Positions 1-64,000 of a DNA stretch of 64,000 nucleotides are shown here, piece after piece. Positions within the stretch are counted from its first letter, which is position 1. Each line of letters starts with the position of its first letter. Below the pieces are notes generated by a model. It saw only the letters and a list, made by a program, of their open reading frames with translations, was not told the DNA's origin and searched no databases. Origin of the DNA: Cohaesibacter sp. ES.047 (GTDB lineage: Bacteria; Pseudomonadota; Alphaproteobacteria; Rhizobiales; Cohaesibacteraceae). The DNA lies in NCBI RefSeq assembly GCF_900215505.1, contig NZ_LT907844.1:1054001-1118000 (forward strand), in the 5' to 3' direction. Both the position numbers and the translations under genes were made by a program.

Positions 1-667
1 GAAGGCAATCGGTCTCGCCCTGACCAAAGGCGCAACAGGCCCAATCCGCTCTGACATCAAGATGGTTTTCGAGGCGTTCGAGCGCTGCCATGAAGGGATC
101 AAGATCTTCCGGGGAGGATTGCTGGCCGGCGGTGTAGCGTCCCAGTACGAACAGGAACTGCAGCCTGGACCTTGGCACAATATTGCGGCTGCACAGATCG
201 GCCAGCCAGTCGATATCAGTCTCGGAGTAGAGGATGTGCTGAATGGCGACATCATGATCCCGCTGTTCGTGATAAAAGCGCGCTATGTCTGGGAGTTCTC
301 CCTCGCTCAGCATTTCGCGGATCGCGATGGAGACGGCACGCGGCTGAACGTCTCGCACCAGTTTGCGTTGTTGCTCCGGGCTATACAGGCCAACGGCCTC
401 TGTGGTGATCTGGGCCTGCATGTCTGGGACGGCGCGGGCCAGCTCGGCAAGCAGCTCGCGGTAGAGACCAGCATCAAGGCAGTGCCTTTGCTCAGCATCC
501 CGCACATGGGCATGGATGCCGTCGGCCCCGGCCTGCCAGCAGGCGCGCGCGTCCTCGACGGTTTCGGCGATGGTGACAGGCAGAGCCGGATGGTCGGCCT
601 TGGTGCGCCGCGCCCCGTTGGGCGCGACCATGATTTTGGGCAGGGCGCTGTAATCTTGGTTGCTCAA
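1..667 (-). CDS. Beta-keto acid cleavage enzyme (BKACE/DUF849), 3' end cut by window edge
   Basis: The minus-strand frame is open to the window edge and gives about 222 residues of the N-terminal part. BKACE enzymes are TIM-barrel proteins that condense a beta-keto acid with acetyl-CoA and release acetoacetate plus a new acyl-CoA; they bind zinc through an HxH pair. Here IHAHVRD supplies His52 and His54, preceded by the family-like opening KIMVAPNGARR and PALPVT. The start is probably a TTG at 667 that overlaps the TGA of the upstream aminotransferase gene (TTGA), which indicates translational coupling; an in-frame ATG at 631 is the alternative but would remove family-like residues. The keto-acid substrate cannot be read from this fragment. 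Pairing with an aminotransferase suggests the two act in sequence: a transaminase yields the keto acid and BKACE cleaves it (inference). Confidence 0.85.
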   Translation of the reverse strand, partial: MSNQDYSALPKIMVAPNGARRTKADHPALPVTIAETVEDARACWQAGADGIHAHVRDAEQRHCLDAGLYRELLAELARAVPDMQAQITTEAVGLYSPEQQRKLVRDVQPRAVSIAIREMLSEGELPDIARFYHEQRDHDVAIQHILYSETDIDWLADLCSRNIVPRSRLQFLFVLGRYTAGQQSSPEDLDPFMAALERLENHLDVRADWACCAFGQGETDCL

Positions 668-1986
668 GGCAGCACCTGATCGAACGCGGTTTTGAGTTTG
701 GCGACGATTTCTGCGATGTGCTCATCTTCGATGATGAAAGCCGGAGCGAGCAGGATGTGATCGCCGTTGCCGCCATCAATGGTGCCGCTCATGGGATAGC
801 AGATAAGCCCCGCTTCGAAGGTCGCCTTCTTGAGGGCTTTGGCAATGGCGCGGGAGGGATCGAAGGGCTTTTTGGTTTCCCGGTCCTCGACGATCTCGAT
901 GCCGATGAACAGGCCGCGTCCGCGGATGTCGCCCACATGGGAATGCTGGCCAAAGGCTTCGTTGAGCGCGGCGCGCAATTTGATGCCCATTGCGTGGCTG
1001 CGTTCGGCAAGGCAGCCATCGGTGAGCTTAGTCAGCACAGCAAGGGCTGCGGCGCTTGCCGTGGGGTGGCCGATATAGGTGTGGCCATGATGGAAGAAGC
1101 CGCTTCCGTCCTCGATTGCCTTGTAGATGGCACCTGTGCAGAGCATCGCCCCAATGGGCTGATAGCCAGCGCCAAGTCCCTTGGCGATGGTCAGGATGTC
1201 CGGCGAAATGCCATCCTGCTCGCAGGCGAACAATGTTCCGGTGCGGCCCATACCGCACATGACTTCATCGAGAATGAGCAGAATGCCGTATTTGTCGCAA
1301 ATCTCGCGAATGCGTTTGAAGTAGCCCTCGACAGGGGCCAGCGCACCAGAGGTTGCGCCTACCACCGGCTCTGCAATAAAGGCCATGACTTCATCAGCGC
1401 CGATGCGGTTTATTTCCGCTTCGAGTTCATTGGCAACCCGTTGGCCATAGTCAAACGCACTCTCGCCGGGCTGGCGATCACGATATTCGTAGCAGGGACT
1501 GATATGGCTGGTCTCGATCATCAAGGGGGCAAAGGGTTTGCGCCGCCACATGTTGCCGCCTGCAGACAGGGCACCAAGCGTGTTGCCATGATAGCTCTGG
1601 CGGCGGGCGATGATGCGGTGCCGCTGCGGCTCGCCGATCTCGATGAAATATTGTCGTGCAAGCTTGATGCCTGCTTCCACCGCCTCGGACCCACCCGATA
1701 CGAGATAGACGCGATCAAGCCCCTCCGGCGCGTGGGCGATCAGCTTGTCAGCGAGGGCTTCGGCGGGCTTGGAGGTGAAAAATCCTGTATGAGCAAAGGG
1801 GATGACTTCGATCTGTTCGTGGATTGCCTTGAGGACATCAGGGTCGCTGTGACCAAGGCACGAGACCGCTGCGCCACCCGATCCATCGAGGTATTTTTTG
1901 CCATTGACATCAAATAAATAGACGCCTTCTCCATGGTCAATGGTCGGGGGGAGGGCTTTGGTATGACGTGGAAACAAATGTGACAT
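664..1986 (-). CDS. Class III (omega) aminotransferase, aspartate aminotransferase family
   Basis: A 440-residue cytoplasmic PLP enzyme of full family length. Visible landmarks are the N-terminal GVYLFDVNGKKYLDGSGG, the phosphate-binding SGGSEAVE (about 97-104), the PLP-ring aspartate in LILDEVMCGMGRTG (about 237-250) and the PLP-binding lysine in TIAKGLGAGYQP (Lys269). Class III enzymes move an amino group from an omega-amine or omega-amino acid to pyruvate or 2-oxoglutarate. The true substrate is unknown. It is the first gene of a minus-strand pair with the BKACE gene and diverges from the RpiR regulator at 2168; the 180-bp spacer holds two palindromes that may be operators. Not ornithine- or acetylornithine-specific by any motif I can name. 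Confidence 0.9.
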   Translation of the reverse strand: MSHLFPRHTKALPPTIDHGEGVYLFDVNGKKYLDGSGGAAVSCLGHSDPDVLKAIHEQIEVIPFAHTGFFTSKPAEALADKLIAHAPEGLDRVYLVSGGSEAVEAGIKLARQYFIEIGEPQRHRIIARRQSYHGNTLGALSAGGNMWRRKPFAPLMIETSHISPCYEYRDRQPGESAFDYGQRVANELEAEINRIGADEVMAFIAEPVVGATSGALAPVEGYFKRIREICDKYGILLILDEVMCGMGRTGTLFACEQDGISPDILTIAKGLGAGYQPIGAMLCTGAIYKAIEDGSGFFHHGHTYIGHPTASAAALAVLTKLTDGCLAERSHAMGIKLRAALNEAFGQHSHVGDIRGRGLFIGIEIVEDRETKKPFDPSRAIAKALKKATFEAGLICYPMSGTIDGGNGDHILLAPAFIIEDEHIAEIVAKLKTAFDQVLP

Positions 1987-2002
1987 GAAATTGCCTATAG
2001 TG

Positions 2003-2083
2003 AAACGTTTGATTTCCGGAGGTTGCGCCGCTCAGAAACGGACTGTTCGGATGGAACTCTAGCAGTATCGAAACATATGTTTC
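2003..2083. promoter_or_regulatory. Two palindromes between divergent aminotransferase and RpiR genes
   Basis: The spacer contains the perfect 14-bp palindrome GAAACATATGTTTC at 2070-2083 and the shorter AAACGTTT at 2003-2010, within TGAAACGTTTGA. RpiR/MurR proteins typically bind GAAA/TTTC-type inverted repeats, so both are candidate operators of the adjacent regulator. The spacer is otherwise AT-rich and must hold both divergent promoters. Confidence 0.5.
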
Positions 2084-2167
2084 AAGTATTGACTTAGAGT
2101 AAAACAATTGGAATTTTATAGGTCAGGGTAGAACCCCAAAAAGGGGCACCCGCAAAGAGGCGTGGGC

Positions 2168-3037
2168 ATGCTGGGAACTTCTACGATACAGGACCGGATT
2201 GCGGGCCAATATGGCGAGCTGAGCGAGCGTCTCAGGCAAGCTGCGGACTATATCGTCGAGCATGAGATCGAAGTCGCGACCCATTCCCTGCGCACTGTTG
2301 CCAGCAACGCCGGACTTGCCCCGGCAACCTTTTCAAGATTGTCTCAGGCCCTTGGCTTTTCCAGTTATGAACGCATGCGCGATATGTGCCGCGACGCGCT
2401 GGGGCGACAGGCCATGTCCTTTGCTCAGCGCGCTGAACTGCTGTCGAGTGAGGAAGAGGACGGCACATGCATGCCGTTCATCGAGCGGCAACTTTCGGCA
2501 AGTCTCGAAAATATATCAAAGCTTGGTCAGGATCTGGACCGCGACCGTCTCAATGCGGTTGTTAACCATTTGACTGCTGCGCGTGAGGTTCTGTTGTTCG
2601 GTGCGTTCAGCTCAACAGGCCTGATAGAATACTTTGCCTATCTTGCTCGCTATTTCACCTCGAACTGGAAAGTGGCGGGCCGTATGGGGGAGTCCATCAG
2701 TTCTGCCTTCGTAGGGCTTGGCAAGGAGGATGCGGTGATCATCCTGACCAAGCGTCCCTATGCGCGCCGTGCGATACTTGCCGCAGAAATGGCTTCAGAG
2801 TCAGGTGCTTACGTCATCGTTATCACGGATCGGCATTCCTGTCCGGCTCTGGAACATGCCTCCGCTCATTTCATTGTTTCGACCGAGAGCCCGCAATTCT
2901 TTTCTTCTTATGCAGCCACACTTGTGCTAATTGAAACATTGGTAGGAATGCTGGTGGCGCGAACGGGAACGTTAGCGCGCGATCGGATTGAAAACATCGA
3001 AACCCGCAATCACCGGTTGGGTGAATTCTGGGACTAA
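2168..3037 (+). CDS. MurR/RpiR family transcriptional regulator
   Basis: A 289-residue regulator with the two-domain family plan. An N-terminal helix-turn-helix (about 1-77) carries [20 protein letters not shown] and [19 protein letters not shown]-terminal SIS domain (about 120-260), opening [17 protein letters not shown], normally senses a phosphorylated sugar or other small ligand. I prefer the ATG at 2168 because AGAGG lies 7 nt upstream; a GTG at 2162 is the alternative. It ends 40 bp before the TAXI binding-protein gene, so it is probably co-transcribed with the TRAP operon or controls it together with the divergent aminotransferase-BKACE pair. The ligand is unknown. Confidence 0.9.
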
Positions 3038-3077
3038 ACAAAAGCTGTTAACTTTCTTGCTAAACTGGGAGAAAAAA

Positions 3078-4046
3078 ATGCTCAAAAAACTGACACTCAC
3101 TGCAACTGCGCTTGCTGCGACGGTGGCCTTTTCACCGGCTGCTTTTGCAGAGGAGTTCATTACGATCGGTACCGGCGGTGTAACCGGCGTTTACTACCCG
3201 ACTGGCGGCGCTATCTGCCGTCTGGTCAACAAGGGTCGCAAGGACCACGGCGTTCGCTGCTCCGTTGAATCCACTGGTGGGTCCGTCTACAACATCAACA
3301 CCATTCGCGAAGGCGAGCTGGAATTTGGCGTTGCACAGTCTGACTGGCAGTATCATGCCTACAACGGCACCTCCAAGTTTGAAGACAAAGGTCCGTTCAA
3401 AGAGCTGCGTGCCGTTTTCTCCGTGCACCCTGAGCCGTTCACCGTTGTGGCTCGTGCCGACTCCGGCGTGAAAAACTTCCAGGACCTCAAAGGCAAACGC
3501 GTCAACATCGGCAACCCCGGGTCCGGTCAGCGCGGCACCATGGAAGTTCTCATGGATGCTCTTGGCTGGAGCATGGATGACTTCACTCTTGCAACCGAGC
3601 TGAAAGCTGCAGAACAATCTGCGGCTCTGTGCGACAACCAGATCGATGCCATGGTCTACACCGTCGGCCATCCGTCCGGTTCCATTCAGGAAGCTACCAC
3701 GGCTTGTGATTCCGTTCTGGTGACCGTTGACGGTCCTGCTGTCGACAAACTGATCTCGGACAACAGCTACTATCGGTCCGCGACCATTCCAGGCGGCATG
3801 TATCGCGGCAATGACGAAGACACCAAAACCTTTGGTGTTGGCGCAACCTTCGTTACGTCTGCGGCTGTGTCTGAAGACACTGTCTACACGCTGGTCAAAT
3901 CCGTTTTCGAAAACTTCGATGCGTTCAAAAAACTGCATCCCGCTTTCGCAAACCTGAAGCCTGAAGAAATGGCGACGGCTGGTCTGTCCGCTCCGCTGCA
4001 TCCTGGCGCTGCGAAATACTACAAAGAACAGGGCTGGATCAAGTAA
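3078..4046 (+). CDS. TAXI-family TRAP transporter solute-binding protein
   Basis: A 322-residue periplasmic protein. A signal peptide of about 26 residues ([18 protein letters not shown], then AFA before the mature [10 protein letters not shown]) is followed by the TAXI hallmark [20 protein letters not shown]. The ATG at 3078 is chosen because it begins the signal peptide and has GGGAG upstream; the open frame reaches further upstream but without a signal. TAXI proteins deliver organic anions or amino acids (glutamate in the studied case) to a fused TRAP permease, which is encoded next. A hairpin with a T-run follows the stop codon. The substrate is not predictable from sequence alone. Confidence 0.93.
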
Positions 4047-4061
4047 GCCTTGATTGATGTG

Positions 4062-4095
4062 CGGTCTCGAGGCTCTTGCCCCGAGACCGTTTTTG
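4062..4095 (+). terminator. Hairpin plus T-run between binding protein and permease genes
   Basis: CGGTCTCG at 4062-4069 pairs with CGAGACCG, with a short loop of the GGCTCTTGCC kind, and is followed by TTTTTG. Being inside a probable operon, it likely acts as a partial terminator or a 3' stabilising hairpin that lets the binding protein be made in excess over the membrane subunit. Confidence 0.7.
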
Positions 4096-4267
4096 TTTCG
4101 CAGAGGTCGTTGCATCTTTCGTATTGAAGCGGTGGCCTGATCAACGTTTTTTTATTTTTGAAGCCATCTTCGGCCGTTCTGGACAATTTGTCAGCTCGTT
4201 GCTGTGCTCGGTTCCGGCCACGCCAAGACGTTGTTGTTTTGGAAGGTGATGGCCGGGAGCTCTATTG

Positions 4268-6880
4268 ATGTCTGACAAGCATGCGTCCGGACGCCCCCTG
4301 AGTGAAGAGGAGCTGCAAGATCTTGTTGCCTCTTCCGATGCAGGGTCGCGCAATCCGATTGGCGCAGTTGGAACGTTTCTGGCTGCGGTTGCCCTGATCT
4401 GGTCTGTCTTCCAGGTCGTTCTTGCTTCGCCCGTATCCCCCTATATCCTGCCCGCCGACCTCATCAACAACTCACGTCAGCTGCATCTGGCTTTTGCCAT
4501 TTTCCTTGCCTACATGGCGTATCCGGCCTTCTCCAACAGCCCGCGCCATCATATCCCCACGGGGGATTGGCTTCTTGGTGTGGCGGGGGCTCTCATTGCC
4601 CTTTACGGCTTTTTCTTCTACGAGAAAATCGTCAACAATGGCGGACTGGCAGATGATGTCGACAAGTGGGTCGCTCTCGCTGGCCTGCTGATCCTGTTCG
4701 AAGCTGCCCGCCGGGCACTCGGGCCAGCCATGGCGATCATCGCGACGATCTTTCTGTTTTATGTCTTCTTTGGCGCTTCCGAATGGATGCCCGAGGTCAT
4801 TCGCTGGAAGGGTGCCTCGCTGAAGAAAGCCATGAGCCACATGTGGATCACGTCCGAAGGAGTCTTCGGTATCGCGCTCGGTGTGTCGACCAAGTTCGTG
4901 TTCCTCTTCGTGTTGTTCGGGGCGCTGCTCGACAAGGCCGGAGCGGGCAACTATTTCATCAAGATGGCATTTGGGGCGCTTGGTCACCTTAAAGGGGGGC
5001 CTGCCAAGGCAGCTGTTGTGGGCTCTGCTGCGACGGGCCTTATTTCCGGCTCCTCCATCGCGAACGTCGTGACGACGGGCACCTTCACGATCCCGCTGAT
5101 GAAGCGGGTAGGCTTTACCTCGGAGCAGGCCGGTTCGGTCGAGGTCGCCTCATCCGTGAACGGCCAGATCATGCCGCCGGTCATGGGGGCAGCTGCCTTT
5201 CTGATGGTTGAATATGTCGGCATTTCCTATGTCGAGGTGATCACCCATGCCTTCCTGCCAGCTATGATTTCCTATATCGCGCTGGTTTATATCGTGCATC
5301 TGGAAGCGGTGAAACGGAACATGCCGACCATCGGTGACCGTTCGGTTTCAACCATGCGCACCATCCTGAGCATGTTCGCCTTCTTTGCCGGATTTGCCGC
5401 TCTTTGCTACGGCATCAAGTTTCCCATTGGCTGGATCGTGGCGGTCGTGCCTGAAGGGGCTAGCTGGATATTGGCGGCGCTTGTGTTCGTTGCCTATCTG
5501 GCACTGCTCAAGCTGGCCTCAACTGCGCCGGATCTCGAGCCGGATGACCCCAATGCCGAAGAGGTCGTGTTGCCGAACGTGTCGGAGATCTACAAGACCG
5601 GGCTTTATTATCTCCTGCCCATCGTTGTGTTGGTCTACTTCCTGATGATCGAGCAGAAATCACCGGGCCTGTCGGCTTTCTGGGCGACCTCCCTGTTGTT
5701 TGTCATCCTGTTGACGCAGAAGCCCATCAAGGGGATCTTTCGCGGTGAAAGCGAGATGGTCAACTCCTTCAAGTCGGGAGTGATGGATCTGGGCGTCGGC
5801 CTCATTGATGGCGCGCGCAACATGATCGGCATTGGCCTAGCAACCGCAACCGCCGGTGTGATCGTGGGTACCGTCACGCTGACCGGTATCGGGCAGGTGA
5901 TGGCCAATCTGGTCGAAATCATGTCCGGCGGCAATCTCGTCCTGATGCTGATCTTTGTCGGTCTGCTCTCACTCGTTCTGGGCATGGGGCTGCCGACGAC
6001 GGCAAACTACATCGTTGTCTCCTCGCTGATGGCTGGCGTTGTTGTCACACTGGGGGCGCAGTCGGGGCTGGTGGTGCCGCTTATTGCTGTTCATCTGTTC
6101 GTCTTCTACTTCGGCATCATGGCGGATGTGACGCCGCCTGTGGGGCTCGCCTCCTTTGCCGCGGCGGCGGTGTCAGGGGGCGATGCGATCAAGACCGGCT
6201 TTACGGCCTTTTTCTATTCGCTCCGGACAGTGGCTCTGCCGTTCGTGTTCATCTTCAACACCGATCTTCTGCTGATTGACGTCACCTGGTTCCAGGGGAT
6301 TCTTGTGGCCGTGATCGCAACCATTGCCATTCTGGTGTTCACCGCCGGAACCATGGGCTATTTCGTTGCGCGCAACCGCATTTACGAGAGCGTCGCGCTC
6401 ATTGTGATCTCGTTCGTGCTGTTCCGTCCCGATTTCTTCATGGACCGCATTCAGCCCCCCTATGAGCGGGTCGAACCGGCGCAGATTACGCAGGCGCTTG
6501 CCAAACTGACTCCCGGCCACGAAATGCGTGTGAAACTGACGGGGCCGGACTTTACCAGCGGACGGGTGAAGGACACGACGATTGTCCTTGAAGCCGGTGA
6601 TGAGACGGGTGGTGAGGAACGCCTGTCGGCGATGGGGCTGGCTGTTCTGGATGAGGATGGCATTGTCAAACTCGATGAGCCGTTCCCCGGCACACCGTTC
6701 TTTACAGATCTCAGCTCGTTCGATTTCTATGGCGATACGCCGGTGTCGATCGAGAAGGTTCAAGTCAAGGCTGACCAGCTGCCCAAAGAACTCCTGTTTA
6801 TTCCGGGGCTTTTGCTGCTGGGTCTGGTCTATTTGCTGCAACGCGCCCGCGCGGGCCGTAAGGAGGAGCCAGCTTCATGA
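4268..6880 (+). CDS. TRAP transporter fused permease (DctQM) with C-terminal DUF3394-like region
   Basis: An 870-residue inner-membrane protein in which the small DctQ-like and large DctM-like subunits are fused, the usual form for TAXI systems. A short acidic N-terminus is followed by about 16-18 hydrophobic segments. DctM landmarks include GLISGSSIANVVTTGTFTIP, SSVNGQIMPPVMGAAAFLM, GMGLPTTANYIVV and FGIMADVTPPVGLASFAAAA. From about residue 700 a soluble region (PPYERVEPAQITQALAKL onward) ends with one more membrane helix; this matches the DUF3394 tail seen on some of these permeases. The ATG at 4268 is preferred over a TTG one codon earlier. Its stop overlaps the next start by 4 bp (ATGA). 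It imports the TAXI ligand using an ion gradient. Confidence 0.93.
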   Translation: MSDKHASGRPLSEEELQDLVASSDAGSRNPIGAVGTFLAAVALIWSVFQVVLASPVSPYILPADLINNSRQLHLAFAIFLAYMAYPAFSNSPRHHIPTGDWLLGVAGALIALYGFFFYEKIVNNGGLADDVDKWVALAGLLILFEAARRALGPAMAIIATIFLFYVFFGASEWMPEVIRWKGASLKKAMSHMWITSEGVFGIALGVSTKFVFLFVLFGALLDKAGAGNYFIKMAFGALGHLKGGPAKAAVVGSAATGLISGSSIANVVTTGTFTIPLMKRVGFTSEQAGSVEVASSVNGQIMPPVMGAAAFLMVEYVGISYVEVITHAFLPAMISYIALVYIVHLEAVKRNMPTIGDRSVSTMRTILSMFAFFAGFAALCYGIKFPIGWIVAVVPEGASWILAALVFVAYLALLKLASTAPDLEPDDPNAEEVVLPNVSEIYKTGLYYLLPIVVLVYFLMIEQKSPGLSAFWATSLLFVILLTQKPIKGIFRGESEMVNSFKSGVMDLGVGLIDGARNMIGIGLATATAGVIVGTVTLTGIGQVMANLVEIMSGGNLVLMLIFVGLLSLVLGMGLPTTANYIVVSSLMAGVVVTLGAQSGLVVPLIAVHLFVFYFGIMADVTPPVGLASFAAAAVSGGDAIKTGFTAFFYSLRTVALPFVFIFNTDLLLIDVTWFQGILVAVIATIAILVFTAGTMGYFVARNRIYESVALIVISFVLFRPDFFMDRIQPPYERVEPAQITQALAKLTPGHEMRVKLTGPDFTSGRVKDTTIVLEAGDETGGEERLSAMGLAVLDEDGIVKLDEPFPGTPFFTDLSSFDFYGDTPVSIEKVQVKADQLPKELLFIPGLLLLGLVYLLQRARAGRKEEPAS

Positions 6881-7311
6881 CCAAATCGATCCTTTGTGCG
6901 ATTGATATCTCGCAGGATAACGATACCAAAGTTCTGGAAATTGCCGACAAGCTGGCAAAGGTGGATGACGCCCGTCTGGACGTCATCACCGTTGTGCCAA
7001 ACTTCGGCATGACCCTCGTCGGAAGCTTCTTTGACGAGAATTTCCAGAAGCAGGCCGTGGCTGATGCCAAGAGCGCACTCAAGACGCGCGTGGAACAAAT
7101 ACTCGGGTTAGAGCGCAACACATCCATTCGCCATATCGTTGCGACCGGTTCTGCCTATGAGGAGATTCTCGAGGTGGCCACGCAGATCAATACCGATCTT
7201 ATCGTGATCGGTGCGCACAAGCCGGACCTGAAGGAATTTCTCATCGGTCCGAACGCGGCGCGCGTGGTGCGTCATTCGAACTGTTCGGTCTATGTGGTCC
7301 GGGAGGCCTAG
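6877..7311 (+). CDS. Universal stress protein (UspA family), TRAP-linked
   Basis: A 144-residue single-domain Usp fold protein. It starts MTKSILCAIDISQDND and ends with a GAHKPDLKEFLIGPNAARVV / SNCSVYVVREA segment that corresponds to the ATP-binding loop of the family (GxxGx9G-type, here somewhat altered). It overlaps the permease gene by 4 bp, so the two are translationally coupled. An ATP-binding Usp protein, TeaD, regulates the TeaABC TRAP transporter of Halomonas, and the coupling here suggests an analogous regulatory role (inference). It is the last gene of the unit, followed by a strong terminator. Confidence 0.9.
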   Translation: MTKSILCAIDISQDNDTKVLEIADKLAKVDDARLDVITVVPNFGMTLVGSFFDENFQKQAVADAKSALKTRVEQILGLERNTSIRHIVATGSAYEEILEVATQINTDLIVIGAHKPDLKEFLIGPNAARVVRHSNCSVYVVREA

Positions 7312-7333
7312 ACCCACACTCGTATGAGACAAT

Positions 7334-7368
7334 AAAAAGGCCGCTCCATCTAGGGGCGGCCTTTTTTT
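7334..7368. terminator. Bidirectional rho-independent terminator
   Basis: AAAAAGGCCGCTCC and GGGGCGGCCTTTTTTT form a GC-rich stem with a 5-nt loop, with T-runs in both directions. It lies between the convergent universal stress protein and mgsA genes and can serve both. Confidence 0.9.
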
Positions 7369-7411
7369 GTTGGATCGCGTGATGCGGCGCTTCCCTTCTC
7401 GGGATGAGGCT

Positions 7412-7840
7412 TCAGGCCGCGGCGATGCTTTTCTGTTTATCCTTGATGAGGCCACGCATGATGTAATTGGCCGAGCTGGGGCTGTAGGCCACTGGCAGGT
7501 CATAAACGGTAGCGAGGCGGTTGAGTGCCTTCACATCCACGTCATGCGGCATCGGGGACAGCGGATCGACAAAGAAGATCAGGCCGTCGAGACGCTTTTC
7601 GGCAATCATTGCGCCGATCTGCTGGTCACCGCCAAGCGGGCCGGAAAACAGCGGGGTCAGATTAAGGGTCGGATAGGCTTCGAGGATTCGGCTGCCCGTG
7701 GTTCCGGTGCCGACCAGTTCCGAATTTTCCAGCATGGACAGATGATGACCGACCCATTCGATCAGATCGTCCTTCTTGGCGTCATGGGCAACAAGGGCGA
7801 TGCGCAAGGGTGCGCTCGGATTGGACTTGGTCTCTTGCAT
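7412..7840 (-). CDS. mgsA: Methylglyoxal synthase
   Basis: A 142-residue cytoplasmic enzyme that converts dihydroxyacetone phosphate to methylglyoxal and phosphate, a bypass of lower glycolysis used when phosphorylated sugars build up. All family landmarks are visible: IALVAHDAKK (His19, Asp20, Lys23), GTGTTG for phosphate binding, FSGPLGGDQQIGA (Asp72, the catalytic base), VDPLSPMPHDVDVKAL (Asp92, His99, Asp102). Length is normal for the family. It stands alone; a pair of 14-bp direct repeats lies just upstream of the start. GloB, needed for methylglyoxal detoxification, is encoded at 46624-47400. Confidence 0.95.
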   Translation of the reverse strand: MQETKSNPSAPLRIALVAHDAKKDDLIEWVGHHLSMLENSELVGTGTTGSRILEAYPTLNLTPLFSGPLGGDQQIGAMIAEKRLDGLIFFVDPLSPMPHDVDVKALNRLATVYDLPVAYSPSSANYIMRGLIKDKQKSIAAA

Positions 7841-7871
7841 GGATGCATTTCCTCGATTGTTCGGTCGCGAC

Positions 7872-7900
7872 TGTCTGCATCATGAGTGTCTGTATCATGA
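7872..7900. repeat. Direct repeat pair upstream of mgsA
   Basis: TGTCTGCATCATGA (7872-7885) is followed 15 nt later by TGTCTGTATCATGA (7887-7900), 13 of 14 positions identical. The pair sits 30-60 nt upstream of the mgsA start on the minus strand, so it may be an operator or overlap the promoter. No regulator is known from the sequence. Confidence 0.4.
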
Positions 7901-8028
7901 CCGGCAAGTCATTGATCGGATTGAAAACAGGCGACCCGATTATGTTTGCACCACATTACATGGAAGGGACCGTGACTGTCCACCCGTCATAACCCTGACC
8001 TTGGCGGTGTGGGCCAGATCTGGAGCAA

Positions 8029-9018
8029 TCATTGTGGTCCGGTTTGTGGTCCGGGGTGGCGTGTCCTGCGGTCGAAAATCTTGCGTCCGAACAGCGAGGC
8101 GGTGAGATCGGTCATCAGCTCTGCCGTCATGCCGCGGTGATCGAGGAAGGGATTGAGTTCGACCAGATCAAGCGAGGTGACGCATTCACTCTCATGGAGC
8201 AGTTCCATGATCAGATGCGCCTCGCGGAAGGTTGCGCCTCCGGGGACCGTGGTGCCGACCGCCGGGGCGATGGACGGGTCGAGAAAGTCGACATCGAGGC
8301 TGACGTGCAACATGGCGTTGGTTGCCTTCACCTCGTCGATGAGTTGCTGCAACGGGCGGATGACGCCGACTTCATCGATCACGCGCATGTCATTGACCAG
8401 CACCCGTTGCTCCTGAAGCCGTAGGCGTTCGTCAAGGTCGACACTGCGGATGCCAATCATGTGGACGTGGGACGGATGGACCGGATGCCGCAGTGGTTCG
8501 GCATAAAGCCCCGCCAAGTCCGGGTCGCCGCAAAAGGCCGCGACGGACATGCCGTGGATGTTGCCGCTCTGGGACGTTGCGGGGGTGTTGAAATCAGGAT
8601 GTGCGTCGAGCCAGAGCACATAAAGTGGGCGGCTGCATTCGGCGGCGTGGCGCGCAAGCCCGGCAACCGATCCGATGGACAGGGCATGGTCGCCGCCGAG
8701 AAAAATGGGGAATGTGTCCTGCGCCATAGCATAGGCCATGTCCGCAAGGGCTTGCGTCCAGCCGGCAATGGCTTCGAAATTGCGCGCAGAACCGGATCGG
8801 GTTGATGCTGCGGTGACCTGTCTTGGGGTCAGATTGCCGTGGTCGGCGGTATGGTGGCCAAGGCCTTCGAGGGTTTCGATGATGCCCGCAGTCCGCAGGG
8901 CATCGGGACCCATCAGGCAGCCCTTTTCGTGCGTGCCGTCCTCAAGGGGCACGCCCAGAATCGCAATGGATGGAGAGATGTCTTGATTGGTCTTCACTGC
9001 TTGGCCCCTTTTGCTCAT
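8029..9018 (-). CDS. rocF: Arginase
   Basis: A 329-residue manganese enzyme of the ureohydrolase fold that splits L-arginine into ornithine and urea. Metal ligands are all in place: His111 in GGDHALSIG, Asp138/His140/Asp142 in [12 protein letters not shown], and Asp242/Asp244 in [15 protein letters not shown]. The SGNIHGM loop after the second motif is the arginase rather than the agmatinase form. Two starts are possible: ATG at 9018, with a weak ribosome site, and GTG at 8997, preceded by AAGGGG; the latter may be the true one. It is transcribed alone and a 106-bp double-hairpin repeat lies immediately upstream. Confidence 0.88.
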
Positions 9019-9032
9019 GCCGATGGTTTCCG

Positions 9033-9138
9033 GTTAGAGCGCTTTGAAGATAAACCGGGTCGCCGGTTTAGATTTAAACGCTATTTCTCAGTATGTTATT
9101 GCATTCTCGTGAACGGGTGTTCCCGAGAGTTGCTCTAG
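9033..9138. repeat. 106-bp double-hairpin intergenic element (RIME-like)
   Basis: The unit is bounded by GTTAGAGC (9033-9040) and its near-complement GTTGCTCTAG (9129-9138). Inside are two hairpins. The first has a perfect 8-bp stem TAAACCGG/CCGGTTTA with loop GTCG (9051-9070) and imperfect outer pairing from AGCG to CGCT. The second pairs 9105-9114 with 9119-9128, nine of ten positions, loop GGGT. Rhizobial intergenic mosaic elements (RIME1) are about 108 bp with two large palindromes, so size and plan fit. It lies between the arginase and AsmA-family genes. No second copy was noticed in this window. Confidence 0.6.
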
Positions 9139-9259
9139 CGTGAGATAAGCGGAACGGGCCGGCAAAGAGTAGGGGCTATGTTTGGCAAAAATGATCTGCC
9201 AAATGTCAAATTTGCTGCTGCAATTGTGCAGATCGTCAGTGAGAGCGAATCGATGCGTG

Positions 9260-12200
9260 TTAGTTGCCGAACAGGCCTTTGGTGACGCCCTGCAGGAGCT
9301 GCTGTTCAAGGCTGCGCGGTTTTTGCTGGCCGTTGTTGTTCTGTTGATTGTCGTTCTGCGGGTTCAGCACCTTATTGAAATCGATGCCCAGCTTGTCGCC
9401 CTGCTTCTGGAGCTCCTTGGTCACATTCTTTTCGATTTTCCTGATGCCCTTGGCTGCGGCCTTGCCTGCGCCGCCCATCTGTTCGAGCCCCTTGAGCACG
9501 GCTTCCGGATTTTCCAGAATGCCCGGAATGTCGGGATAGATGCGCGGATCGTCGAGACTGCCGCGGATGATGATGGGAATGGGAACACCGTTGGCATCGA
9601 CCGGTCCGCCCTGACCTTCCAGCTTGGCAATGAGTTTCGGTGTCGCGCGGTAATCGATGCGCTTGTTCGGTAGATCAATCGTGCCGCTGCCGTCAAGACG
9701 CAAGAGCGGGCTGAGCATCTGGAGATCGTTGTTTGTCACTTGACCGTTGTCGAACTGGAAGCTGGCTGTGAGGGCGGAAAAGTCAGTGCTTTGTGCGTCT
9801 GATGACGCCCAGCCTTGCAAGATATTGCCTCTCAGGTTGCGCAGCATCTGAGGAATGTTGATGCCCTGAATGGCACCGTCCCGGATGACAAGGCTCCCTG
9901 TGCCGTCAAGCGCTTGAATGATCTGGGCCTGACTGGCGCCGCGCGTGTTGAGATCGATGTCGAGACCGCCTGTGCCACTGAGCGATTTCATCCCGATGGC
10001 GTCCCTGAGGAACCCTCTCATCTGCATGTTGGCCATCGAGAAGCGTGCGGTCATCTGCGCCGGCTGGCTGGTCGAGTTGATCGAGAAGGCACCGTTGCCC
10101 TGTCCGTTGTAGAGGCTCAACTTATCAAGTGAGCCGTTCAACTGACCGTTCTCGACTTTGGCCGTGATGGTCACCGGGCCGGTGACGATATCCCGCGCCA
10201 CCAAGGAGTTGGTGGCAAGTTGCAGATCGGCATTGAAGTTTGATAGTCCGGTGAAGTCGATGGGGCTCGTGTCCCAGCCATTGGCGTTGCCGGGCGCTTT
10301 GGTGGCGGTCGACGCCGCCTGCGTGGTGCGCCCTGTCGCAGTGCCATCGCCCATGAAGGGGGTCACATCGAGTTTTTCGAAGGTCAGCCTGCCAAAGACG
10401 GATGGAACAGCGGACAGAGTGAGTGTGACATCGCCCTTGCCTTTCGATTGACCAAAGGATGCTGTGAGGTCGCTGAGGCCGACCTTTTGCGGGGCGAGAA
10501 TCACCTGCGTGGTGAGCTGCATCGGCAGATCAGGCGTGCCGGTCGTGACCTCCTGACCAAGCCAGGCCAGCAATGCACGGCTGGAGGGAGAATGGATCGA
10601 CAGCTTGCTGCCGGACAGGCTCGTCTTGGTGGGATCGAATTGGCCGGTGAGGGCAAGGGAGACGGGGCTCGCATCTAGCGACAGGCTCGTCGGTATGGGG
10701 TTGCCCGCAAGAGCTTGGCCCAGCCCCAGGGTGCTGGCGTAGCGCAGCACTTCGCCATTCCAGAAGAAAGAGCCCTTCACATCCACCGGCGCATCCAGAC
10801 TGGAGATGGTGACGGTGCTGGTGAGTTCGGAAATGGAGCTGCTTTCCCGGGTCGGAATGGCCGACTGCAGCGCCGGGTGCGAGATTTCCCCCTCACTGAG
10901 CGTGAGGGTGCCCGCCAGATTGCCCTTCTTGAGGATGTCTTCGCTGGTCAGACCCTGAGCGGCAAAATTGATGTTTGTCGAGAGCATGCCGGTCAGAGGG
11001 CTTGCCTGCCCGGCGAGTTCGGCGAGATCGGTGATGTCCAGCTGGTGGCTTTCCAGTGATCCCTGCCAGACCTTTTGGGCGATAGATCCGTTAAGGCTGG
11101 CCTTGAGGCTGCCCTTGGCGACGTTGACATTCTTGAGGTTGATCGCGAGATTGCCATTCTGCAACTGGCCCAGAAGCACGGCATTGCGGACCGCCTCGTT
11201 CTGATAGGCGAGGGTCTCTGCCCTTGCATCAATCGTCATGTCAAAGGTGGAAAGCGCCGAGAGCTCCGGCTCGCTCGCAGTCTCGGGTGCGGCTCCGGCT
11301 TCATCATTGGTGCTGGTGGCCACGGTTTCGGGCGTCTCGATGGCTTTCAGATCGAGCAATTTGTTCAAATCGAGGGACGCGACATCCAGCGCGACGCGAA
11401 TGAGGGGGCGTCCCGACGCGGTGTTGGTGAAGACGCGGGCCGCTGCTTCTATGCTCTGCTCGCCCAGTGTGGCATTGAGTATGGGCAGGCGGATTTCCCG
11501 CGCGTCGACGATTACGGACCCCTGCAGACTGACGGCTTCGGGCTGGACCGGTGCGGGGGCGCCGCCGAGCCATGTGGCGAGGCTCTTGAGATCGCCTGCA
11601 TTGGCGGCAAAGTTCGCGAGAAGCAGCGTCTCGCCCTTGAGCGCCAACTCGCCTTCGACGCGCGCCTTCACAATCGGGCTTTCAAGGCTGATATCGAGGC
11701 GGCTCGATCCACCGTTGATGGCTCTGCTGGCATTGGCAAGCGCGCCGCTGAACTCCAGCTCCTGTTCCCGATAGGGCAGGGAACCACTGAGCGTGGCCGG
11801 ACCATCGAAATCGGGGATGCTGATGCTGGCATCGAGTCCTGACAGGAGCGTTGTGCTGGTGCCGTTGGCATCGCGGCTGACCAATTGCGCGTCGCTTACG
11901 GCCAAACGACGAAGGCTGAGTGCGGAAAGATCAATCGGCTCGCGGTGACCCGGCTCAGGACTGGTTGGTGCTGTGCTGCTCTCTGCCTCGGTGGTCTTCG
12001 TTGCCTCGGCCCCGTCATTGGTTACGTCGTCGGCAATGGCCGCGGCTTGACTGAGCGTGAGGATGGGCTTGTTCAGGGTGATGCCGGTGATGTCCGCCTT
12101 GCCGGAAAGAAGCGGCGAGAGGGCGAGGGAAAAGTCGATCCGCTCGACATCAAACAATGGGTTGTTGGCAGGATCACGCAGAGCGACATTCTCAGCGGAG

Positions 12201-12388
12201 AGCTTCAAACCGGTGATCAGGGATAGAGAGACATCACCTCCGATGTCGAGATGCATGTCGGTCTGATCCTTAACGAAGGTCTGGACCTGAGCCTTGAGAA
12301 ATCCGGTCGAAACGAAGTAGGGCACGACGATCAGCGCGAGAAGCACCAGAAACAAGGTCGAAACGAGTGAAATCAAAAGGTTACGCAT
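9260..12388 (-). CDS. AsmA-family envelope protein
   Basis: A 1042-residue protein anchored by one N-terminal membrane helix (MRNLLISLVSTLFLVLLALI). The N-terminal AsmA region includes DIGGDVSLSLITGLKLSAENV and the C-terminal AsmA_2 region includes GNGAFSINSTSQPAQMTARF and IRDGAIQGINIPQMLRNLRG. AsmA-type proteins are large periplasmic repeats of beta-strands resembling bridge-type lipid-transfer proteins and act in outer-membrane lipid homeostasis. Residues about 125-150 are low-complexity Ala/Glu/Thr, as is the stretch near 350-370. The C-terminus is Gln/Asn-rich (KVLNPQNDNQQNNNGQQ). It is monocistronic. The exact role of this member is not predictable. Confidence 0.88.
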   Translation of the reverse strand: MRNLLISLVSTLFLVLLALIVVPYFVSTGFLKAQVQTFVKDQTDMHLDIGGDVSLSLITGLKLSAENVALRDPANNPLFDVERIDFSLALSPLLSGKADITGITLNKPILTLSQAAAIADDVTNDGAEATKTTEAESSTAPTSPEPGHREPIDLSALSLRRLAVSDAQLVSRDANGTSTTLLSGLDASISIPDFDGPATLSGSLPYREQELEFSGALANASRAINGGSSRLDISLESPIVKARVEGELALKGETLLLANFAANAGDLKSLATWLGGAPAPVQPEAVSLQGSVIVDAREIRLPILNATLGEQSIEAAARVFTNTASGRPLIRVALDVASLDLNKLLDLKAIETPETVATSTNDEAGAAPETASEPELSALSTFDMTIDARAETLAYQNEAVRNAVLLGQLQNGNLAINLKNVNVAKGSLKASLNGSIAQKVWQGSLESHQLDITDLAELAGQASPLTGMLSTNINFAAQGLTSEDILKKGNLAGTLTLSEGEISHPALQSAIPTRESSSISELTSTVTISSLDAPVDVKGSFFWNGEVLRYASTLGLGQALAGNPIPTSLSLDASPVSLALTGQFDPTKTSLSGSKLSIHSPSSRALLAWLGQEVTTGTPDLPMQLTTQVILAPQKVGLSDLTASFGQSKGKGDVTLTLSAVPSVFGRLTFEKLDVTPFMGDGTATGRTTQAASTATKAPGNANGWDTSPIDFTGLSNFNADLQLATNSLVARDIVTGPVTITAKVENGQLNGSLDKLSLYNGQGNGAFSINSTSQPAQMTARFSMANMQMRGFLRDAIGMKSLSGTGGLDIDLNTRGASQAQIIQALDGTGSLVIRDGAIQGINIPQMLRNLRGNILQGWASSDAQSTDFSALTASFQFDNGQVTNNDLQMLSPLLRLDGSGTIDLPNKRIDYRATPKLIAKLEGQGGPVDANGVPIPIIIRGSLDDPRIYPDIPGILENPEAVLKGLEQMGGAGKAAAKGIRKIEKNVTKELQKQGDKLGIDFNKVLNPQNDNQQNNNGQQKPRSLEQQLLQGVTKGLFGN

Positions 12389-12704
12389 TCAGTCTCTCGT
12401 TTGTTGTGTTCCATGGTGTCATGCCTTGAATAACGCGAAGGGCTGCGCCGCCTGATCGTGCCAAGCGAATCAAGCAATTTCATTCTAGCCGCATGGCAGG
12501 GTTGGCTTCAAACGACTGTTGGGTTGGCGCGGTGTTTTATTCGCTGAAACGGCTCACTTTGTGGTCTTGATGGTATGATTGCGGACCCGGGCAGGGGTGG
12601 AAAAGCAGCATTAGGTGGAAACTCCATGTTTCTAATCATATACTTCCGCCATAAACTCCGCCTAAAACACATGCGTCTTAATCATCAAGTGAATGGGGAA
12701 ATTC
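12389..12704. other. Divergent intergenic region, asmA-family gene to pgi
   Basis: About 316 bp that must hold the promoters of both divergent genes. I see no convincing small gene, hairpin or operator; the only short open frame (82 aa from 12575) runs into pgi in another frame and has no coding character. Confidence 0.5.
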
Positions 12705-14330
12705 ATGAGCTCTATGGAAGTCATCTGGACCGATCTGGTCCATCATCGTCAGGATTTCGATTCCTTTCACCTGCGCGAAGCCTTTGCTGCCGATCCGTCA
12801 CGGTTCGAGCGTTTTTCCACTGAGATGGATGGCTGCCTGACGCTCGACTATTCGCGCAACCGTGTTGATGAAAAAACCATGTTGCTGCTGGAAAAACTCA
12901 TCGAGGCCGCCGGTGTCCGGACGCGCTTTGCCGAGATGAAAGGCGGTGCGACGATCAACAACACGGAGGGGCGTGCCGTGTTGCATGTCGCCCTGCGTGG
13001 ATCGGTTTCGGCCAATCTTGAGGTCAACGGCCAAAAGATCATGGATGATATCAACGCCGTGAAAAAGCGTCTCTATGCATTCGCCACCGGGGTGCGTGAC
13101 GGGTCGATTGCGGCCAAGGATGGCCAGCCCTTCACCGATGTGGTCAACATCGGCATCGGCGGCTCTGATCTCGGCCCGCATATGGTCACCCGCGCTCTGT
13201 CGGCCTTTCATGATGGCCCGCGCGTGCATTTCGTCTCCAACGTCGATGGCGCCCACATGGGCGACACGCTGAAGACACTGGAACCGGCTCGCACGTTGTT
13301 CCTCGTCGCTTCCAAGACTTTCACAACGCAGGAAACCATGACCAACGCCCGTGCCGCCAAGGCGTGGCTGACGGCAGCGCTTGGGGATGATGCGGTGGCC
13401 GATCATTTCGCGGCTCTGTCGACCAACAAGGAAGGCGTTGAAGGCTTCGGCATCAACACCGATCGCATGTTTGAATTCTGGGACTGGGTCGGCGGTCGCT
13501 ATTCGGTCTGGTCGGCCATTGGCCTTCCCGTGATGATCGCGATTGGCGCGGACGGGTTCGAAGAGTTTCTCGCTGGTGCCCGGTCGATGGATAGCCATTT
13601 TGCGTCCGCTCCGTTCCGCGAAAACATCCCCATGCTGATGGCCGCACTTGGGCTGTGGTATCGCAATGTCTGGGATTGCGCGTCGATGGCGGTTCTGCCC
13701 TATGACCAGCGGCTTGAATATTTTGCCGATTTCCTGCAGCAGCTCGACATGGAATCAAACGGCAAGTCGGTTCACAATGACGGCTCTTCCCTTGCGCGTG
13801 CCAGTGGCCCGGTGATCTGGGGCGCGTCTGGCACCAACGGCCAGCATGCCTTCTATCAAGAACTGCATCAGGGCACCGACATCATCCCTTGCGAATTCCT
13901 CGTTGCGGCCAAGCCGACTGATGCGGACGACTATCAGCATGAATTGCTGCTGGCCAACTGCTTTGCGCAGGTTGAGGCATTGGCGAAGGGACGCACCGCC
14001 GAGGAAGCCAAGGCCCAGCTTGAGGCTTCGGGCAAATCGGCTGAAGAGGTCGCGGCGCTGGTGCCGCACAAGGTGTTTGAAGGCAACCGTCCGAGCTCGC
14101 TGATCTTTTATGATGAACTGACGCCGAAGATGCTGGGGCGTCTGATTGCCCTTTACGAGCAGAAGGTGTTTGTGCAGGGCGTCGTCTGGGGCGTGAATCC
14201 CTACGACCAGTGGGGGGTCGAGCTTGGCAAGGAATTGGCCAACAAGCTGGCGCCTGCGGTCAAAACCGGTGATCGCGGCGAGGGCGATCCGGCGATCCTT
14301 GATCGCCTCAAAGCCTACCGCGCGAAATAG
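12705..14330 (+). CDS. pgi: Glucose-6-phosphate isomerase
   Basis: About 541 residues, full length for the bacterial enzyme that interconverts glucose 6-phosphate and fructose 6-phosphate. The signature regions are present: VVNIGIGGSDLGPHMVTRAL, the SIS phosphate loop VASKTFTTQETMTNA, the catalytic glutamate in DQRLEYFADFLQQLDMESNG, the catalytic histidine in GTNGQHAFYQELHQG and the catalytic lysine in YDQWGVELGKELA. Three in-frame ATG codons occur (12693, 12705, 12714); GGGGAA before 12705 makes that one the likeliest. It is a single gene with its own terminator. Confidence 0.96.
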   Translation: MSSMEVIWTDLVHHRQDFDSFHLREAFAADPSRFERFSTEMDGCLTLDYSRNRVDEKTMLLLEKLIEAAGVRTRFAEMKGGATINNTEGRAVLHVALRGSVSANLEVNGQKIMDDINAVKKRLYAFATGVRDGSIAAKDGQPFTDVVNIGIGGSDLGPHMVTRALSAFHDGPRVHFVSNVDGAHMGDTLKTLEPARTLFLVASKTFTTQETMTNARAAKAWLTAALGDDAVADHFAALSTNKEGVEGFGINTDRMFEFWDWVGGRYSVWSAIGLPVMIAIGADGFEEFLAGARSMDSHFASAPFRENIPMLMAALGLWYRNVWDCASMAVLPYDQRLEYFADFLQQLDMESNGKSVHNDGSSLARASGPVIWGASGTNGQHAFYQELHQGTDIIPCEFLVAAKPTDADDYQHELLLANCFAQVEALAKGRTAEEAKAQLEASGKSAEEVAALVPHKVFEGNRPSSLIFYDELTPKMLGRLIALYEQKVFVQGVVWGVNPYDQWGVELGKELANKLAPAVKTGDRGEGDPAILDRLKAYRAK

Positions 14331-14359
14331 TCTCGCTTCTTACATTCACGACAAATTTT

Positions 14360-14390
14360 AGCCTGCCGGACTGTTCCGGCTGGCTTTTTT
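14360..14390 (+). terminator. Rho-independent terminator of pgi
   Basis: AGCCTGCCGG and CCGGCTGGCT form the stem around ACTGTT, followed by TTTTTT. Confidence 0.9.
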
Positions 14391-14409
14391 ATTGGAAGCA
14401 ACCAACCGG

Positions 14410-15354
14410 CTAGGTTCTGTTGACCTTGGAAAAGAAGTTCAGAAGCCGGCCATCCAGCACCAGAAGGCCCAATCCGATCAGTCCCATGCCAACGATATGA
14501 ACCAGCCCCAGACGCTCATTTAAGAACAACCAGCCCAGAAGAATGGCTGTGGCTGGAATCAACAAGGTTACCAACAGCAGATTGGTTGCTCCGGCACGTG
14601 CGAGAAGCTGAAAATAGAGCACATAGGCAAGAGCGGTGGAGATCAATGCCAGTCCACCAAGCGCCGCCCAAACAGTAAGCGCAGGCATCGGCAAGGAAAG
14701 AGGAGCGTCAACAATCAGCGCTACCGGTGCTAGCAGGATAGTTGAGGCCGTAACCTGCCCGGCGGCGGTTACCACCGGATCAATGTGCATGTCCTTGAAG
14801 CGGCGTCCAAATACCCCGGCAAAGGCATAAGACAGGGCCGCAGTCAGAATGGCCATTTGCCCGATGATATTGCCACCCAATCCGTGCAGCGCGTCCAGCC
14901 CCATCATCACTGCGACACCGGCAAGACCAATGATGACCCCGGCCAGTTTCCGCGCTGATATTTTCTCATCTGCTAACAGAAGACCGGCGACGAGGACCCC
15001 GAAAAGCGGTGTGGCGGCGTTTAGAATTGAGGCAAGTCCCGAAGCAATGCTTTGTTGCCCCCAGACGATCAGCGAGAAGGGAATGACATTGTTCAGGGCT
15101 CCCATGCCGAGAAAAGCCAGCCATACAGGGGCGCGTCGGGGAACTGCCCTGCCAGTTATGAAGATATAGACCCACAGGGCACCGGCGGCCAGTCCCACCC
15201 GCAAAACGACGATGGTAAATGTGGGTAACGCCTTTACTGCCACACCGACGAAGAAGAAGGATCCACCCCACAAGAGCGACAGACTGAGCAGCATGGCCCA
15301 TTCAATCGATCCCATATTGGTTTGGATGCCAGATGGTACCGCTCCGCTTTTCAT
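14410..15354 (-). CDS. EamA-family (DMT) transporter
   Basis: A 314-residue inner-membrane protein with ten predicted helices arranged as two EamA repeats. Typical stretches are LLSLSLLWGGSFFFVGVAVK, NNVIPFSLIVWGQQSIASGL and LNERLGLVHIVGMGLIGLGL. The ATG at 15354 is preferred because AAGGGGA lies 7 nt before it; the open frame reaches 15444 but the extra 30 residues are polar and not family-like. DMT proteins export amino acids or other metabolites; the substrate is unknown. It is convergent with pgi and apparently monocistronic. Confidence 0.9.
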   Translation of the reverse strand: MKSGAVPSGIQTNMGSIEWAMLLSLSLLWGGSFFFVGVAVKALPTFTIVVLRVGLAAGALWVYIFITGRAVPRRAPVWLAFLGMGALNNVIPFSLIVWGQQSIASGLASILNAATPLFGVLVAGLLLADEKISARKLAGVIIGLAGVAVMMGLDALHGLGGNIIGQMAILTAALSYAFAGVFGRRFKDMHIDPVVTAAGQVTASTILLAPVALIVDAPLSLPMPALTVWAALGGLALISTALAYVLYFQLLARAGATNLLLVTLLIPATAILLGWLFLNERLGLVHIVGMGLIGLGLLVLDGRLLNFFSKVNRT

Positions 15355-15546
15355 TCGCCGTCCCCTTGGTCGTTTGTTTCGCTCTGTCTCCTCGTTTATC
15401 GGGCGGAACCATATGCGTACACCCGTTTCTTGCTTTGTCGCCATCGCTCGAATAGGTGCGCAGAAAGGGGGGGCGCCGCAAAGAGGCGGCCTGTGAACCG
15501 TACGGGCTGACGCAATTTGCCAAGATGTCTTCGTTTCGGGCGCTCG

Positions 15547-17187
15547 CTAGATAGCCTCAGTTCGCCGCCGGGCGATGGTCTCTTCGAGGTTGGGTGCGGC
15601 GGCGATCAGGGTGCGGGTGTAGGCTTCTTGCGGGTTGGCAAAGACGGTTTCCGTTCTGCCGCGCTCGATGATCTTGCCGCGATACATGACCATGACCTCG
15701 TCGGTGATGGCCCGGACCACCGAGAGATCGTGGCTGATGAAGAGATAGGACAGGTCCAGCTCCTCGCGCAGCTCGGTCAAAAGATCGAGGATCTGGGCGC
15801 GGATCGAGACATCAAGGGCCGAAACAGGCTCGTCGGCAATGATGATCTTGGGCCGGGTGATGAGGGCGCGGGCGATGGCAAGGCGCTGGCGCTGGCCGCC
15901 GGAGAATTCGTGCGGGAAGCGCTCGGCGTCATCCGGGTCCAGCCCGACCTGCTTCAGGCTCTCGGCGATGCGCCGGTTGCGCTCTTCATTCTCAAGCCCG
16001 TGGCGATAAAGATGGAGCGGTTCGGCGACTGAGCGGCCCACCTTGTGGCGCGGATTGAACGAGCCGTTGGGGTCCTGAAAGATGATCTGGATGTCCTTGC
16101 GCACATCGAGAAGATCAGCTTTTCCTGCCGCATAGGGATCGTGGTTGCCGACGGTGATCGCGCCTTCCTGCGGGGCTTCTAGTCCCAGCAGCGAGCGGGC
16201 GAGGGTGGACTTGCCACAGCCGGATTCCCCGACAAGACCTAGGCTTTGGCCCTTGTGGATCGTCAGATCGACCTGATCGACAGCGCGGAAATGTTGCCGC
16301 TCCAGATAGGGGAAGGTGCGGGGCATTGGATAGGTGCGGACCAGAGCGCGGGTTTGCAGGATCGGGCGTTCATGTTCGAGCGCCGGATCGTCGGAGAAGA
16401 GCGGCGGCTTGTCTCTGGTCGGGACATGGGTCGAGGCTTCGAACAGGCTGAGGCTATAGGGGTGGCGGAGCTGATCAAAGAGCGCGGGCAGTGGACCTGC
16501 CTCGACGATTTCCCCCTCGCGCATGATGGCGATGCTGTCGGCCATGTCGGCGACGACGGCCAGATCGTGGGAGATCAGCATCAGGGCGCAATGGTCTTCG
16601 GCCATCAGGTCTTTCAGCAGCGACAGGATTTCGGCCTGACTGGTGACGTCGAGCGCCGTGGTCGGCTCATCGGCAATGATGAGGGCGGGCTTCATGGCAA
16701 TCGCCATGGCGATGATGACCCGCTGGCGCTGACCGCCGGACAATTGATGCGGGAAGCGATCCGGGCTGATGCTTGCGGGCGACAGGCCGACGCGATCCAG
16801 CAAGGCGCGGGCTCGCTCTTCGGCCTGCTTGCGCGTTAGGTTCTCGTGCAGCTGCAGGCTTTCGGCGACCTGCGCTCCGATGGGCTTCAATGGATTGAGC
16901 GCGGTCATGGGTTCCTGAAAGACCATGCTCATGATGTTGCCGCGCCGGGCGCAGAGGGCCTGTTCGGGCATTGCAACATGGTCCTCGCCCTTGAGGCGGA
17001 TGGAGCCGGTGAGCTGGGCCTGCCGCGGCAGAAGGCGCATGATTGACAGGGCCGTAAGGCTCTTGCCCGATCCGGATTCGCCGACAAGGCCGAGGCATTG
17101 ACCGGCCTCCAACGACAGGCTGACGTTCTTGAGGGTTTCCTTGCCCGCGATCGACAGGCTGACCTTGTCCAGTTCCAGCAGGCTCAT
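15547..17187 (-). CDS. Peptide-type ABC transporter, fused double ATP-binding protein
   Basis: A 546-residue cytoplasmic ATPase made of two complete ABC domains, a fusion of DppD-like and DppF-like subunits as in YejF. Domain 1 has Walker A GLVGESGSGKS and signature LSGGQRQR; domain 2 has Walker A GLVGESGCGKS and signature FSGGQRQRLAIARAL. Walker B LIIADEPTTALD and IIIADEPVSALD are both intact. It is the last gene of the minus-strand array and overlaps the permease gene before it by 4 bp. It powers import of a peptide or a related small molecule together with the two permeases and the binding protein encoded upstream. Confidence 0.95.
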   Translation of the reverse strand: MSLLELDKVSLSIAGKETLKNVSLSLEAGQCLGLVGESGSGKSLTALSIMRLLPRQAQLTGSIRLKGEDHVAMPEQALCARRGNIMSMVFQEPMTALNPLKPIGAQVAESLQLHENLTRKQAEERARALLDRVGLSPASISPDRFPHQLSGGQRQRVIIAMAIAMKPALIIADEPTTALDVTSQAEILSLLKDLMAEDHCALMLISHDLAVVADMADSIAIMREGEIVEAGPLPALFDQLRHPYSLSLFEASTHVPTRDKPPLFSDDPALEHERPILQTRALVRTYPMPRTFPYLERQHFRAVDQVDLTIHKGQSLGLVGESGCGKSTLARSLLGLEAPQEGAITVGNHDPYAAGKADLLDVRKDIQIIFQDPNGSFNPRHKVGRSVAEPLHLYRHGLENEERNRRIAESLKQVGLDPDDAERFPHEFSGGQRQRLAIARALITRPKIIIADEPVSALDVSIRAQILDLLTELREELDLSYLFISHDLSVVRAITDEVMVMYRGKIIERGRTETVFANPQEAYTRTLIAAAPNLEETIARRRTEAI

Positions 17188-18083
17188 GTGATCTTGCTCC
17201 CGCCGATGTCGAGGCTGCTGCGGGTCTTGGGATCAAGCATGTCGCGCAGTCCGTCGCCGAGAAGATTGAGCCCGAGGACGGTGAAGATGATGGCAAGGCC
17301 GGGAATGATGGCAAGCTGCGGTGCAAGGGCCATCCATGTCTGGGCCTCGGACAGCATCTGGCCCCAGCTCGGCATCGGCGGCTGGGTGCCAAGGCCGACA
17401 TAGGAAAGGCCTGCTTCAGCCAGAATGCCGAGGGAGAACTGGATCGTGCCCTGCACGATGAGCAGATTGGCGATGTTGGGCAGGATATGCTCAAAGGTGA
17501 TATGAGCCGAGCCCTTGCCGGAGAGGCGGGCGGCGAGGATGAATTCCCGCGTCCAGAGGCTGAGGGCTGCGCCACGTGACAGGCGGGCAAAGACCGGAAT
17601 GTTGAAGATGCCGATGGCGATGATGGCATTGATTGCGCCGGGGCCTGCGATGGCCGTGATCATGATGGCCGAGATGATGGCCGGGAAGGCAAAGATGAAA
17701 TCGCCGGTGCGCATCAGAGCCTCATCCAGCCAGCCGCCTTTTGCTGCCGCCCATGTGCCGATGGGGACGCCAAGGCCCATGCCGATGCCAACGGCAACCA
17801 GAGCAACGGCGATGGAATTGCGCGCGCCCAGCATAATCATGGAGAAGAGGTCATGGCCGAAGTGATCTGTTCCGAGCCAATAGGTCGTGCTGATGGGTTT
17901 GAGGCGCTCGGCTATATTGACCGACAGGGCGTCATGGGGCGTCCAGACAAAGGACAAAAGGGCGATTGTCACGAAAAACAGCGTGATCAGACTGCCAATG
18001 ACAAAGGATGGCGATCTCAGACCGCGCCGGAAGAAGCCGTGTTGGCGATCAGGCGAGGGGGCAAAAAGCCGGGGCTTGTTCAT
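17184..18083 (-). CDS. Peptide-type ABC transporter permease, DppC-like
   Basis: A 299-residue inner-membrane protein with about six helices. The start MNKPRLFAPSP leads into an N-terminal segment typical of OppC/DppC subunits (RGLRSPSFVIGSLITLFFV), and the coupling loop with the EAA-like motif lies near FILAARLSGKGSAHITFEHI. It overlaps the DppB-like gene upstream and the ATPase gene downstream by 4 bp each, so all three are translationally coupled. Confidence 0.94.
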   Translation of the reverse strand: MNKPRLFAPSPDRQHGFFRRGLRSPSFVIGSLITLFFVTIALLSFVWTPHDALSVNIAERLKPISTTYWLGTDHFGHDLFSMIMLGARNSIAVALVAVGIGMGLGVPIGTWAAAKGGWLDEALMRTGDFIFAFPAIISAIMITAIAGPGAINAIIAIGIFNIPVFARLSRGAALSLWTREFILAARLSGKGSAHITFEHILPNIANLLIVQGTIQFSLGILAEAGLSYVGLGTQPPMPSWGQMLSEAQTWMALAPQLAIIPGLAIIFTVLGLNLLGDGLRDMLDPKTRSSLDIGGSKIT

Positions 18084-19033
18084 GCTGTCCTCCCCTTGCG
18101 CAGGCGCGGATCAATCAGCGCGTAGGTCAGATCGACAAGGAAGTTGACCGTGATAACCGAGGCGACAAGCAGGATGATGATCGCCTTGACGGTGATCAGA
18201 TCGCGCTGGTTGATCGCCTGAAAGACCAGACGTCCAAGGCCGGGCAGCGAGAAGACATTTTCGATGATGACGGTGCCAGCCAGCAGGAAGGAGAACTGCA
18301 GGCCCATGATGGTGACAACCGGAATGAGGGCGTTGCGCAGGCCGTGATGGCGCAGGGTTCCGGTGAAGCTCAGGCCCTTGGCGCGGGCGGTGCGCATATA
18401 ATCCTCATGCAGCACTTCGAGCATGGAAGAGCGCATGATCCGTGCAAGGATCGAGGCTTGCGGCAGGGCCAGCGCGATGGCGGGCAGTGTGAGCGCCTTC
18501 AGCGCGGGCCAAAAGCCTTCCTGCCAGCCGGGGAAGCCACCGGAGGGGAACCAGTGTAGCGTGACCGCAAAGGTCATGATCAGCAGCAGCGCAAACCAGA
18601 AATTGGGAATGGCGATGCCAAGCTGGGTGGCGCCGATGAGGCTGACGTCCGGCCAACGACCGTGATTGCCCGCAGCGATGATGCCGAGGGGTAGAGCGAT
18701 GATTGTGGACAGGACCAGAGCCATCAGAGCGAGCGGCAGGGAGATGACCAGCCGCTCACCGATCAGCTCGGTTACGGGCACGGAATAGGTATAGCTGACG
18801 CCGAAATCGCCGTGGAACATGCCCCAGATCCAATGACCGTAGCGCTCCACGAGGGGCAGATTGAGGCCCATCTGCTCACGCAAGGTCGCGAGGGTGTCTT
18901 CCTGTGCATTGATGCCGAGAATCAGCTCGGCCGGATCGCCGGGCAGGATTTCCATCACTGCAAAGACAAACAGGGAGGCTGCAATCAGTGTCAGGCACAG
19001 GGAAGCCAGACGGCGAAGCGTATAAACGACCAT
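18080..19033 (-). CDS. Peptide-type ABC transporter permease, DppB-like
   Basis: A 317-residue inner-membrane protein. The opening MVVYTLRRLASLCLTLIAAS and the GDPAELILG segment are characteristic of OppB/DppB permeases, and the coupling loop DYMRTARAKGLSFTG is present. It pairs with the DppC-like subunit encoded directly downstream. A terminator-like hairpin separates it from the binding-protein gene, which suggests lower expression than that gene. Confidence 0.94.
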   Translation of the reverse strand: MVVYTLRRLASLCLTLIAASLFVFAVMEILPGDPAELILGINAQEDTLATLREQMGLNLPLVERYGHWIWGMFHGDFGVSYTYSVPVTELIGERLVISLPLALMALVLSTIIALPLGIIAAGNHGRWPDVSLIGATQLGIAIPNFWFALLLIMTFAVTLHWFPSGGFPGWQEGFWPALKALTLPAIALALPQASILARIMRSSMLEVLHEDYMRTARAKGLSFTGTLRHHGLRNALIPVVTIMGLQFSFLLAGTVIIENVFSLPGLGRLVFQAINQRDLITVKAIIILLVASVITVNFLVDLTYALIDPRLRKGRTA

Positions 19034-19076
19034 GAAGTGACTGTCCGCCGGAACGGTTCGGCAAAGGGATCATGTT

Positions 19077-19107
19077 AAAAAGGCATGGCGACGGGTGCCA
19101 TGCCTTT
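19077..19107 (-). terminator. Hairpin with T-run between binding protein and permease genes
   Basis: On the minus strand AAAGGCATGGC pairs with GCCATGCCTTT around a 7-nt loop and runs into five T residues. It lies 26 bp after the binding-protein stop. As the rest of the transporter follows on the same strand, it probably attenuates rather than ends transcription. Confidence 0.75.
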
Positions 19108-19132
19108 GAGTCTTTTAGCGTGAATGGGACAT

Positions 19133-20620
19133 TTAGTCCATCCACTCGACCTTAGTCAGATCGTTTGCCTGCACGGGTGCATTCTCCCAAAGACCCTTGA
19201 TCTTCTTGTTCCAGACGCCGGTTTTGGCGAGTTGGAAGAGGAAGCCATTGACCGCATCATCATTGAGTTTGCGCTGTGCCTTTTGCAACAGTTCGGTGCG
19301 TTTGGCTTCGTCCGTGGTGGCATTGAGCTCGGCAATGATCGCGTTGAACTCATCATTGTTGTAATTGAAGTAATAGTCATCGCGAGCGTAGATGCCGATG
19401 TCCATGGGTTCGGTGTGCGAGACGATGGTCAGGTCATAATCCTTACCCTTGAAGACCTGTTTCAGCCACTGGCCCCATTCGACATTGATGATCTCCAGAT
19501 CGATGCCGACTTTCTTGAGGTCAGAAGCGATGATCAGACCGGAGCGGCGGGCATAGTCGGTCGGTGGCAGGTGCAGGCGGGCCTTGAAGCCATTTTCCAG
19601 ACCAGCTTCCTTGAGCAGCGCCTTGGCCTTGTCGAGGTCATAGTCATAGACCTTGGACAGATCCACATAGGCGGGATTGTGGGGCGCGAAGTGCGAGCCG
19701 ATCAGGGTGCCGTAGCCGAACATGGCGCCGTCAATGATCGCCTGACGGTCGATGGCATGGGCCATGGCCTTGCGCACGCGGACATCATCAAAAGGCTTTT
19801 GCGCGTTGTTGGTTGCGAGCACCGTCTCACCTTCCGTGGTGCCGACGACCACATCAAAGCGCGGATCGGCTTCGAGCTGGGGCAGCATTTCCGGGGCCGA
19901 GAAGATCGGGAAGGCATCCACATCGCCTGCCATCAGCGAGGCAACTTGCGCGGAGGCGTCCGGCACGACCTTGAAGGTGGCCTTGTCCAGCTTGACCGAA
20001 TCGCCCCAATAGTCGGGATTCTTCTCAAGAAGAATGGAATCGCCTTTGACCCATTTCGTTACCTTGAAGGGGCCGGTGCCGACCGGTTCGGTCTTGTTGC
20101 TCTCGGCGCTTTCTGGCGCAACCATGACGGCATCGCCCCATGCGAGATTGAACAGGAGATTGCCGGTCGGGCGTTTGAGTTTGATCTCGACGGTTAGGGG
20201 ATCCTTGGCGGTAACCGTCTCGATCGGCTCGAACAGGGCTTTCTGGGCGTTGACAGAATCCTCGCCGCGAGCGCGATCAAGCGAGAAGACCACATCATCG
20301 GCATCAAACGTCGTGCCATCATGGAACTTGACGCCGTCATGAAGCTTGAAGCTGTAGGTCAGGCCATCGCCGGAAATGGTCCAGCTTTCGGCAAGGGCCG
20401 GAACAACGGAGCCATCGCCGATGATGCGCGTGAGGCCTTCGAAGACATTGGTGTAGACCACCTCGTCAATCGCCGCTGCGGCTCCGGCCGTGGGGTCAAG
20501 ATGTGGTGGTTCCAGGCGCACGCCGATGACAATATCATTGCGAGCTGCCATCGCGCTGGACGCCAGAAAGCCGGTTGCTATAGCGAGCGCGACGCTCCAT
20601 TTCAATGCTGTCTTGATCAT
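19133..20620 (-). CDS. ABC transporter substrate-binding protein, SBP_bac_5 family
   Basis: A 495-residue periplasmic protein. A signal peptide (MIKTALKWSVALAIATGFLA, cleaved after AMA near residue 25) is followed by the family opening NDIVIGVRLEPPHLDPTAGA and the SYSFKLHDGVKFHDGTTFDA segment. Family members bind peptides, but also opines, glutathione, nickel or other cargo, so the ligand is open. Genes upstream for an M20 peptidase and glutaryl-CoA enzymes suggest cargo that releases an amino acid or dicarboxylate after hydrolysis (inference). Confidence 0.94.
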   Translation of the reverse strand: MIKTALKWSVALAIATGFLASSAMAARNDIVIGVRLEPPHLDPTAGAAAAIDEVVYTNVFEGLTRIIGDGSVVPALAESWTISGDGLTYSFKLHDGVKFHDGTTFDADDVVFSLDRARGEDSVNAQKALFEPIETVTAKDPLTVEIKLKRPTGNLLFNLAWGDAVMVAPESAESNKTEPVGTGPFKVTKWVKGDSILLEKNPDYWGDSVKLDKATFKVVPDASAQVASLMAGDVDAFPIFSAPEMLPQLEADPRFDVVVGTTEGETVLATNNAQKPFDDVRVRKAMAHAIDRQAIIDGAMFGYGTLIGSHFAPHNPAYVDLSKVYDYDLDKAKALLKEAGLENGFKARLHLPPTDYARRSGLIIASDLKKVGIDLEIINVEWGQWLKQVFKGKDYDLTIVSHTEPMDIGIYARDDYYFNYNNDEFNAIIAELNATTDEAKRTELLQKAQRKLNDDAVNGFLFQLAKTGVWNKKIKGLWENAPVQANDLTKVEWMD

Positions 20621-20696
20621 AATGGTTCTCCCCGATCTGCGGTAATTGCAGTGTTTCTTTTCATTAAACGGCGTTCTGTGCTGTTTGGGGTTCGTT

Positions 20697-21977
20697 TTAA
20701 GAATTTTGATGCTTTGTATTGCTTAAAAGTCCGTGGATGGCAAGGGCCATTATCTTGGCGGAATCGAGCATGTCCCGGATGCCGACATATTCGTCGGGCT
20801 GATGGGCAAGGTCCAGTATACCCGGACCATAAGCGATGCAATCTTTCAACTTGCCAATTCGGTCAATATGCTTTTGGTCATAGGTTCCGGGCGAAATGAC
20901 ATAGTCCGGCTCCCGCCCCAGAATGGTGCCCATCGCCTGTTTGACGGCCTTGACCACAGGCTGCTCGCGGTCGGTCATGGTGGGCATGACTTCGAACAGG
21001 TCGCGGATGTCATAGGAGAAAGACTGGCGCTTGTCCTTCAAGGCGTCAAGCAGATCCGTGACTTCGCGTTTGACGTGGGTGAGGTCCTCCTCGATCAGAA
21101 ACCGGCGGTCAATCACCATGCGGCAACTGTCGGGCACGCAAGGGGAGGGCAGGCCGGAATAATCCTCGCTCTGGCCGCCGTGTAGTGAGTTGATATTCAG
21201 CGTTGACTGCTTGGCCTCTTCGGGAACCACCGGCATGTCGGTGCGCTTTTGCTGTAGGGCGGGGAAGAGCTGCTGCTCGAAGCTTTCGAGCACAGCCCCC
21301 ATGTGACGCACAGCGCAGTCGCCGAGGAACGGCATCGAGCCGTGGGCAATGGCCCCGTGGGTCTCGATCTCGGCCCACCAGACGCCGCGATGACCAAGGC
21401 AGATGCGGTCCTTGTTGAGCGGTTCGGGGATGATGACGTGATCGACCCGCTCGGGGGTGAAGTATCCTTGCTCGGCGAGATAGGCGACACCGCCATAGCC
21501 GCCGGACTCTTCATCGCAAGTGGCGGAGATTTCGATGGCGCCGCAAAAATCCGGGTAGCAGGCGATGAAGCTCTCTGCTGCAATGATCGACGCGGCAAGG
21601 CCGCCTTTCATGTCGCAGGCCCCGCGTCCATAGACCTTGCCATCTTCAACGACACCGTCAAAGGGTGGTTTGGTCCAGCCCTTGCCGACCTCGACCACAT
21701 CGATGTGGGAGTTGAAATGCACGCAGGGGCCGGGTGCGCGGCCTTCCTTGCGGGCGATCAGATTGACGCGTGGGTAGCGATCACTGTCCCCGGGAGTGCC
21801 GGTGGCCCGGACATAGTTGATGTCAAAGCCCGCACGTTGCAGACGGTCTCCAACATAGCGGGCGCAGGGCTCATAGGCTTCGCCGGGCGGATTGATGGTT
21901 GGAAACCGAATAAGGTCGCGGGTCAGGGCGATCAGCTCGTCCTGCCTTGTTTCGATATGATCGGCCAGTTTCGTCAC
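20697..21977 (-). CDS. M20 family metallopeptidase, ArgE/DapE-like
   Basis: A 426-residue cytoplasmic dizinc hydrolase of the acetylornithine deacetylase / succinyl-diaminopimelate desuccinylase family. Metal-site motifs are HFNSHIDVVEVG, YGRGACDMKGGLAA, CDEESGGYG and the final histidine in GTYDQKHIDRIG. I place the start at GTG 21977, with GGAAGG 7 nt upstream; the longer open frame begins at a TTG that has no better site. Enzymes of this group remove acyl groups from amino acids or split dipeptides. In an array with a peptide importer it probably processes the imported compound. It is unlikely to be the housekeeping ArgE because of this context. Confidence 0.88.
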   Translation of the reverse strand: MTKLADHIETRQDELIALTRDLIRFPTINPPGEAYEPCARYVGDRLQRAGFDINYVRATGTPGDSDRYPRVNLIARKEGRAPGPCVHFNSHIDVVEVGKGWTKPPFDGVVEDGKVYGRGACDMKGGLAASIIAAESFIACYPDFCGAIEISATCDEESGGYGGVAYLAEQGYFTPERVDHVIIPEPLNKDRICLGHRGVWWAEIETHGAIAHGSMPFLGDCAVRHMGAVLESFEQQLFPALQQKRTDMPVVPEEAKQSTLNINSLHGGQSEDYSGLPSPCVPDSCRMVIDRRFLIEEDLTHVKREVTDLLDALKDKRQSFSYDIRDLFEVMPTMTDREQPVVKAVKQAMGTILGREPDYVISPGTYDQKHIDRIGKLKDCIAYGPGILDLAHQPDEYVGIRDMLDSAKIMALAIHGLLSNTKHQNS

Positions 21978-22056
21978 GGCACAGCCTTCCAATCAAACAG
22001 TCATTCCGGTCCAGAATGGGCCTTGAGACGCGATCTGTCGAGAGGAATGAGGGCAA

Positions 22057-23724
22057 TCAGCCGCCAGACCTGAGATCGGATATGGTTCTGACAGGCGTGA
22101 TGGCGTCGGGATCGGTGATGATTTCGATGAGTGCCGGGCCGTCATGGGCCAGCATGCGGGCAAAGGCATCGGGGAAGTCTTCGGTCTTTGTCACCGTTTC
22201 GGCATGACCACCCATGGCGCGGGCCATGGCCGCGAAATCCGGATTTATGAGGTTCGTGCCAGAGACTCGAGTGGGATAGGTGCGCTCCTGATGCATGCGG
22301 ATGGTGCCGTAAGACGAATTATTCACGAGAATCACCTTGATGGATGCGCCTTCCTGCGCGGCGGTGGCAAATTCCTGACAGGTCATCTGGAAGCAACCAT
22401 CACCGGCAAAGCAGATCACGGTGCGGTCTGGTGCGGCAATCGCGGCGGCAACAGCGGCGGGCAGGCCATAGCCCATGGAGCCGGATGTCGCTGCCAGCTG
22501 GCTGCGCCAGCCGCCGTAGGTGAGGAACCGGTGGACCCATATCGCATAGTTGCCAGCACCGTTGGTGTAGATGGTGTCCTGAGGTGTTTGGGCCTCGATA
22601 TGCTTCATCACGTCGGCCATTTGAACCGCGCCGGGGCTCTTGCGTGCCGGAACTGCAAAGAAGGCCTCATAATCCTCATGCAGCCCGCTGACCCAGCCGG
22701 CTGTCTGCTCGGAGCGCACCGTGCCAAGGGAGGCTAGAGCGATGGCGGCTGTCTCATGACGGGCGGCAATGGCAAGAGTGGGATCAAAGACGCGGCCAAG
22801 CTCCTCGGGGTCGGCATGAATATGGATGAGCGTCTGGCTTGGTACCGGACTATCAATCAGCGTGTAGCTCGATGTTGTGCAGTCGCCAAGGCGGGCGCCA
22901 AGGACCAGCAACAGATCACTCTGCCTGATTTTCTCTGCCAGTGCCGGATTGATGCCAAGGCCGACATGGCCTGCATGATTGGGGTGATGGTTGGGAAAAT
23001 AATCTTGACAGCGGAAGGAGGTGCCGACCGGCAGGGCATTGGCTTCAGCGAAGGACACCACTGCATCTCGCGCCGCTTGTGACCAGCCGCCACCGCCGAT
23101 GATCATCAAGGGACGCTCGGCTGCGGCTAGCAGCGTGCCGATCTCTTCAAGGGCTGCGGGTGAGGGGGCGCTGTCTGCCGGTTTGGCCTTTGCGGGCAAC
23201 CGGGCCGGTTTGGCCACTTCGTCTCGGAGCATGTCTTCGGGCAGAGCCAGAACGACCGGACCGGGGCGACCGGACAGGGCCGTGTGGTAGGCGCGGGCGA
23301 TGAACTCGGGCACGCGGGCGGCATCGTCGATCTGGGCAACCCATTTGGCCATCTGGCCGAACATGCGGCGGTAATCGATTTCCTGAAAGGCCTCGCGTTC
23401 GAGCTGGTCGCGGGCGACCTGTCCGATGAAGAGGATCATCGGGGTAGAATCCTGAAACGCCACGTGAACGCCGGAGCTGGCGTTGGTTGCGCCGGGACCG
23501 CGCGTGACCATGCACAGGCCCACCTCGCCGGTGAGTTTGGCGTGGGCGTCGGCCATCATGGAGGCTCCGCCTTCCTGTCGCGCGTTGACGAACCTTAATG
23601 ATGGCGCGTCGCACAGTGCGTCAAGAACGGCGAGATAGCTCTCACCCGGAACGCCGAAAATATTGGTCGCGCCTTGTTGCTCAAGGCTCTGGACCAGTAG
23701 CTTTGCCCCTGTCGTCCGGCTCAT
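22057..23724 (-). CDS. Thiamine pyrophosphate enzyme, acetolactate synthase large-subunit type
   Basis: A 555-residue enzyme with the three-domain plan of the family: N-terminal TPP-binding domain with the catalytic glutamate in NIFGVPGESYLAVLDAL, a central domain, and a C-terminal domain with the TPP/Mg motif from GDGCFQMTCQEFATAAQ to LVNNSSYGTI. Start at ATG 23724, preceded by GGGGAGGAG; the open frame extends upstream without support. Relatives include acetolactate synthase, glyoxylate carboligase, oxalyl-CoA decarboxylase and sulfoacetaldehyde acetyltransferase. No regulatory subunit is nearby, so biosynthetic acetolactate synthase is unlikely. Action on a 2-oxo acid in the glutarate/lysine pathway would fit its neighbours (inference). 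Confidence 0.85.
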   Translation of the reverse strand: MSRTTGAKLLVQSLEQQGATNIFGVPGESYLAVLDALCDAPSLRFVNARQEGGASMMADAHAKLTGEVGLCMVTRGPGATNASSGVHVAFQDSTPMILFIGQVARDQLEREAFQEIDYRRMFGQMAKWVAQIDDAARVPEFIARAYHTALSGRPGPVVLALPEDMLRDEVAKPARLPAKAKPADSAPSPAALEEIGTLLAAAERPLMIIGGGGWSQAARDAVVSFAEANALPVGTSFRCQDYFPNHHPNHAGHVGLGINPALAEKIRQSDLLLVLGARLGDCTTSSYTLIDSPVPSQTLIHIHADPEELGRVFDPTLAIAARHETAAIALASLGTVRSEQTAGWVSGLHEDYEAFFAVPARKSPGAVQMADVMKHIEAQTPQDTIYTNGAGNYAIWVHRFLTYGGWRSQLAATSGSMGYGLPAAVAAAIAAPDRTVICFAGDGCFQMTCQEFATAAQEGASIKVILVNNSSYGTIRMHQERTYPTRVSGTNLINPDFAAMARAMGGHAETVTKTEDFPDAFARMLAHDGPALIEIITDPDAITPVRTISDLRSGG

Positions 23725-23761
23725 TTGTTTCTCCTCCCCATTGTTTTTCAGCCCGTTCTTG

Positions 23762-25045
23762 TCACGAGCCTTCCTTGCCCACGACACCGCCTGCGATCAG
23801 CCTTTCTATATCGTCTTCGCTCAATCCCAGCTCTCCTGCAAGGATGGCGTGGCTGTGTTCGCCCAGTTGTGGTGGTGCGGTTGTGTATGTCGCTGGTGTT
23901 GCACTCATGCGGATCGGGCTGGCAACGCTTGGAACGCGCGTTCCATCGGACCGTTCTAGAGCGATGTGCATGCCGCGATGGATGACCTGTGGTTCGGCAA
24001 AGACCTGATCGATGGAATTGATCGGGCCGCAGGGAATCCCCGCTTGGTTGAGACGGGTGAGCCAGTCTTTTGCCGGATGATCCACGGTAACCGCCGCGAT
24101 CTTGGCAGCGAGGGCCTCTCGATGCTTGACGCGGGCTCGGTTGGTTGCAAAGCGTTCGTCCGCCACGAGGGCCTCCAGCCCGGCAAGTGAGCAGAAGCGG
24201 GCGAACTGGGCATCGTTGCCGATGGCAATGATAAAATGGCCGTCCGACGACGGAAAGGCCGAATAGGGCATCAGGTTGGGATGGCTGTTGCCCATCTGGG
24301 TCGGGGCCCTGCCGCTGACGAGATAGTTCGTTGCCTGATTGGCGAGCGCTGCGACCTGCACGTCGAGCAGCGCCAAGTCGATATATTGCCCTTCACCGGT
24401 CTGTTGGCGATGGGCGAGCGCGGCAAGAATGCCGATGGTGGCATAAAGGCCGGTCATGATGTCAACGAGGGCCACGCCGACCTTGACCGGACCGCCGCCG
24501 GGCGTTCCCTCCGGCTGGCCGGTGACGCTCATCAGGCCGCCCATGGCCTGTATCATGAAATCATACCCCGCCTTCATGGCGTCCGGGCCTGTCTGGCCAA
24601 AGCCTGTGATCGAACAATAGACAAGATCTGGCTTGATCGCCTTCAGGCTTTCATAGTCGAGGCCATATTTGGCAAGGCCCCCGACCTTGAAATTCTCCAG
24701 CACCACGTCGGCCTCGGCAACAAGCCGGTGGATGAGCGCCTGACCTTCACTCGACGTGATATCGATGGCCAGTGAGCGCTTGTTGCGGTTGGCGCAGGCA
24801 AAATAGGCCGCGTCCGAGCCTTCTCTTCCATTGGGGCCATCCAGATAGGGCGGACCCCAGCCGCGCGTGTCGTCACCTGTTTCCGGACGTTCTATTTTGA
24901 TCACATCCGCGCCCAGATCCCCCAGAATCTGGCTGGCCCATGGACCGGCCAGAATACGGGAGAGATCGAGCACGCGCATATGGGAGAGCGCGCCTTTTGA
25001 GGCGGTGTTGGTCTCCCCGTTCGTCTCGCTTGCGCGGTCTGACAT
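23762..25045 (-). CDS. CaiB/BaiF family CoA-transferase, probable glutarate CoA-transferase
   Basis: A 427-residue class III CoA-transferase. The opening MRVLDLSRILAGPWASQILG, the GADVIKIERPETGDDTRGWG stretch and the catalytic aspartate in VALVDIMTGLYATIG are all family features. The ATG shares its A with the stop codon of the acyl-CoA dehydrogenase gene upstream (TGATG), so the two are tightly coupled. Succinyl-CoA:glutarate CoA-transferase belongs to this class and is often encoded beside glutaryl-CoA dehydrogenase, which is the likely role here. The first 22 residues are polar and may be an extension. Formyl-CoA or carnitine-type activity cannot be excluded. Confidence 0.88.
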   Translation of the reverse strand: MSDRASETNGETNTASKGALSHMRVLDLSRILAGPWASQILGDLGADVIKIERPETGDDTRGWGPPYLDGPNGREGSDAAYFACANRNKRSLAIDITSSEGQALIHRLVAEADVVLENFKVGGLAKYGLDYESLKAIKPDLVYCSITGFGQTGPDAMKAGYDFMIQAMGGLMSVTGQPEGTPGGGPVKVGVALVDIMTGLYATIGILAALAHRQQTGEGQYIDLALLDVQVAALANQATNYLVSGRAPTQMGNSHPNLMPYSAFPSSDGHFIIAIGNDAQFARFCSLAGLEALVADERFATNRARVKHREALAAKIAAVTVDHPAKDWLTRLNQAGIPCGPINSIDQVFAEPQVIHRGMHIALERSDGTRVPSVASPIRMSATPATYTTAPPQLGEHSHAILAGELGLSEDDIERLIAGGVVGKEGS

Positions 25046-26232
25046 CAGAAAAAGGCCTGCAGACCGGTCTGCGCCCGCCCAAGGATCAGCGCATGAATGT
25101 CATGGGTGCCCTCGTAGGTGTTGACGGTCTCCAGATTGACCATGTGGCGAATGACATGGAATTCATCCGAAATGCCGTTGCCGCCGTGCATGTCGCGCGC
25201 AAGGCGGGCGATGTTGAGGGCTTTGCCGCAGTTGTTGCGTTTGATGAGCGAGACATTCTCGACCGGGCATGTGCCTTCATCCATCATGTGAGCGACGCGC
25301 AAGGTTGCCTGCAATCCGAGGGTGATGTCGGTCATCATGTCGGCGAGCTTTAGCTGGATGAGCTGGGTCTGGGCCAGCGGGCGTCCGAATTGCTTGCGGT
25401 CCAGCGTATATTGACGGGCGGCATGCCAGCAGAATTCCGCGGCACCCAGAACGCCCCAGGCGATGCCGTAGCGGGCCTTGTTAAGGCAGCCGAACGGACC
25501 GGCGAGACCCTGCACATCGGGCAGCAGGTTGGCGTCGGGAACGAAGGCATTGTCGAGCACGATTTCGCCGGTGATGGAGCCCCTCAGGCTCATCTTGCCG
25601 TCGATCTTGGGGGCGGAATAGCCCTTGGTGTCCGCATCAACGATGAAGCCCTTGATCTTGCCGTCATGGGCGTCGGACTTGGCCCAGACGATGGCAACAT
25701 CGGCGATGGGGGAGTTGGTGATCCACATTTTCGAGCCGGTCAGCGAGAAGCCGCCGTCCACCTTGCGGGCGCGGGTCGCCATGGAGGCCGGATCCGAGCC
25801 GTGGTCCGGTTCGGTGAGGCCGAAACAGCCGATCAACTCGCCGGTGGCCAGCTTGGGCAGGTATTTCTTTTTTTGCTCGTCGGTGCCGTAGGCAAAGATG
25901 GGATGCATGACGAGGGAGGACTGCACGGACATCGCCGAGCGATAGCCCGAATCAACGCGTTCGATCTCGCGGGCGATGAGGCCATAGGCGACATGGTTGA
26001 CGCCTGCGCCGCCGAATTCCTCCGGGATCGTCGGGCCGAGAAATCCCAACTCGCCCATTTCCTTCATGATGGCAACGTCAAAACTTTCGTTACGGTTGGC
26101 TTCCAGCACGCGGGGCATCAGGCGGTCGTCGCAATAAGCGCGCGCCGCATCCTCGATCATGCGTTCTTCTTCGGTCAATTGCTGGCTGAACAGGAAGGGG
26201 TCGTCCCAAGTGAAGGTTGGTTTGGCGCACAT
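25045..26232 (-). CDS. gcdH: Glutaryl-CoA dehydrogenase
   Basis: A 395-residue FAD enzyme that oxidises and decarboxylates glutaryl-CoA to crotonyl-CoA in lysine and tryptophan breakdown. Acyl-CoA dehydrogenase landmarks are [19 protein letters not shown] and [20 protein letters not shown]; the C-terminal [20 protein letters not shown] with its catalytic glutamate is the form typical of glutaryl-CoA dehydrogenases. Start at ATG 26232 ([15 protein letters not shown]), behind GAGGAA, gives the usual length; the open frame starts 12 codons earlier. It is the first enzyme gene of the array, 174 bp downstream of the LysR gene. Confidence 0.93.
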
Positions 26233-26337
26233 ATGCCGGGTTCCTCGATTTTTCTGCAACGGGCCCATGGATGACCCTTTTCATTTTTGTTCATCCTAGA
26301 CGTGTGCTGCCGTTGTGAAAAGCGAGGAAAATTCAGG

Positions 26338-26356
26338 TCACCATGAGAATTGGTAA
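26338..26356. promoter_or_regulatory. Dyad upstream of gcdH, candidate LysR site
   Basis: ACCA-N7-TGGT lies inside a stretch with further partial symmetry, reading TCACCATGAGAATTGGTAA on the plus strand. It sits about 110-120 nt upstream of the gcdH start, between the LysR gene and its probable target. Short arms make this a weak call. Confidence 0.3.
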
Positions 26357-26406
26357 TGGCTATCGTGATTTGGTGGGGGAATTTTGCAGATCGCCATGAA
26401 GAGCGG

Positions 26407-27330
26407 TTATGCCATGGCGGCCTTGTTCTGCTCTTTCTTGGTGATCTGGGCCTCTCGCATGACCCATGTTCGGAAGGTCTGAAGATTGGGATTGGCGCGT
26501 TTGGCCTGAGGATAGGCAAAATAGTAATCGCCACTGGAGCGCACGAACCGATCATGCAGCGGCACCAGATTACCGGCGAGGATTTCGTCCTCCACCAGGA
26601 AGCGCGGCAACAGAGCGATACCCATTTTTGATGCAGCCGCCCGGATCACCATGTGAAAATGTTCAAAGCGCGGGCCGGCGTGGGGGCTTGGATGCTCGAA
26701 TTCGGTTTCTCTTAGCCAGTGGATCCAGAAGTTTGGACGCGAGCTGGCCTGAAGCAGAGGATACTTCAGCAACAGGGCCTGAAGGCCAATGGCGTCCTTC
26801 TCCGTCAACAGGTCAGGATGTCCGAGCGGAACGATATATTCTGGCATCAGGACATCGGTAAGCGCGCCCGCCCAGCTGCCCTCGCCAAAATGAAAGGCCG
26901 CGTCGATTTCCTTGTCGGCAAATTCAAACGGCTCAATCTTGGTGATGAGGTGAATGAGAACTTCGGGATGAGCGGTGGTGAATTTGGTCAGGCGCGGTAC
27001 GAGCCAGCGCGCGCCAAGGGTGGGCAGGCAGGCGATGGTCAATTCGCCGCCCTGTCCGCGGTAGGCCAGAAGCTCAAGGGTTGCCGTTTCGATATCCTGC
27101 AGCTTGCTGCGGATTTTCTGGGCATAGACGCCGCCCGCTTCGGTGAGGACAAGCCCCGCTCCGGTTCGCTCGAACAGGCGCAGGCCAAGCTGTTCCTCCA
27201 TCGTGCGCATCTGGCGCGAAATGGCGCTTTGGGTCACACCCAACTCGTTGGCCGCTTTGGTGAAGCTGAGGTGTCTTGCTGCTGCTTCGAAAGCGCGCAG
27301 AGCTGAGAGGGAAGGCAAATAGTTCAACAT
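26407..27330 (-). CDS. LysR family transcriptional regulator, GcvA/GcdR-like
   Basis: A 307-residue regulator. The N-terminal winged helix-turn-helix is clear (LSALRAFEAAARHLSFTKAA, then VTQSAISRQMRTMEEQLG), followed by an effector-binding domain opening LTIACLPTLGARWLVPRLTK, the form seen in GcvA-type proteins. It is encoded on the same strand directly upstream of gcdH, where other proteobacteria keep a LysR activator of glutarate catabolism. Whether it responds to glutarate or glutaryl-CoA is inferred from position only. Confidence 0.9.
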   Translation of the reverse strand: MLNYLPSLSALRAFEAAARHLSFTKAANELGVTQSAISRQMRTMEEQLGLRLFERTGAGLVLTEAGGVYAQKIRSKLQDIETATLELLAYRGQGGELTIACLPTLGARWLVPRLTKFTTAHPEVLIHLITKIEPFEFADKEIDAAFHFGEGSWAGALTDVLMPEYIVPLGHPDLLTEKDAIGLQALLLKYPLLQASSRPNFWIHWLRETEFEHPSPHAGPRFEHFHMVIRAAASKMGIALLPRFLVEDEILAGNLVPLHDRFVRSSGDYYFAYPQAKRANPNLQTFRTWVMREAQITKKEQNKAAMA

Positions 27331-27763
27331 GGATGTGCGGTTTTGTTATGGGTTGCGGGGTGGTTCAAATATTGGCTTTTCTCTAAAGATGCACGATAGG
27401 CTCCGGTAATAAAACAAAAAAAGAGCGTGCTTGGCCTTTTAAGGGCCGTTTTTTGGTGAAATGCCCGATGCCGAATGGTCATGATCGACATTCTGTCACA
27501 TTGCTCTTTGTTGATGTTGGCAATTGCTCCAGACTTCATCCTAGGCTCAGTAGCGAGAATCTGACGCCGAACCTCTGGAATGGGACGAGACAAAATCGGG
27601 CGGGCTTTCCTTGCCAAACCTGTCACGGCTGTCCCCCGAATTGCGATATTTGCGCAACCCGACAATTAGCGGGATTGATGCAAGGGTTGAAAAGCAGTAA
27701 AACCATGCTCAAATATATTCATGAAGATTACGGGCAAGAATTCTACAGACAGGTGGTGCAATC
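27331..27763. other. Intergenic region between LysR gene and rirA
   Basis: About 430 bp between divergent genes. It holds a weak hairpin with a T-run (GGCCTT, AAGGGCC, TTTTTT at about 27433-27454) with no gene to terminate on the plus strand, and a 20-codon open frame at 27705-27767 that overlaps the rirA start. The 104-aa plus-strand frame spanning most of it has no family-like content. I see no clear RirA-type operator. Confidence 0.4.
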
Positions 27764-28258
27764 ATGAGACTGACTCAGCAGGCAAACTATTCGGTGCGCA
27801 TATTGATGTATTGTGCTGCCAAAAAGGGTCAATTCGCCAAAGTCAGCGAAATTGCGCGAGTCTATGATATTTCCGAATATCACCTCTTCAAGATTCTGCC
27901 GATCCTTGTATCAAACGGCTTCATCACCACGCACCGGGGTCGCAATGGTGGTTTGCAGCTGGCAAAAGAGCCTGCGGACATCACCCTTGGTCAGATCATT
28001 CGGGCGGCGGAAGAGAATTTCCATCTTGCCGATTGTTTCGATGAGGGCAGCTATGATTGTCCACTGTTGTCGATGTGCGACTTCAATCAGGCACTGAATG
28101 ACGCCCTCGAAGCCTTCCTTCAGGCGCTTGACAAATACACGCTGGCTGACCTCACGTCTCGTGAGGGAGATATCCGCAATCTGCTCAATATCGGGGACAA
28201 GGGCACCAATACCATTTCATCCGATAAAGAGACGACCAGCAACGCTTCCGTGAGTTGA
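27764..28258 (+). CDS. rirA: Rrf2 family iron-responsive regulator RirA
   Basis: A 164-residue Fe-S regulator. MRLTQQANYSVRILMYCAA and the HTH region that follows, RGRNGGLQLAKEPADITLGQ, and the cysteine cluster at Cys91, Cys99 and Cys105 (ADCFDEGSYDCPLLSMC) match RirA, which represses iron-uptake genes in rhizobia when its cluster is intact. NsrR and IscR have a different cysteine spacing and opening. The last 25 residues are polar and not conserved in the family. SD AGGTGG precedes the ATG. No iron-uptake gene is nearby, so it acts in trans. Confidence 0.88.
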   Translation: MRLTQQANYSVRILMYCAAKKGQFAKVSEIARVYDISEYHLFKILPILVSNGFITTHRGRNGGLQLAKEPADITLGQIIRAAEENFHLADCFDEGSYDCPLLSMCDFNQALNDALEAFLQALDKYTLADLTSREGDIRNLLNIGDKGTNTISSDKETTSNASVS

Positions 28259-28359
28259 TCTGGCTGGGGCCATCGATTGTTGGTTCGCTTGGATGATGCT
28301 CGTGATGCAGGATGCGGGCGCAATTGCCCGGTGTGTATTGCTGATGTCTGGAGAGCTTT

Positions 28360-29160
28360 TTATTTCGCTGTCCAGCCGCCATCCATGGAGATGGTCGACC
28401 CGGTGATTGCTGACGCACTGTCACCGGACAGGTAGAGTGCGAGATCTGCGACCTGTTCTATGGTGGCGAACTCCTTGGTCGGCTGGGCGAGCAGCAACAC
28501 GTCGCGCTTGACCTCTTCTTCGGTCATGTTGCGGGCGGCCATTGTGTCGGGGATCTGGGCTTCCACAAGGGGTGTCCAGACATAACCCGGTGCGATGGCG
28601 TTGACCGTGATGCCCTGTTCGGCGACTTCGAGCGCGACGGTCTTTGTGAGGCCTGCGACCCCGTGCTTGGCGGCCACATAGGCAGACTTGTAAGGCGATG
28701 CGACCAGCGAATGGGCCGAGGAAATGTTGATGATCCGGCCCCAGCCCTTCTTCTTCATGCCGGGCAGAGCGGCGCGGATGGTGTGGAAGTTGGAGCTGAG
28801 ATTGATGGCGAGGATGGCGTCCCATTTCTCGATCGGGAAGTCTTCGATCGGGCTGACATGTTGAATGCCGGCATTGTTGACAAGGATGTCGATGGTGCCG
28901 AATTCTGCCTCCGCCTCTGCGACCATTTGGGCGATTTCCTGCGGGTTGAGCATGTTGGCCGGACTGTAGCGGGCGATGGTGCCATGGTCCTGTTCGATGG
29001 CGCCGCGAAGGGATTCAATCTCATCGGCGTCGCCAAGGCCATTGAGCACGACATTGGCACCCTCGGCGGCAAAGGCGCGGGCTACACCGAGGCCGATGCC
29101 GCTGGTCGAGCCGGTCACGAGAACCGTGCGTCCCTGATGAAGTTTGTTGGCAGATGCCAC
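28360..29160 (-). CDS. bdhA: 3-hydroxybutyrate dehydrogenase
   Basis: A 266-residue SDR enzyme that interconverts 3-hydroxybutyrate and acetoacetate in polyhydroxybutyrate turnover. It shows the cofactor loop VLVTGSTSGIGLGVARAF, NNAGIQHVSPIEDFP, the catalytic serine in ISSAHS, the YxxxK pair in KSAYVAAKHG, and the specific segment LVEAQIPDTMAARNMTEEEV. The start is the GTG at 29160, with AGGAGAG just upstream; the longer open frame is not supported. It is divergent from zur. PhaA, PhaB and PhaR are encoded 10 kb away. Confidence 0.93.
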   Translation of the reverse strand: MASANKLHQGRTVLVTGSTSGIGLGVARAFAAEGANVVLNGLGDADEIESLRGAIEQDHGTIARYSPANMLNPQEIAQMVAEAEAEFGTIDILVNNAGIQHVSPIEDFPIEKWDAILAINLSSNFHTIRAALPGMKKKGWGRIINISSAHSLVASPYKSAYVAAKHGVAGLTKTVALEVAEQGITVNAIAPGYVWTPLVEAQIPDTMAARNMTEEEVKRDVLLLAQPTKEFATIEQVADLALYLSGDSASAITGSTISMDGGWTAK

Positions 29161-29351
29161 TTCTCTCTCCTCTGGTTGTCCGCGCCTGATTGTTCGCGCA
29201 ATGACAATGATGGTCGTGATCGCTTGTTTTTGACTTTGTTGCAAAGCAGCATAATTGCCGCATGGCCCTTGGCAAGCCCCAAAGGATATGCTTAGTCCGA
29301 AAGTGGGGTGGCTAAGGGTTTTGACCTCACCGGCGATGGAAGGGTGGATTG

Positions 29352-29873
29352 ATGTTTGAACTGGAAGCACATGATCACAGCCACTGTATCGACCATGTCC
29401 TGTCGGCAGCCGAGGCGATCTGTCAGGAGCGTGGAGTTCGTTTGACGGATCAGCGCAAGGCTGTGCTCGAGGTGCTGGCCTCCAGCCATGTGCCGTCGAG
29501 CGCCTATGACATTCTGGATCGCATCAATCGCATTCGAGAGGACAGGGGTGAGGCTGCGTTGGCCCCGGTTGCGATTTATCGGGTGCTGGACTTTCTGATG
29601 CAAAACGGAATCATCCACCGCATCGAGAGCCGCAATGCCTATGTTGCCTGTTCCCATCAGTCCAGCGAACATGGCGATGTTACGATCTTCCTGTTGTGTG
29701 ACAAGTGTGGCCGGGCGGGCGAGTTCCAGAGCGACAGCCTCAGTGGCCTGATCGAGACCATCGCAGCCAAGGTGCAGTTTCAGGCCAATGCTCCTGTGCT
29801 CGAGATTCGCGGCACCTGTGCCGAATGTCGCGAAGGCGTGGTTGAGCTTGGTGATGCGCTCCCGACTTCGTGA
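29352..29873 (+). CDS. zur: Fur family regulator, probable zinc regulator Zur
   Basis: A 173-residue regulator. A His-rich N-terminus (EAHDHSHC) is followed by a winged helix with RLTDQRKAVLEVLASSHVPS and APVAIYRVLDFLMQNGIIHR, then the dimerisation domain with two CxxC pairs (Cys116/119 and Cys156/159) that hold structural zinc. NAYVACSHQ and the SSAYDIL segment are typical of alphaproteobacterial Zur rather than Fur. A near-perfect Zur box lies upstream of znuC in this window at 44105. ATG at 29352 is preferred over the TTG one codon before. Confidence 0.85.
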   Translation: MFELEAHDHSHCIDHVLSAAEAICQERGVRLTDQRKAVLEVLASSHVPSSAYDILDRINRIREDRGEAALAPVAIYRVLDFLMQNGIIHRIESRNAYVACSHQSSEHGDVTIFLLCDKCGRAGEFQSDSLSGLIETIAAKVQFQANAPVLEIRGTCAECREGVVELGDALPTS

Positions 29874-29999
29874 CCGGTGATCCGGTGCAGGATCAGGCTG
29901 GCAACTTGCACCTGACGTGCGCATTTGCCATATAGACGGTAAAAATGGGAGAGCGCGTGTGTCTCATGACGCGCCCATCCAAAGGGAAAGAGACTTGAC

Positions 30000-31229
30000 A
30001 TGGACATGTTGACCGCACCTTTGCCACGCCGCATCACCAAGGCGGTGAAAGTGGGATCCGTCACAGTCGGTGGCGGTGCGCCTATCGTGGTGCAATCCAT
30101 GACCAACACGGATACGGCAGACATCGACAGCACTGTGGCCCAGGTCGCGGCGCTGCACAAGGCCGGCTCGGAGCTGGTGCGCATCACGGTTGACCGGGAT
30201 GAAGCCGCCAAGGCGGTTCCGAAGATCAAGGACCGCCTTTTGCGCCTTGGTGTCGATGTGCCGATTGTCGGGGACTTCCACTATATCGGCCACAAGCTTC
30301 TGGGCGACAATCCCGCCTGTGCCGAGGCGCTCGACAAATACCGCATCAATCCGGGCAATGTCGGCTTCAAGGATCGTCGGGACAAACAATTCTCGACGCT
30401 CATCGAATTGGCCATGCAGTATGACAAACCGGTGCGGATCGGGGTCAACTGGGGCTCGCTTGATGAGGACCTTTTGACCCGGTTGATGGACGAGAATTCG
30501 GCCAGTGAAAAGCCGCTTGCCGCACAACAGGTGATGCATGAAGCGATCATCCAGTCCGCGCTTCTGTCTGCAGCCCGGGCCGAGGAACTGGGACTTGGTG
30601 CTGACAAGATCATCCTGTCAGCCAAGGTGTCCGCGGTTCAGGATCTCATTGCAGTAAATACAGAGCTTGCGCGCCGCTCTGACTATGCCTTGCATCTGGG
30701 CCTGACCGAGGCGGGTATGGGCACCAAGGGTATTGTTGCCTCTTCGGCGGCGATGGGCATGGTGTTGCAGCAGGGCATCGGGGATACCATTCGCGTTTCG
30801 CTGACGCCAGAACCGGGCGGGGATCGAACCCGCGAGGTTCAGGTGGCGCAGGAGCTGCTGCAGAGCATGGGCTTCCGTTCCTTTATTCCCATTGTTGCGG
30901 CCTGTCCGGGCTGCGGCAGAACCACCTCGACGGTGTTTCAGGAGTTGGCGCAGGACATTCAGAACGACATTCGCACCAATATGCCGGTGTGGCGCGAGAA
31001 ATATCCCGGCGTCGAGGCGCTCAACGTCGCGGTGATGGGCTGCATCGTCAATGGGCCGGGCGAATCCAAACACGCCAACATCGGCATTTCGCTGCCCGGT
31101 ACGGGTGAAACGCCAGCCGCTCCGGTCTTCATTGACGGGCAGAAGGCAGCCACCCTGCGCGGCGAGAATATTGCCAAGGAGTTTCACACCATGGTGCTCG
31201 ACTATATCGAGAAACGCTTCGGGGCCTGA
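30000..31229 (+). CDS. ispG: 4-hydroxy-3-methylbut-2-enyl-diphosphate synthase
   Basis: A 409-residue [4Fe-4S] enzyme of the MEP isoprenoid pathway (also gcpE); it converts methylerythritol cyclodiphosphate to HMBPP. The TIM-barrel opening [17 protein letters not shown] and the cluster ligands in [10 protein letters not shown] and [10 protein letters not shown], including the conserved glutamate, are present. Family length. It follows zur by 126 bp and is convergent with ispA, another isoprenoid gene. Confidence 0.97.
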
Positions 31230-31267
31230 TGCTTGGCCCCGCGCCTGCCGCTCAAGCCGGGCGCGCT

Positions 31268-32206
31268 CTAGTGGGTGCGGTCAGCGATGAAGCGGGCGGT
31301 GCTGATGAGCACCTCAGCCTTCTTGCCGAACGGCGAAAGCAGCGTTTCGGCCTCATTGATCAGTCCCTTCAGTTTCTTGCGGGTTTCGTCAACGCCATAA
31401 AGACTGACAAGCGTCGCCTTTTCTGACGTCAGGTCCTTGCCTGCGGTTTTGCCCAGCTGTTCCGAGGTGGCTGTGACATCGAGCAGGTCATCGGCAAGCT
31501 GAAAGGCAAGGCCGATGATGGTGCCAAACCGTGTGACGATGGCGCGCTCTTTGCTCCCCGCGCTGGCGAGCATGGCGCCTGCTTCACAGGCGTAGCGCAA
31601 CAGGGCCCCGGTCTTCATGGCCTGAAGACGCAGGATTTCCTCTTCGGTTCTTGTTCTGTGTTCGGCCTCAATATCAAGAACCTGTCCCCCGACCATGCCG
31701 CCGATGCCTGCATTTTTTGCAAGGCCCAGAACCAGCTCGGCCCGCACTGCCGGATCCCGATGGACATCGTCCTTGGCGAGAATTTCAAAAGCCAGCGTCA
31801 ACAGGCCATCACCGGCAAGGATTGCCATGGCCTCACCGTAGGCCACGTGCACTGTCGGTTTGCCGCGCCTCAGAGCGTCGTCATCCATTGCCGGCAGGTC
31901 ATCATGGATGAGGCTGTAGCAATGAACGCATTCAAGCGCACAGGCTGCGTTGAGGACGCCGGGCGCGTCATGGCCCAGCATGCGCGCGGTCTCGATCATC
32001 AGGAAGGGGCGGATGCGTTTGCCGCCATTCAACGCGCCGTGGCGCATGGCTGCAACAATGGTTGCCGGAGCCTCATCCTCGCCTTGCGCTGGATGCTCGG
32101 GGAGATAGGCACGCAATGCGTCTTCGATCATCTCGGCGCTTTGCGCGAGTTGTGTCTTGAAACGGTCTGTTGCCGTGGTGGTGTCTGAAGCGCTGTTGGT
32201 CATCAT
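31268..32206 (-). CDS. ispA: Polyprenyl synthetase, farnesyl diphosphate synthase type
   Basis: A 312-residue prenyltransferase. The first aspartate-rich motif is in SLIHDDLPAMDDDALRRG and the second in FQLADDLLDVT; the small residues before the first motif and the length suit a short-chain (geranyl/farnesyl) synthase, which condenses IPP with DMAPP and GPP. Two adjacent ATG codons at 32206 and 32203 are possible starts. It is convergent with ispG. No xseB or dxs lies next to it, unlike in many bacteria. Confidence 0.92.
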   Translation of the reverse strand: MMTNSASDTTTATDRFKTQLAQSAEMIEDALRAYLPEHPAQGEDEAPATIVAAMRHGALNGGKRIRPFLMIETARMLGHDAPGVLNAACALECVHCYSLIHDDLPAMDDDALRRGKPTVHVAYGEAMAILAGDGLLTLAFEILAKDDVHRDPAVRAELVLGLAKNAGIGGMVGGQVLDIEAEHRTRTEEEILRLQAMKTGALLRYACEAGAMLASAGSKERAIVTRFGTIIGLAFQLADDLLDVTATSEQLGKTAGKDLTSEKATLVSLYGVDETRKKLKGLINEAETLLSPFGKKAEVLISTARFIADRTH

Positions 32207-32370
32207 CCTGGCCGCTGGTTCGGGTCGAGCGGTTGCTTGACGGGTTAGGGAGGCGATGCCTTTTTTTCATCAAGGCGTCAAGCAAAAACGCCCGAATCAC
32301 AAGCAAAGGGTGGTCATGTCAGGATTGCTGCACTGTTGAGGATCGTAATAAAGGCTTGTCCCGAGACGCA

Positions 32371-32404
32371 AAAAAAGGGCACCGCATATCCTGCGGTGCC
32401 CTTT
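32371..32404 (-). terminator. Terminator of the ahpC-ahpD unit
   Basis: On the minus strand AAAGGGCACCGCA pairs with TGCGGTGCCCTTT around a 5-nt loop and continues into a T-run. It begins 25 bp after the ahpD stop. Confidence 0.9.
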
Positions 32405-32429
32405 GATGTCATGTCTGCCGGTGCTGCCC

Positions 32430-32948
32430 TTACAGGGATTCGATTGCAATGGCGGCGGACTGGATGATGGCGGCAAAGCGGATTGCGGTCTGGATCTGGT
32501 CAGTGGTCAAGCCCGCTTCGCGCAGGATGCCCTCATGGGAATCGATGCACATGCCGCAGCCGTTCATGGCCGAAACGGCAAGGCTCCAGAGCTCGAAATC
32601 GACCTTGTCGACGCCGGGGCGTCCGATGAAATTCATGCGCAGTTTGGCGGGCATGGAGCCGTAGTCGTTGTTGGATGCCAGATGCACGAAGCGGTAGTAG
32701 ATGTTGTTCATGCCCATCAGCGTGGCCGCGCCCTTGGCAGCGGCAAGGGCCTCGGCGGAGAGCTTGCCATCTGCTTCGGCCAGGAAGGCCTCACGCACGG
32801 TGCTGTTGCGGCTGGCAATGGCACAGGCGACCATCAGGCCATATTTCTGCTGGTCGGTCAGGGCTTCGTCGGAGGCGATGTTGGAGAGGTTGAGTTTCAC
32901 ATCCTTGGCATAGTCCGGCATCTGGGACTTGAGGCTGTCAATGGTCAT
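32430..32948 (-). CDS. ahpD: Alkyl hydroperoxide reductase AhpD
   Basis: A 172-residue carboxymuconolactone-fold protein. The redox motif is [10 protein letters not shown], which holds the CxxC pair and the histidine, and [13 protein letters not shown] and the helical surroundings are typical. AhpD passes electrons from lipoamide-linked donors to AhpC. The start is ATG 32948; the open frame continues 34 codons upstream without family similarity. It follows ahpC by 149 bp on the same strand and shares its terminator. Confidence 0.93.
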
Positions 32949-33097
32949 GCTGGTGCGTCCTTGAAAGAGAGGAATTAAGACATAAGGATCCCCTTGCCGC
33001 GCCCGGATGGTCGCAAGGGCTGGGGATTGTCGGAATTGTCGGATGGGCAATGGTGAGAAGGGCGTTATGCGCCCTCCTCAAGAGCATTTGGGGACGA

Positions 33098-33646
33098 TTA
33101 GCCCAGCGTGGAGCCGCCAACTTCGCGGTTGCAGGGGCAGAGTTCGTCGGTCTGCAGGGCGTCGAGAACGCGCAAGGTGTCTTTGGGGTTACGGCCAACG
33201 TTGAGGTTGGTTGCATAGACGTGCTGGATGGTGTTGTCCGGATCGACAACATAGGTGTAGCGATAGGCAACACCGTCCGGGTGGCGCACGCCAAGGCCGT
33301 CAACCAGCGAGCCGTTGGTGTCGGCAAACATCCAGATTGGCAGTTTGTCGAGATCCGGATGATCGCGGCGCCATGCCAGCTTGCAGAATTCGTTGTCGGT
33401 GGAGCCGCCCATGACCACAGCATCGCGATCTTCGAATTCATCCTTGAGGCGAGCAAATTCGGCAATTTCGGTCGGGCAGACGAAGGTGAAGTCTTTGGGG
33501 TAGAAGAAGATGACCTTCCATTTGCCTTCGAAGCTTTTCTCGTTGACTGCTTCAAATGCATCTTCTCCGTTTTCGACGATTTCGTTGAAGCCGGGTTTTA
33601 CGCCAGTGACGGAAAATTCTGGGAGTTTATCGCCAATACCAAGCAT
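33098..33646 (-). CDS. ahpC: Peroxiredoxin AhpC, three-cysteine type
   Basis: A 182-residue peroxiredoxin that reduces hydrogen peroxide and organic peroxides. The peroxidatic cysteine is Cys57 in FTFVCPTEIAEF; the C-terminal region has two cysteines, Cys170 and Cys172, in DELCPCNREVGG. This arrangement is like the actinobacterial AhpC that works with AhpD rather than AhpF, and ahpD is indeed next. The gene diverges from oxyR, whose product is the expected regulator, and two inverted repeats lie in the 192-bp spacer. Confidence 0.94.
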   Translation of the reverse strand: MLGIGDKLPEFSVTGVKPGFNEIVENGEDAFEAVNEKSFEGKWKVIFFYPKDFTFVCPTEIAEFARLKDEFEDRDAVVMGGSTDNEFCKLAWRRDHPDLDKLPIWMFADTNGSLVDGLGVRHPDGVAYRYTYVVDPDNTIQHVYATNLNVGRNPKDTLRVLDALQTDELCPCNREVGGSTLG

Positions 33647-33692
33647 GTCTTTTCTCCATTCGCTTCGGGCAAGGTGGGAGGACTTGCCCGAG

Positions 33693-33709
33693 TTTAGAAT
33701 TATTCAAAA
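33693..33709. promoter_or_regulatory. Palindrome resembling an iron-control (Irr-type) box upstream of ahpC
   Basis: TTTAGAA-N3-TTCAAAA, a palindrome with one mismatch, lies 47 nt upstream of ahpC. It resembles the TTTAGAA/TTCTAAA arms reported for rhizobial Irr sites. It could equally be part of an OxyR site. Confidence 0.35.
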
Positions 33710-33768
33710 TCTGATGTTTTGTTCAACCATATTTAGAGTGATCAATCAAACCTCAAATTTCGAATATC

Positions 33769-33789
33769 CCAATCGATTTTTTCGATTGG
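33769..33789. promoter_or_regulatory. Perfect 8-bp inverted repeat upstream of oxyR, candidate operator
   Basis: CCAATCGA and TCGATTGG flank five T residues. It lies 50 nt before the oxyR start and 120 nt before ahpC, where a LysR-type autoregulatory site would be expected. It is not the classic OxyR ATAG-N7-CTAT pattern. Confidence 0.45.
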
Positions 33790-33838
33790 CTCGTGTAGAG
33801 TAACATTCACAATCAATTCCCTTCAAAATGGCAATCAA

Positions 33839-34747
33839 ATGACGGTTCGACCCACTTTGAGACAGTTGCAATATCTTTGTGCACTGGCTGAAAAGAAATC
33901 CTTTCGCGGCGCGGCGGAGGCCTGCCTTGTGTCCCAGTCTACGCTCAGTGCCGGGATCCAGCAGTTGGAGACGTTGTTGCTGGTCCGACTTGTTGATCGG
34001 GAGAGCGAGACCTTTCGACTGACGCGGATTGGCGAGGAGATTCTGGAGCGCGGGCAAGGGCTGCTGCGCGATGCTGATGATCTGGTGGCGCTGGCTCAGC
34101 AGCAACAAGACCCCCTGTCGGGGGAGTTTCGGCTCGGGGTCATTCCCTCGATTGGTGCGTTTCTCCTGCCGCGTGCCTTGCCCGAGTTGCGCAACATGCA
34201 TCGCGATCTCAAGCTCTATCTGTATGAGACACTGACCCGGCACTTGCTGGATGATGTGCGTGCGGGGCGGATCGATGCGGCGGTGATCGCCCTGCCGTAT
34301 CAGATCGACGGGTTTGGAATGCAGTCCCTCGGCGCCGATCAGTTCCATGTTGCGTTGCCGTATCATCACCCGCTTGCCAGCAAGGCGGCGATATCGGCGC
34401 TCGATTTGCGCTCGGAGCCTCTGATCCTGCTTGATGATGGTCATTGCATCCGCGATCACATCCTCACCAGTCTCAAGCGTGCGGATCTCATGCCCGGCGA
34501 AGACCGGCGCGAGCAGATCGTGGCAACGAGCCTGATGACCGTTGTGCAGATGGTGGCCAATGGTTTGGGGGTGACGCTGTTGCCCGAAATTGCGTTGAGG
34601 ACCGGCCTGGTGGATGGCCTGGACATCATTGTTCGCCCGCTGGATGAGCGCAACAAGGAGCGGGAACTCGCCATGATCTGGCGGCGCAAGTCGGCAATGG
34701 AAGACAATGCTCGCCTGTTGTCCGAGCATCTGGCAAAATTCGTCTGA
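33839..34747 (+). CDS. oxyR: LysR family hydrogen-peroxide regulator OxyR (one-cysteine variant)
   Basis: A 302-residue regulator. The DNA-binding domain has LRQLQYLCALAEKKSFRGAA and VSQSTLSAGIQQLETLL; the effector domain has LLDDGHCIRDHI, matching the segment around the peroxide-sensing Cys199 of E. coli OxyR (here Cys203). The position nine residues later, where E. coli has its disulfide partner Cys208, is Leu212 with no cysteine close by. Divergent placement from ahpC-ahpD strongly supports the OxyR call. Confidence 0.88.
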   Translation: MTVRPTLRQLQYLCALAEKKSFRGAAEACLVSQSTLSAGIQQLETLLLVRLVDRESETFRLTRIGEEILERGQGLLRDADDLVALAQQQQDPLSGEFRLGVIPSIGAFLLPRALPELRNMHRDLKLYLYETLTRHLLDDVRAGRIDAAVIALPYQIDGFGMQSLGADQFHVALPYHHPLASKAAISALDLRSEPLILLDDGHCIRDHILTSLKRADLMPGEDRREQIVATSLMTVVQMVANGLGVTLLPEIALRTGLVDGLDIIVRPLDERNKERELAMIWRRKSAMEDNARLLSEHLAKFV

Positions 34748-35017
34748 AGACCTGACCAGCCTTTCTTCAAGGTAAATTCCCACCGAATTTGCCCGCCGAG
34801 GGCGATTCCGCCTTTGATTTTTGTTGTAAAAAGCGCTATCTGTGCCGGGACGTGCTCGCTTTACCCAAAGAATCTCGAAAAAGCAGTCTTTTTTCTAAGA
34901 TTGCTCTGGTCAAGAGCTTTGGGGTTCTGTATAAGGCGCGCAATCTCTTACATTAGAGTTCGATCCGCAACGGGGGTCACCCCCGAAAGCTGGACTATTG
35001 ACGACGGAGTTTTGACC

Positions 35018-35197
35018 ATGGCTGTGCCAAAAAGTAAAGTGACCCGCATGAAGCGTGGCTTTCGCCGCTCTGCGGACGCACTGAAACAGTCGGTCTATGT
35101 CGAAGACAAGGATTCTGGCGAGCTGCGCCGTCCTCATCATATCGACCTGAAGACCGGCATGTATCGTGGTCGTCAAGTTCTGGAAATCAAAGAGTAA
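35018..35197 (+). CDS. rpmF: Large-subunit ribosomal protein bL32
   Basis: 59 residues, beginning [20 protein letters not shown] and ending [10 protein letters not shown], the alphaproteobacterial form of bL32. It lacks the zinc-binding cysteines found in some bL32 proteins (C-minus form). ATG at 35018; an open frame reaches upstream to 34814 but only this part is ribosomal. The 270 bp before it hold no other gene and probably contain the promoter and leader. A terminator follows. Confidence 0.97.
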
Positions 35198-35226
35198 TCC
35201 TCTTTAGATCCTTGACGATAAAAGTT

Positions 35227-35257
35227 AAAAAAGGTCGGAGTGATCCGGCCTTTTTTT
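35227..35257 (+). terminator. Terminator of rpmF
   Basis: AAAGGTCGGA and TCCGGCCTTT pair around GTGA (one G-T pair) and run into TTTTTTT. Confidence 0.9.
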
Positions 35258-35411
35258 GTGCCTGCTGTTTGCTCGCTTCCTTAAGGACCTGTTTGGCATG
35301 CCTTGAGCAGGACAGCGTTCGCAGCAGAGCATGAGGAGGGGTTGCTTTCCCGTCACCTTTTGCTGTTATGTTTGGTGGCCGTTCATCGTCAGACACGTTT
35401 CGGAGTTTTTC

Positions 35412-35831
35412 ATGCTCTTCAATATTCCGCTGCTTATTGCGCCGCTGTTTGTTTACAACGCCTTCGCATTTGGCCTGATGGGAGCGCGGGTGGGTGATCC
35501 CTGGAGCGCGCCGATCTTTACCGTTCAGATGCTGTCGGATGCGCGCTGGACGTTGACGCTGGGCGATCTGATGATTATCGCGGCGCTGATCTTGCTGTTT
35601 GTGGAAATCTTGAAGGCCACCCGCACGGGGATGGGGTCTATCGTCGATCACATCCTCTCGACCTTGCTCTTCGTGGCGTATCTGATCGAGTTTCTGCTGG
35701 TGCGCGAGACCGCGACGTCGGTCTTTTTCATTCTGATGGTGATTTCGCTGATCGATGTGATCGCGGGCTATTCGGTCACCATTCGCGGGGCGCGTCGGGA
35801 CATGACGTTTGGCCCCGGTCCGCAAGGCTGA
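35412..35831 (+). CDS. Small conserved-type membrane protein, unknown function
   Basis: A 139-residue protein with four hydrophobic segments (MLFNIPLLIAPLFVYNAFAF, LGDLMIIAALILLFVEILK, HILSTLLFVAYLIEFLLV and TSVFFILMVISLIDVIAGY) and a polar C-terminus. I do not recognise a named family, although compact proteins of this look occur next to rpmF-like genes in related bacteria. The ATG at 35412 places a hydrophobic helix first; an open frame from 35331 would add 27 unconvincing residues. A hairpin terminator follows. Confidence 0.75.
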   Translation: MLFNIPLLIAPLFVYNAFAFGLMGARVGDPWSAPIFTVQMLSDARWTLTLGDLMIIAALILLFVEILKATRTGMGSIVDHILSTLLFVAYLIEFLLVRETATSVFFILMVISLIDVIAGYSVTIRGARRDMTFGPGPQG

Positions 35832-35842
35832 TTGATTTTATC

Positions 35843-35883
35843 GGAGCGCTTCGGGCTGTGACCGACAGCGCTCCACACTTTTT
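35843..35883. terminator. Bidirectional terminator
   Basis: GGAGCGCT (35843-35850) pairs with AGCGCTCC (35867-35874), with inner pairing TCGG/CCGA, followed by CACTTTTT on the plus strand and GATAAAAT on the minus strand. It lies between the membrane-protein gene and the convergent small gene at 35885-36211. Confidence 0.75.
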
Positions 35884-35884
35884 C

Positions 35885-36211
35885 CTAGATGATGGCTTGC
35901 AGGCGGGGTGCCGCGGAAACGGCGCCCGGGCGGCGGCGTGTCTGAGCGTAGGCGCGGACCGCGTCGCGCGGGCCGTTTGTGGTCGGGCGGCGGAAGCTGC
36001 GATAGCCAGCACTTGCAAGAATCTGTGCCTGAATGTGCGAGTCTGCCCCTGGCCTGATGGGCGCGGCGACAGGGTCGGGCTGGTGCACGTCCTGAGCTGA
36101 TTTGGGGGCTTGTGCACCGTGCGCGGTCCCAGAATGAGTCAGCAGCGGAGTGTGATTGGGATGTCGGTCAGCAGCGGTGTGCAAAGCTGGGGCAATTTTC
36201 AAAGCGGACAT
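35885..36211 (-). CDS. Hypothetical small protein, 108 residues
   Basis: A minus-strand frame ending just before the shared terminator and preceded by a good ribosome site (AGGAAGG, 8 nt before the ATG). The protein is Ala/Pro/His/Arg-rich, MSALKIAPALHTAADRHPNH at the start and AVRAYAQTRRRPGAV near the end. No domain is recognisable and the composition is low in hydrophobic residues, so it is probably soluble or disordered. Its start codon lies in one arm of a nested palindrome (36209-36280). The call rests on the ribosome site, the terminator and the spacing rather than on homology. Confidence 0.5.
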   Translation of the reverse strand: MSALKIAPALHTAADRHPNHTPLLTHSGTAHGAQAPKSAQDVHQPDPVAAPIRPGADSHIQAQILASAGYRSFRRPTTNGPRDAVRAYAQTRRRPGAVSAAPRLQAII

Positions 36212-36280
36212 TCCAGTGCCTTCCTGACCTGTTTCATTTCGAAACAGTTGTTGGTGAAATCTTGGTGTTTCACTGGAATG
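36209..36280. repeat. Nested inverted repeats over the start of the 108-residue gene
   Basis: Outer arms CATTCCAGTG (36209-36218) and CACTGGAATG (36271-36280) are perfectly complementary over 10 bp. Inside are CTGTTTC/GAAACAG (36229-36235 and 36241-36247, 5-nt spacer) and GTGAAA/TTTCAC (36254-36259 and 36268-36273). In the minus-strand transcript the outer arm would pair the start codon with a site 60 nt upstream, with the ribosome-binding site enclosed. Confidence 0.65.
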
Positions 36281-36302
36281 GCAGCAAGAAGCGGGCCAGT
36301 CG

Positions 36303-36330
36303 TTAAGACTTTGTTAAGACATTGGTTAAC
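36303..36330. promoter_or_regulatory. CtrA-type motif cluster upstream of GGDEF/EAL gene
   Basis: GTTAAGACTTTGTTAAGAC contains TTAA-N7-TTAA (36303-36317), and a third TTAAC follows after 8 nt (36326-36330). TTAA-N7-TTAA(C) is the binding pattern of the alphaproteobacterial cell-cycle regulator CtrA. A further TTAAC half-site lies near 36369. The GGDEF/EAL start is at 36499. Confidence 0.5.
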
Positions 36331-36498
36331 AGGCTTGTTGGCACTCTCCCCCTGATATTGGGGAAAAATTAACCTTGATTGCGTCTAATGGGGGAATCAA
36401 ACCGGCGCTCTTTTATGCAGTGCGTCTGCACGCCAAGACTGCCGTTGGCGTTTTGTAGGTTACCTGCCGCGGGGGGATGTGACCGGACAGAATGGCTG

Positions 36499-38235
36499 AT
36501 GGCGAAAAAGGATAACAAGGATCTTGCAGATCCGGTTCCAGGCAGGAAGATGGCTGAAAAAGCACGAGACATCCTGACATCGATTGGAGAAGTCATCTAC
36601 GAATGGCATTCCGGCGGCGATCGCTTGCGCTGGAGCAGCAATGCCTATGAGGTGTTGCAGTGTGATGTCATCGGCAATCTGGGGACCGGGCAAGCCTTTG
36701 CCAATCACGTTACGCCCGATACGATCGGCGCGCGCTATCGGTCCATTTTCGGATCTGGCCGCAGCGACGATGGCAAGGGAGTTCCGTTCGAATGCATCTA
36801 TTGCCTTGCCCCACAGGGATTTGAATCTGAGACCCGTTTGTGGGTTGAGGAGAGCGGCCGCTGGTTTGCTGGTCGCGATGGCCGCGCTGATCACGTGCAT
36901 GGCATCATGCGTGTGGTCAATGAACGTCAGCATCGTGAGCAACGATTGCGTTTCCTGTCTCAGTTTGACGAATTGACCGGCCTCTATAACCGTTCAGTTT
37001 TCTGCGATCAGTTAAGTCAGGCTCTGGAGCGGCGCGAGGCGTCGGGAACCCAGGCCTGTTATCTTGTGGCCCATATCGACAATTTCCGCGTGGTCAATGA
37101 GGCTTACGGATTTGACATTGCCGATCAGGTGATCAAGGAAGTCGCGCGGCGGGTGTCGCGCCGACTGCGTGATGGCGATCTGGTGGGGCGGATGTCGGGC
37201 ACCAAGTTCGGTCTCTTGATCAACAATTGCGACGAAAAGCAAATGGAGGCGACGGCCGAGCGCTTTCTGGAAGCTGCGCGCGAAGAGCTGATCCAGACCG
37301 ATGCCGGGCCGGTGCATGTCACCCTGACCATGGGCGGGGTGTATCTGGGGCCAGAGATCAAGGACCTGCGCACTGCGGAAGTCTGTGCGCTGGATGCGCT
37401 GGATCGGGCGAAACAGCATAGTCGGGGGTCCTTCCGCTCTTTCAATAGCGTGCCCTTTGCGCTCAGTGAGCGGAAAAAGATGATCCGCATGTCTGACGAG
37501 GTCATTTCTGCGCTCAACGAACGGCGGATCGAGCTTGCCTTTCAGCCGATCGTGCGCAGTGGCAGCCACGAGGTTGCCTTTCATGAAGTGCTCATGCGCG
37601 TGGATGACAGCGACGGCAATCCGATTGATGCGGCAACCTTTGTTGATTTTGCCGAACAACTCGGGCTGGCGACAATGCTGGATCATCGCATTCTTGAAAT
37701 TACGCTGGATGTCCTTTTCAGCTACCCGGATGCGCGCCTGAGCATCAATGTGTCACCCGATGTCGGCATGGACAAGGAGTGGTACAGTTATCTTGAAGCC
37801 CGGGTTGGCAACTATCCCGAGGTTGCCCAGCGCCTGATTGTGGAGATCACGGAAAAAGCCGCGATCCGCAACATGGATGTGGCCGAGAAATTCGTCAGGG
37901 ATCTGCGCAGTCTTGGTGCGAAGATCGCGATCGATGACTTTGGTGCGGGCTATACGTCCTTCCGCAATCTGCAGGCACTGGAGTTTGATCTGGTGAAAAT
38001 CGATGGCAGTTTTGTCGTCGACATCGACACCAACAGCCAGAACCGTGCCTTCGTGCGGATGTTTGCCGATCTTGCCAAGGAGCTGGGGATCGATGTGGTG
38101 GCTGAGTGGGTGGAGAATGAGAAAATTGTCAGCCTGCTCGCAGACATGAACATCGAATATCTGCAGGGCTTCCATTTCGGGCGGGCGAGCAAGGAAAAAC
38201 CTTGGGATGCCGCGGACGAACAGGTGGTTGGCTGA
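36499..38235 (+). CDS. PAS-GGDEF-EAL protein, degenerate GGDEF and probably active EAL
   Basis: A 578-residue cytoplasmic signalling protein. Residues about 25-140 look like a PAS_3-type sensor (DRLRWSSNAYEVLQ). The GGDEF domain (about 150-315) keeps FDELTGLYNRSVFCDQL but the signature is SGTKF (233-237), so diguanylate cyclase activity is unlikely. The EAL domain (about 335-570) has EVL (363-365), VEITEK, AIDDFGAGYTS (479 onward), LVKIDGSF, Glu536 in AEWVEN and LQGFHFG, so c-di-GMP hydrolysis is plausible. The ATG at 36499 is preferred; the upstream open frame lacks similarity. A CtrA-type motif cluster precedes it. Confidence 0.9.
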   Translation: MAKKDNKDLADPVPGRKMAEKARDILTSIGEVIYEWHSGGDRLRWSSNAYEVLQCDVIGNLGTGQAFANHVTPDTIGARYRSIFGSGRSDDGKGVPFECIYCLAPQGFESETRLWVEESGRWFAGRDGRADHVHGIMRVVNERQHREQRLRFLSQFDELTGLYNRSVFCDQLSQALERREASGTQACYLVAHIDNFRVVNEAYGFDIADQVIKEVARRVSRRLRDGDLVGRMSGTKFGLLINNCDEKQMEATAERFLEAAREELIQTDAGPVHVTLTMGGVYLGPEIKDLRTAEVCALDALDRAKQHSRGSFRSFNSVPFALSERKKMIRMSDEVISALNERRIELAFQPIVRSGSHEVAFHEVLMRVDDSDGNPIDAATFVDFAEQLGLATMLDHRILEITLDVLFSYPDARLSINVSPDVGMDKEWYSYLEARVGNYPEVAQRLIVEITEKAAIRNMDVAEKFVRDLRSLGAKIAIDDFGAGYTSFRNLQALEFDLVKIDGSFVVDIDTNSQNRAFVRMFADLAKELGIDVVAEWVENEKIVSLLADMNIEYLQGFHFGRASKEKPWDAADEQVVG

Positions 38236-38277
38236 GATCAGGCCCACCCCGGTCCTTGTTTGTTGCAGCATAAAAAT

Positions 38278-38304
38278 AAGACGGGTACATGCCCGTCTTG
38301 TTTC
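38278..38304. terminator. Terminator between the convergent EAL gene and phaR
   Basis: AAGACGGG and CCCGTCTT pair around TACATG, with AT-rich flanks that give a T-run on the minus strand and a short GTTT on the plus strand. Confidence 0.75.
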
Positions 38305-38345
38305 CCTTCGTCATCAATCATTCCGTCGCCCGGACTGACTGAGCG

Positions 38346-38936
38346 CTATTTGCTTCCAGCGCTCTTGTCGGCAAGTTCAGTGATCTTCTTTTGCATTTCT
38401 GCGATCTGGTCCTTGAGACTATCGAGCTCGTTTGCCGCTGGTGCCGGGGCTTCGGGTTCCTTGGCGGGCTGGGCGCTGGTGCCGGTCTGGGAGAAGGGCA
38501 TGAACATCTTCATGGCATTCTCGAACATCTCCGAATTGCGCCGAACCTGTTCTTCCATGGCTTCAAAGGCTGAATTGCCGAAGGATTCCGTGAGCTTCTT
38601 GCGCAGGTTATCCTGATCATTGGTCAGGTTCTGCATGGAGAATTCCAGATAACTTGGCACGAGCGTCTGCATGGAATCGCCGTAGAAGCGAATGAGCTGT
38701 CTCAGAAACGCGATCGGGAGCAGATTCTGCCCCTTGTTCTCATGCTCGAAAATGATCTGCGTGAGGACGGATCGGGTAATGTCCTCGCCGCTTTTCGCAT
38801 CATAAACTACAAAGTCGTCCTCTGCCTTGACCATCTCGGACAGGTCTTCAAGCGTGACATAACTGCTTGTGCCCGTGTTGTAGAGCCTCCGGTTGGCGTA
38901 TTTTTTGATGACCGTCTGGTCCGACTTTTTCGACAT
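38346..38936 (-). CDS. phaR: Polyhydroxyalkanoate synthesis repressor PhaR
   Basis: A 196-residue DNA- and granule-binding repressor. IKKYANRRLYNTGTSSYVTL and the LIRFYGDSMQTLVPSYLEFS stretch are family hallmarks (PHB_acc_N and PHB_acc). The C-terminal third is Ala/Pro/Glu-rich with a terminal coiled coil (LKDQIAEMQKKITELAD). PhaR represses phasin and often its own gene until polymer granules sequester it. It is divergent from phaA-phaB. Confidence 0.95.
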   Translation of the reverse strand: MSKKSDQTVIKKYANRRLYNTGTSSYVTLEDLSEMVKAEDDFVVYDAKSGEDITRSVLTQIIFEHENKGQNLLPIAFLRQLIRFYGDSMQTLVPSYLEFSMQNLTNDQDNLRKKLTESFGNSAFEAMEEQVRRNSEMFENAMKMFMPFSQTGTSAQPAKEPEAPAPAANELDSLKDQIAEMQKKITELADKSAGSK

Positions 38937-39264
38937 TATGCGATTGCCTCACGATTGTGACAGAGTGGCGTATCTCCGCGTCACGCCTCCATAAGAGCCA
39001 TAGCTTAAATTGTCTATGCTGCATTGCCAAGAGGAAGCTGCAACTCTTCGCAGGTGCGTAAGATGCATACTCTTGCACTGCAGCATAAATGTCTGGATCG
39101 GCCTCCGTCTTTGTGAGTAGATCCATGGCTTAATTGACATTTAACTGCTTTATAACCGATTTTCGTGGGACAAAAGGTAAAAAGCCGTATCCTCGCATGG
39201 CGCAGCTACCGATAGAATATGTTGCGACTGCGAAATAGATTTTGACGAACAACAGGGAAACGTT
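38937..39264. promoter_or_regulatory. Divergent phaR-phaA regulatory region
   Basis: 328 bp without a gene. It has a TGC-rich cluster at about 39017-39085 (CTGCATTGC, GCTGCAACTC, TTCGCAGGTGC, TTGCACTGCAGCA); TGC-rich sequences are reported targets of PhaR in Paracoccus and Rhodobacter. It also has TTAA-N7-TTAAC at 39130-39145, a match to the CtrA pattern. The latter overlaps TTGACA, so a promoter may lie there. Confidence 0.45.
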
Positions 39265-40446
39265 ATGACACAGGGCAAAGATATTGTGATCGTCGCTGCG
39301 GCTCGAACACCAGTGGGTTCATTTCTGGGTTCATTTGCTAACACGCCAGCGTGCGAGTTGGGGGCCATTGCGATCAAGGGCGCGCTGGATCAGGTCGGTG
39401 TCGATCCGTCCGATGTCGACGAGGTCATTCTCGGGCAGGTCCTTACCGGTGGTCAGGGGCAGAACCCGGCGCGACAGGCGGCCTTGAAGGCCGGTGTAGG
39501 CGAACGGGCACCGGCGTGGATCATCAATCAGGTCTGCGGCTCGGGACTTCGAACCGTTGCGCTCGGGATGCAGCAGATTGCGATGGGCGATGCCAACATC
39601 GTGGTTGCTGGTGGTCAGGAGAACATGTCCCTGTCCATGCACGCAGCCCAGATGCGATCCGGCACCAAGATGGGGGACGTGAAGTTCATCGATACGATGA
39701 TCAAGGACGGTCTGTGGTGTGCTTTCAATGACTATCACATGGGGCAGACTGCAGAAAATGTCGCCGATCAATGGGATATCTCGCGCGAGGTTCAGGATGA
39801 ATTCGCGGTTGCCTCTCAGAACAAGGCGGAAGCTGCCCAGAAGAACGGCAAATTCAAAGATGAAATCGTGCCGGTGAGCGTCACCGAGCGCCGCAAGGAA
39901 CGCATTGTCGAGGATGACGAATATATTCGCCACGGTGCCAATCTTGAAGGCATGCAGAAACTGCGTCCGGCCTTCGCCAAGGATGGATCGGTGACAGCCG
40001 GTAACGCGTCGGGGATTAATGATGGCGCAGCCGTTGTTATTTTGATGAGCGCGGACGAGGCCGCCAAGCGGGGCTTGACGCCTCTTGCCACCATCAAGTC
40101 CTGGGCCTCTGTGGGGACCGATCCGGCGATCATGGGCTCCGGTCCGATCCCGGCGTCGACCAAGGCGCTTGAGAAGGCTGGCTGGAGCGCTGCGGATCTT
40201 GACCTCATCGAAGCCAACGAAGCCTTTGCCGCGCAGGCCTGCGCCGTGAACAAGGACATGGGTTGGGATGTCGAGAAGGTCAACGTCAATGGTGGGGCGA
40301 TTGCCATTGGCCATCCCATCGGGGCATCGGGCTGCCGGGTGCTTGTCACCCTGCTGCACGAGATGAAGCGCCGCGATGCCAAAAAGGGTCTGGCCACCCT
40401 TTGCATCGGTGGTGGCATGGGCGTTGCCCTTTGCGTTGAGCGCTAG
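39265..40446 (+). CDS. phaA: Acetyl-CoA C-acetyltransferase (thiolase)
   Basis: A 393-residue biosynthetic thiolase that joins two acetyl-CoA into acetoacetyl-CoA. The nucleophilic cysteine is in [14 protein letters not shown], the catalytic histidine in [14 protein letters not shown] and the second active-site cysteine in TLCIGGGMG. Length and order of motifs are those of PhaA. It starts the polyhydroxybutyrate pathway and is followed 270 bp downstream by phaB. Confidence 0.96.
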
Positions 40447-40488
40447 GCCATGTGCCTGACTGCCTTTCGCAGTCCCAAAACGAGGGTG

Positions 40489-40509
40489 CAGGGCGGCCTT
40501 GCCGCCCTG
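40489..40509. repeat. Perfect hairpin in the phaA-phaB spacer
   Basis: CAGGGCGGC and GCCGCCCTG pair around CTT, a very stable 9-bp stem. There is no T-run, so it is not a normal terminator; it may stabilise or process the transcript between the two genes. Confidence 0.6.
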
Positions 40510-40716
40510 TTGAGGAGGTTAGGCCTTTTGGGCTCCGGCTCTGGAGACGATACTCTGCAAGAGGATGCAGGGGCACGCGGGTCCAGTCACGAAGAGGACG
40601 AACCCGGTACAGACAGAACCGGGCCGGACGCCAAGGGGCAAGAAAGTGGCAAAGTCGGCGCTTCGCTCGATCATGAAGGGATGATCGCGAGAGAGGCTGA
40701 CGAGGGGAGGAAAAGT

Positions 40717-41445
40717 ATGTCGAAAGTAGCTGTCGTCACGGGCGGAACCCGGGGGATCGGGGAAGCCATTTCCATGGCGCTCAAGGATGTCGGGTTTGTT
40801 GTTGCTGCCAACTATGCAGGCAATGACGAGCGGGCAAAAGCCTTTGCGGAACGCACAGGGATCAAGGCCTTCAAATGGGATGTCGGGGATTTCGAAGCCT
40901 GCAAGGCAGGTCTTCGTCGGGTCGAGGATGAACTCGGCATCGTCGATATCGTGGTCAACAATGCGGGCATTACGCGCGATGGGATGATTCACAAACTTGA
41001 GCTTGACCAGTGGCACGAGGTGATCAACACCAATCTCAATTCGATGTATTACATGACCAAGCCCGTCATTGATGAAATGCGCGCCCGTGGTCACGGACGG
41101 ATCATCAATATCTCCTCGATCAATGGCCAAAAGGGCCAGATGGGCCAGACCAACTATTCGGCCGCCAAGGCCGGGGTGATCGGCTTTACCAAGGCACTGG
41201 CGCAGGAAACCGCGCGCAAGGGCGTTACCGTCAATTGCATTTGTCCGGGCTATATCGACACGGACATGGTTGCTGCGGTTCCCGAAAAGGTGCTCGAAAG
41301 CATTGTTGCAGGCATTCCTGTCGGGCGTTTGGGGCAAGCTGAGGAAATCGGTGCGATGGTGGCCTTTCTGGCATCAGAGAAGGCGGCCTTTATCACCGGC
41401 GCCGTGATGACCGTGAATGGTGGGCAATATATGGCCAACGGCTGA
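40717..41445 (+). CDS. phaB: Acetoacetyl-CoA reductase
   Basis: A 242-residue NADPH-dependent SDR enzyme that reduces acetoacetyl-CoA to (R)-3-hydroxybutyryl-CoA. VAVVTGGTRGIGEAISMAL, NNAGITRDGMIHKL, the catalytic serine in ISSINGQKGQMGQTNY and the YSAAKAG triad match PhaB. ATG at 40717 has GGGGAGG upstream; the 89-codon extension of the frame is not family-like. The synthase gene phaC is not in the window. Confidence 0.95.
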   Translation: MSKVAVVTGGTRGIGEAISMALKDVGFVVAANYAGNDERAKAFAERTGIKAFKWDVGDFEACKAGLRRVEDELGIVDIVVNNAGITRDGMIHKLELDQWHEVINTNLNSMYYMTKPVIDEMRARGHGRIINISSINGQKGQMGQTNYSAAKAGVIGFTKALAQETARKGVTVNCICPGYIDTDMVAAVPEKVLESIVAGIPVGRLGQAEEIGAMVAFLASEKAAFITGAVMTVNGGQYMANG

Positions 41446-41491
41446 TTACGCGCTTTCTAGAAGTGAAGCGTGAGAAATATCCTTTGATAAC

Positions 41492-41523
41492 GGGCCGCGG
41501 GTCTTTCCACTCGCGGCCTTTGT
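41492..41523 (+). terminator. Terminator of phaB
   Basis: GGCCGCG and CGCGGCC pair around a loop of the GGTCTTTCCACT kind and are followed by TTTG. The T-run is short, so efficiency may be modest. Confidence 0.65.
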
Positions 41524-41565
41524 CTATTTGATTGCCGGGCCGATAAAAGACGGAACGGAGCCGGT

Positions 41566-42447
41566 ATGCCAAGACGCCTGTTTGCCACTCTCATAGGGTT
41601 TACTGCCATTTTGATGTGGGCGCTGCTCGCGCTGTTCACTGCCGCGAGTGGAAAGGTGCCGCCGTTTCAGCTCACCGCGATGACCTTTCTTGTTGGTGGC
41701 TCCATCGGGCTTGTCAGCTGGATGTTTCGGCCCGGTGCCATCCGGTCGCTCCGGCAACCATGGCCGGTCTGGGCGCTCGGGGTGGTCGGCCTGTTTGGTT
41801 ATCATTTTTCCTACTATACCGCTTTGCGGCTGGCGCCCCCGGTGGAGGCGGGACTCATTGCCTACCTGTGGCCGCTGCTCATTGTCGTGCTGTCGGCCTT
41901 GCTGCCCGGCGAGCGGCTGCGCTGGTTCCATGGAGCCGGTGCGCTTCTGGGGTTGGTCGGGACCGTTCTCATCGTCTCCAAGGGGCAGGGGATTACGATT
42001 GATGCGCGCTATTCCAGCGGCTATCTCGCGGCAATCATCTGCGCCTTCACATGGTCGAGCTATTCGGTTCTGTCGCGGCGTTTTTCTACCGTGCCAACCG
42101 ATGTCGTCGTCGGTTTCTGCCTTGTGACAGCGGTCTTGAGCGCCTTTGCGCATTTGGCCTTTGAGGTCACAGTCTGGCCTGCTTCCCTGATGGAATGGCT
42201 GGCGGTGCTGGGTCTTGGTCTCATGCCCGTGGGGGCTGCCTTTTATGTCTGGGACTTTGGCGTCAAGCATGGAGACATTCAGGTTCTGGGTGCTGCTTCC
42301 TATGCAGCGCCGCTCCTCTCCACAGCGGTGCTGGTGCTCGCCGGGTTTGCCGACTTTTCCTGGATCATCGCGCTTGCCGCTTTCCTGATTACCTTCGGGG
42401 CGGTGCTGGCCTCCAAGGAACTGATCTTCCGGCGGCGTCCCGGTTGA
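41566..42447 (+). CDS. EamA-family (DMT) transporter, YddG-like
   Basis: A 293-residue inner-membrane exporter with ten helices. FTAILMWALLALFTAASGKV, the aromatic-rich GLFGYHFSYYTALRLAP and CAFTWSSYSVLSRRF resemble the YddG branch that exports aromatic amino acids or related compounds. The substrate is not established. It follows phaB by 120 bp, behind a terminator, and is convergent with znuB. A second DMT protein is encoded at 14410-15354. Confidence 0.9.
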   Translation: MPRRLFATLIGFTAILMWALLALFTAASGKVPPFQLTAMTFLVGGSIGLVSWMFRPGAIRSLRQPWPVWALGVVGLFGYHFSYYTALRLAPPVEAGLIAYLWPLLIVVLSALLPGERLRWFHGAGALLGLVGTVLIVSKGQGITIDARYSSGYLAAIICAFTWSSYSVLSRRFSTVPTDVVVGFCLVTAVLSAFAHLAFEVTVWPASLMEWLAVLGLGLMPVGAAFYVWDFGVKHGDIQVLGAASYAAPLLSTAVLVLAGFADFSWIIALAAFLITFGAVLASKELIFRRRPG

Positions 42448-42452
42448 TCCGC

Positions 42453-43259
42453 TCAGCGTTGGCGCAACTGGCGGATGGCCGGTGCAACAATCAGGGCAGC
42501 GAGGAACAGCAAAAAGGCACTAAAGACGATGGACGGGCCCGGTGCCGAGTCCCAGTTCAGCGAACCATTGAGGCCCATGGCAACGCTGAGACACGACAAG
42601 AGCGCAGCCATGATCGCCATGCCCTCTGGGCCGCGTGCAAACTGACGCGCCGTGGCGGCCGGGATGATCAGCAATGAGGTGATCAGCAGCACACCGATCA
42701 GCTTCATCGCCACTGCAATCACCAAAGCAATCAGCAGGATGAAGACGAGATTTGCGCGTTTGGTCGGCAGACCTTCAGCGGCTGCGATATCAGGGCTGAT
42801 GGTGGTGGCCAAGAGGCTGCGCCAATGGCTGATGAGCAGAAGAAGAACCAGCGCTCCGCCACCCCAAATGATGCCAAGGTCAGTGCGGTTGATCGAAAGG
42901 ATGTCGCCGAACAGCAGGGTCAGGATATCCACCCGCAGCCATGTCATGAAGCCCAGAGCCAGAAGTCCCAACGACAGCGAGGCATGAGACAGGATCCCCA
43001 GCAGCGTGTCGCTCGACAATCGGTCGAGGCGTTCGAGACCGTAAAGCGCGATGGCAATCGTGATCGAGACAGCAAAGACACCCGTGACGGGGAACAGATC
43101 CATCATCAGGCTAAGAGCGATGCCGAGCAGTGCCGCGTGGGCCATGGTCTCGCCAAAATAGGCCATGCGGCGCCAGACGATGAAACAGCCCAAGGGGCCG
43201 GTTACAAGGGCGATGCCGAGGCCGCCGATCAGGGCGCGGGTGAAGAAATCGTCAAGCAT
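42453..43259 (-). CDS. znuB: Zinc ABC transporter permease ZnuB
   Basis: A 268-residue inner-membrane protein of the ABC-3 family with about eight helices. ALIGGLGIALVTGPLGCFIV, the conserved RRMAYFGETMAHAALLG and LGILSHASLSLGLLAL are typical of ZnuB. The ATG at 43259 overlaps the znuC stop by 8 bp (ATGCTTGA); the longer open frame is an out-of-family extension through znuC. It forms the channel for zinc import with ZnuC. Confidence 0.93.
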   Translation of the reverse strand: MLDDFFTRALIGGLGIALVTGPLGCFIVWRRMAYFGETMAHAALLGIALSLMMDLFPVTGVFAVSITIAIALYGLERLDRLSSDTLLGILSHASLSLGLLALGFMTWLRVDILTLLFGDILSINRTDLGIIWGGGALVLLLLISHWRSLLATTISPDIAAAEGLPTKRANLVFILLIALVIAVAMKLIGVLLITSLLIIPAATARQFARGPEGMAIMAALLSCLSVAMGLNGSLNWDSAPGPSIVFSAFLLFLAALIVAPAIRQLRQR

Positions 43260-44067
43260 CACCGCCTCCGCTTTTTTGAGTATGTGCGTGATCATGATCA
43301 TCACCACAGGAGCAGGAGCCAGTCTCGAGCATGTCGGCGTCGAGCGGGTCGTGGCTGTGCGAATGGTGATGACTGTAGGGAGCCATGGTCTGCAGGCCCT
43401 TGGCCCCGAACAGGCGTTGATAGTCCGGGCTCTGCTCCACATCGGCAGGCTGGCCATGACAGCAGACATGGGTGTTGAGACAAATGACGTGAGTCGAAGC
43501 GCGCATCACCATATGCAGATCGTGGGAGACCAGTAGGATGCCACACTGGTGGCGGTTGCGGATCGCCTCGATGAGATTGTAGAGCGATAATTCGCCCACA
43601 TAATCAACGCCCTGAACCGGTTCGTCGAGCACCATCAGGTCGGGTTTGCGCACAAGCGCCCGGGCGAGAAGAACGCGCTGCATCTCGCCACCTGACAGTG
43701 TGTGGATGTTGTCATTGAGCTTGTGGGCAACGCCGGTTTCCTCCAGCGCCGCAAGAATGCTTGCGCCATCGTTGGGCTCGGTCAGGGTCATCAGGCGCTT
43801 GACTGTGAGCGGCAATGTGCGGTCGATGACCAGCTTTTGCGGCACATAGCCAACCTTGAGGCCGGATTTGCGTGTCACGATGCCCGCATTGATCGGGCGC
43901 AGGCCCAGCAAGGCTTTGACAAGGGTTGTCTTGCCACCGCCGTTGGGGCCGATGATGGTGACAATCTCGCCTTTGGCGACGGAAATGGAGACGGACTCAA
44001 GGAGAAATTTCCCGTCACTTCTGACGGTTATGTTTTTCCCTGAAATCAATGGATCTGATGTGGTCAC
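43252..44067 (-). CDS. znuC: Zinc ABC transporter ATP-binding protein ZnuC with His/Cys-rich tail
   Basis: A 271-residue ATPase. Walker A is IIGPNGGGKTTLVKALLG, the signature LSGGEMQRVLLARAL and Walker B LMVLDEPVQGVD. The C-terminus carries HHHSHSHD, CSCGDDHDHAH, a metal-binding tail found on some alphaproteobacterial ZnuC proteins that may sense or hand over zinc. The gene overlaps znuB and has a Zur box upstream. The periplasmic zinc-binding gene znuA is not adjacent and not in the window. Confidence 0.94.
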   Translation of the reverse strand: MTTSDPLISGKNITVRSDGKFLLESVSISVAKGEIVTIIGPNGGGKTTLVKALLGLRPINAGIVTRKSGLKVGYVPQKLVIDRTLPLTVKRLMTLTEPNDGASILAALEETGVAHKLNDNIHTLSGGEMQRVLLARALVRKPDLMVLDEPVQGVDYVGELSLYNLIEAIRNRHQCGILLVSHDLHMVMRASTHVICLNTHVCCHGQPADVEQSPDYQRLFGAKGLQTMAPYSHHHSHSHDPLDADMLETGSCSCGDDHDHAHTQKSGGGDA

Positions 44068-44104
44068 GAATGTGCTGTGCCTATTGGTCGGCTGTGGCTA
44101 GGGG

Positions 44105-44121
44105 ATGTTACATTATAACAT
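44105..44121. promoter_or_regulatory. Zur box upstream of znuC
   Basis: ATGTTACATTATAACAT: arms ATGTTA/TAACAT around five bases, inside an AT-rich stretch. This is the usual form of Zur operators in proteobacteria. It lies 38 nt upstream of the znuC start, in promoter position. A Zur-like protein is encoded at 29352-29873. Confidence 0.8.
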
Positions 44122-44203
44122 TTTAATTTTGGTTCAAGAGGTACATTGAAGACAGTCGACAATTCGGTGTCACATCGAACGATCTGGCACGCATTCAGAC
44201 ATG

Positions 44204-44234
44204 AAAAAGGGCCGTTGCCGGCCCTTTTGTTTTT
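44204..44234 (-). terminator. Terminator of the ALDH7 gene
   Basis: On the minus strand AAAAGGGCCG and CGGCCCTTTT pair around GCAA and lead into a T-run. It starts about 20 bp after the dehydrogenase stop. Confidence 0.85.
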
Positions 44235-44252
44235 GCTGACCGTGATCCTGCT

Positions 44253-45776
44253 CTAGACGTCGAAGGAGACGCCCTGAGCGAGCGGAAGTTCGGCGGAATA
44301 GTTGATGGTGTTGGTGGCCCGGCGCATATAGCTCTTCCAGGCATCAGAGCCGGATTCGCGACCGCCGCCGGTTTCCTTCTCACCCCCGAATGCGCCGCCG
44401 ATTTCAGCGCCCGACGGGCCGATGTTGACGTTGCAGATGCCGCAATCCGAACCCGCTGCACTCATGAAGTCTTCTGCTTCACGCATATTGAGGGTGAAGA
44501 TGCAGGATGACAGACCCTGCGGCACGTCATTGTGCATGGCGAGTGCATCGGCGAATTCGCTATAGCGCATGACATAGAGGATTGGGGCGAAGGTTTCGGT
44601 TTTCACCACATCGCTCTGGCTTGGCATTTCAACAAGGGCCGGGGTGACGTAGCAGCCGCCAAGGCCTTCCTTCTCGACACGGGTGCCGCCCGTCACGGTG
44701 CCGCCCTGTTCCCTTGCTGCGGTGAGAGACGCCTGCATTCCGTTGAAGGCGTCTTCATCGATGAGCGGTCCGACGAGTGTTCCTGCATCGAGCGGCGAGC
44801 CAACTGGCAGGGTGCCATAGGCTTTCTTGAGCTGCTCAACGAGTTGATCAGCGATGCTGTCATGAACGATGAGGCGTCTGAGGGACGTGCAGCGCTGGCC
44901 TGCAGTGCCCACAGCCGAGAAGCAGATGGCGCGGACAGCCATGTCGAGATCGGCGCTCGGGGCGACGACCATGGCATTGTTGCCGCCAAGCTCGAGGATC
45001 GAACGTCCGAAGCGGTTGGCAACGCGTGGGCCGACCGCGCGGCCCATGCGGGTGGAGCCGGTTGCCGAGATGATCGGGGCCTTGGGGTTGTCAACCAGCG
45101 CTTCACCGGCAGCAGGTCCACCGATGACAAGCTGGTGCAAGCCTTCGGGGGCGGCCTCGAATTTTTCGATGACACGGCCAAGGATGGCATCGCAGGCAAG
45201 GGCCGTGAGCGGCGTCTTCTCAGACGGCTTCCAGACCACGGCATCGCCACAGATCAGAGCGAGGCAGGTGTTCCAGGACCAGACGGCGACGGGGAAGTTG
45301 AAGGCGGAAATGACGCCGCAGACACCCATCGGATGCCATGTTTCCATCATCCGGTGACCGGGGCGTTCAGAGGCAATGGTTTTGCCGTAGAGCTGGCGCG
45401 ACTGGCCGACCGCGAAGTCGCAGATGTCGATCATTTCCTGCACTTCGCCAAGGCCTTCGGAGACGATCTTGCCCGCTTCGATGCTGACGAGGCGACCAAG
45501 GGCGTCCTTGTGGGTGCGCAATTCTTCACCGAGCAGGCGAACGAGCTCGCCCCGGACCGGGGCCGGGACGGTGCGCCATTTGAGGTAGGCCTCATGCGCT
45601 GTATCGACCGCGGCATTCATCGCATCGGCATCCTGTTCGGCTATATAGGCGATGACCCCGCCGTCGATGGGGCTTTTGACAGCCAGCGAGCCGGTCAGTC
45701 GTTCGGCTTTTACACCGAGCTTTTCAAGAAGGGCGCTGGTATCGCTTTGCAGCGTCTGTTGCATTGAAACATTCAT
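44253..45776 (-). CDS. amaB: ALDH7-type aldehyde dehydrogenase, probable aminoadipate semialdehyde dehydrogenase
   Basis: A 507-residue NAD-dependent dehydrogenase. The catalytic glutamate lies in SILELGGNNAMVVAPSADLD and the catalytic cysteine in VGTAGQRCTSLRR, the form seen in antiquitin-type (ALDH7) enzymes, which oxidise piperideine-6-carboxylate / 2-aminoadipate semialdehyde to 2-aminoadipate in lysine breakdown. The C-terminal GPSGAEIGGAFGGEKETGGG is also typical. It diverges from an Lrp/AsnC regulator, as lysine-degradation genes often do. It links to the glutaryl-CoA genes at 23762-26232. Other ALDH functions are less likely but not ruled out. Confidence 0.88.
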   Translation of the reverse strand: MNVSMQQTLQSDTSALLEKLGVKAERLTGSLAVKSPIDGGVIAYIAEQDADAMNAAVDTAHEAYLKWRTVPAPVRGELVRLLGEELRTHKDALGRLVSIEAGKIVSEGLGEVQEMIDICDFAVGQSRQLYGKTIASERPGHRMMETWHPMGVCGVISAFNFPVAVWSWNTCLALICGDAVVWKPSEKTPLTALACDAILGRVIEKFEAAPEGLHQLVIGGPAAGEALVDNPKAPIISATGSTRMGRAVGPRVANRFGRSILELGGNNAMVVAPSADLDMAVRAICFSAVGTAGQRCTSLRRLIVHDSIADQLVEQLKKAYGTLPVGSPLDAGTLVGPLIDEDAFNGMQASLTAAREQGGTVTGGTRVEKEGLGGCYVTPALVEMPSQSDVVKTETFAPILYVMRYSEFADALAMHNDVPQGLSSCIFTLNMREAEDFMSAAGSDCGICNVNIGPSGAEIGGAFGGEKETGGGRESGSDAWKSYMRRATNTINYSAELPLAQGVSFDV

Positions 45777-46092
45777 GGGATTCTCCGGAAGAAGGTGTTC
45801 GGCCGGTCCGCTCGGGAGGGTGCAGCCAGCCTTTTATGCTATTGAAATTTATTGTTTTCTTTAGGTTGGACAAGAGTATAAAGCGGTGTGTGTCGCGGTG
45901 ACAGGGGCCAGTTTGGCATGACCTATAGATTGCCGGTAAGGCTTGGCAATTTGCTGGATAATTGTGATTATGCGGTATTTTGCAGTTTGCGCCTGATGGA
46001 AAATCATGAATAAGTGAGCCAAGCGCATGGGCATTCGGAGCCCGCGGGCGCTAGAGTGGTTTAGACACGAATCCAAATTGGGGAGATGCGCC
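45777..46092. promoter_or_regulatory. Divergent region between ALDH7 and Lrp genes
   Basis: 316 bp without a gene. An AT-rich patch at about 45836-45867, reading TATGCTATTGAAATTTATTG and TTTTCTTTAGG, is the best candidate for the promoter and Lrp site. No clear inverted repeat or terminator was seen. Confidence 0.35.
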
Positions 46093-46584
46093 ATGCGGCG
46101 TTCGCTTGATGATCTTGATCGCCAACTGATCCGGTTGTTGCAGGCGGATGCGCGGCTGTCGACCTCCGAAATCGGACGCAAGCTCTCCGTTGCCCGCTCG
46201 ACGGTGCATGAGCGCATAGAGCGTTTGAAACGTGAAGGGGTTATTGACGGCTTCACGGTGCTTTTGAACAGCGACCCGATGGATGCGCTCAATCGGGCCA
46301 TTGTCTTCGTCGAGATCGACCCCAAGATGCAGGCGCTGATCGTGCGCAAACTGGAAGACTTCCCTGAAGTCTCCTCCTGCTTCACGGTCAACGGAGCGTT
46401 CGATCTGGCCTTGATCGTCGAAATGCCGCAACTTGAAGATCTTGATGCCCTGCTTGACGAGATCGGCGAAATCGAGGGCGTGACGCGGACCATGACCAAC
46501 ATCATTCTGGCCAAGAAGTTCGACCGCCGCCACACGCTGATCAACGAAACCGCCAAGAAACTGTTTGGTCAGGAGCCGTTCTAG
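46093..46584 (+). CDS. Lrp/AsnC family transcriptional regulator
   Basis: A 163-residue regulator. The N-terminal HTH (MRRSLDDLDRQLIRLLQADA, then LSVARSTVHERIERLKREGV) and the C-terminal RAM domain (AIVFVEIDPKMQALIVRKLE) are complete. ATG at 46093 has GGGGAG 7 nt upstream; a 22-codon extension is unsupported. Divergence from the ALDH7 gene suggests it controls lysine or aminoadipate breakdown and may bind one of these compounds. Confidence 0.9.
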   Translation: MRRSLDDLDRQLIRLLQADARLSTSEIGRKLSVARSTVHERIERLKREGVIDGFTVLLNSDPMDALNRAIVFVEIDPKMQALIVRKLEDFPEVSSCFTVNGAFDLALIVEMPQLEDLDALLDEIGEIEGVTRTMTNIILAKKFDRRHTLINETAKKLFGQEPF

Positions 46585-46623
46585 TCCGCCCTTGCGCGCC
46601 TTTCGACGACGGGTCAGACCGCC

Positions 46624-47400
46624 TCAGAATCTGTCCTTGCGGCGGCGGATTTCGGCAAAAACCTCCGCATCCGATGCCTTTTCCATGCCAAGAGCTTCCT
46701 TGACGTCGGGATGGTTGGCGCGGACGAAGCTGTTGGTGGTCAGCTCGTCAAGCATGCTGGAGGGAATTGTTGGCTCCCCTTTGGCCCTTTTATCCCGAAT
46801 GTCTGCTGCGCGCGCTTGCAAAAGCTCGTTGTCCGGCTCGATTGTCAGGCAGAATTCGGCGTTGGTTTGTGTATATTCGTGGCCGCAGAAGATCGTGGTC
46901 TCTGGTGGCAATTTGGCCAACTTGTCGACCGAGAACCACATATCCTTCAACGTGCCTTCAAAGACACGCCCGCAGCCCAGAGCGAAGAGGGTGTCGCCCG
47001 TGAAGGCCAGTTGGGCATCGGGAATCCAGTAGCTGATATGGTCAAGCGTGTGGCCCGGAGTGCCCAGACAGAAGACATCGACCGCCCCGACCTTGAACTT
47101 GTTGCCGTCATCGACCCCGTGATCGATGAGGCCGATTTTCTCGCGGCTCATTTCCGGACCCCAGACCTGGGCACCGGTCTTGGCCTTGATCGCGGCGAGC
47201 CCGCCGACATGGTCATGATGATGATGGGTGATCAGGATATGCGTCAGTGGACATCCGGTTTCCTCAAGTGCTTCAAGGATTGGCGCGTCCTGCGGTGCAT
47301 CGACCAGAATTGTCACCTTTTCTTCCGGGTCGTGGGCCAGGACCGCATAATTGTCCGAAAGACACGGAATGAGTTTGGTTACAAGTGCATGTTTGGTCAC
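46624..47400 (-). CDS. gloB: Hydroxyacylglutathione hydrolase (glyoxalase II)
   Basis: A 258-residue metallo-beta-lactamase-fold enzyme that splits S-lactoylglutathione into lactate and glutathione, the second step of methylglyoxal detoxification. The dinuclear metal site is in THHHHDHVGG, with the downstream ligands in GTPGHTLDHISY, FTGDTLFALGCGR and CGHEYTQTN. Length is normal. It is divergent from a methyltransferase gene, an arrangement common in alphaproteobacteria. Confidence 0.94.
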   Translation of the reverse strand: MTKHALVTKLIPCLSDNYAVLAHDPEEKVTILVDAPQDAPILEALEETGCPLTHILITHHHHDHVGGLAAIKAKTGAQVWGPEMSREKIGLIDHGVDDGNKFKVGAVDVFCLGTPGHTLDHISYWIPDAQLAFTGDTLFALGCGRVFEGTLKDMWFSVDKLAKLPPETTIFCGHEYTQTNAEFCLTIEPDNELLQARAADIRDKRAKGEPTIPSSMLDELTTNSFVRANHPDVKEALGMEKASDAEVFAEIRRRKDRF

Positions 47401-47672
47401 GCGATTTTTCTCCCCGGATGAGCCGTTTGTTGTCGCTGCGAGTGTTACATAGATTGAAAGGTTTCTATAGCAAAAATAAGACGAGCTGAGTGCTCTATTG
47501 CATAATTACCGTTCTGTATCGTTCTGCGGCGGGTGTGTGCAATGGGCAAAAGTGACAGGGCCGACAGGGGTTGGATTCCGCGTCTGGCGATGCCACATTG
47601 TAAGAGTGCACTGTAGCCTGCATGGCTCCCGCATTGGCGCGGGTCGGACAGGGTCAACAAAAGTGAGAATGC

Positions 47673-48488
47673 ATGTTTCTTGATGTTCTCGATCTTCGGA
47701 ATTTCTACGCCCAGCCTCTTGGCGTCGCGGCCGCGCAGCACATCAATGAGGGAGTTCGCCACCATTGGCCCAATCTCAATGGTCTCAGCGTGCTCGGTGT
47801 TGGCTATGCGCCACCCTATCTCAGGTCCATGCGGGGTGAGGCTGGACGCTCGCTGGCCTTCATGCCGTCGAGGCAGGGGGCGGTCTATTGGCCTTCCAGC
47901 GGGGCTTCTCTGACGACGTTGATGGATGCCGATGCCCTTCCGCTACCGGATTCCTGTATCGACAGGATCCTGCTCATTCACATGCTCGAACTGGTTGACA
48001 ATCCGGCGACGCACCTGCGCGAGATCTGGCGGGTGTTAACGCCCGGCGGACGCTTGCTTGTGGTGGTCCCGAACCGGCGTGGTGTGTGGGCCCGCGTGGA
48101 GCATTCCCCCTTTGCCTATGGCCGTCCCTTCTCAAAAGGACAACTGACGCACCTGATGCGCGACACCATGTTCACCCCTTTGCGCTGGAGCGAAGCGCTG
48201 CATTTTGGCCCGTTCAAGGGCAAGGGCTATTTCGGTTCAGCGCGGCTTTGGGAGAGAATCGGCAGGCGCTGTTGGCCTGCTTTTGCGGGCGTCCATATCG
48301 TCGAAGCGACCAAGCTGATGCGTCAGGCTCTGCCAGCACAGGAAGCGAACATGTTGCAAGCAAGTTTCCGGCCCGTGTTCCTGCCGGTGCCCAACCTGCC
48401 CACGAGCTATTCCGCCTCCCATCTTCGCAATCCCTTTTTCGACTGGCAGGGTGATGTCGACTGGCGGGATAGCGATCCTCAGTCCTGA
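47673..48488 (+). CDS. Class I SAM-dependent methyltransferase, unknown substrate
   Basis: A 271-residue protein with a methyltransferase_11-like region: VLGVGYAPPYLRSM (motif I, altered), MDADALPLPDSCIDRILLIH, and LREIWRVLTPGGRLLVVVPN. The glycine motif is less conserved than usual, so SAM binding or activity is uncertain. The C-terminal third has no recognised domain (LRNPFFDWQGDVDWRDSD). It overlaps the 3' end of metW by 10 bp in convergent orientation and diverges from gloB. Confidence 0.82.
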   Translation: MFLDVLDLRNFYAQPLGVAAAQHINEGVRHHWPNLNGLSVLGVGYAPPYLRSMRGEAGRSLAFMPSRQGAVYWPSSGASLTTLMDADALPLPDSCIDRILLIHMLELVDNPATHLREIWRVLTPGGRLLVVVPNRRGVWARVEHSPFAYGRPFSKGQLTHLMRDTMFTPLRWSEALHFGPFKGKGYFGSARLWERIGRRCWPAFAGVHIVEATKLMRQALPAQEANMLQASFRPVFLPVPNLPTSYSASHLRNPFFDWQGDVDWRDSDPQS

Positions 48489-49141
48489 GGAGAGCGACTC
48501 AGCAGGAAAATGGCCTGCTCGGCGAACAGATTCCAGAACCACCATGGCGCGCTGAAGGATATGCGCTCGCCGTTGCCTTGAAGGCCGTGGGCCTTTTCGA
48601 TGACGGCATCGGTTTCCTTGCACAGATTGACGAAGTCTCGCACCGTGCAGAAATGGATGTTGGGCGTGTCGTACCAGCTGTAGGGCAGATAGTCGTTCAC
48701 CGGCATGCGGCCGTGGAGCATCAGGTCGGAACGCACGCGCCAATGGCCGAAATTGGGGAAGGAGACAATGGCCTTCGAACCAATGCGCAACAGATGCTCA
48801 AGCACATTGCGCGGGTTGCGGGTCGCCTGAATGGTCTGGCTGAGGATGACATAGTCGAAACTGTTGTCCGGATAGTAGATCAGATCCTTGTCGGCGTCTC
48901 CCTGAATGACAGAAAGGCCCCGCGCCACACATTTGTTGACGCCGCGCTGTGACAGCTCGATGCCCCGTCCCTCGACATTGCGTTTGTCGCGCAACACCTC
49001 AAGCAAGCCGCCATCGTCGCTGCCCACATCAAGCACACGCGATCCCGCCTCCACCATGTCTGACACGAGTTCGAAGTCGATGCGGGTGTTGTCGGCCCGC
49101 CCGCCTACGATGAGAGGCATTTTGTGGAAATCTTTGTTCAT
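48479..49141 (-). CDS. metW: Methionine biosynthesis protein MetW
   Basis: A 220-residue methyltransferase-fold protein. [20 protein letters not shown] is motif I, and [20 protein letters not shown] and [11 protein letters not shown] are MetW hallmarks. It is encoded directly after metX with a 4-bp overlap and is required together with MetX for homoserine acetylation in several alphaproteobacteria and Pseudomonas; the mechanism is not fully known. Confidence 0.94.
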
Positions 49142-50388
49142 TCGGGTGCCTCGTCGCTGTCATTTGGCGCGGTGGCCGGTTTGGCCGGATCCAGCTTGTG
49201 CTCGCGAGCGGCTGAATTGAGGAAGCCATTGATGGCGTCAAAGAACTCGGGTTCTTCCAGCAAAAAGGCGTCGTGTCCCTTGTCGCTCTCGATCTCGACA
49301 AAGCTGACCGAAGCCCCCGCCGCATTAAGGGCATGCACCAGCAACCGGCTGCCGGAGGTCGGATAGTGCCAGTCCGAGGTGAAGGAGACCAGACAAATGC
49401 GCGGGGTGGTTTCGGTGAACGCCTTGGCCAATTGCCCGCCATGATCCGCCGCGATGTCGAAATAGTCCATTGCACGAGTAACATAGAGGTAGGAATTGGG
49501 ATCGAAGCGATCCACGAAAGTCATGCCCTGATGGCGCAGATAGCTCTCGATCTGGAAGTCCGCATCAAACGAGAAGGTCTTGGCTTCCCGATTTTGCAGG
49601 TTGCGACCGAATTTGCTCTGCAAGGACTGCTCGGACATGTAGGTGACATGGGCGGCCATGCGTGCAACGGACAGGCCCTTGCGCGGCGTGGTGCCAAAAT
49701 CGAGATAACGCCCGCCATGCCATTCCGGATCGGCCATCACCGCCTGACGACCGACCTCGTAGAAGGCGATATTCTGCGAGGTATGATGGGGGGCGGTGGC
49801 GATGAAGACAGCCGATGCGCAGCGCTCGGGATATTCCGATGTCCATTGAATGGCCTGCATGCCGCCCATGGAGCCGCCGATGACGCTGAACAGCTTGTCG
49901 ATGCCCAGCCGATCAATGAGCATGGTCTGGGCGCGCACCATGTCGCGGATGGTAATCACCGGCAGTTCAAGACCATAGGCGTTGCCGGTTTCGGGATTGA
50001 TGGAAGCCGGGCCCGTCGAGCCGGAGCAGCCGCCGAGCACATTCGAGCAGATGACGAAATAGCGGTCCGTGTCGATCGGTTTGCCCGGCCCGATCACGGT
50101 TGTCCACCAGCCCGGCTTGCCGGTGACGGGGGAGGGGGAGGCCGCATATTGGTCGCCGGTCAGCGCATGGCAGACAAGGATGGCGTTGCTGCGGTCCTCA
50201 TTGAGAGTGCCATAGGTTTCATAGGCGATGGTGAAGGGGCTGAGCGTTGAGCCGGCATCCAGTTCCAGCGGCTCGTCCGGGCCGAATGTGGCGCTCTGGC
50301 TGGAAGGGGTTCTTGCTTCCTGCAAGGCCAGATCCTCCGAAGTGGCCGCGGCGCTGGTCTGAGCTTCGATGTCGGCTGGAGCGGTCAT
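49138..50388 (-). CDS. metX: Homoserine O-acetyltransferase
   Basis: A 416-residue alpha/beta-hydrolase that makes O-acetylhomoserine from homoserine and acetyl-CoA in methionine synthesis. The nucleophile is the serine of [12 protein letters not shown]; the acid and base are in [13 protein letters not shown] and [15 protein letters not shown]. The first ~30 and last ~20 residues are polar extensions. It starts the metX-metW unit and has a well-formed promoter and a hairpin-containing leader upstream. Confidence 0.95.
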
Positions 50389-50592
50389 GGTTGGCCTCGC
50401 GTCCTTGTCTTGTTGCAGGTCTAGGGTGGTTTCCGGTTTCGGGAGCTGCCTGACAGTCTGTCAGATCAAGCCGAATTGGGGGTAAAAATCTGCAACATCA
50501 GGTGTGCTTGCTCCTTCCCTGCCTTCTTGTCCGCAATGCTGCGAGGACAAGATCATTTTCACGTAGCTAGGCACGGATCGGGGCGGTGTCAA
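50389..50592 (-). promoter_or_regulatory. metX promoter and structured leader
   Basis: On the minus strand TTGACA (50592-50587) and TAGCTA (50569-50564) are separated by 17 nt, a good housekeeping promoter. The leader of about 170 nt has a first hairpin CTTGTCC/GGACAAG (50526-50551) and a second CTGACA/TGTCAG (50450-50464). Alphaproteobacterial met genes often carry SAM-binding riboswitches, but I could not match this leader to the SAM-II consensus. Confidence 0.5.
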
Positions 50593-50633
50593 ATGTTTTC
50601 TTTGCTTTTCGGGCCCGCCTTTTCTAAGAATGG

Positions 50634-50658
50634 TTGTCAATTGACAAGGCCAATTGGC
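50634..50658. promoter_or_regulatory. Two adjacent perfect palindromes upstream of chorismate mutase gene
   Basis: TTGTCAATTGACAA (50634-50647, 14 bp) is followed directly by GCCAATTGGC (50649-50658, 10 bp); both contain CAATTG. They lie 30-54 nt upstream of the start at 50688. Two neighbouring sites of one core suggest a cooperative operator. No regulator is identified. Confidence 0.55.
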
Positions 50659-50687
50659 AAGGCAAGACACTCTGCTCAGGACCGGAC

Positions 50688-51548
50688 ATGACTGAAAGTT
50701 CCAAGGAGCGCGACACATCGGACGCGCCAACGCTGGATGAATTGCGCCAGCGGATCGACCGGATCGATGAAGTGATCCATCATTCTCTTATCGAACGCAG
50801 CGAAATCGTCAAGGCGCTGATTTCGGTCAAGCGCACGGACAAGCCCGGCGCTGCGTTCCGGCCCGGACGCGAAGTGGACATGATGCGCCGTCTGGTGGGG
50901 CGTCACAGGGGTATTTTGCCGATCACCACGGTCGAGCATCTCTGGCGGGAGATCATCGCCACCTTCACTCATATGCAGGCACCGTTTGATGTGGTGGTTG
51001 CACCAGGGGCGGCCCTGAGGGATGTGGCCCGGTTCTATTTCGGCTTCACGGTGGGCTTCAAGGAAGCCCCGAGTGCCGAAGAGGTGATCAAACAGGTGCG
51101 TGCCGGAGAAGGCTCTGTACTGGGTGTGGTCGGTCTGGCGGAGATCGCAAAAACGCCTTGGTGGTTGTCCCTGTCGAAGCGGGAGGTGCAGGTGATCGCG
51201 CGTCTTCCGGTGATCCGTCAGGAAGGGCGACCTGTCGATACCGATGCTGTGGTGCTCTCCATGCCGTTGATGGATACATCCGTTCCGGACATGAATCTCG
51301 TGGCCATCAAGGCTGCAGACCGCGCACGTGCTGATGACGCCATTCGGGCTGTTGGCGGGACGATCCTCTCTGTATGCGACGAAGAAGACGGGATCGAAAT
51401 CCTGGCTACAATGCCCTTCTCGGTGACGGATTTCCAGATCGAGGGGCTGACGGACAGGGCGGAGACGTCGGATGATCCCTTGGGTGCGAATTCCATCGTT
51501 GTGCGGGGCAATGTGGGCGGCTATTGGAGCCCGATCTCCCTGACGTGA
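50688..51548 (+). CDS. Chorismate mutase with a C-terminal prephenate-dehydratase-like domain
   Basis: A 286-residue enzyme. Residues about 14-95 are an AroQ-type mutase (LDELRQRIDRIDEVIHHSLI, RSEIVKALISVKR, FRPGREVDMMRRLV), which converts chorismate to prephenate. The following part (VVVAPGAALRDVARFYFGF, VLGVVGLAEIAKTPWW) looks like a prephenate-dehydratase/PDT-type fold, but the catalytic NxTRF motif is absent, so it may be regulatory. Start ATG 50688. It precedes hisC and tyrA, a typical alphaproteobacterial aromatic cluster that also supplies the aminotransferase step. Confidence 0.85.
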   Translation: MTESSKERDTSDAPTLDELRQRIDRIDEVIHHSLIERSEIVKALISVKRTDKPGAAFRPGREVDMMRRLVGRHRGILPITTVEHLWREIIATFTHMQAPFDVVVAPGAALRDVARFYFGFTVGFKEAPSAEEVIKQVRAGEGSVLGVVGLAEIAKTPWWLSLSKREVQVIARLPVIRQEGRPVDTDAVVLSMPLMDTSVPDMNLVAIKAADRARADDAIRAVGGTILSVCDEEDGIEILATMPFSVTDFQIEGLTDRAETSDDPLGANSIVVRGNVGGYWSPISLT

Positions 51549-51694
51549 CGCCTTGGCCGCCGCTTTCGAGCATGGCTGACATGAAATTCGAGGATCTGCG
51601 GCTTTTTCCTTGAACGGGTCGCGAGCTTGGCTGTAAGACTGGCCAAGCCAAAGATAGAAAGCCAAAGACTAAAAGAAAGTGCAGGAGTGGAGCC

Positions 51695-52810
51695 ATGTCT
51701 CTGAACCAAGAGCCACTGTGTCCGAAACCACGCGATAGTGTTGCCGGGATTCCCCTTTATGTTCCGGGCAAGAGCAAAGCCAATGTGAGCGGTCGCGTTC
51801 ACAAGCTGTCATCGAACGAAAGTCCGCTGGGGAGCAGCCCCAAGGCCGTCGATGCCTATCGTCAGATGGCCGGTCAGCTTGAGCTCTATCCCGACGGTGG
51901 CAGCAGCGCGTTGCGCGAGGCGATCGGCGAGGTTCACGGCATCCACCCTGACCGGATCATCTGTGGTGCCGGGTCTGATGAAATTCTCAACCTGTTGGCC
52001 TATTCCTTCCTCGAAAGCGGCGACGAGGCGATTTATTGCGAATATGGTTTTCTGGTCTATCCCATTGCCATTCAAGCTGCCGGGGCGATGCCCATCGTGG
52101 TCAAGGAGAGGGATTTCACGACCGATGTGGATGCGATCCTTGCGGCTGTGACTGAAAAGACCAAAATGGTCTTCGTTGCCAACCCGAACAATCCGACGGG
52201 GACTTATCTGCCGTTTTCCGAAATCCGCCGTTTGCATAGGGGCCTTCCGGGCAATGTGGTTCTGGTGCTGGATGCGGCCTACGCTGAATATGTCACCGAA
52301 ACGGACTATGAAGCCGGGATCGAGCTGGCGGGAAGTTCCGACAATGTTGTCATGACGCGCACCTATTCCAAGATTTACGGGCTTGCCAGCCTTCGGCTTG
52401 GCTGGTGCTACGGTCCCGAGGCGATCATCGGTGCGATGAACCGCATTCGCGGACCCTTCAACGTGTCCGGGCCGTCCCAGTCTGCCGGGGTTGCCGCCGT
52501 TCGGGATCAGGACTTCGTGCGCGCTGCAGTGGCGCACAACAGCGAATGGTTGCCCAAGGTCTCCAAGGCGCTGGAAGACATCGGCCTGAAGGTCACGCCA
52601 AGTGTTGCCAACTTTGTGCTTGTCCACTTTCCGGTTTCACAAGGTAGAACGGCTGCAGATGCAGACAAATATCTGCTTGATCATGGCTGCATTCTGCGTC
52701 AGGTGAGCAATTACAATCTGCCCAATGCCCTGCGCATGACGATCGGCAGCGCCGAAGCCTGCGAAGATGTGATCAAGCATCTGACCGATTTCATGACCGG
52801 GGAGCAATGA
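51695..52810 (+). CDS. hisC: Histidinol-phosphate aminotransferase, HisC family
   Basis: A 371-residue fold-type I PLP enzyme. SSNESPLGSSPKA, the NPNNPTGTYLPFSEI loop, and the PLP lysine in TRTYSKIYGLASLRLGW are present. In chorismate mutase-tyrA clusters this enzyme usually acts on phenylpyruvate and 4-hydroxyphenylpyruvate as well as or instead of histidinol phosphate. It begins 146 bp after the mutase gene and overlaps tyrA by 4 bp. Confidence 0.92.
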   Translation: MSLNQEPLCPKPRDSVAGIPLYVPGKSKANVSGRVHKLSSNESPLGSSPKAVDAYRQMAGQLELYPDGGSSALREAIGEVHGIHPDRIICGAGSDEILNLLAYSFLESGDEAIYCEYGFLVYPIAIQAAGAMPIVVKERDFTTDVDAILAAVTEKTKMVFVANPNNPTGTYLPFSEIRRLHRGLPGNVVLVLDAAYAEYVTETDYEAGIELAGSSDNVVMTRTYSKIYGLASLRLGWCYGPEAIIGAMNRIRGPFNVSGPSQSAGVAAVRDQDFVRAAVAHNSEWLPKVSKALEDIGLKVTPSVANFVLVHFPVSQGRTAADADKYLLDHGCILRQVSNYNLPNALRMTIGSAEACEDVIKHLTDFMTGEQ

Positions 52811-53784
52811 TGGCCGAGTTCATGTTCAAGCGCATGACCCTGATCGGAATTGGTCTTTTGGGGTCTTCGATTGCCCTTGCTGCCCGGCAAAAAGGACTGG
52901 TGCAGCATATTGCGATCACCACACGGTCCAAGGCCACCCTTGATCGGGCGGAAGAGCTGGGGTTGGGTGACAGCTACCATATGGATCAGGTTGAGGCGGT
53001 GAAGGATGCCGACCTTGTGATTGTCTGCACCCCTGTCGGGGCCTGTGAGGCGGTGGCCAAGACCATTGCGCCAAGCCTCGCCGAGGGGGCGATTGTTACC
53101 GATGTCGGCTCCGTGAAGGCTTCCATCATCAGACAGATGCAGCCGCATTTGCCTGATTACGTGCATTTCGTGCCCAGCCATCCCATCGCCGGTACGGAGT
53201 ATTCGGGGCCAGATGCCGGGTTTGCCGAGCTTTTTGTCAATCGCTGGTGCATTCTCACCCCGCCTGAGGGAACTGACGAGGCGGCCATCAAGAAGGTTCG
53301 GGACTTCTGGACCCTTCTTGGCTCCAATGTCGATTTGATGGAGGCCCATCATCATGACAATGTTTTGGCCATCACGTCCCATCTGCCGCATCTCATCGCC
53401 TACAACATCGTCGGCACGGCATCCGATCTTGAGCAGGTGACCGATTCCGAGGTGATCAAATATTCCGCTGGTGGGTTCAGGGATTTTACCCGAATTGCTT
53501 CATCCGATCCGACCATGTGGCGCGATGTCTTCCTGCATAACAAGGAAGCCGCATTGGAAATGCTGGGTCGCTTCAGCGAGGATCTGACGGCGCTTCAGCG
53601 GGCCATCCGCTGGGGCGACGGCGACACGCTGTACGAGCTTTTCTCGCGCACCCGTTCGATCCGTAGGAGCATCATCGATGCCGGGCAGGAAGTGGATGCC
53701 TCGGACTTCGGTCGCCACCTGAAAGATGGTGAAAGTCACGCACCGGTGCTCAATCGGGACAATCACGAATATACTGGCAGCTGA
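52807..53784 (+). CDS. tyrA: Prephenate/arogenate dehydrogenase
   Basis: A 325-residue NAD(P)-dependent enzyme for tyrosine synthesis. The nucleotide-binding loop is LIGIGLLGSSIALAA, the substrate-binding region PSHPIAGTEYSGPD and the helical domain contains HHHDNVLAITSHLPHLIAY. The start overlaps the hisC stop (ATGATGG). It is the last gene of the aromatic unit, with a terminator close behind. Confidence 0.95.
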   Translation: MMAEFMFKRMTLIGIGLLGSSIALAARQKGLVQHIAITTRSKATLDRAEELGLGDSYHMDQVEAVKDADLVIVCTPVGACEAVAKTIAPSLAEGAIVTDVGSVKASIIRQMQPHLPDYVHFVPSHPIAGTEYSGPDAGFAELFVNRWCILTPPEGTDEAAIKKVRDFWTLLGSNVDLMEAHHHDNVLAITSHLPHLIAYNIVGTASDLEQVTDSEVIKYSAGGFRDFTRIASSDPTMWRDVFLHNKEAALEMLGRFSEDLTALQRAIRWGDGDTLYELFSRTRSIRRSIIDAGQEVDASDFGRHLKDGESHAPVLNRDNHEYTGS

Positions 53785-53810
53785 GAGGCTTGGCTGAGAT
53801 CTGAGATCGT

Positions 53811-53844
53811 AAAGGGCGTCCACTTGGTTGCGGGCGCCCTTTTT
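53811..53844. terminator. Terminator of tyrA
   Basis: AAAGGGCG and CGCCCTTT pair around a 16-nt loop and continue to TTTTT. The convergent DUF2125 gene ends 14 bp further on. Confidence 0.75.
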
Positions 53845-53857
53845 CATGCGGTGTTTT

Positions 53858-54892
53858 TTACATCTGAAGGGGCGGGATGCTGCCAAGGGTCAGGAAGCCG
53901 GTCTTGATTTTGCCCTTGTCCAGCGTGACCTTGACCTCCGAGCCGATCAGGTCGCCGTCCTTGACCGGTTTACCCATCAGTTGCATGGCGGTGAGTGGTC
54001 CGTTGAGGCCGTCCTTTTTGGCCGTCAGTGTGAAGTTGCTGGTCGCTTCGGTTGCCGGCAGATTGAGAATGCGCAGCTTGAGGACACCATTGGCAAGGCC
54101 GATGGCGTCGAACGAGATATCGCCGCCCAGCTTCAGCGTCTTCTGGCCGATCTCCAGCCGGCTGTCGATGCCTGCGATCTGACCTGATTGGGTGAGCCAT
54201 GCGCGCGCCGGATTGCCCTGAGTGCGAATGGCGGGCGAAAGACCATCGACAGCCGTGAAGGCGATCTCGCCCGAGACGACCGGTAACCGGTTTGCCGACA
54301 GGTCGGTGGCGGACAGGGCCAGATCAAGGTCGTCGCTGTTGTCCGGATTTGGCCTCAGGTGCAGCGCCAGTTCTTCTGCCGAGACATCGTCAAGCCATTG
54401 CGCGAGCTGCGGGTTGTTGGACGACAGCACGGGCTTCTCGGCCTCGAAGGAGGCACGGGTGATAAAATCGCTGGGGCTAAAGCGGACCGAGCCGCGCATC
54501 AGTTCGGCGACCATGCTAAAGCTCTCGCCGGAGAGGCTGTGCTCCAGATCCAGTCGGTTTTCCGCTTCGATCACGGCCAGATTGGGCGCGTAGACCTGCC
54601 ACAGCGTACGCAAGGGTCCGCCGCGCGCCTGCCAGCCGCTTCTGGGGTCATTGATCTCATAGGAAGAGCAGGTCAGGACAAGCCGAAACGGATAACCGCC
54701 AAGGGTTTGATCCGCACAGGACAAGAGGCGCACGCCATTGACCTCTTTGTCCATCAGCTTGGAGACGAGGTCCTGCGTTTTTGTGTAGCTGGTGTACCAG
54801 AAGGCTGACCAGGCGGCGAAGACGAGGACAAGGGCACCGATGAGATAAAGATATTTGCGTTGGGATTTTTTTTCGGTCACGTCGGTCTGCAT
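53858..54892 (-). CDS. DUF2125 domain protein
   Basis: A 344-residue envelope protein with one N-terminal membrane helix (YLYLIGALVLVFAAWSAFWY). The family motif LGGYPFRLVLTCSSYEI follows, then beta-rich repeats to the C-terminus (GFLTLGSIPPLQM). The fold is thought to be periplasmic and its function is unknown. ATG at 54892 puts the helix near the N-terminus; the longer open frame is not supported. It diverges from a ChaC-type gene, a pairing seen in other alphaproteobacteria. Confidence 0.88.
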   Translation of the reverse strand: MQTDVTEKKSQRKYLYLIGALVLVFAAWSAFWYTSYTKTQDLVSKLMDKEVNGVRLLSCADQTLGGYPFRLVLTCSSYEINDPRSGWQARGGPLRTLWQVYAPNLAVIEAENRLDLEHSLSGESFSMVAELMRGSVRFSPSDFITRASFEAEKPVLSSNNPQLAQWLDDVSAEELALHLRPNPDNSDDLDLALSATDLSANRLPVVSGEIAFTAVDGLSPAIRTQGNPARAWLTQSGQIAGIDSRLEIGQKTLKLGGDISFDAIGLANGVLKLRILNLPATEATSNFTLTAKKDGLNGPLTAMQLMGKPVKDGDLIGSEVKVTLDKGKIKTGFLTLGSIPPLQM

Positions 54893-55070
54893 TGCGAAAA
54901 CTGATCCTGTTGCTGGCACGGCCAAGTGTGTTGCGTCTCTCCCCCGGTTGCAAATGCCGGGGCGGATTGATATCCAGAGCCCTTGTCGCCCTTCTATGCT
55001 GGTCAATCAAGGCACAGTTGCGACGGTGACCAGCTTTTTCGAACCCTGACGAACAGCGGAGTGACACGGA

Positions 55071-55610
55071 ATGGATGATTTGTGGGTGTTTGGATATGGC
55101 TCCCTGATGTGGCGGCCGGGGTTTGCATTTGAAGAGGCGCATGTGGCGGTGCTCGAGGGCTATCATCGCTCCTTGTGCGTCTATTCCTACGTCTACCGCG
55201 GAACGCCTGAAAAGCCCGGGCTGGTGCTTGGACTTGCGCGCGGGGGCGAGAGCATTGGCATGGCCTTTCGCGCGGCGGGCGAAAACCGGGACGCGGTGAT
55301 TGCCTACTTGCGCGAACGGGAGCAGGTGACATCGGTCTATCTGGAGGAAACCGGAACCGTGCGTTTCCTGACGGGTGATCGCATGGGCGATGACGTTCTG
55401 GCGCTGACCTATGTGGCAGATCCCGCGCACGAACAATATGCGGGCAAACTGTCAATTGAAGAGCAGAAACGCATCGTGCTGGCCGGAGAGGGCAAGGCGG
55501 GGCCGAATATCGACTATGTTCTCAACACTGTGGATCATCTCAAGGACATCGACATTGATGATCCCGAGCTGTTTGCACTGGCTGAGGGCTTGCGTGCAAA
55601 CGGGGGGTAG
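55071..55610 (+). CDS. chaC: ChaC-type gamma-glutamylcyclotransferase
   Basis: A 179-residue enzyme that degrades glutathione to 5-oxoproline and Cys-Gly. VFGYGSLMWRPGF is the family signature; the catalytic glutamate lies in YLREREQVTSVYLE. Length is that of the bacterial enzyme. It is divergent from the DUF2125 gene. Confidence 0.92.
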   Translation: MDDLWVFGYGSLMWRPGFAFEEAHVAVLEGYHRSLCVYSYVYRGTPEKPGLVLGLARGGESIGMAFRAAGENRDAVIAYLREREQVTSVYLEETGTVRFLTGDRMGDDVLALTYVADPAHEQYAGKLSIEEQKRIVLAGEGKAGPNIDYVLNTVDHLKDIDIDDPELFALAEGLRANGG

Positions 55611-55634
55611 GTCTGTCGGCTGCGTGTGGTGGTA

Positions 55635-56000
55635 TCAGGCGCTGAGGTGGAAGTGTGATTTTCCGGCGCGATCAACCCGATCAGAAAGATCCGCGATGAC
55701 CTTTTGCTGTTCTTCCTGACTGCCCGAAAGAAGATGCACATAGATGCCGAGCGGCTGGTGATCGGTGTCCGCCCAGTTCGCGAGCGCATCGGATGACAGG
55801 TCTGCTATGTCGCCAATCCACTCCACCCTCGGATGGTCGGCTCCTTCCCTTGCGAGCAAGAGAACGCAGTTTTCGAAACTTGCGATGTCGTTTTGTGAAA
55901 TCTGGGAAAAAATGTATCGATTGCCTGTCGCGCTTTGCCAGTAGCAAAAACGGCTGGTCAGACTATCCAGCGTAAAGTCACCAACGGGTCTGTTTGGCAT
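55635..56000 (-). CDS. Conserved-type hypothetical protein, 121 residues
   Basis: A small soluble protein starting MPNRPVGDFTLDSLTSRFCY with GGGGGAC upstream of the ATG. It has no signal peptide or membrane helix; segments such as NCVLLLAREGADHP and GIYVHLLSGSQEEQQKVIAD look folded. I do not recognise a family. It is convergent with chaC (24 bp apart) and follows plsC on the same strand after 126 bp. Confidence 0.65.
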   Translation of the reverse strand: MPNRPVGDFTLDSLTSRFCYWQSATGNRYIFSQISQNDIASFENCVLLLAREGADHPRVEWIGDIADLSSDALANWADTDHQPLGIYVHLLSGSQEEQQKVIADLSDRVDRAGKSHFHLSA

Positions 56001-56126
56001 TGATGTCCCCCAACAAGCGTTGACCAGAGATGCTCTGCAATTCTGACCAAAACGCACAAGGCCAGATTTTGTTCCCTCTCTATATCGTGTTGTGGTTAAA
56101 AAAATTCAACACAATATCTGGATCCG

Positions 56127-56882
56127 CTAGCCGGTGCCCTTTTCCGCTGGTTTTCCACCGCCGGCAGCGCGGGCTTCTGCGATCAGGCGGTTGCTATTTT
56201 CTTCGATGCTGGTGCTGATCTGTTCAAAGAAAACACCCTGCTTCAAACCGGGCTCAATCGGGGGCAGAATCTCGACAATGATCTTGCCCGGATAAAGAAG
56301 CACTGACTGGCGCGGCCAGAATAGACCCGTGTTCAGAGCCACAGGGTAACAGGGGACATTCAGCTCTCTGTAGATATAGCTTATGCCGTACTTATAGGCA
56401 GGGTCTGCATCAGTTGGTCGGCGGGTGCCTTCGGGAAATATGATCAGCTGTCGCCGGTCCTTCATGCGTTCCTTGGTGCGTTGCATCATGGACTTGAGCA
56501 CCTTGGAGCGGGCGCCCCGATCAATCGGGATCATCTCGCCGCCTGCCACCGCCCAGCCAAACAGGGGAATCCACATCAGTTCGCGTTTGAGGATGAACAG
56601 TGGATCCTTGACGATGGCGAGCAATGCAAAGGTCTCGTAGACACTCATATGCTTGCTGGCCAGGATCAGGGCTTCGCCTTGTGGCAAGCTCTCGCGATTG
56701 CGGACCTCGAAGGTGCAGCCGACAATGACATTGAAGAGCCATATCAGAACCCGCGCCCAAAGATTGGCGACCGCAATGATATAGCGCCGATGGAACGGCA
56801 GCACAAACAGGCAGACCAGCAACAAGAAGAAGGTGGTGCAATAAAAGGAGATGTGAAAGAGCAGCGAGCGGATGAGCAGCAT
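56127..56882 (-). CDS. plsC: 1-acyl-sn-glycerol-3-phosphate acyltransferase
   Basis: A 251-residue inner-membrane acyltransferase for phosphatidic acid synthesis. N-terminal helices (MLLIRSLLFHISFY and FFLLLVCLFVLPF) precede the catalytic motif ASKHMSVYET, an HX4E version of the usual HX4D found in alphaproteobacterial members, and the second motif IIFPEGTRRPTDAD. The ATG at 56882 has AAGGAC 7 nt upstream; the open frame begins 10 codons earlier. It is adjacent to the YdcF gene but separated by about 180 bp. Confidence 0.92.
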   Translation of the reverse strand: MLLIRSLLFHISFYCTTFFLLLVCLFVLPFHRRYIIAVANLWARVLIWLFNVIVGCTFEVRNRESLPQGEALILASKHMSVYETFALLAIVKDPLFILKRELMWIPLFGWAVAGGEMIPIDRGARSKVLKSMMQRTKERMKDRRQLIIFPEGTRRPTDADPAYKYGISYIYRELNVPCYPVALNTGLFWPRQSVLLYPGKIIVEILPPIEPGLKQGVFFEQISTSIEENSNRLIAEARAAGGGKPAEKGTG

Positions 56883-57066
56883 CGGCGAATGTCCTTGCCA
56901 TTGCCGGGACACAGCCGGCCGGAAACGCGCCTGTTATTGACCAAAATCGGCCCGGTGTCCACCCATCAAACCCTGCGTTTTGGGATGTGTCCAGTGTCCA
57001 GTGGCGATCCTGTCGTGTTTCGGGCTCTGATGGACCGGAGACAGGAGGCCGGCGTTGTGATGGGGT

Positions 57067-57765
57067 CTATTTGCTGATGGCGGAAGCAGCCTTGGTCTTT
57101 TCGAGCCGTTCCGTCGTCACATAGATGAGCGAGGCGAGAAGCTTGCCATATTCCTTTGACAGAAGCTGGAAATTGTTGAGATCGAACAGGCGGGCCAGAA
57201 GCGATCGTCCGTCGGACTTCGTGACGATATGCCCCTGATAGTGCAGATCCGGCGCGGCGCGGTACATTTCGAGCATGGTGCGCGGCATGTGATAGGCGCT
57301 GGTGACGATGATCAGGCTCTTGTAGTCGTTGTTATGCGCCCAGAGCGACGTCTGGGTGGCGTTGGCGACGGTGTTGAGGGCTTGACTGTCAAGTTCGACG
57401 CAACACTTGATCTGCTCGGAGGTGAGCTTGTAGCGATGCTGCAGGGTCTTGTTGGAGTATCCCGGATGGACGCCGGATATCAGAAGCTTTTTGCCCAGTC
57501 CCTCGTTGAGCAGTTCCACCGCCCGCTCCAGCCGGCCCGCCCCGCCGGTCACGACGACAATGGCATCCGCAGCTTGTGGCGTCTTTTCACTGGCGAGCAG
57601 AACGTAGCCTGTAAAAACGGCCAAACCTGCACCCAGACACAGCAGAACCAGCGACGCAAGGACCACGACAATCCGCAGAACCCGGACCCAGAAGGATCGG
57701 CTTTGACGCTTTTTGGCATGCCCGTTCGTCTCGTCAAGGCTGCTGCTGGGTGGCTGATTGGACAT
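57067..57765 (-). CDS. YdcF-like protein (DUF218)
   Basis: A 232-residue inner-membrane-anchored protein. A Ser/Arg-rich N-terminus is followed by one helix (IVVVLASLVLLCLGAGLAVF) and a DUF218 domain opening ADAIVVVTGGAGRLERAVEL, with LISGVHPGY and SAYHMPRTMLEM. Related proteins act in envelope polysaccharide or undecaprenyl-phosphate metabolism, but the function here is unknown. It follows ftsX by 31 bp on the same strand and may be in one transcript with ftsE-ftsX. Confidence 0.88.
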   Translation of the reverse strand: MSNQPPSSSLDETNGHAKKRQSRSFWVRVLRIVVVLASLVLLCLGAGLAVFTGYVLLASEKTPQAADAIVVVTGGAGRLERAVELLNEGLGKKLLISGVHPGYSNKTLQHRYKLTSEQIKCCVELDSQALNTVANATQTSLWAHNNDYKSLIIVTSAYHMPRTMLEMYRAAPDLHYQGHIVTKSDGRSLLARLFDLNNFQLLSKEYGKLLASLIYVTTERLEKTKAASAISK

Positions 57766-57796
57766 GCTGGTCTTTGATGATTGTGATTCGGAAGGA

Positions 57797-59143
57797 TTAT
57801 GCCAGTTTGCTCAGAGTATTCATGACCGTCAATCTTGTCGTTATTGCGGTGAAGATAGCGATGAGCAGAATGAGCGCAAAGGTCCCCAGATAGGCTGCGT
57901 AGCCCAACTGGATAACACCAAGCAGAGCCTGCATCTGATCACTTGCTGCCGATCCCTCATCTTGCCGAACAAGCAGTTGCAGGAAAAGAAAGATAACGAT
58001 AGCGATGGCGCCCCCCGCCAGAGATCCCTTGAAACCGAGAGTGAAGAATTTGCGCTGGAACTCTCCGGCGATGAATTTGTTGCTGGCACCAACGAAATGC
58101 AGCACCTCTATCGTCTCTCGATTGCCGGACATGGCCGAACGGGTGGCAAAAATCACGGTCAGGATGGTCGCAGCGATCACCAGAAAGAGGATCGTGAAGC
58201 CGATCATGATAGCTGTATCCGCCATGGACTTGAGCCGGTCGACCCAGAATCGGTGGTTGTCCAGAATCGCACCGGTGACCTGTTGCTGTAGCGATTCGCT
58301 CAGCGCAGGAAAGTCCACGGTGTCGGGGTCTGCGATGGTCAGCTCGATCAGCCGCGGAACAGGCAGGTCGTCAAAGGCCAGATCCAGACCCAGCCATGGT
58401 TCCAGCAGAGCGCCAGACTCGCTTTGACTGAGCAGGGTGGCTGATCCGATGCCTGGCGTTTCGCGGGCGATTCTGACGGCCTTGGCAAGCTCGGCCTCGA
58501 TATCGATGCCTTCGATCTTTCGGATCTGGATCGTTGCGCCACGGGAAATGTCGGACTGCCAATCGTGTGTGGCATCCGAAATGATGGCAACCGCTGCAAC
58601 CGTAAGGGCGGCCAGAAAACTCATGATCGCGATGACCAGTACCAGCGCATGTCCGGCTATCGTGCCTTTGGGGACAATCGGGCCGGTCTGGTTGCCGATG
58701 GCAAAATTGGCGGCCGTGGCAAGCACTTTCTGCTGCCCGGATTTGCGTTGGGATTTCGCTTTTTTCTTTTTTTCTTTTTTGGGCAGCGGGCGTGCTGGCG
58801 CTCTGGATGATGTGTCGATTACACCCTCGCGCGGTATGTCGGGGGAGGGCGCAAAAGCCTCTTGGCCAACTCGTCCGATATTGGGGCCCATGCGCTGCTG
58901 TCCGCTAGGAACAGGTGTATAGACGGGTGCGGCATGGGGTAACGGCGCGTGTGGACGCCCCAGTTCATCCCGCCCCATTGCGGAGCGGTTTGGTTCTGCG
59001 TTGCCCTGATCCGTGCGTCCTTGATCGCCTCTCATACGGTCATTCGCGCGTTCATTTCCGCGTTCGGGGGCTCGGTCGGGGGGACGTGATGGGCTGTCCG
59101 GGTCTTTTCGATTGCCTGCCATAGATGCTCTCCGCTCATTCAT
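57797..59143 (-). CDS. ftsX: Cell-division protein FtsX with long N-terminal extension
   Basis: A 448-residue inner-membrane protein, longer than the usual 300-350. The first ~160 residues are cytoplasmic and disordered, rich in Arg, Asp, Pro and Gly (GNERANDRMRGDQGRTDQGN), with a basic patch PKKEKKKKAKSQRK before the first helix (about 165-188). A periplasmic domain and three further helices complete the FtsX plan. With FtsE it controls murein hydrolases at the septum. It overlaps ftsE by 8 bp. A second ATG seven codons on (59122) also has a good ribosome site. Confidence 0.92.
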   Translation of the reverse strand: MNERRASMAGNRKDPDSPSRPPDRAPERGNERANDRMRGDQGRTDQGNAEPNRSAMGRDELGRPHAPLPHAAPVYTPVPSGQQRMGPNIGRVGQEAFAPSPDIPREGVIDTSSRAPARPLPKKEKKKKAKSQRKSGQQKVLATAANFAIGNQTGPIVPKGTIAGHALVLVIAIMSFLAALTVAAVAIISDATHDWQSDISRGATIQIRKIEGIDIEAELAKAVRIARETPGIGSATLLSQSESGALLEPWLGLDLAFDDLPVPRLIELTIADPDTVDFPALSESLQQQVTGAILDNHRFWVDRLKSMADTAIMIGFTILFLVIAATILTVIFATRSAMSGNRETIEVLHFVGASNKFIAGEFQRKFFTLGFKGSLAGGAIAIVIFLFLQLLVRQDEGSAASDQMQALLGVIQLGYAAYLGTFALILLIAIFTAITTRLTVMNTLSKLA

Positions 59144-59795
59144 AGATGTAGAGCGCGCCGTCGTTCAACACAATGCGGCGAGCGTCGACCTGATCCATCA
59201 GGCCTGTGTCATGGGTGGCGATGACGATCGAGGTTCCCGATCGATGCAGCTCGACGAACAGGCGCAGCAACCGCCGGGCCAGAATGGGGTCCACGTTCCC
59301 TGTCGGCTCGTCGGCAAGCAGCAGCTTGGGGCGTGAGATCAGGGCCCGGGCGATGGCGGCGCGCTGCTTTTCTCCGCCGGACATGACGGGCGGGTAGACA
59401 TGCATGCGATGGCCAAGACCGACCCATTGAAGAAGCTCGGCCACATCCGTGCGATAGTCCTGCTCGGACAGTCCCTGAACGCGCAAGGGCAAGGCCACAT
59501 TCTCGAAGGTGGTGAGATGGTTAAGCAGGCGAAACTCCTGAAAGACGAAACCGATCTGGCGACGCAGACCCGACAGTTCGTCGTGGCTCAGCCGTGCGGT
59601 GTCCTTGTTGAACACCTTGATCAGGCCCCGATTGGGTTTGAGGGACAGGAACATCAATTGCAAAAGGGACGTCTTGCCTGCTCCCGAGGGGCCGGACAGA
59701 AACTGGAAGGAATTGGGTGGAATGTGGAAAGACACATCGCGCAGCACTTCCTGCCCCATGCCATATCTTAATCCAACATTTTCAAACCGAATCAA
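59136..59795 (-). CDS. ftsE: Cell-division ATP-binding protein FtsE
   Basis: A 219-residue ABC ATPase. Walker A is GPSGAGKTSLLQLM, the signature MSGGEKQRAAIARAL and Walker B LLLADEPTGNVD, all FtsE-type. The start is the TTG at 59795, preceded by GAAGGAA 7 nt upstream, which gives the family length; the open frame reaches 59879 without similarity. It pairs with FtsX. It is divergent from the repeat-containing zinc-ribbon gene. Confidence 0.93.
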   Translation of the reverse strand: MIRFENVGLRYGMGQEVLRDVSFHIPPNSFQFLSGPSGAGKTSLLQLMFLSLKPNRGLIKVFNKDTARLSHDELSGLRRQIGFVFQEFRLLNHLTTFENVALPLRVQGLSEQDYRTDVAELLQWVGLGHRMHVYPPVMSGGEKQRAAIARALISRPKLLLADEPTGNVDPILARRLLRLFVELHRSGTSIVIATHDTGLMDQVDARRIVLNDGALYIYE

Positions 59796-59988
59796 ACGAT
59801 GCGTTCCTTCTCTCTGTACGATGCAGAGGCTGCAAGAATTGTCACTCCGCTTTGTAGGGCTTGTTACTAGCCTTGGCAAAGCGTTAACGGCTGTTATTCT
59901 ATGTTGTGGATGATTCGCCTGTTTTCAATCAATCCATAGCAGGCGGCAAAGCGTTTTTCGCCGTTCTTGTCAGGGCCACGACAGACCC

Positions 59989-61146
59989 ATGAAAATTACT
60001 TGTCCCAATTGTACCACAAGCTATCAGGTGCCGGACGGGTCGATCGGTGCGGCCGGGCGCAATGTGCGTTGTGCGACCTGCGGCGAGACGTGGCATGCAG
60101 AGGTCGAACCGGGTGATGCTGGCGATACTGCCAAGCCTGAAGTTGTCCTGCCCGAAGCCGAAGAGCAAAGCCAGGACGATATCGACGCACTGTTCGACAG
60201 CCCGTCTGATGCCGGAGAAGAACAGAGCCAGGACGATATCGACGCGTTGTTTGACAGCCCGTCCGATGCCGGCGAAGAACAGAGCCAGGACGATATCGAC
60301 GCGCTGTTTGACAGCCCGTCCGATGCCGGAGAAGAACAGAGCCAGGATGATATTGATGCTCTGTTTGACAGCCCCTCGAGTGGTGAGGAGCAAAATCAGG
60401 ACGACATTGATGCCTTGTTCGACAGCCCGTCCGATGCCGGTGAAGAGCAAAGTCAGGATGATGTCGATGCGATGTTCGCCAGCGGCGACGCAATAGACGC
60501 GCCTGCGCAGGACAGGGACGACAGCCCGATTGAGCCGATCGTGGTCAGCGCAGACGATGCGAACCAGATGTCCGGAGCGCAAGTCGTCGATATGATGAAT
60601 GCGGCATCGTTCGAAGCGCAGAAGGTCATCGCCAAGGGCAAGGATGCCGACTCCAAGGCTAGTCGACGCAAACGCCGTCGGCGCAAGGGCAAGGCAAAAA
60701 CCGGCGATGCGCTGCCCAATTCAAACAAAGAGTGGGCCATTGGCTCTCTCGCCCTCGTTGCGGCGTTGGCGATTGTGATCGGCCTTTTTGTCGCACCGAA
60801 ATTCTGGGTCAGGACATTCCCTGATCTTGCGTCCTTCTATTCCATGCTGGGAATGCCCGTTAATGTTGCGGGCGTCGATATTGATACGGTTGACGTGCGG
60901 CTCGTGCAGCGCGCGGGGTCTCCCGTGATCTCTGTGGAGGCAGAACTTGTGAATCCAGAGACAGATCCGGTGCTTCTGCCCGCTGTTCAGCTTTCTGTTC
61001 TTGGCAAGGACGACGAGGAGCTTTATTCATGGGCAATCGAGCCCGAGAAAGCTGGCCTGGGTCCTGGTGAGCATAAACGCATAGAATCGTCCATTGCCGC
61101 TCCCTCAAATGCCAAATCCATATCTCTGCGGGTTTTCCATCCATAG
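59989..61146 (+). CDS. MJ0042-type zinc-ribbon protein with tandem QDDIDALF repeats and a membrane helix
   Basis: A 385-residue protein. Residues 1-35 form a zinc ribbon (Cys5/Cys8 and Cys28/Cys31; CPNCTTSYQVPDGSI then VRCATCGETWH). Residues about 58-165 are six copies of a 19-residue acidic unit, EEQSQDDIDALFDSPSDAG. A basic patch (SRRKRRRRKGKAK, about 229-241) precedes a helix (SLALVAALAIVIGLFVAP) and a C-terminal DUF3426-like domain from about 290 on (VRLVQRAGSPVISVEAELVN). Adjacency to ftsE and hpt is common for this family in alphaproteobacteria. The function is unknown. Confidence 0.88.
   Translation: MKITCPNCTTSYQVPDGSIGAAGRNVRCATCGETWHAEVEPGDAGDTAKPEVVLPEAEEQSQDDIDALFDSPSDAGEEQSQDDIDALFDSPSDAGEEQSQDDIDALFDSPSDAGEEQSQDDIDALFDSPSSGEEQNQDDIDALFDSPSDAGEEQSQDDVDAMFASGDAIDAPAQDRDDSPIEPIVVSADDANQMSGAQVVDMMNAASFEAQKVIAKGKDADSKASRRKRRRRKGKAKTGDALPNSNKEWAIGSLALVAALAIVIGLFVAPKFWVRTFPDLASFYSMLGMPVNVAGVDIDTVDVRLVQRAGSPVISVEAELVNPETDPVLLPAVQLSVLGKDDEELYSWAIEPEKAGLGPGEHKRIESSIAAPSNAKSISLRVFHP
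60160..60483 (+). repeat. 57-bp tandem repeat, six copies, within zinc-ribbon gene
   Basis: Units start at 60160, 60217, 60274, 60331 (54 bp), 60385 and 60442 (partial). Copies 2 and 3 are nearly identical at the DNA level, which points to recent expansion by slippage or unequal exchange. The frame is kept in every copy. Codon differences in copies 4-6 show that they are older. Confidence 0.95.
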
Positions 61147-61203
61147 CGCATGCTGCATGACGCTCATCTCTGACTTCGCGTTAAAAGGACGCCCGCCACA
61201 TCC

Positions 61204-61734
61204 ATGACTGACATCATCAATGTCCTCTATGACGAGGACGCGCTCGACCAGCGCAATGCGGAACTTGCTGCCTTGATCGCCGAAGCGGGCTATCAGAAAC
61301 TGCTGGTCATCGCGGTTCTTAAGGGCAGTTTTGTCTTTGCTGCCGATCTGTTGCGTGCCCTGTATCGCGCGGGCGTACCGCTCGAGGTCGAGTTCATGTC
61401 TCTGTCGAGTTATGGGGCTGGCACCAAGAGCTCGGGCAACGTCGAGGTGGTGCGTGATGTGGATGCGGATGTGCGCGACCGGGATATTCTCTTGATTGAT
61501 GACATCCTTGAGTCCGGTCGGACGCTCGCCTTTGCCAAGACCATGCTCAGCGAGCGCGGCGCCTCTCGCGTCGATGTTGCCGTGCTGCTCGACAAGAAGG
61601 GCAAGCGCGTGGCCGAGATTGAAGCTGAATATGTCGGTTTTGATTGTCCCGATAAATTCGTCGTCGGATACGGAATGGACAAGGCGCATATGTATCGCGA
61701 AGTGCCGTTCGTGGGCCATCTTACAGAAATTTGA
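61204..61734 (+). CDS. hpt: Hypoxanthine phosphoribosyltransferase
   Basis: A 176-residue purine-salvage enzyme. The PRPP-binding loop is in RDILLIDDILESGRTLAFA, with the first substrate loop VIAVLKGSFVFAADLLRAL and the flexible loop EVEFMSLSSYGAGTKSSG. It makes IMP or GMP from hypoxanthine or guanine. It is 57 bp downstream of the zinc-ribbon gene and may be co-transcribed with it. Confidence 0.95.
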   Translation: MTDIINVLYDEDALDQRNAELAALIAEAGYQKLLVIAVLKGSFVFAADLLRALYRAGVPLEVEFMSLSSYGAGTKSSGNVEVVRDVDADVRDRDILLIDDILESGRTLAFAKTMLSERGASRVDVAVLLDKKGKRVAEIEAEYVGFDCPDKFVVGYGMDKAHMYREVPFVGHLTEI

Positions 61735-61844
61735 ATGCTATCGGGCTGGCCAAAATGGTCACCGGTGTGCAAAGATTTCCCTGATTTCACAATTCGAACG
61801 CGCCTTCGCTTTTAGTAAACCTTTTGCATGCCAAAATAGACAGG

Positions 61845-61865
61845 CAAGGTCGTTAAAAGACCTTG
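61845..61865. promoter_or_regulatory. Perfect inverted repeat upstream of cpdR-like gene
   Basis: CAAGGTC and GACCTTG flank GTTAAAA. It lies 34 nt before the cpdR start and could be an operator or an RNA hairpin in the leader. Confidence 0.4.
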
Positions 61866-61898
61866 GCGTGAGTAAAAAGAGTATGTGGGAGTGGGACT

Positions 61899-62309
61899 AT
61901 GGCCCGAATTCTTCTGACTGAAGACGATGACGGGGTGCGCATGTTCGTGCAACGGGCTTTGATGATTGATGGGCATGATGTGACCACCGCAGAAGACGGC
62001 ACAGATGCTCTGGAAATGCTCGAGAGATGCGATGACGCCTTCGACCTGCTGCTGACCGATATCAAGATGCCGGAGATGGATGGCATCGAACTGGCTTTGA
62101 GCGCAGCAAAAGACTGGCCTGAAATGACCATCTTGATGATGACCGGTTATGCGGATCAGCGCGAGAGGTGTGACAACCTCAATGCGATCGTGCATGACGT
62201 GGTTTCAAAACCCTTTTCCCTCACCGAAATCCGCGGTGCCGTGCGCGATGCGCTTCGTGGTGAGGAAAGTGGCGAGCCTACTTCGATGGCGCACGCCATG
62301 TATGGCTGA
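61899..62309 (+). CDS. cpdR: CpdR-type single-domain response regulator
   Basis: A 136-residue receiver domain without output domain. MARILLTEDDDGVRMFVQRA gives the acidic pair, the phospho-acceptor is Asp54 in DLLLTDIKMPEMDG, the Thr/Ser is in MMTGYADQRER and Lys104 is in VVSKPFSLTEIR. The overall wording matches CpdR, which in its unphosphorylated form directs ClpXP to CtrA and other substrates during the cell cycle. Ribosome site GGGAGTGGGA precedes the ATG. It is followed by a terminator. Confidence 0.9.
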   Translation: MARILLTEDDDGVRMFVQRALMIDGHDVTTAEDGTDALEMLERCDDAFDLLLTDIKMPEMDGIELALSAAKDWPEMTILMMTGYADQRERCDNLNAIVHDVVSKPFSLTEIRGAVRDALRGEESGEPTSMAHAMYG

Positions 62310-62338
62310 ACGCACAGCCTCAGTCTTGGACAAAATGC

Positions 62339-62374
62339 AAAAAGGGATGGTCGAGCCATCCCTTTTGTCTTTTG
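62339..62374. terminator. Terminator of cpdR
   Basis: AAAAAGGGATGG and CCATCCCTTTT pair around TCGAG, with T-rich sequence after it. The convergent lysA gene ends about 20 bp downstream and may use it too. Confidence 0.85.
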
Positions 62375-62394
62375 TGCCTTTTGTCGCCTAAAAT

Positions 62395-63666
62395 TCAGTC
62401 CTCAAGCCAATCGGGGATCTGGTCGAGGCCAAGCAGCTCTTCATAGCTGGTTCGGGGGCGGATCACCTGCCACTGAGAGCCATTGACCAGCACTTCGGGC
62501 ACCAATAGACGGCTGTTGTAGGTGTTTGCCTGAACCGCGCCATAGGCGCCGGCGGACATGATGGCGATGAGATCGCCCGACTGCATCTGCGGCAAGGGAC
62601 GGTTCTGGGCCAGAAAATCCCCTGTCTCGCAAACCGGGCCGACGATATCGACATTGGATACCGGCGTGTCGAAATCCGGCTCCGTGATGGGACGCACATC
62701 GTGCCACGCCTCATAGAGGGTGGGGCGGATGAGATCGTTCATGGCGCCATCGACGATGACGAAGGTCTTGCCTTCACCTTCCTTGCGATAGATGACCTCG
62801 GTCACCAGAATCCCAGCGTTGCCAGCGATGAGGCGGCCGGGTTCGAAATAGACCTTGCAGCCGAGATCCTTGACGTGTTTCTTGACCGTTTCGCCATAGT
62901 CGCGCGGCAGCGGCGGCGGAGACTGGTCCGTCTGGTAGGGAATGCCGAGGCCGCCGCCCAGATCAACATGATCGATCTCGTGACCGTCCGTGCGCAGATC
63001 CCGCACCAATTCGCCAAGGCGTTCGAACGCGGCATCAAATGGTTCGAGCTGTGTGATCTGGCTGCCGATATGCATGTCGATGCCGGTCACCTTGATGCCG
63101 GGCAGCGTGTTGGCACGGCGGTAGACCTCACGCGCCCGCTTCCAGGGAATGCCGAACTTGTTTTCCGATTTACCGGTGGCGATCTTGGCGTGGGTCTTGG
63201 CGTCAACATCGGGATTGATGCGCAGGGAAATACGCGCATCAAGACCCAGTTCGGACGCAATGAGGCTGAGATGCTCCAGCTCGGGTTCGGATTCGATGTT
63301 GAAGCACAAGATATCCTGCTTGAGCGCAAAGGTTAGCTCGCGGCGCGTCTTGCCAACACCGGAAAAGAGAATCTTGGAGGCGGGAATGCCAGCGGCAAGG
63401 GCCCGGCGGAGTTCGCCTTCAGAGACCACATCTGCTCCGGCCCCGAGGCGAGCGAGGGTCTTGAGTACGGCGATGTTCGAGTTTGCCTTCATGGCGTAGC
63501 AGATCAGCGAGGGAACATCGTTGAAGGTTTCTGCAAAGACGTTGAAGTGGCGTTCAAGGGTCGCTGTGGAGTAGACATAGAAGGGCGTGCCGACGGCGCT
63601 GGCGATTTCAGGGATCGCGACCTGTTCGGCGTGCATGACGCCATCGATGTATTCAAAATGATGCAT
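62395..63666 (-). CDS. lysA: Diaminopimelate decarboxylase
   Basis: A 423-residue PLP enzyme that makes L-lysine from meso-diaminopimelate. The PLP lysine is Lys60 in LICYAMKANSN; HIGSQI, the GGGLGIPYQTDQ loop, the EPGRLIAGNAGIL motif and the active-site cysteine in GPVCETGDFLAQ are all present. Start at ATG 63666 gives normal length. It follows lptM on the same strand, a conserved neighbourhood that usually also includes argH. Confidence 0.96.
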   Translation of the reverse strand: MHHFEYIDGVMHAEQVAIPEIASAVGTPFYVYSTATLERHFNVFAETFNDVPSLICYAMKANSNIAVLKTLARLGAGADVVSEGELRRALAAGIPASKILFSGVGKTRRELTFALKQDILCFNIESEPELEHLSLIASELGLDARISLRINPDVDAKTHAKIATGKSENKFGIPWKRAREVYRRANTLPGIKVTGIDMHIGSQITQLEPFDAAFERLGELVRDLRTDGHEIDHVDLGGGLGIPYQTDQSPPPLPRDYGETVKKHVKDLGCKVYFEPGRLIAGNAGILVTEVIYRKEGEGKTFVIVDGAMNDLIRPTLYEAWHDVRPITEPDFDTPVSNVDIVGPVCETGDFLAQNRPLPQMQSGDLIAIMSAGAYGAVQANTYNSRLLVPEVLVNGSQWQVIRPRTSYEELLGLDQIPDWLED

Positions 63667-63743
63667 GAAAGCCTCGTCACGCGCGGCTGAGTGCCCTCAA
63701 CCAGCAACGGTTGGGAAAGGCACGGGGGCCGTGTTGATGAAAA

Positions 63744-64000
63744 TCAGAGCAGCGGATCGAGAATGAAACCGTCGTCGGGCGCCTTGGTCGGGGTGCTCGT
63801 GTCCTTGTCGGCGCCAATGATCAGAAGATCATTGTTCTCGGGATCGGCTATGTCGGTCTGAACATTGGTGTTGGCGGTTGGCGGCTCGAGCGGACCACGC
63901 TGGCCACAGGCTGCAAGACCAGCGGCAAGGAGCAGGATGGCCAGAGCCTTTGTTCCATTTAGGGTGCCTGTGCGGGCAATCGTCGGGCGTGCGCTCAGAA
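63744..64000 (-). CDS. lptM: LptM-type lipoprotein, 5' end cut by window edge
   Basis: A minus-strand frame too short for most ORF cut-offs encodes ALAILLLAAGLAACGQRGPL and ends DDGFILDPLL. LAAC is a lipobox and CGQRGPLEPP is the hallmark of LptM (formerly YifL), a small outer-membrane lipoprotein that helps LptD assemble. Its position beside lysA fits. The residues in front of the hydrophobic stretch (LSARPTIARTGTLNGTK) contain no in-frame ATG, so the start is probably outside the window. Confidence 0.85.
   Translation of the reverse strand, partial: LSARPTIARTGTLNGTKALAILLLAAGLAACGQRGPLEPPTANTNVQTDIADPENNDLLIIGADKDTSTPTKAPDDGFILDPLL

Follow-up and report, generated by a model that had tools for sequence, protein, structure and literature searches.

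Our results support a model in which a zinc-ribbon membrane protein of Cohaesibacter sp. ES.047, encoded in the 64,000-nucleotide stretch of DNA analysed here (the window), is an orthologue of the polar protein ZitP whose linker carries six short peptides of the kind that FliM and CheZ use to dock CheY. We consider the chance slightly better than even that the protein, anchored by PopZ and tethered to the membrane, serves as a multivalent dock for receivers of the CheY type, a role in which the binding itself is something we infer. Relative to the sequence-only reading, the ZitP orthology and the occurrence of the motif in PopZ are new.

The zinc ribbon, the six QDDIDALF-type motifs and the membrane helix noted in that reading were all recovered in the ORF at the stated coordinates by profile searches, TRF and hydropathy (Table 1). 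Residues 1–35 match Pfam Zn_ribbon_4 (E 1.3e-13) and TIGR02098 MJ0042 (E 6.1e-15), and the best PDB match of the ribbon is 2nb9 (E 1.6e-7), labelled uncharacterized in the PDB, which we take to be the ZitP finger. The C-terminal beta domain, probably periplasmic by analogy with ZitP, was assigned to DUF3426 from profile comparison, with 2 of 19 family members matching Pfam DUF3426 at E 0.01. In an AlphaFold model built from ten aligned relatives (mean pLDDT 64.3, pTM 0.32), the ribbon (residues 1–40) is ordered, residues 42 to about 200 are disordered, in keeping with the earlier suggestion that the array segment lacks fixed structure, and the C-terminal beta domain (297–383) is confident; the membrane helix spans 244–268 in the model and about 249–272 by hydropathy. 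The spacers of the array appear as stretches with pLDDT <50 (70–80, 90–99, 109–118 and 128–137), short helix turns fall at motifs 2 and 3 (residues 82–85 and 101–104) and motif 6 lies within a long low-confidence stretch, a pattern that may partly reflect conservation alone. For the C-terminal part, a fold search with the model returned beta-sandwich matches of a generic kind.

Table 1. Features of the ZitP-like gene and its neighbours, in window coordinates
Feature	Position	Strand	Basis or detail
ftsX	57797..59143	-	PF02687 over cut-off; FtsX_Gneg best NCBIfam, below cut-off
ftsE, divergent neighbour	59136..59879	-	TIGR02673 E 3.7e-81, over cut-off
ZitP-like protein with DIDALF array	59989..61146	+	385 aa; profile, synteny, hhalign
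N-terminal zinc ribbon, residues 1-40	59989..60108	+	Pfam, TIGR02098, PDB 2nb9, AlphaFold pLDDT 81-86
Tandem array, 57-nt period, 5.7 copies	60160..60483	+	TRF
Motif 1, QDDIDALF	60172..60195	+	translation, pattern search
Motif 2, QDDIDALF	60229..60252	+	translation, pattern search
Motif 3, QDDIDALF	60286..60309	+	translation, pattern search
Motif 4, QDDIDALF	60343..60366	+	translation, pattern search
Motif 5, QDDIDALF	60397..60420	+	translation, pattern search
Motif 6, QDDVDAMF	60454..60477	+	translation, pattern search
Basic stretch before membrane helix	60664..60699	+	sequence; cytoplasmic side inferred, positive-inside rule
Predicted transmembrane helix, about residues 249-272	60733..60804	+	hydropathy; AlphaFold model
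C-terminal beta domain, DUF3426-like	60877..61137	+	DUF3426 E 9.4e-4, below Pfam cut-off; hhalign; AlphaFold
hpt, hypoxanthine phosphoribosyltransferase	61204..61734	+	TIGR01203 E 4e-49, over cut-off
CpdR-like single-domain receiver	61899..62309	+	profiles, CheY-face alignment

The motifs follow one another at 19, 19, 19, 18 and 19 residues. Chance was ruled out as their origin by shuffling both the window, which holds 6 matches against 0.01 expected (0 of 100 shuffles reached 6), and the acidic segment, in which none of 200,000 shuffles had two or more motifs. CheY-docking peptides of the FliM/CheZ type follow the consensus Q-x-[DE]-[IV]-D-x-L-[LF], which agrees with the CheZ and FliM of this genome and which the array peptides fit, with Met for Leu in motif 6. 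Because the motifs are internal and tandem, versus near the N-terminus in FliM and at the C-terminus in CheZ, we do not class the protein as either; our claim is limited to the array peptide probably working like the FliM/CheZ peptide and does not extend to protein-family membership.

We assign the window protein to ZitP because its gene order (ftsE divergent, hpt downstream), the comparison of profiles and seven residues of the zinc ribbon point the same way. In Caulobacter, changes at C5/C8/C28/C31, R24/R27 and W35 are described as preventing the ZitP finger from localising to the pole with PopZ (PMC5182065; here and below, citations refer to the accessible portions of the articles). The window protein has all seven of these residues with identical numbering, and the basic-patch residues K18 and R34 of ZitP are Ser and Thr; among 55 homologues from the order, R24 is present in 52, R or K27 in 46 and W35 in 55. 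A Cohaesibacter-centred profile of the helix and C-terminal domain aligned by hhalign with seven Asticcacaulis homologues at Prob 99.8 and E 1.9e-30. Eight genomes of Asticcacaulis (Caulobacteraceae) have one PF13717 protein apiece, and at each of the four loci with ORFs listed a divergent ABC gene flanks the zinc-ribbon gene on one side and a phosphoribosyltransferase gene on the other. The neighbours had as best NCBIfam matches FtsE (3/3, E 6e-74 or better) and, for the phosphoribosyltransferases scanned, hypoxanthine(-guanine) phosphoribosyltransferase (3/3), in each case below the curated cut-off. As the sole PF13717 match per genome, the Asticcacaulis protein is probably ZitP. The helix-plus-domain profile finds matches in 236 of the 297 genomes from this order, and 15 of 40 loci have both ftsE and hpt signatures no more than 2.5 kb away, a lower bound from a crude pattern. 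This orthology, drawn from sequence comparison, disagrees with a 2016 report whose accessible portion says that Rhizobiales encode no ZitP orthologue (PMC5182065). A popZ gene is present in this genome, and the window protein would be expected to bind PopZ and to lie at the pole. Membership in GltJ was considered and rejected, the NCBIfam GltJ model scoring 19.5 bits against a cut-off of 450.

Searches for the motif elsewhere lead mainly to chemotaxis proteins. A strict pattern, Q-x-[DE]-[IVM]-D-[AS]-[LIMF]-[LF], occurs in nine places in this genome, namely the six repeats and once in each of three CheZ paralogues (control, 0), and a second pattern that also permits Leu brings in a tenth, within PopZ (control, 0). 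Two of the three CheZ proteins end in the motif, one with the identical C-terminus SQDDIDALFD, and FliM carries a close, canonical variant near its N-terminus, RVLNQEEIDNLLGF (docking-type peptide NQEEIDNLLGF). A third CheZ paralogue (L324:7106-8482, minus strand; L047, L048, L049, L050), with a long acidic tail, has two to five motifs, and a second FliM-domain ORF of the genome (L101:1444-2370, 308 aa) has no CheY-binding motif at its N-terminus. The Leu-permitting pattern matches in 152 of 297 genomes of the order, with one control match seen. Thirty motif loci of the order comprise 26 CheZ genes with a C-terminal motif (25 placed by script and one, L198, by eye), three chance-like matches and one unplaced locus (L200), which codes QDDVDAFF, outside the residue pattern. 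In a wider genome collection, 45 of 60 loci contained a motif-bearing ORF (the other 15 were left out): five are the Cohaesibacteraceae protein, 28 are CheZ-like with one to five copies and a single one is a FliN. The remaining eleven are other proteins; several are long and acidic, and a loose pattern counts as many as 22 copies. The FliN, from a SAR324 bacterium (L208:1575-2465), has five copies at its start by the pattern used and was identified as FliN by Pfam, which placed CheZ over its cut-off for L207 and L211 and under it for L232. The long acidic proteins with 4–22 loose-pattern copies (L213, L230, L231, L233, L244, L249, L251, L260 and L261) belong to Verrucomicrobia, Desulfobacula, a planctomycete and others; the four that were scanned (L213, L230, L231 and L251) had no Pfam match over cut-off.

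The occurrences in CheZ, FliM and FliN argue that the usual context of the motif is proteins that hold CheY. The sequence-only proposal of FliM-like docking is strongly, though indirectly, supported by the identical CheZ C-terminus, the FliM variant and the copies in FliN and other CheZ tails; the case for the CpdR partner attached to it is weak. The known partner of the motif in FliM and FliN is CheY, and both proteins carry it, which speaks against a polar-localisation tag: a motif that binds a non-receiver pole partner common to CheZ, PopZ and ZitP, and so helps to place CheZ. We regard such a tag as very improbable. In Caulobacter both PopZ and ZitP belong to the pole, and Azorhizobium CheZ is polar without CheA, with no anchor named in the accessible text (PMC7750401), but parts of CheZ without the C-terminus still reach the pole (PMC7750401). 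The same source describes the CheY-P-binding region at the CheZ C-terminus as conserved between E. coli and Azorhizobium. A literature search for such arrays or for the motif in PopZ or ZitP, covering titles and abstracts with most subscription papers outside it, found nothing, and a search for the motif string gave chance strings only, among the matches listed.

The predicted anchor, PopZ, bears the same kind of peptide as the array. PopZ is present in 20 of 20 genomes of Cohaesibacteraceae, and its linker has the motif in 19 by the looser pattern [SNTGD][QE]x[DEA][ILVM][DE][AKSNQT][LM][FLM], the twentieth having VDDIDALF; all 18 Cohaesibacter linkers carry QxxLDALF. The pattern was chosen after PopZ sequences had been viewed, and the shuffle control, which uses the same pattern, gave means of 0.00–0.02 and at most 1. 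Outside the family, 17 of 26 linkers match, some in two or three copies; eight are of the Q-x-x-[IL]-D-A-L-[FL] kind and the rest looser, such as SEDDLDKLF. These 26 come from 28 loci of the order, two without a recognisable N-terminus, and the loci are best-scoring or chosen across families, not a random draw. In this genome the PopZ peptide lies at C1:3909450-3909473 (L065); those of other Hyphomicrobiales are in L262-L280 and L292-L319.

Which receiver would dock is suggested by the residues of the binding face. Docking peptides bind the alpha4-beta5-alpha5 face of the receiver, more strongly when it is phosphorylated, and we assume the CheY-face residues to be those of the CheY-FliM and CheY-CheZ structures. 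The canonical CheY gene of this genome adjoins one CheZ; the best solved relative of its product is E. coli CheY (E 2e-41), with Y106, V108, K109, F111, L116 and K119 kept and the differences A90S, K92T, I95V, A99K, A103V, T112N and K122A. Many other receivers share Y106, K109 or F111, but among those aligned (7 of 29 loci were in the wrong frame and left out) CheY alone has Y106, V108 and K119 together. As noted before, ftsE and ftsX adjoin the array gene, and a cpdR-like receiver gene lies less than 1 kb away. Both ftsE and ftsX are on the minus strand; counted from the last base of the ORF, hpt begins after 58 nt and the receiver gene after 753 nt. The best NCBIfam match of this receiver is CpdR, at 105 bits against a cut-off of 180. 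The suggestion that this receiver is the prime partner has been set back, since it lacks Tyr106, Val108 and Lys119, all kept in CheY, and the comparison suggests that CheY fits better.

A related alternative keeps the scaffold and changes the client to DivK, CpdR or a c-di-GMP-responsive CheY-like protein, so that the array would serve cell-cycle or surface-contact signalling instead of chemotaxis. The Caulobacter Cle proteins are CheY-like receivers that bind the FliM motif; for one of them, CleD, an Ile-Asp change (FliM ID57WA in Caulobacter) removes the bound density, so other receivers are possible (PMC7534056). CpdR is described as a direct interactor of PopZ (PMC5182063), the nearness of the CpdR-like gene fits, and this genome has 45 matches to CheY at E 0.001. 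Against this, the CpdR-like receiver is without the three residues that only CheY combines among those aligned, and the motif usually occurs in CheZ and FliM, both of which have CheY as partner; we judge another client unlikely.

The array is present in 18 of 18 Cohaesibacter genomes, and the comparison of copy number between genomes proposed at the outset gave 5–9 copies in the 17 with a complete gene (in G006 the gene is split across two contigs and was counted as a fragment). One other Cohaesibacteraceae genus has an array of 5 copies (G019), and a third has a single NQDDVEALF (G018). In other families, 54 of 56 homologues keep the other domains and have no motif; the 56 are 55 proteins from 56 loci (L144 had no zinc-ribbon ORF) plus L320, again best-scoring or chosen across families, not a random draw. 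The exceptions, L140 (found by pattern) and L320, belong to one genus; in both, the ZitP-like protein carries four copies of a Leu variant (for example, NQADLDALF) at the corresponding place. A third genome of that genus (L116) has no array, and the L168 homologue has one looser SPEELEALF. The 54 motif-free homologues argue that the array is a lineage-specific addition. A tree of 67 C-terminal domains, its deep forks unresolved, is compatible with either one or two origins of the array in Cohaesibacteraceae and family f12. The sequence-only reading held that homologues with the domains but no motif would favour a mere spacer; this is the case for the 54 in other families, whereas Cohaesibacter keeps the array, and motif-free homologues do not by themselves make the array a spacer.

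Comparison of the repeats bears on the same question. For repeat pairs pooled over 19 genes, pS is 0.71 and pN 0.023 in motif codons, and 0.55 and 0.052 in spacers; pS is close to saturation, where the corresponding dN/dS values, 0.010 and 0.054, are unreliable, and the repeat pairs are not independent of one another. Gln and Phe are invariant in 122 repeats. The motif is less variable than the spacer in 15 of 19 genes and more variable in 4, among them the window's own gene (motif pN 0.045, spacer 0.000). Very recent slippage was rejected because copies differ at most synonymous sites; the copies, as judged from these substitutions, are not fresh, their residues have been kept and the spacers are also constrained. 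A flexible acidic spacer, grown by slippage from one motif that alone is important or is vestigial, would fit the variation of 5–9 copies, the single motif of G018, the four genes with less variable spacers and the linkers of the 54 array-free homologues (median 128 residues, range 54–372). We consider it quite unlikely, given that motif codons differ synonymously while their residues are nearly fixed, more so than the spacers in 15 of 19 genes, that the peptide matches CheZ tails exactly and that two other-family genomes have a variant array in the same place.

In the docking model, the cytoplasmic zinc ribbon would bind the polar matrix protein PopZ, as its residues suggest, the single predicted membrane helix would tie the protein to the inner membrane at the pole, and the flexible cytoplasmic linker would have become an array of 5–9 peptides, each docking a CheY-type receiver. 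The most likely client would be phosphorylated CheY, held through the surface to which FliM and CheZ bind. Together with the PopZ peptide, the array could form a high-avidity CheY-P reservoir at the pole, which would determine the amount of CheY-P left free for FliM and open to CheZ; the high local density might buffer CheY-P and compete with FliM and CheZ. Several observations count against this reading: the changes at K18 and R34; the 54 motif-free homologues of other families; the constraint on the spacers, which vary less than the motif in 4 of 19 genes; the seven differences from E. coli CheY and the sharing of Y106, K109 or F111 by many other receivers; and the absence of the motif from all 11 ZitP-like proteins sampled in Asticcacaulis, Ponticaulis and Terasakiella, whose CheZ proteins have one to four copies. 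The effect on motility and the link between ZitP and CheY are likewise putative; since ZitP has a role in pili as well (PMC5182063), the outcome might be something other than motility.

A broader proposal, to which we give somewhat less than an even chance, is that the polar hub of Hyphomicrobiales is a chemotaxis component, in which PopZ, and in some lineages its partner ZitP, present between one and many CheY-docking peptides and the condensate holds CheY-P. If so, the pole condensate would shape the supply of CheY-P to the motor and link polarity with motor switching, and in such lineages ZitP could act on the motor directly. Caulobacter cells without zitP spread less in soft agar, a mutation in fliG (motor switch protein FliG) bypasses the motility defect, and how ZitP promotes swarming is called unclear (PMC5182063); the array cannot by itself explain this defect, as the Caulobacteraceae homologues examined lack the motif. 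The clients of PopZ in Rhizobiales are called unknown (PMC5182065). The ZitP array and the matching PopZ peptide make both questions directly testable. Our findings suggest that the pole may retain or buffer a swimming signal by a mechanism not described so far, in which multivalent docking would capture chemotaxis receivers away from the motor.

Several known systems resemble parts of this arrangement. AgmX/GltJ of Myxococcus xanthus has a related N-terminal zinc ribbon (PDB 7zok, E 0.0028), with Ile at the position of W35, and in Caulobacter this finger shows no polar localisation (PMC5182065). HubP of Vibrio cholerae, like the window protein, is a membrane landmark with acidic cytoplasmic repeats, which bind partners, some of them recruiting chemotaxis proteins (PMC8789113); the likeness is one of description, and we claim no common sequence family. 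ZitP of Caulobacter crescentus, whose Asticcacaulis homologue has the gene order seen in the window, has the same seven residues for PopZ-dependent polar localisation, one membrane helix and a DUF3426-type C-terminal domain (PMC5182065, PMC5182063), whereas the window protein differs in K18 and R34 and in a linker array resembling CheY-docking peptides. Finally, the CheY-binding peptides at the N-terminus of FliM and the C-terminus of CheZ share the consensus of the array, but those proteins carry a copy near the terminus of a soluble or motor protein, whereas the window protein has six internal copies, membrane-tethered and probably polar.
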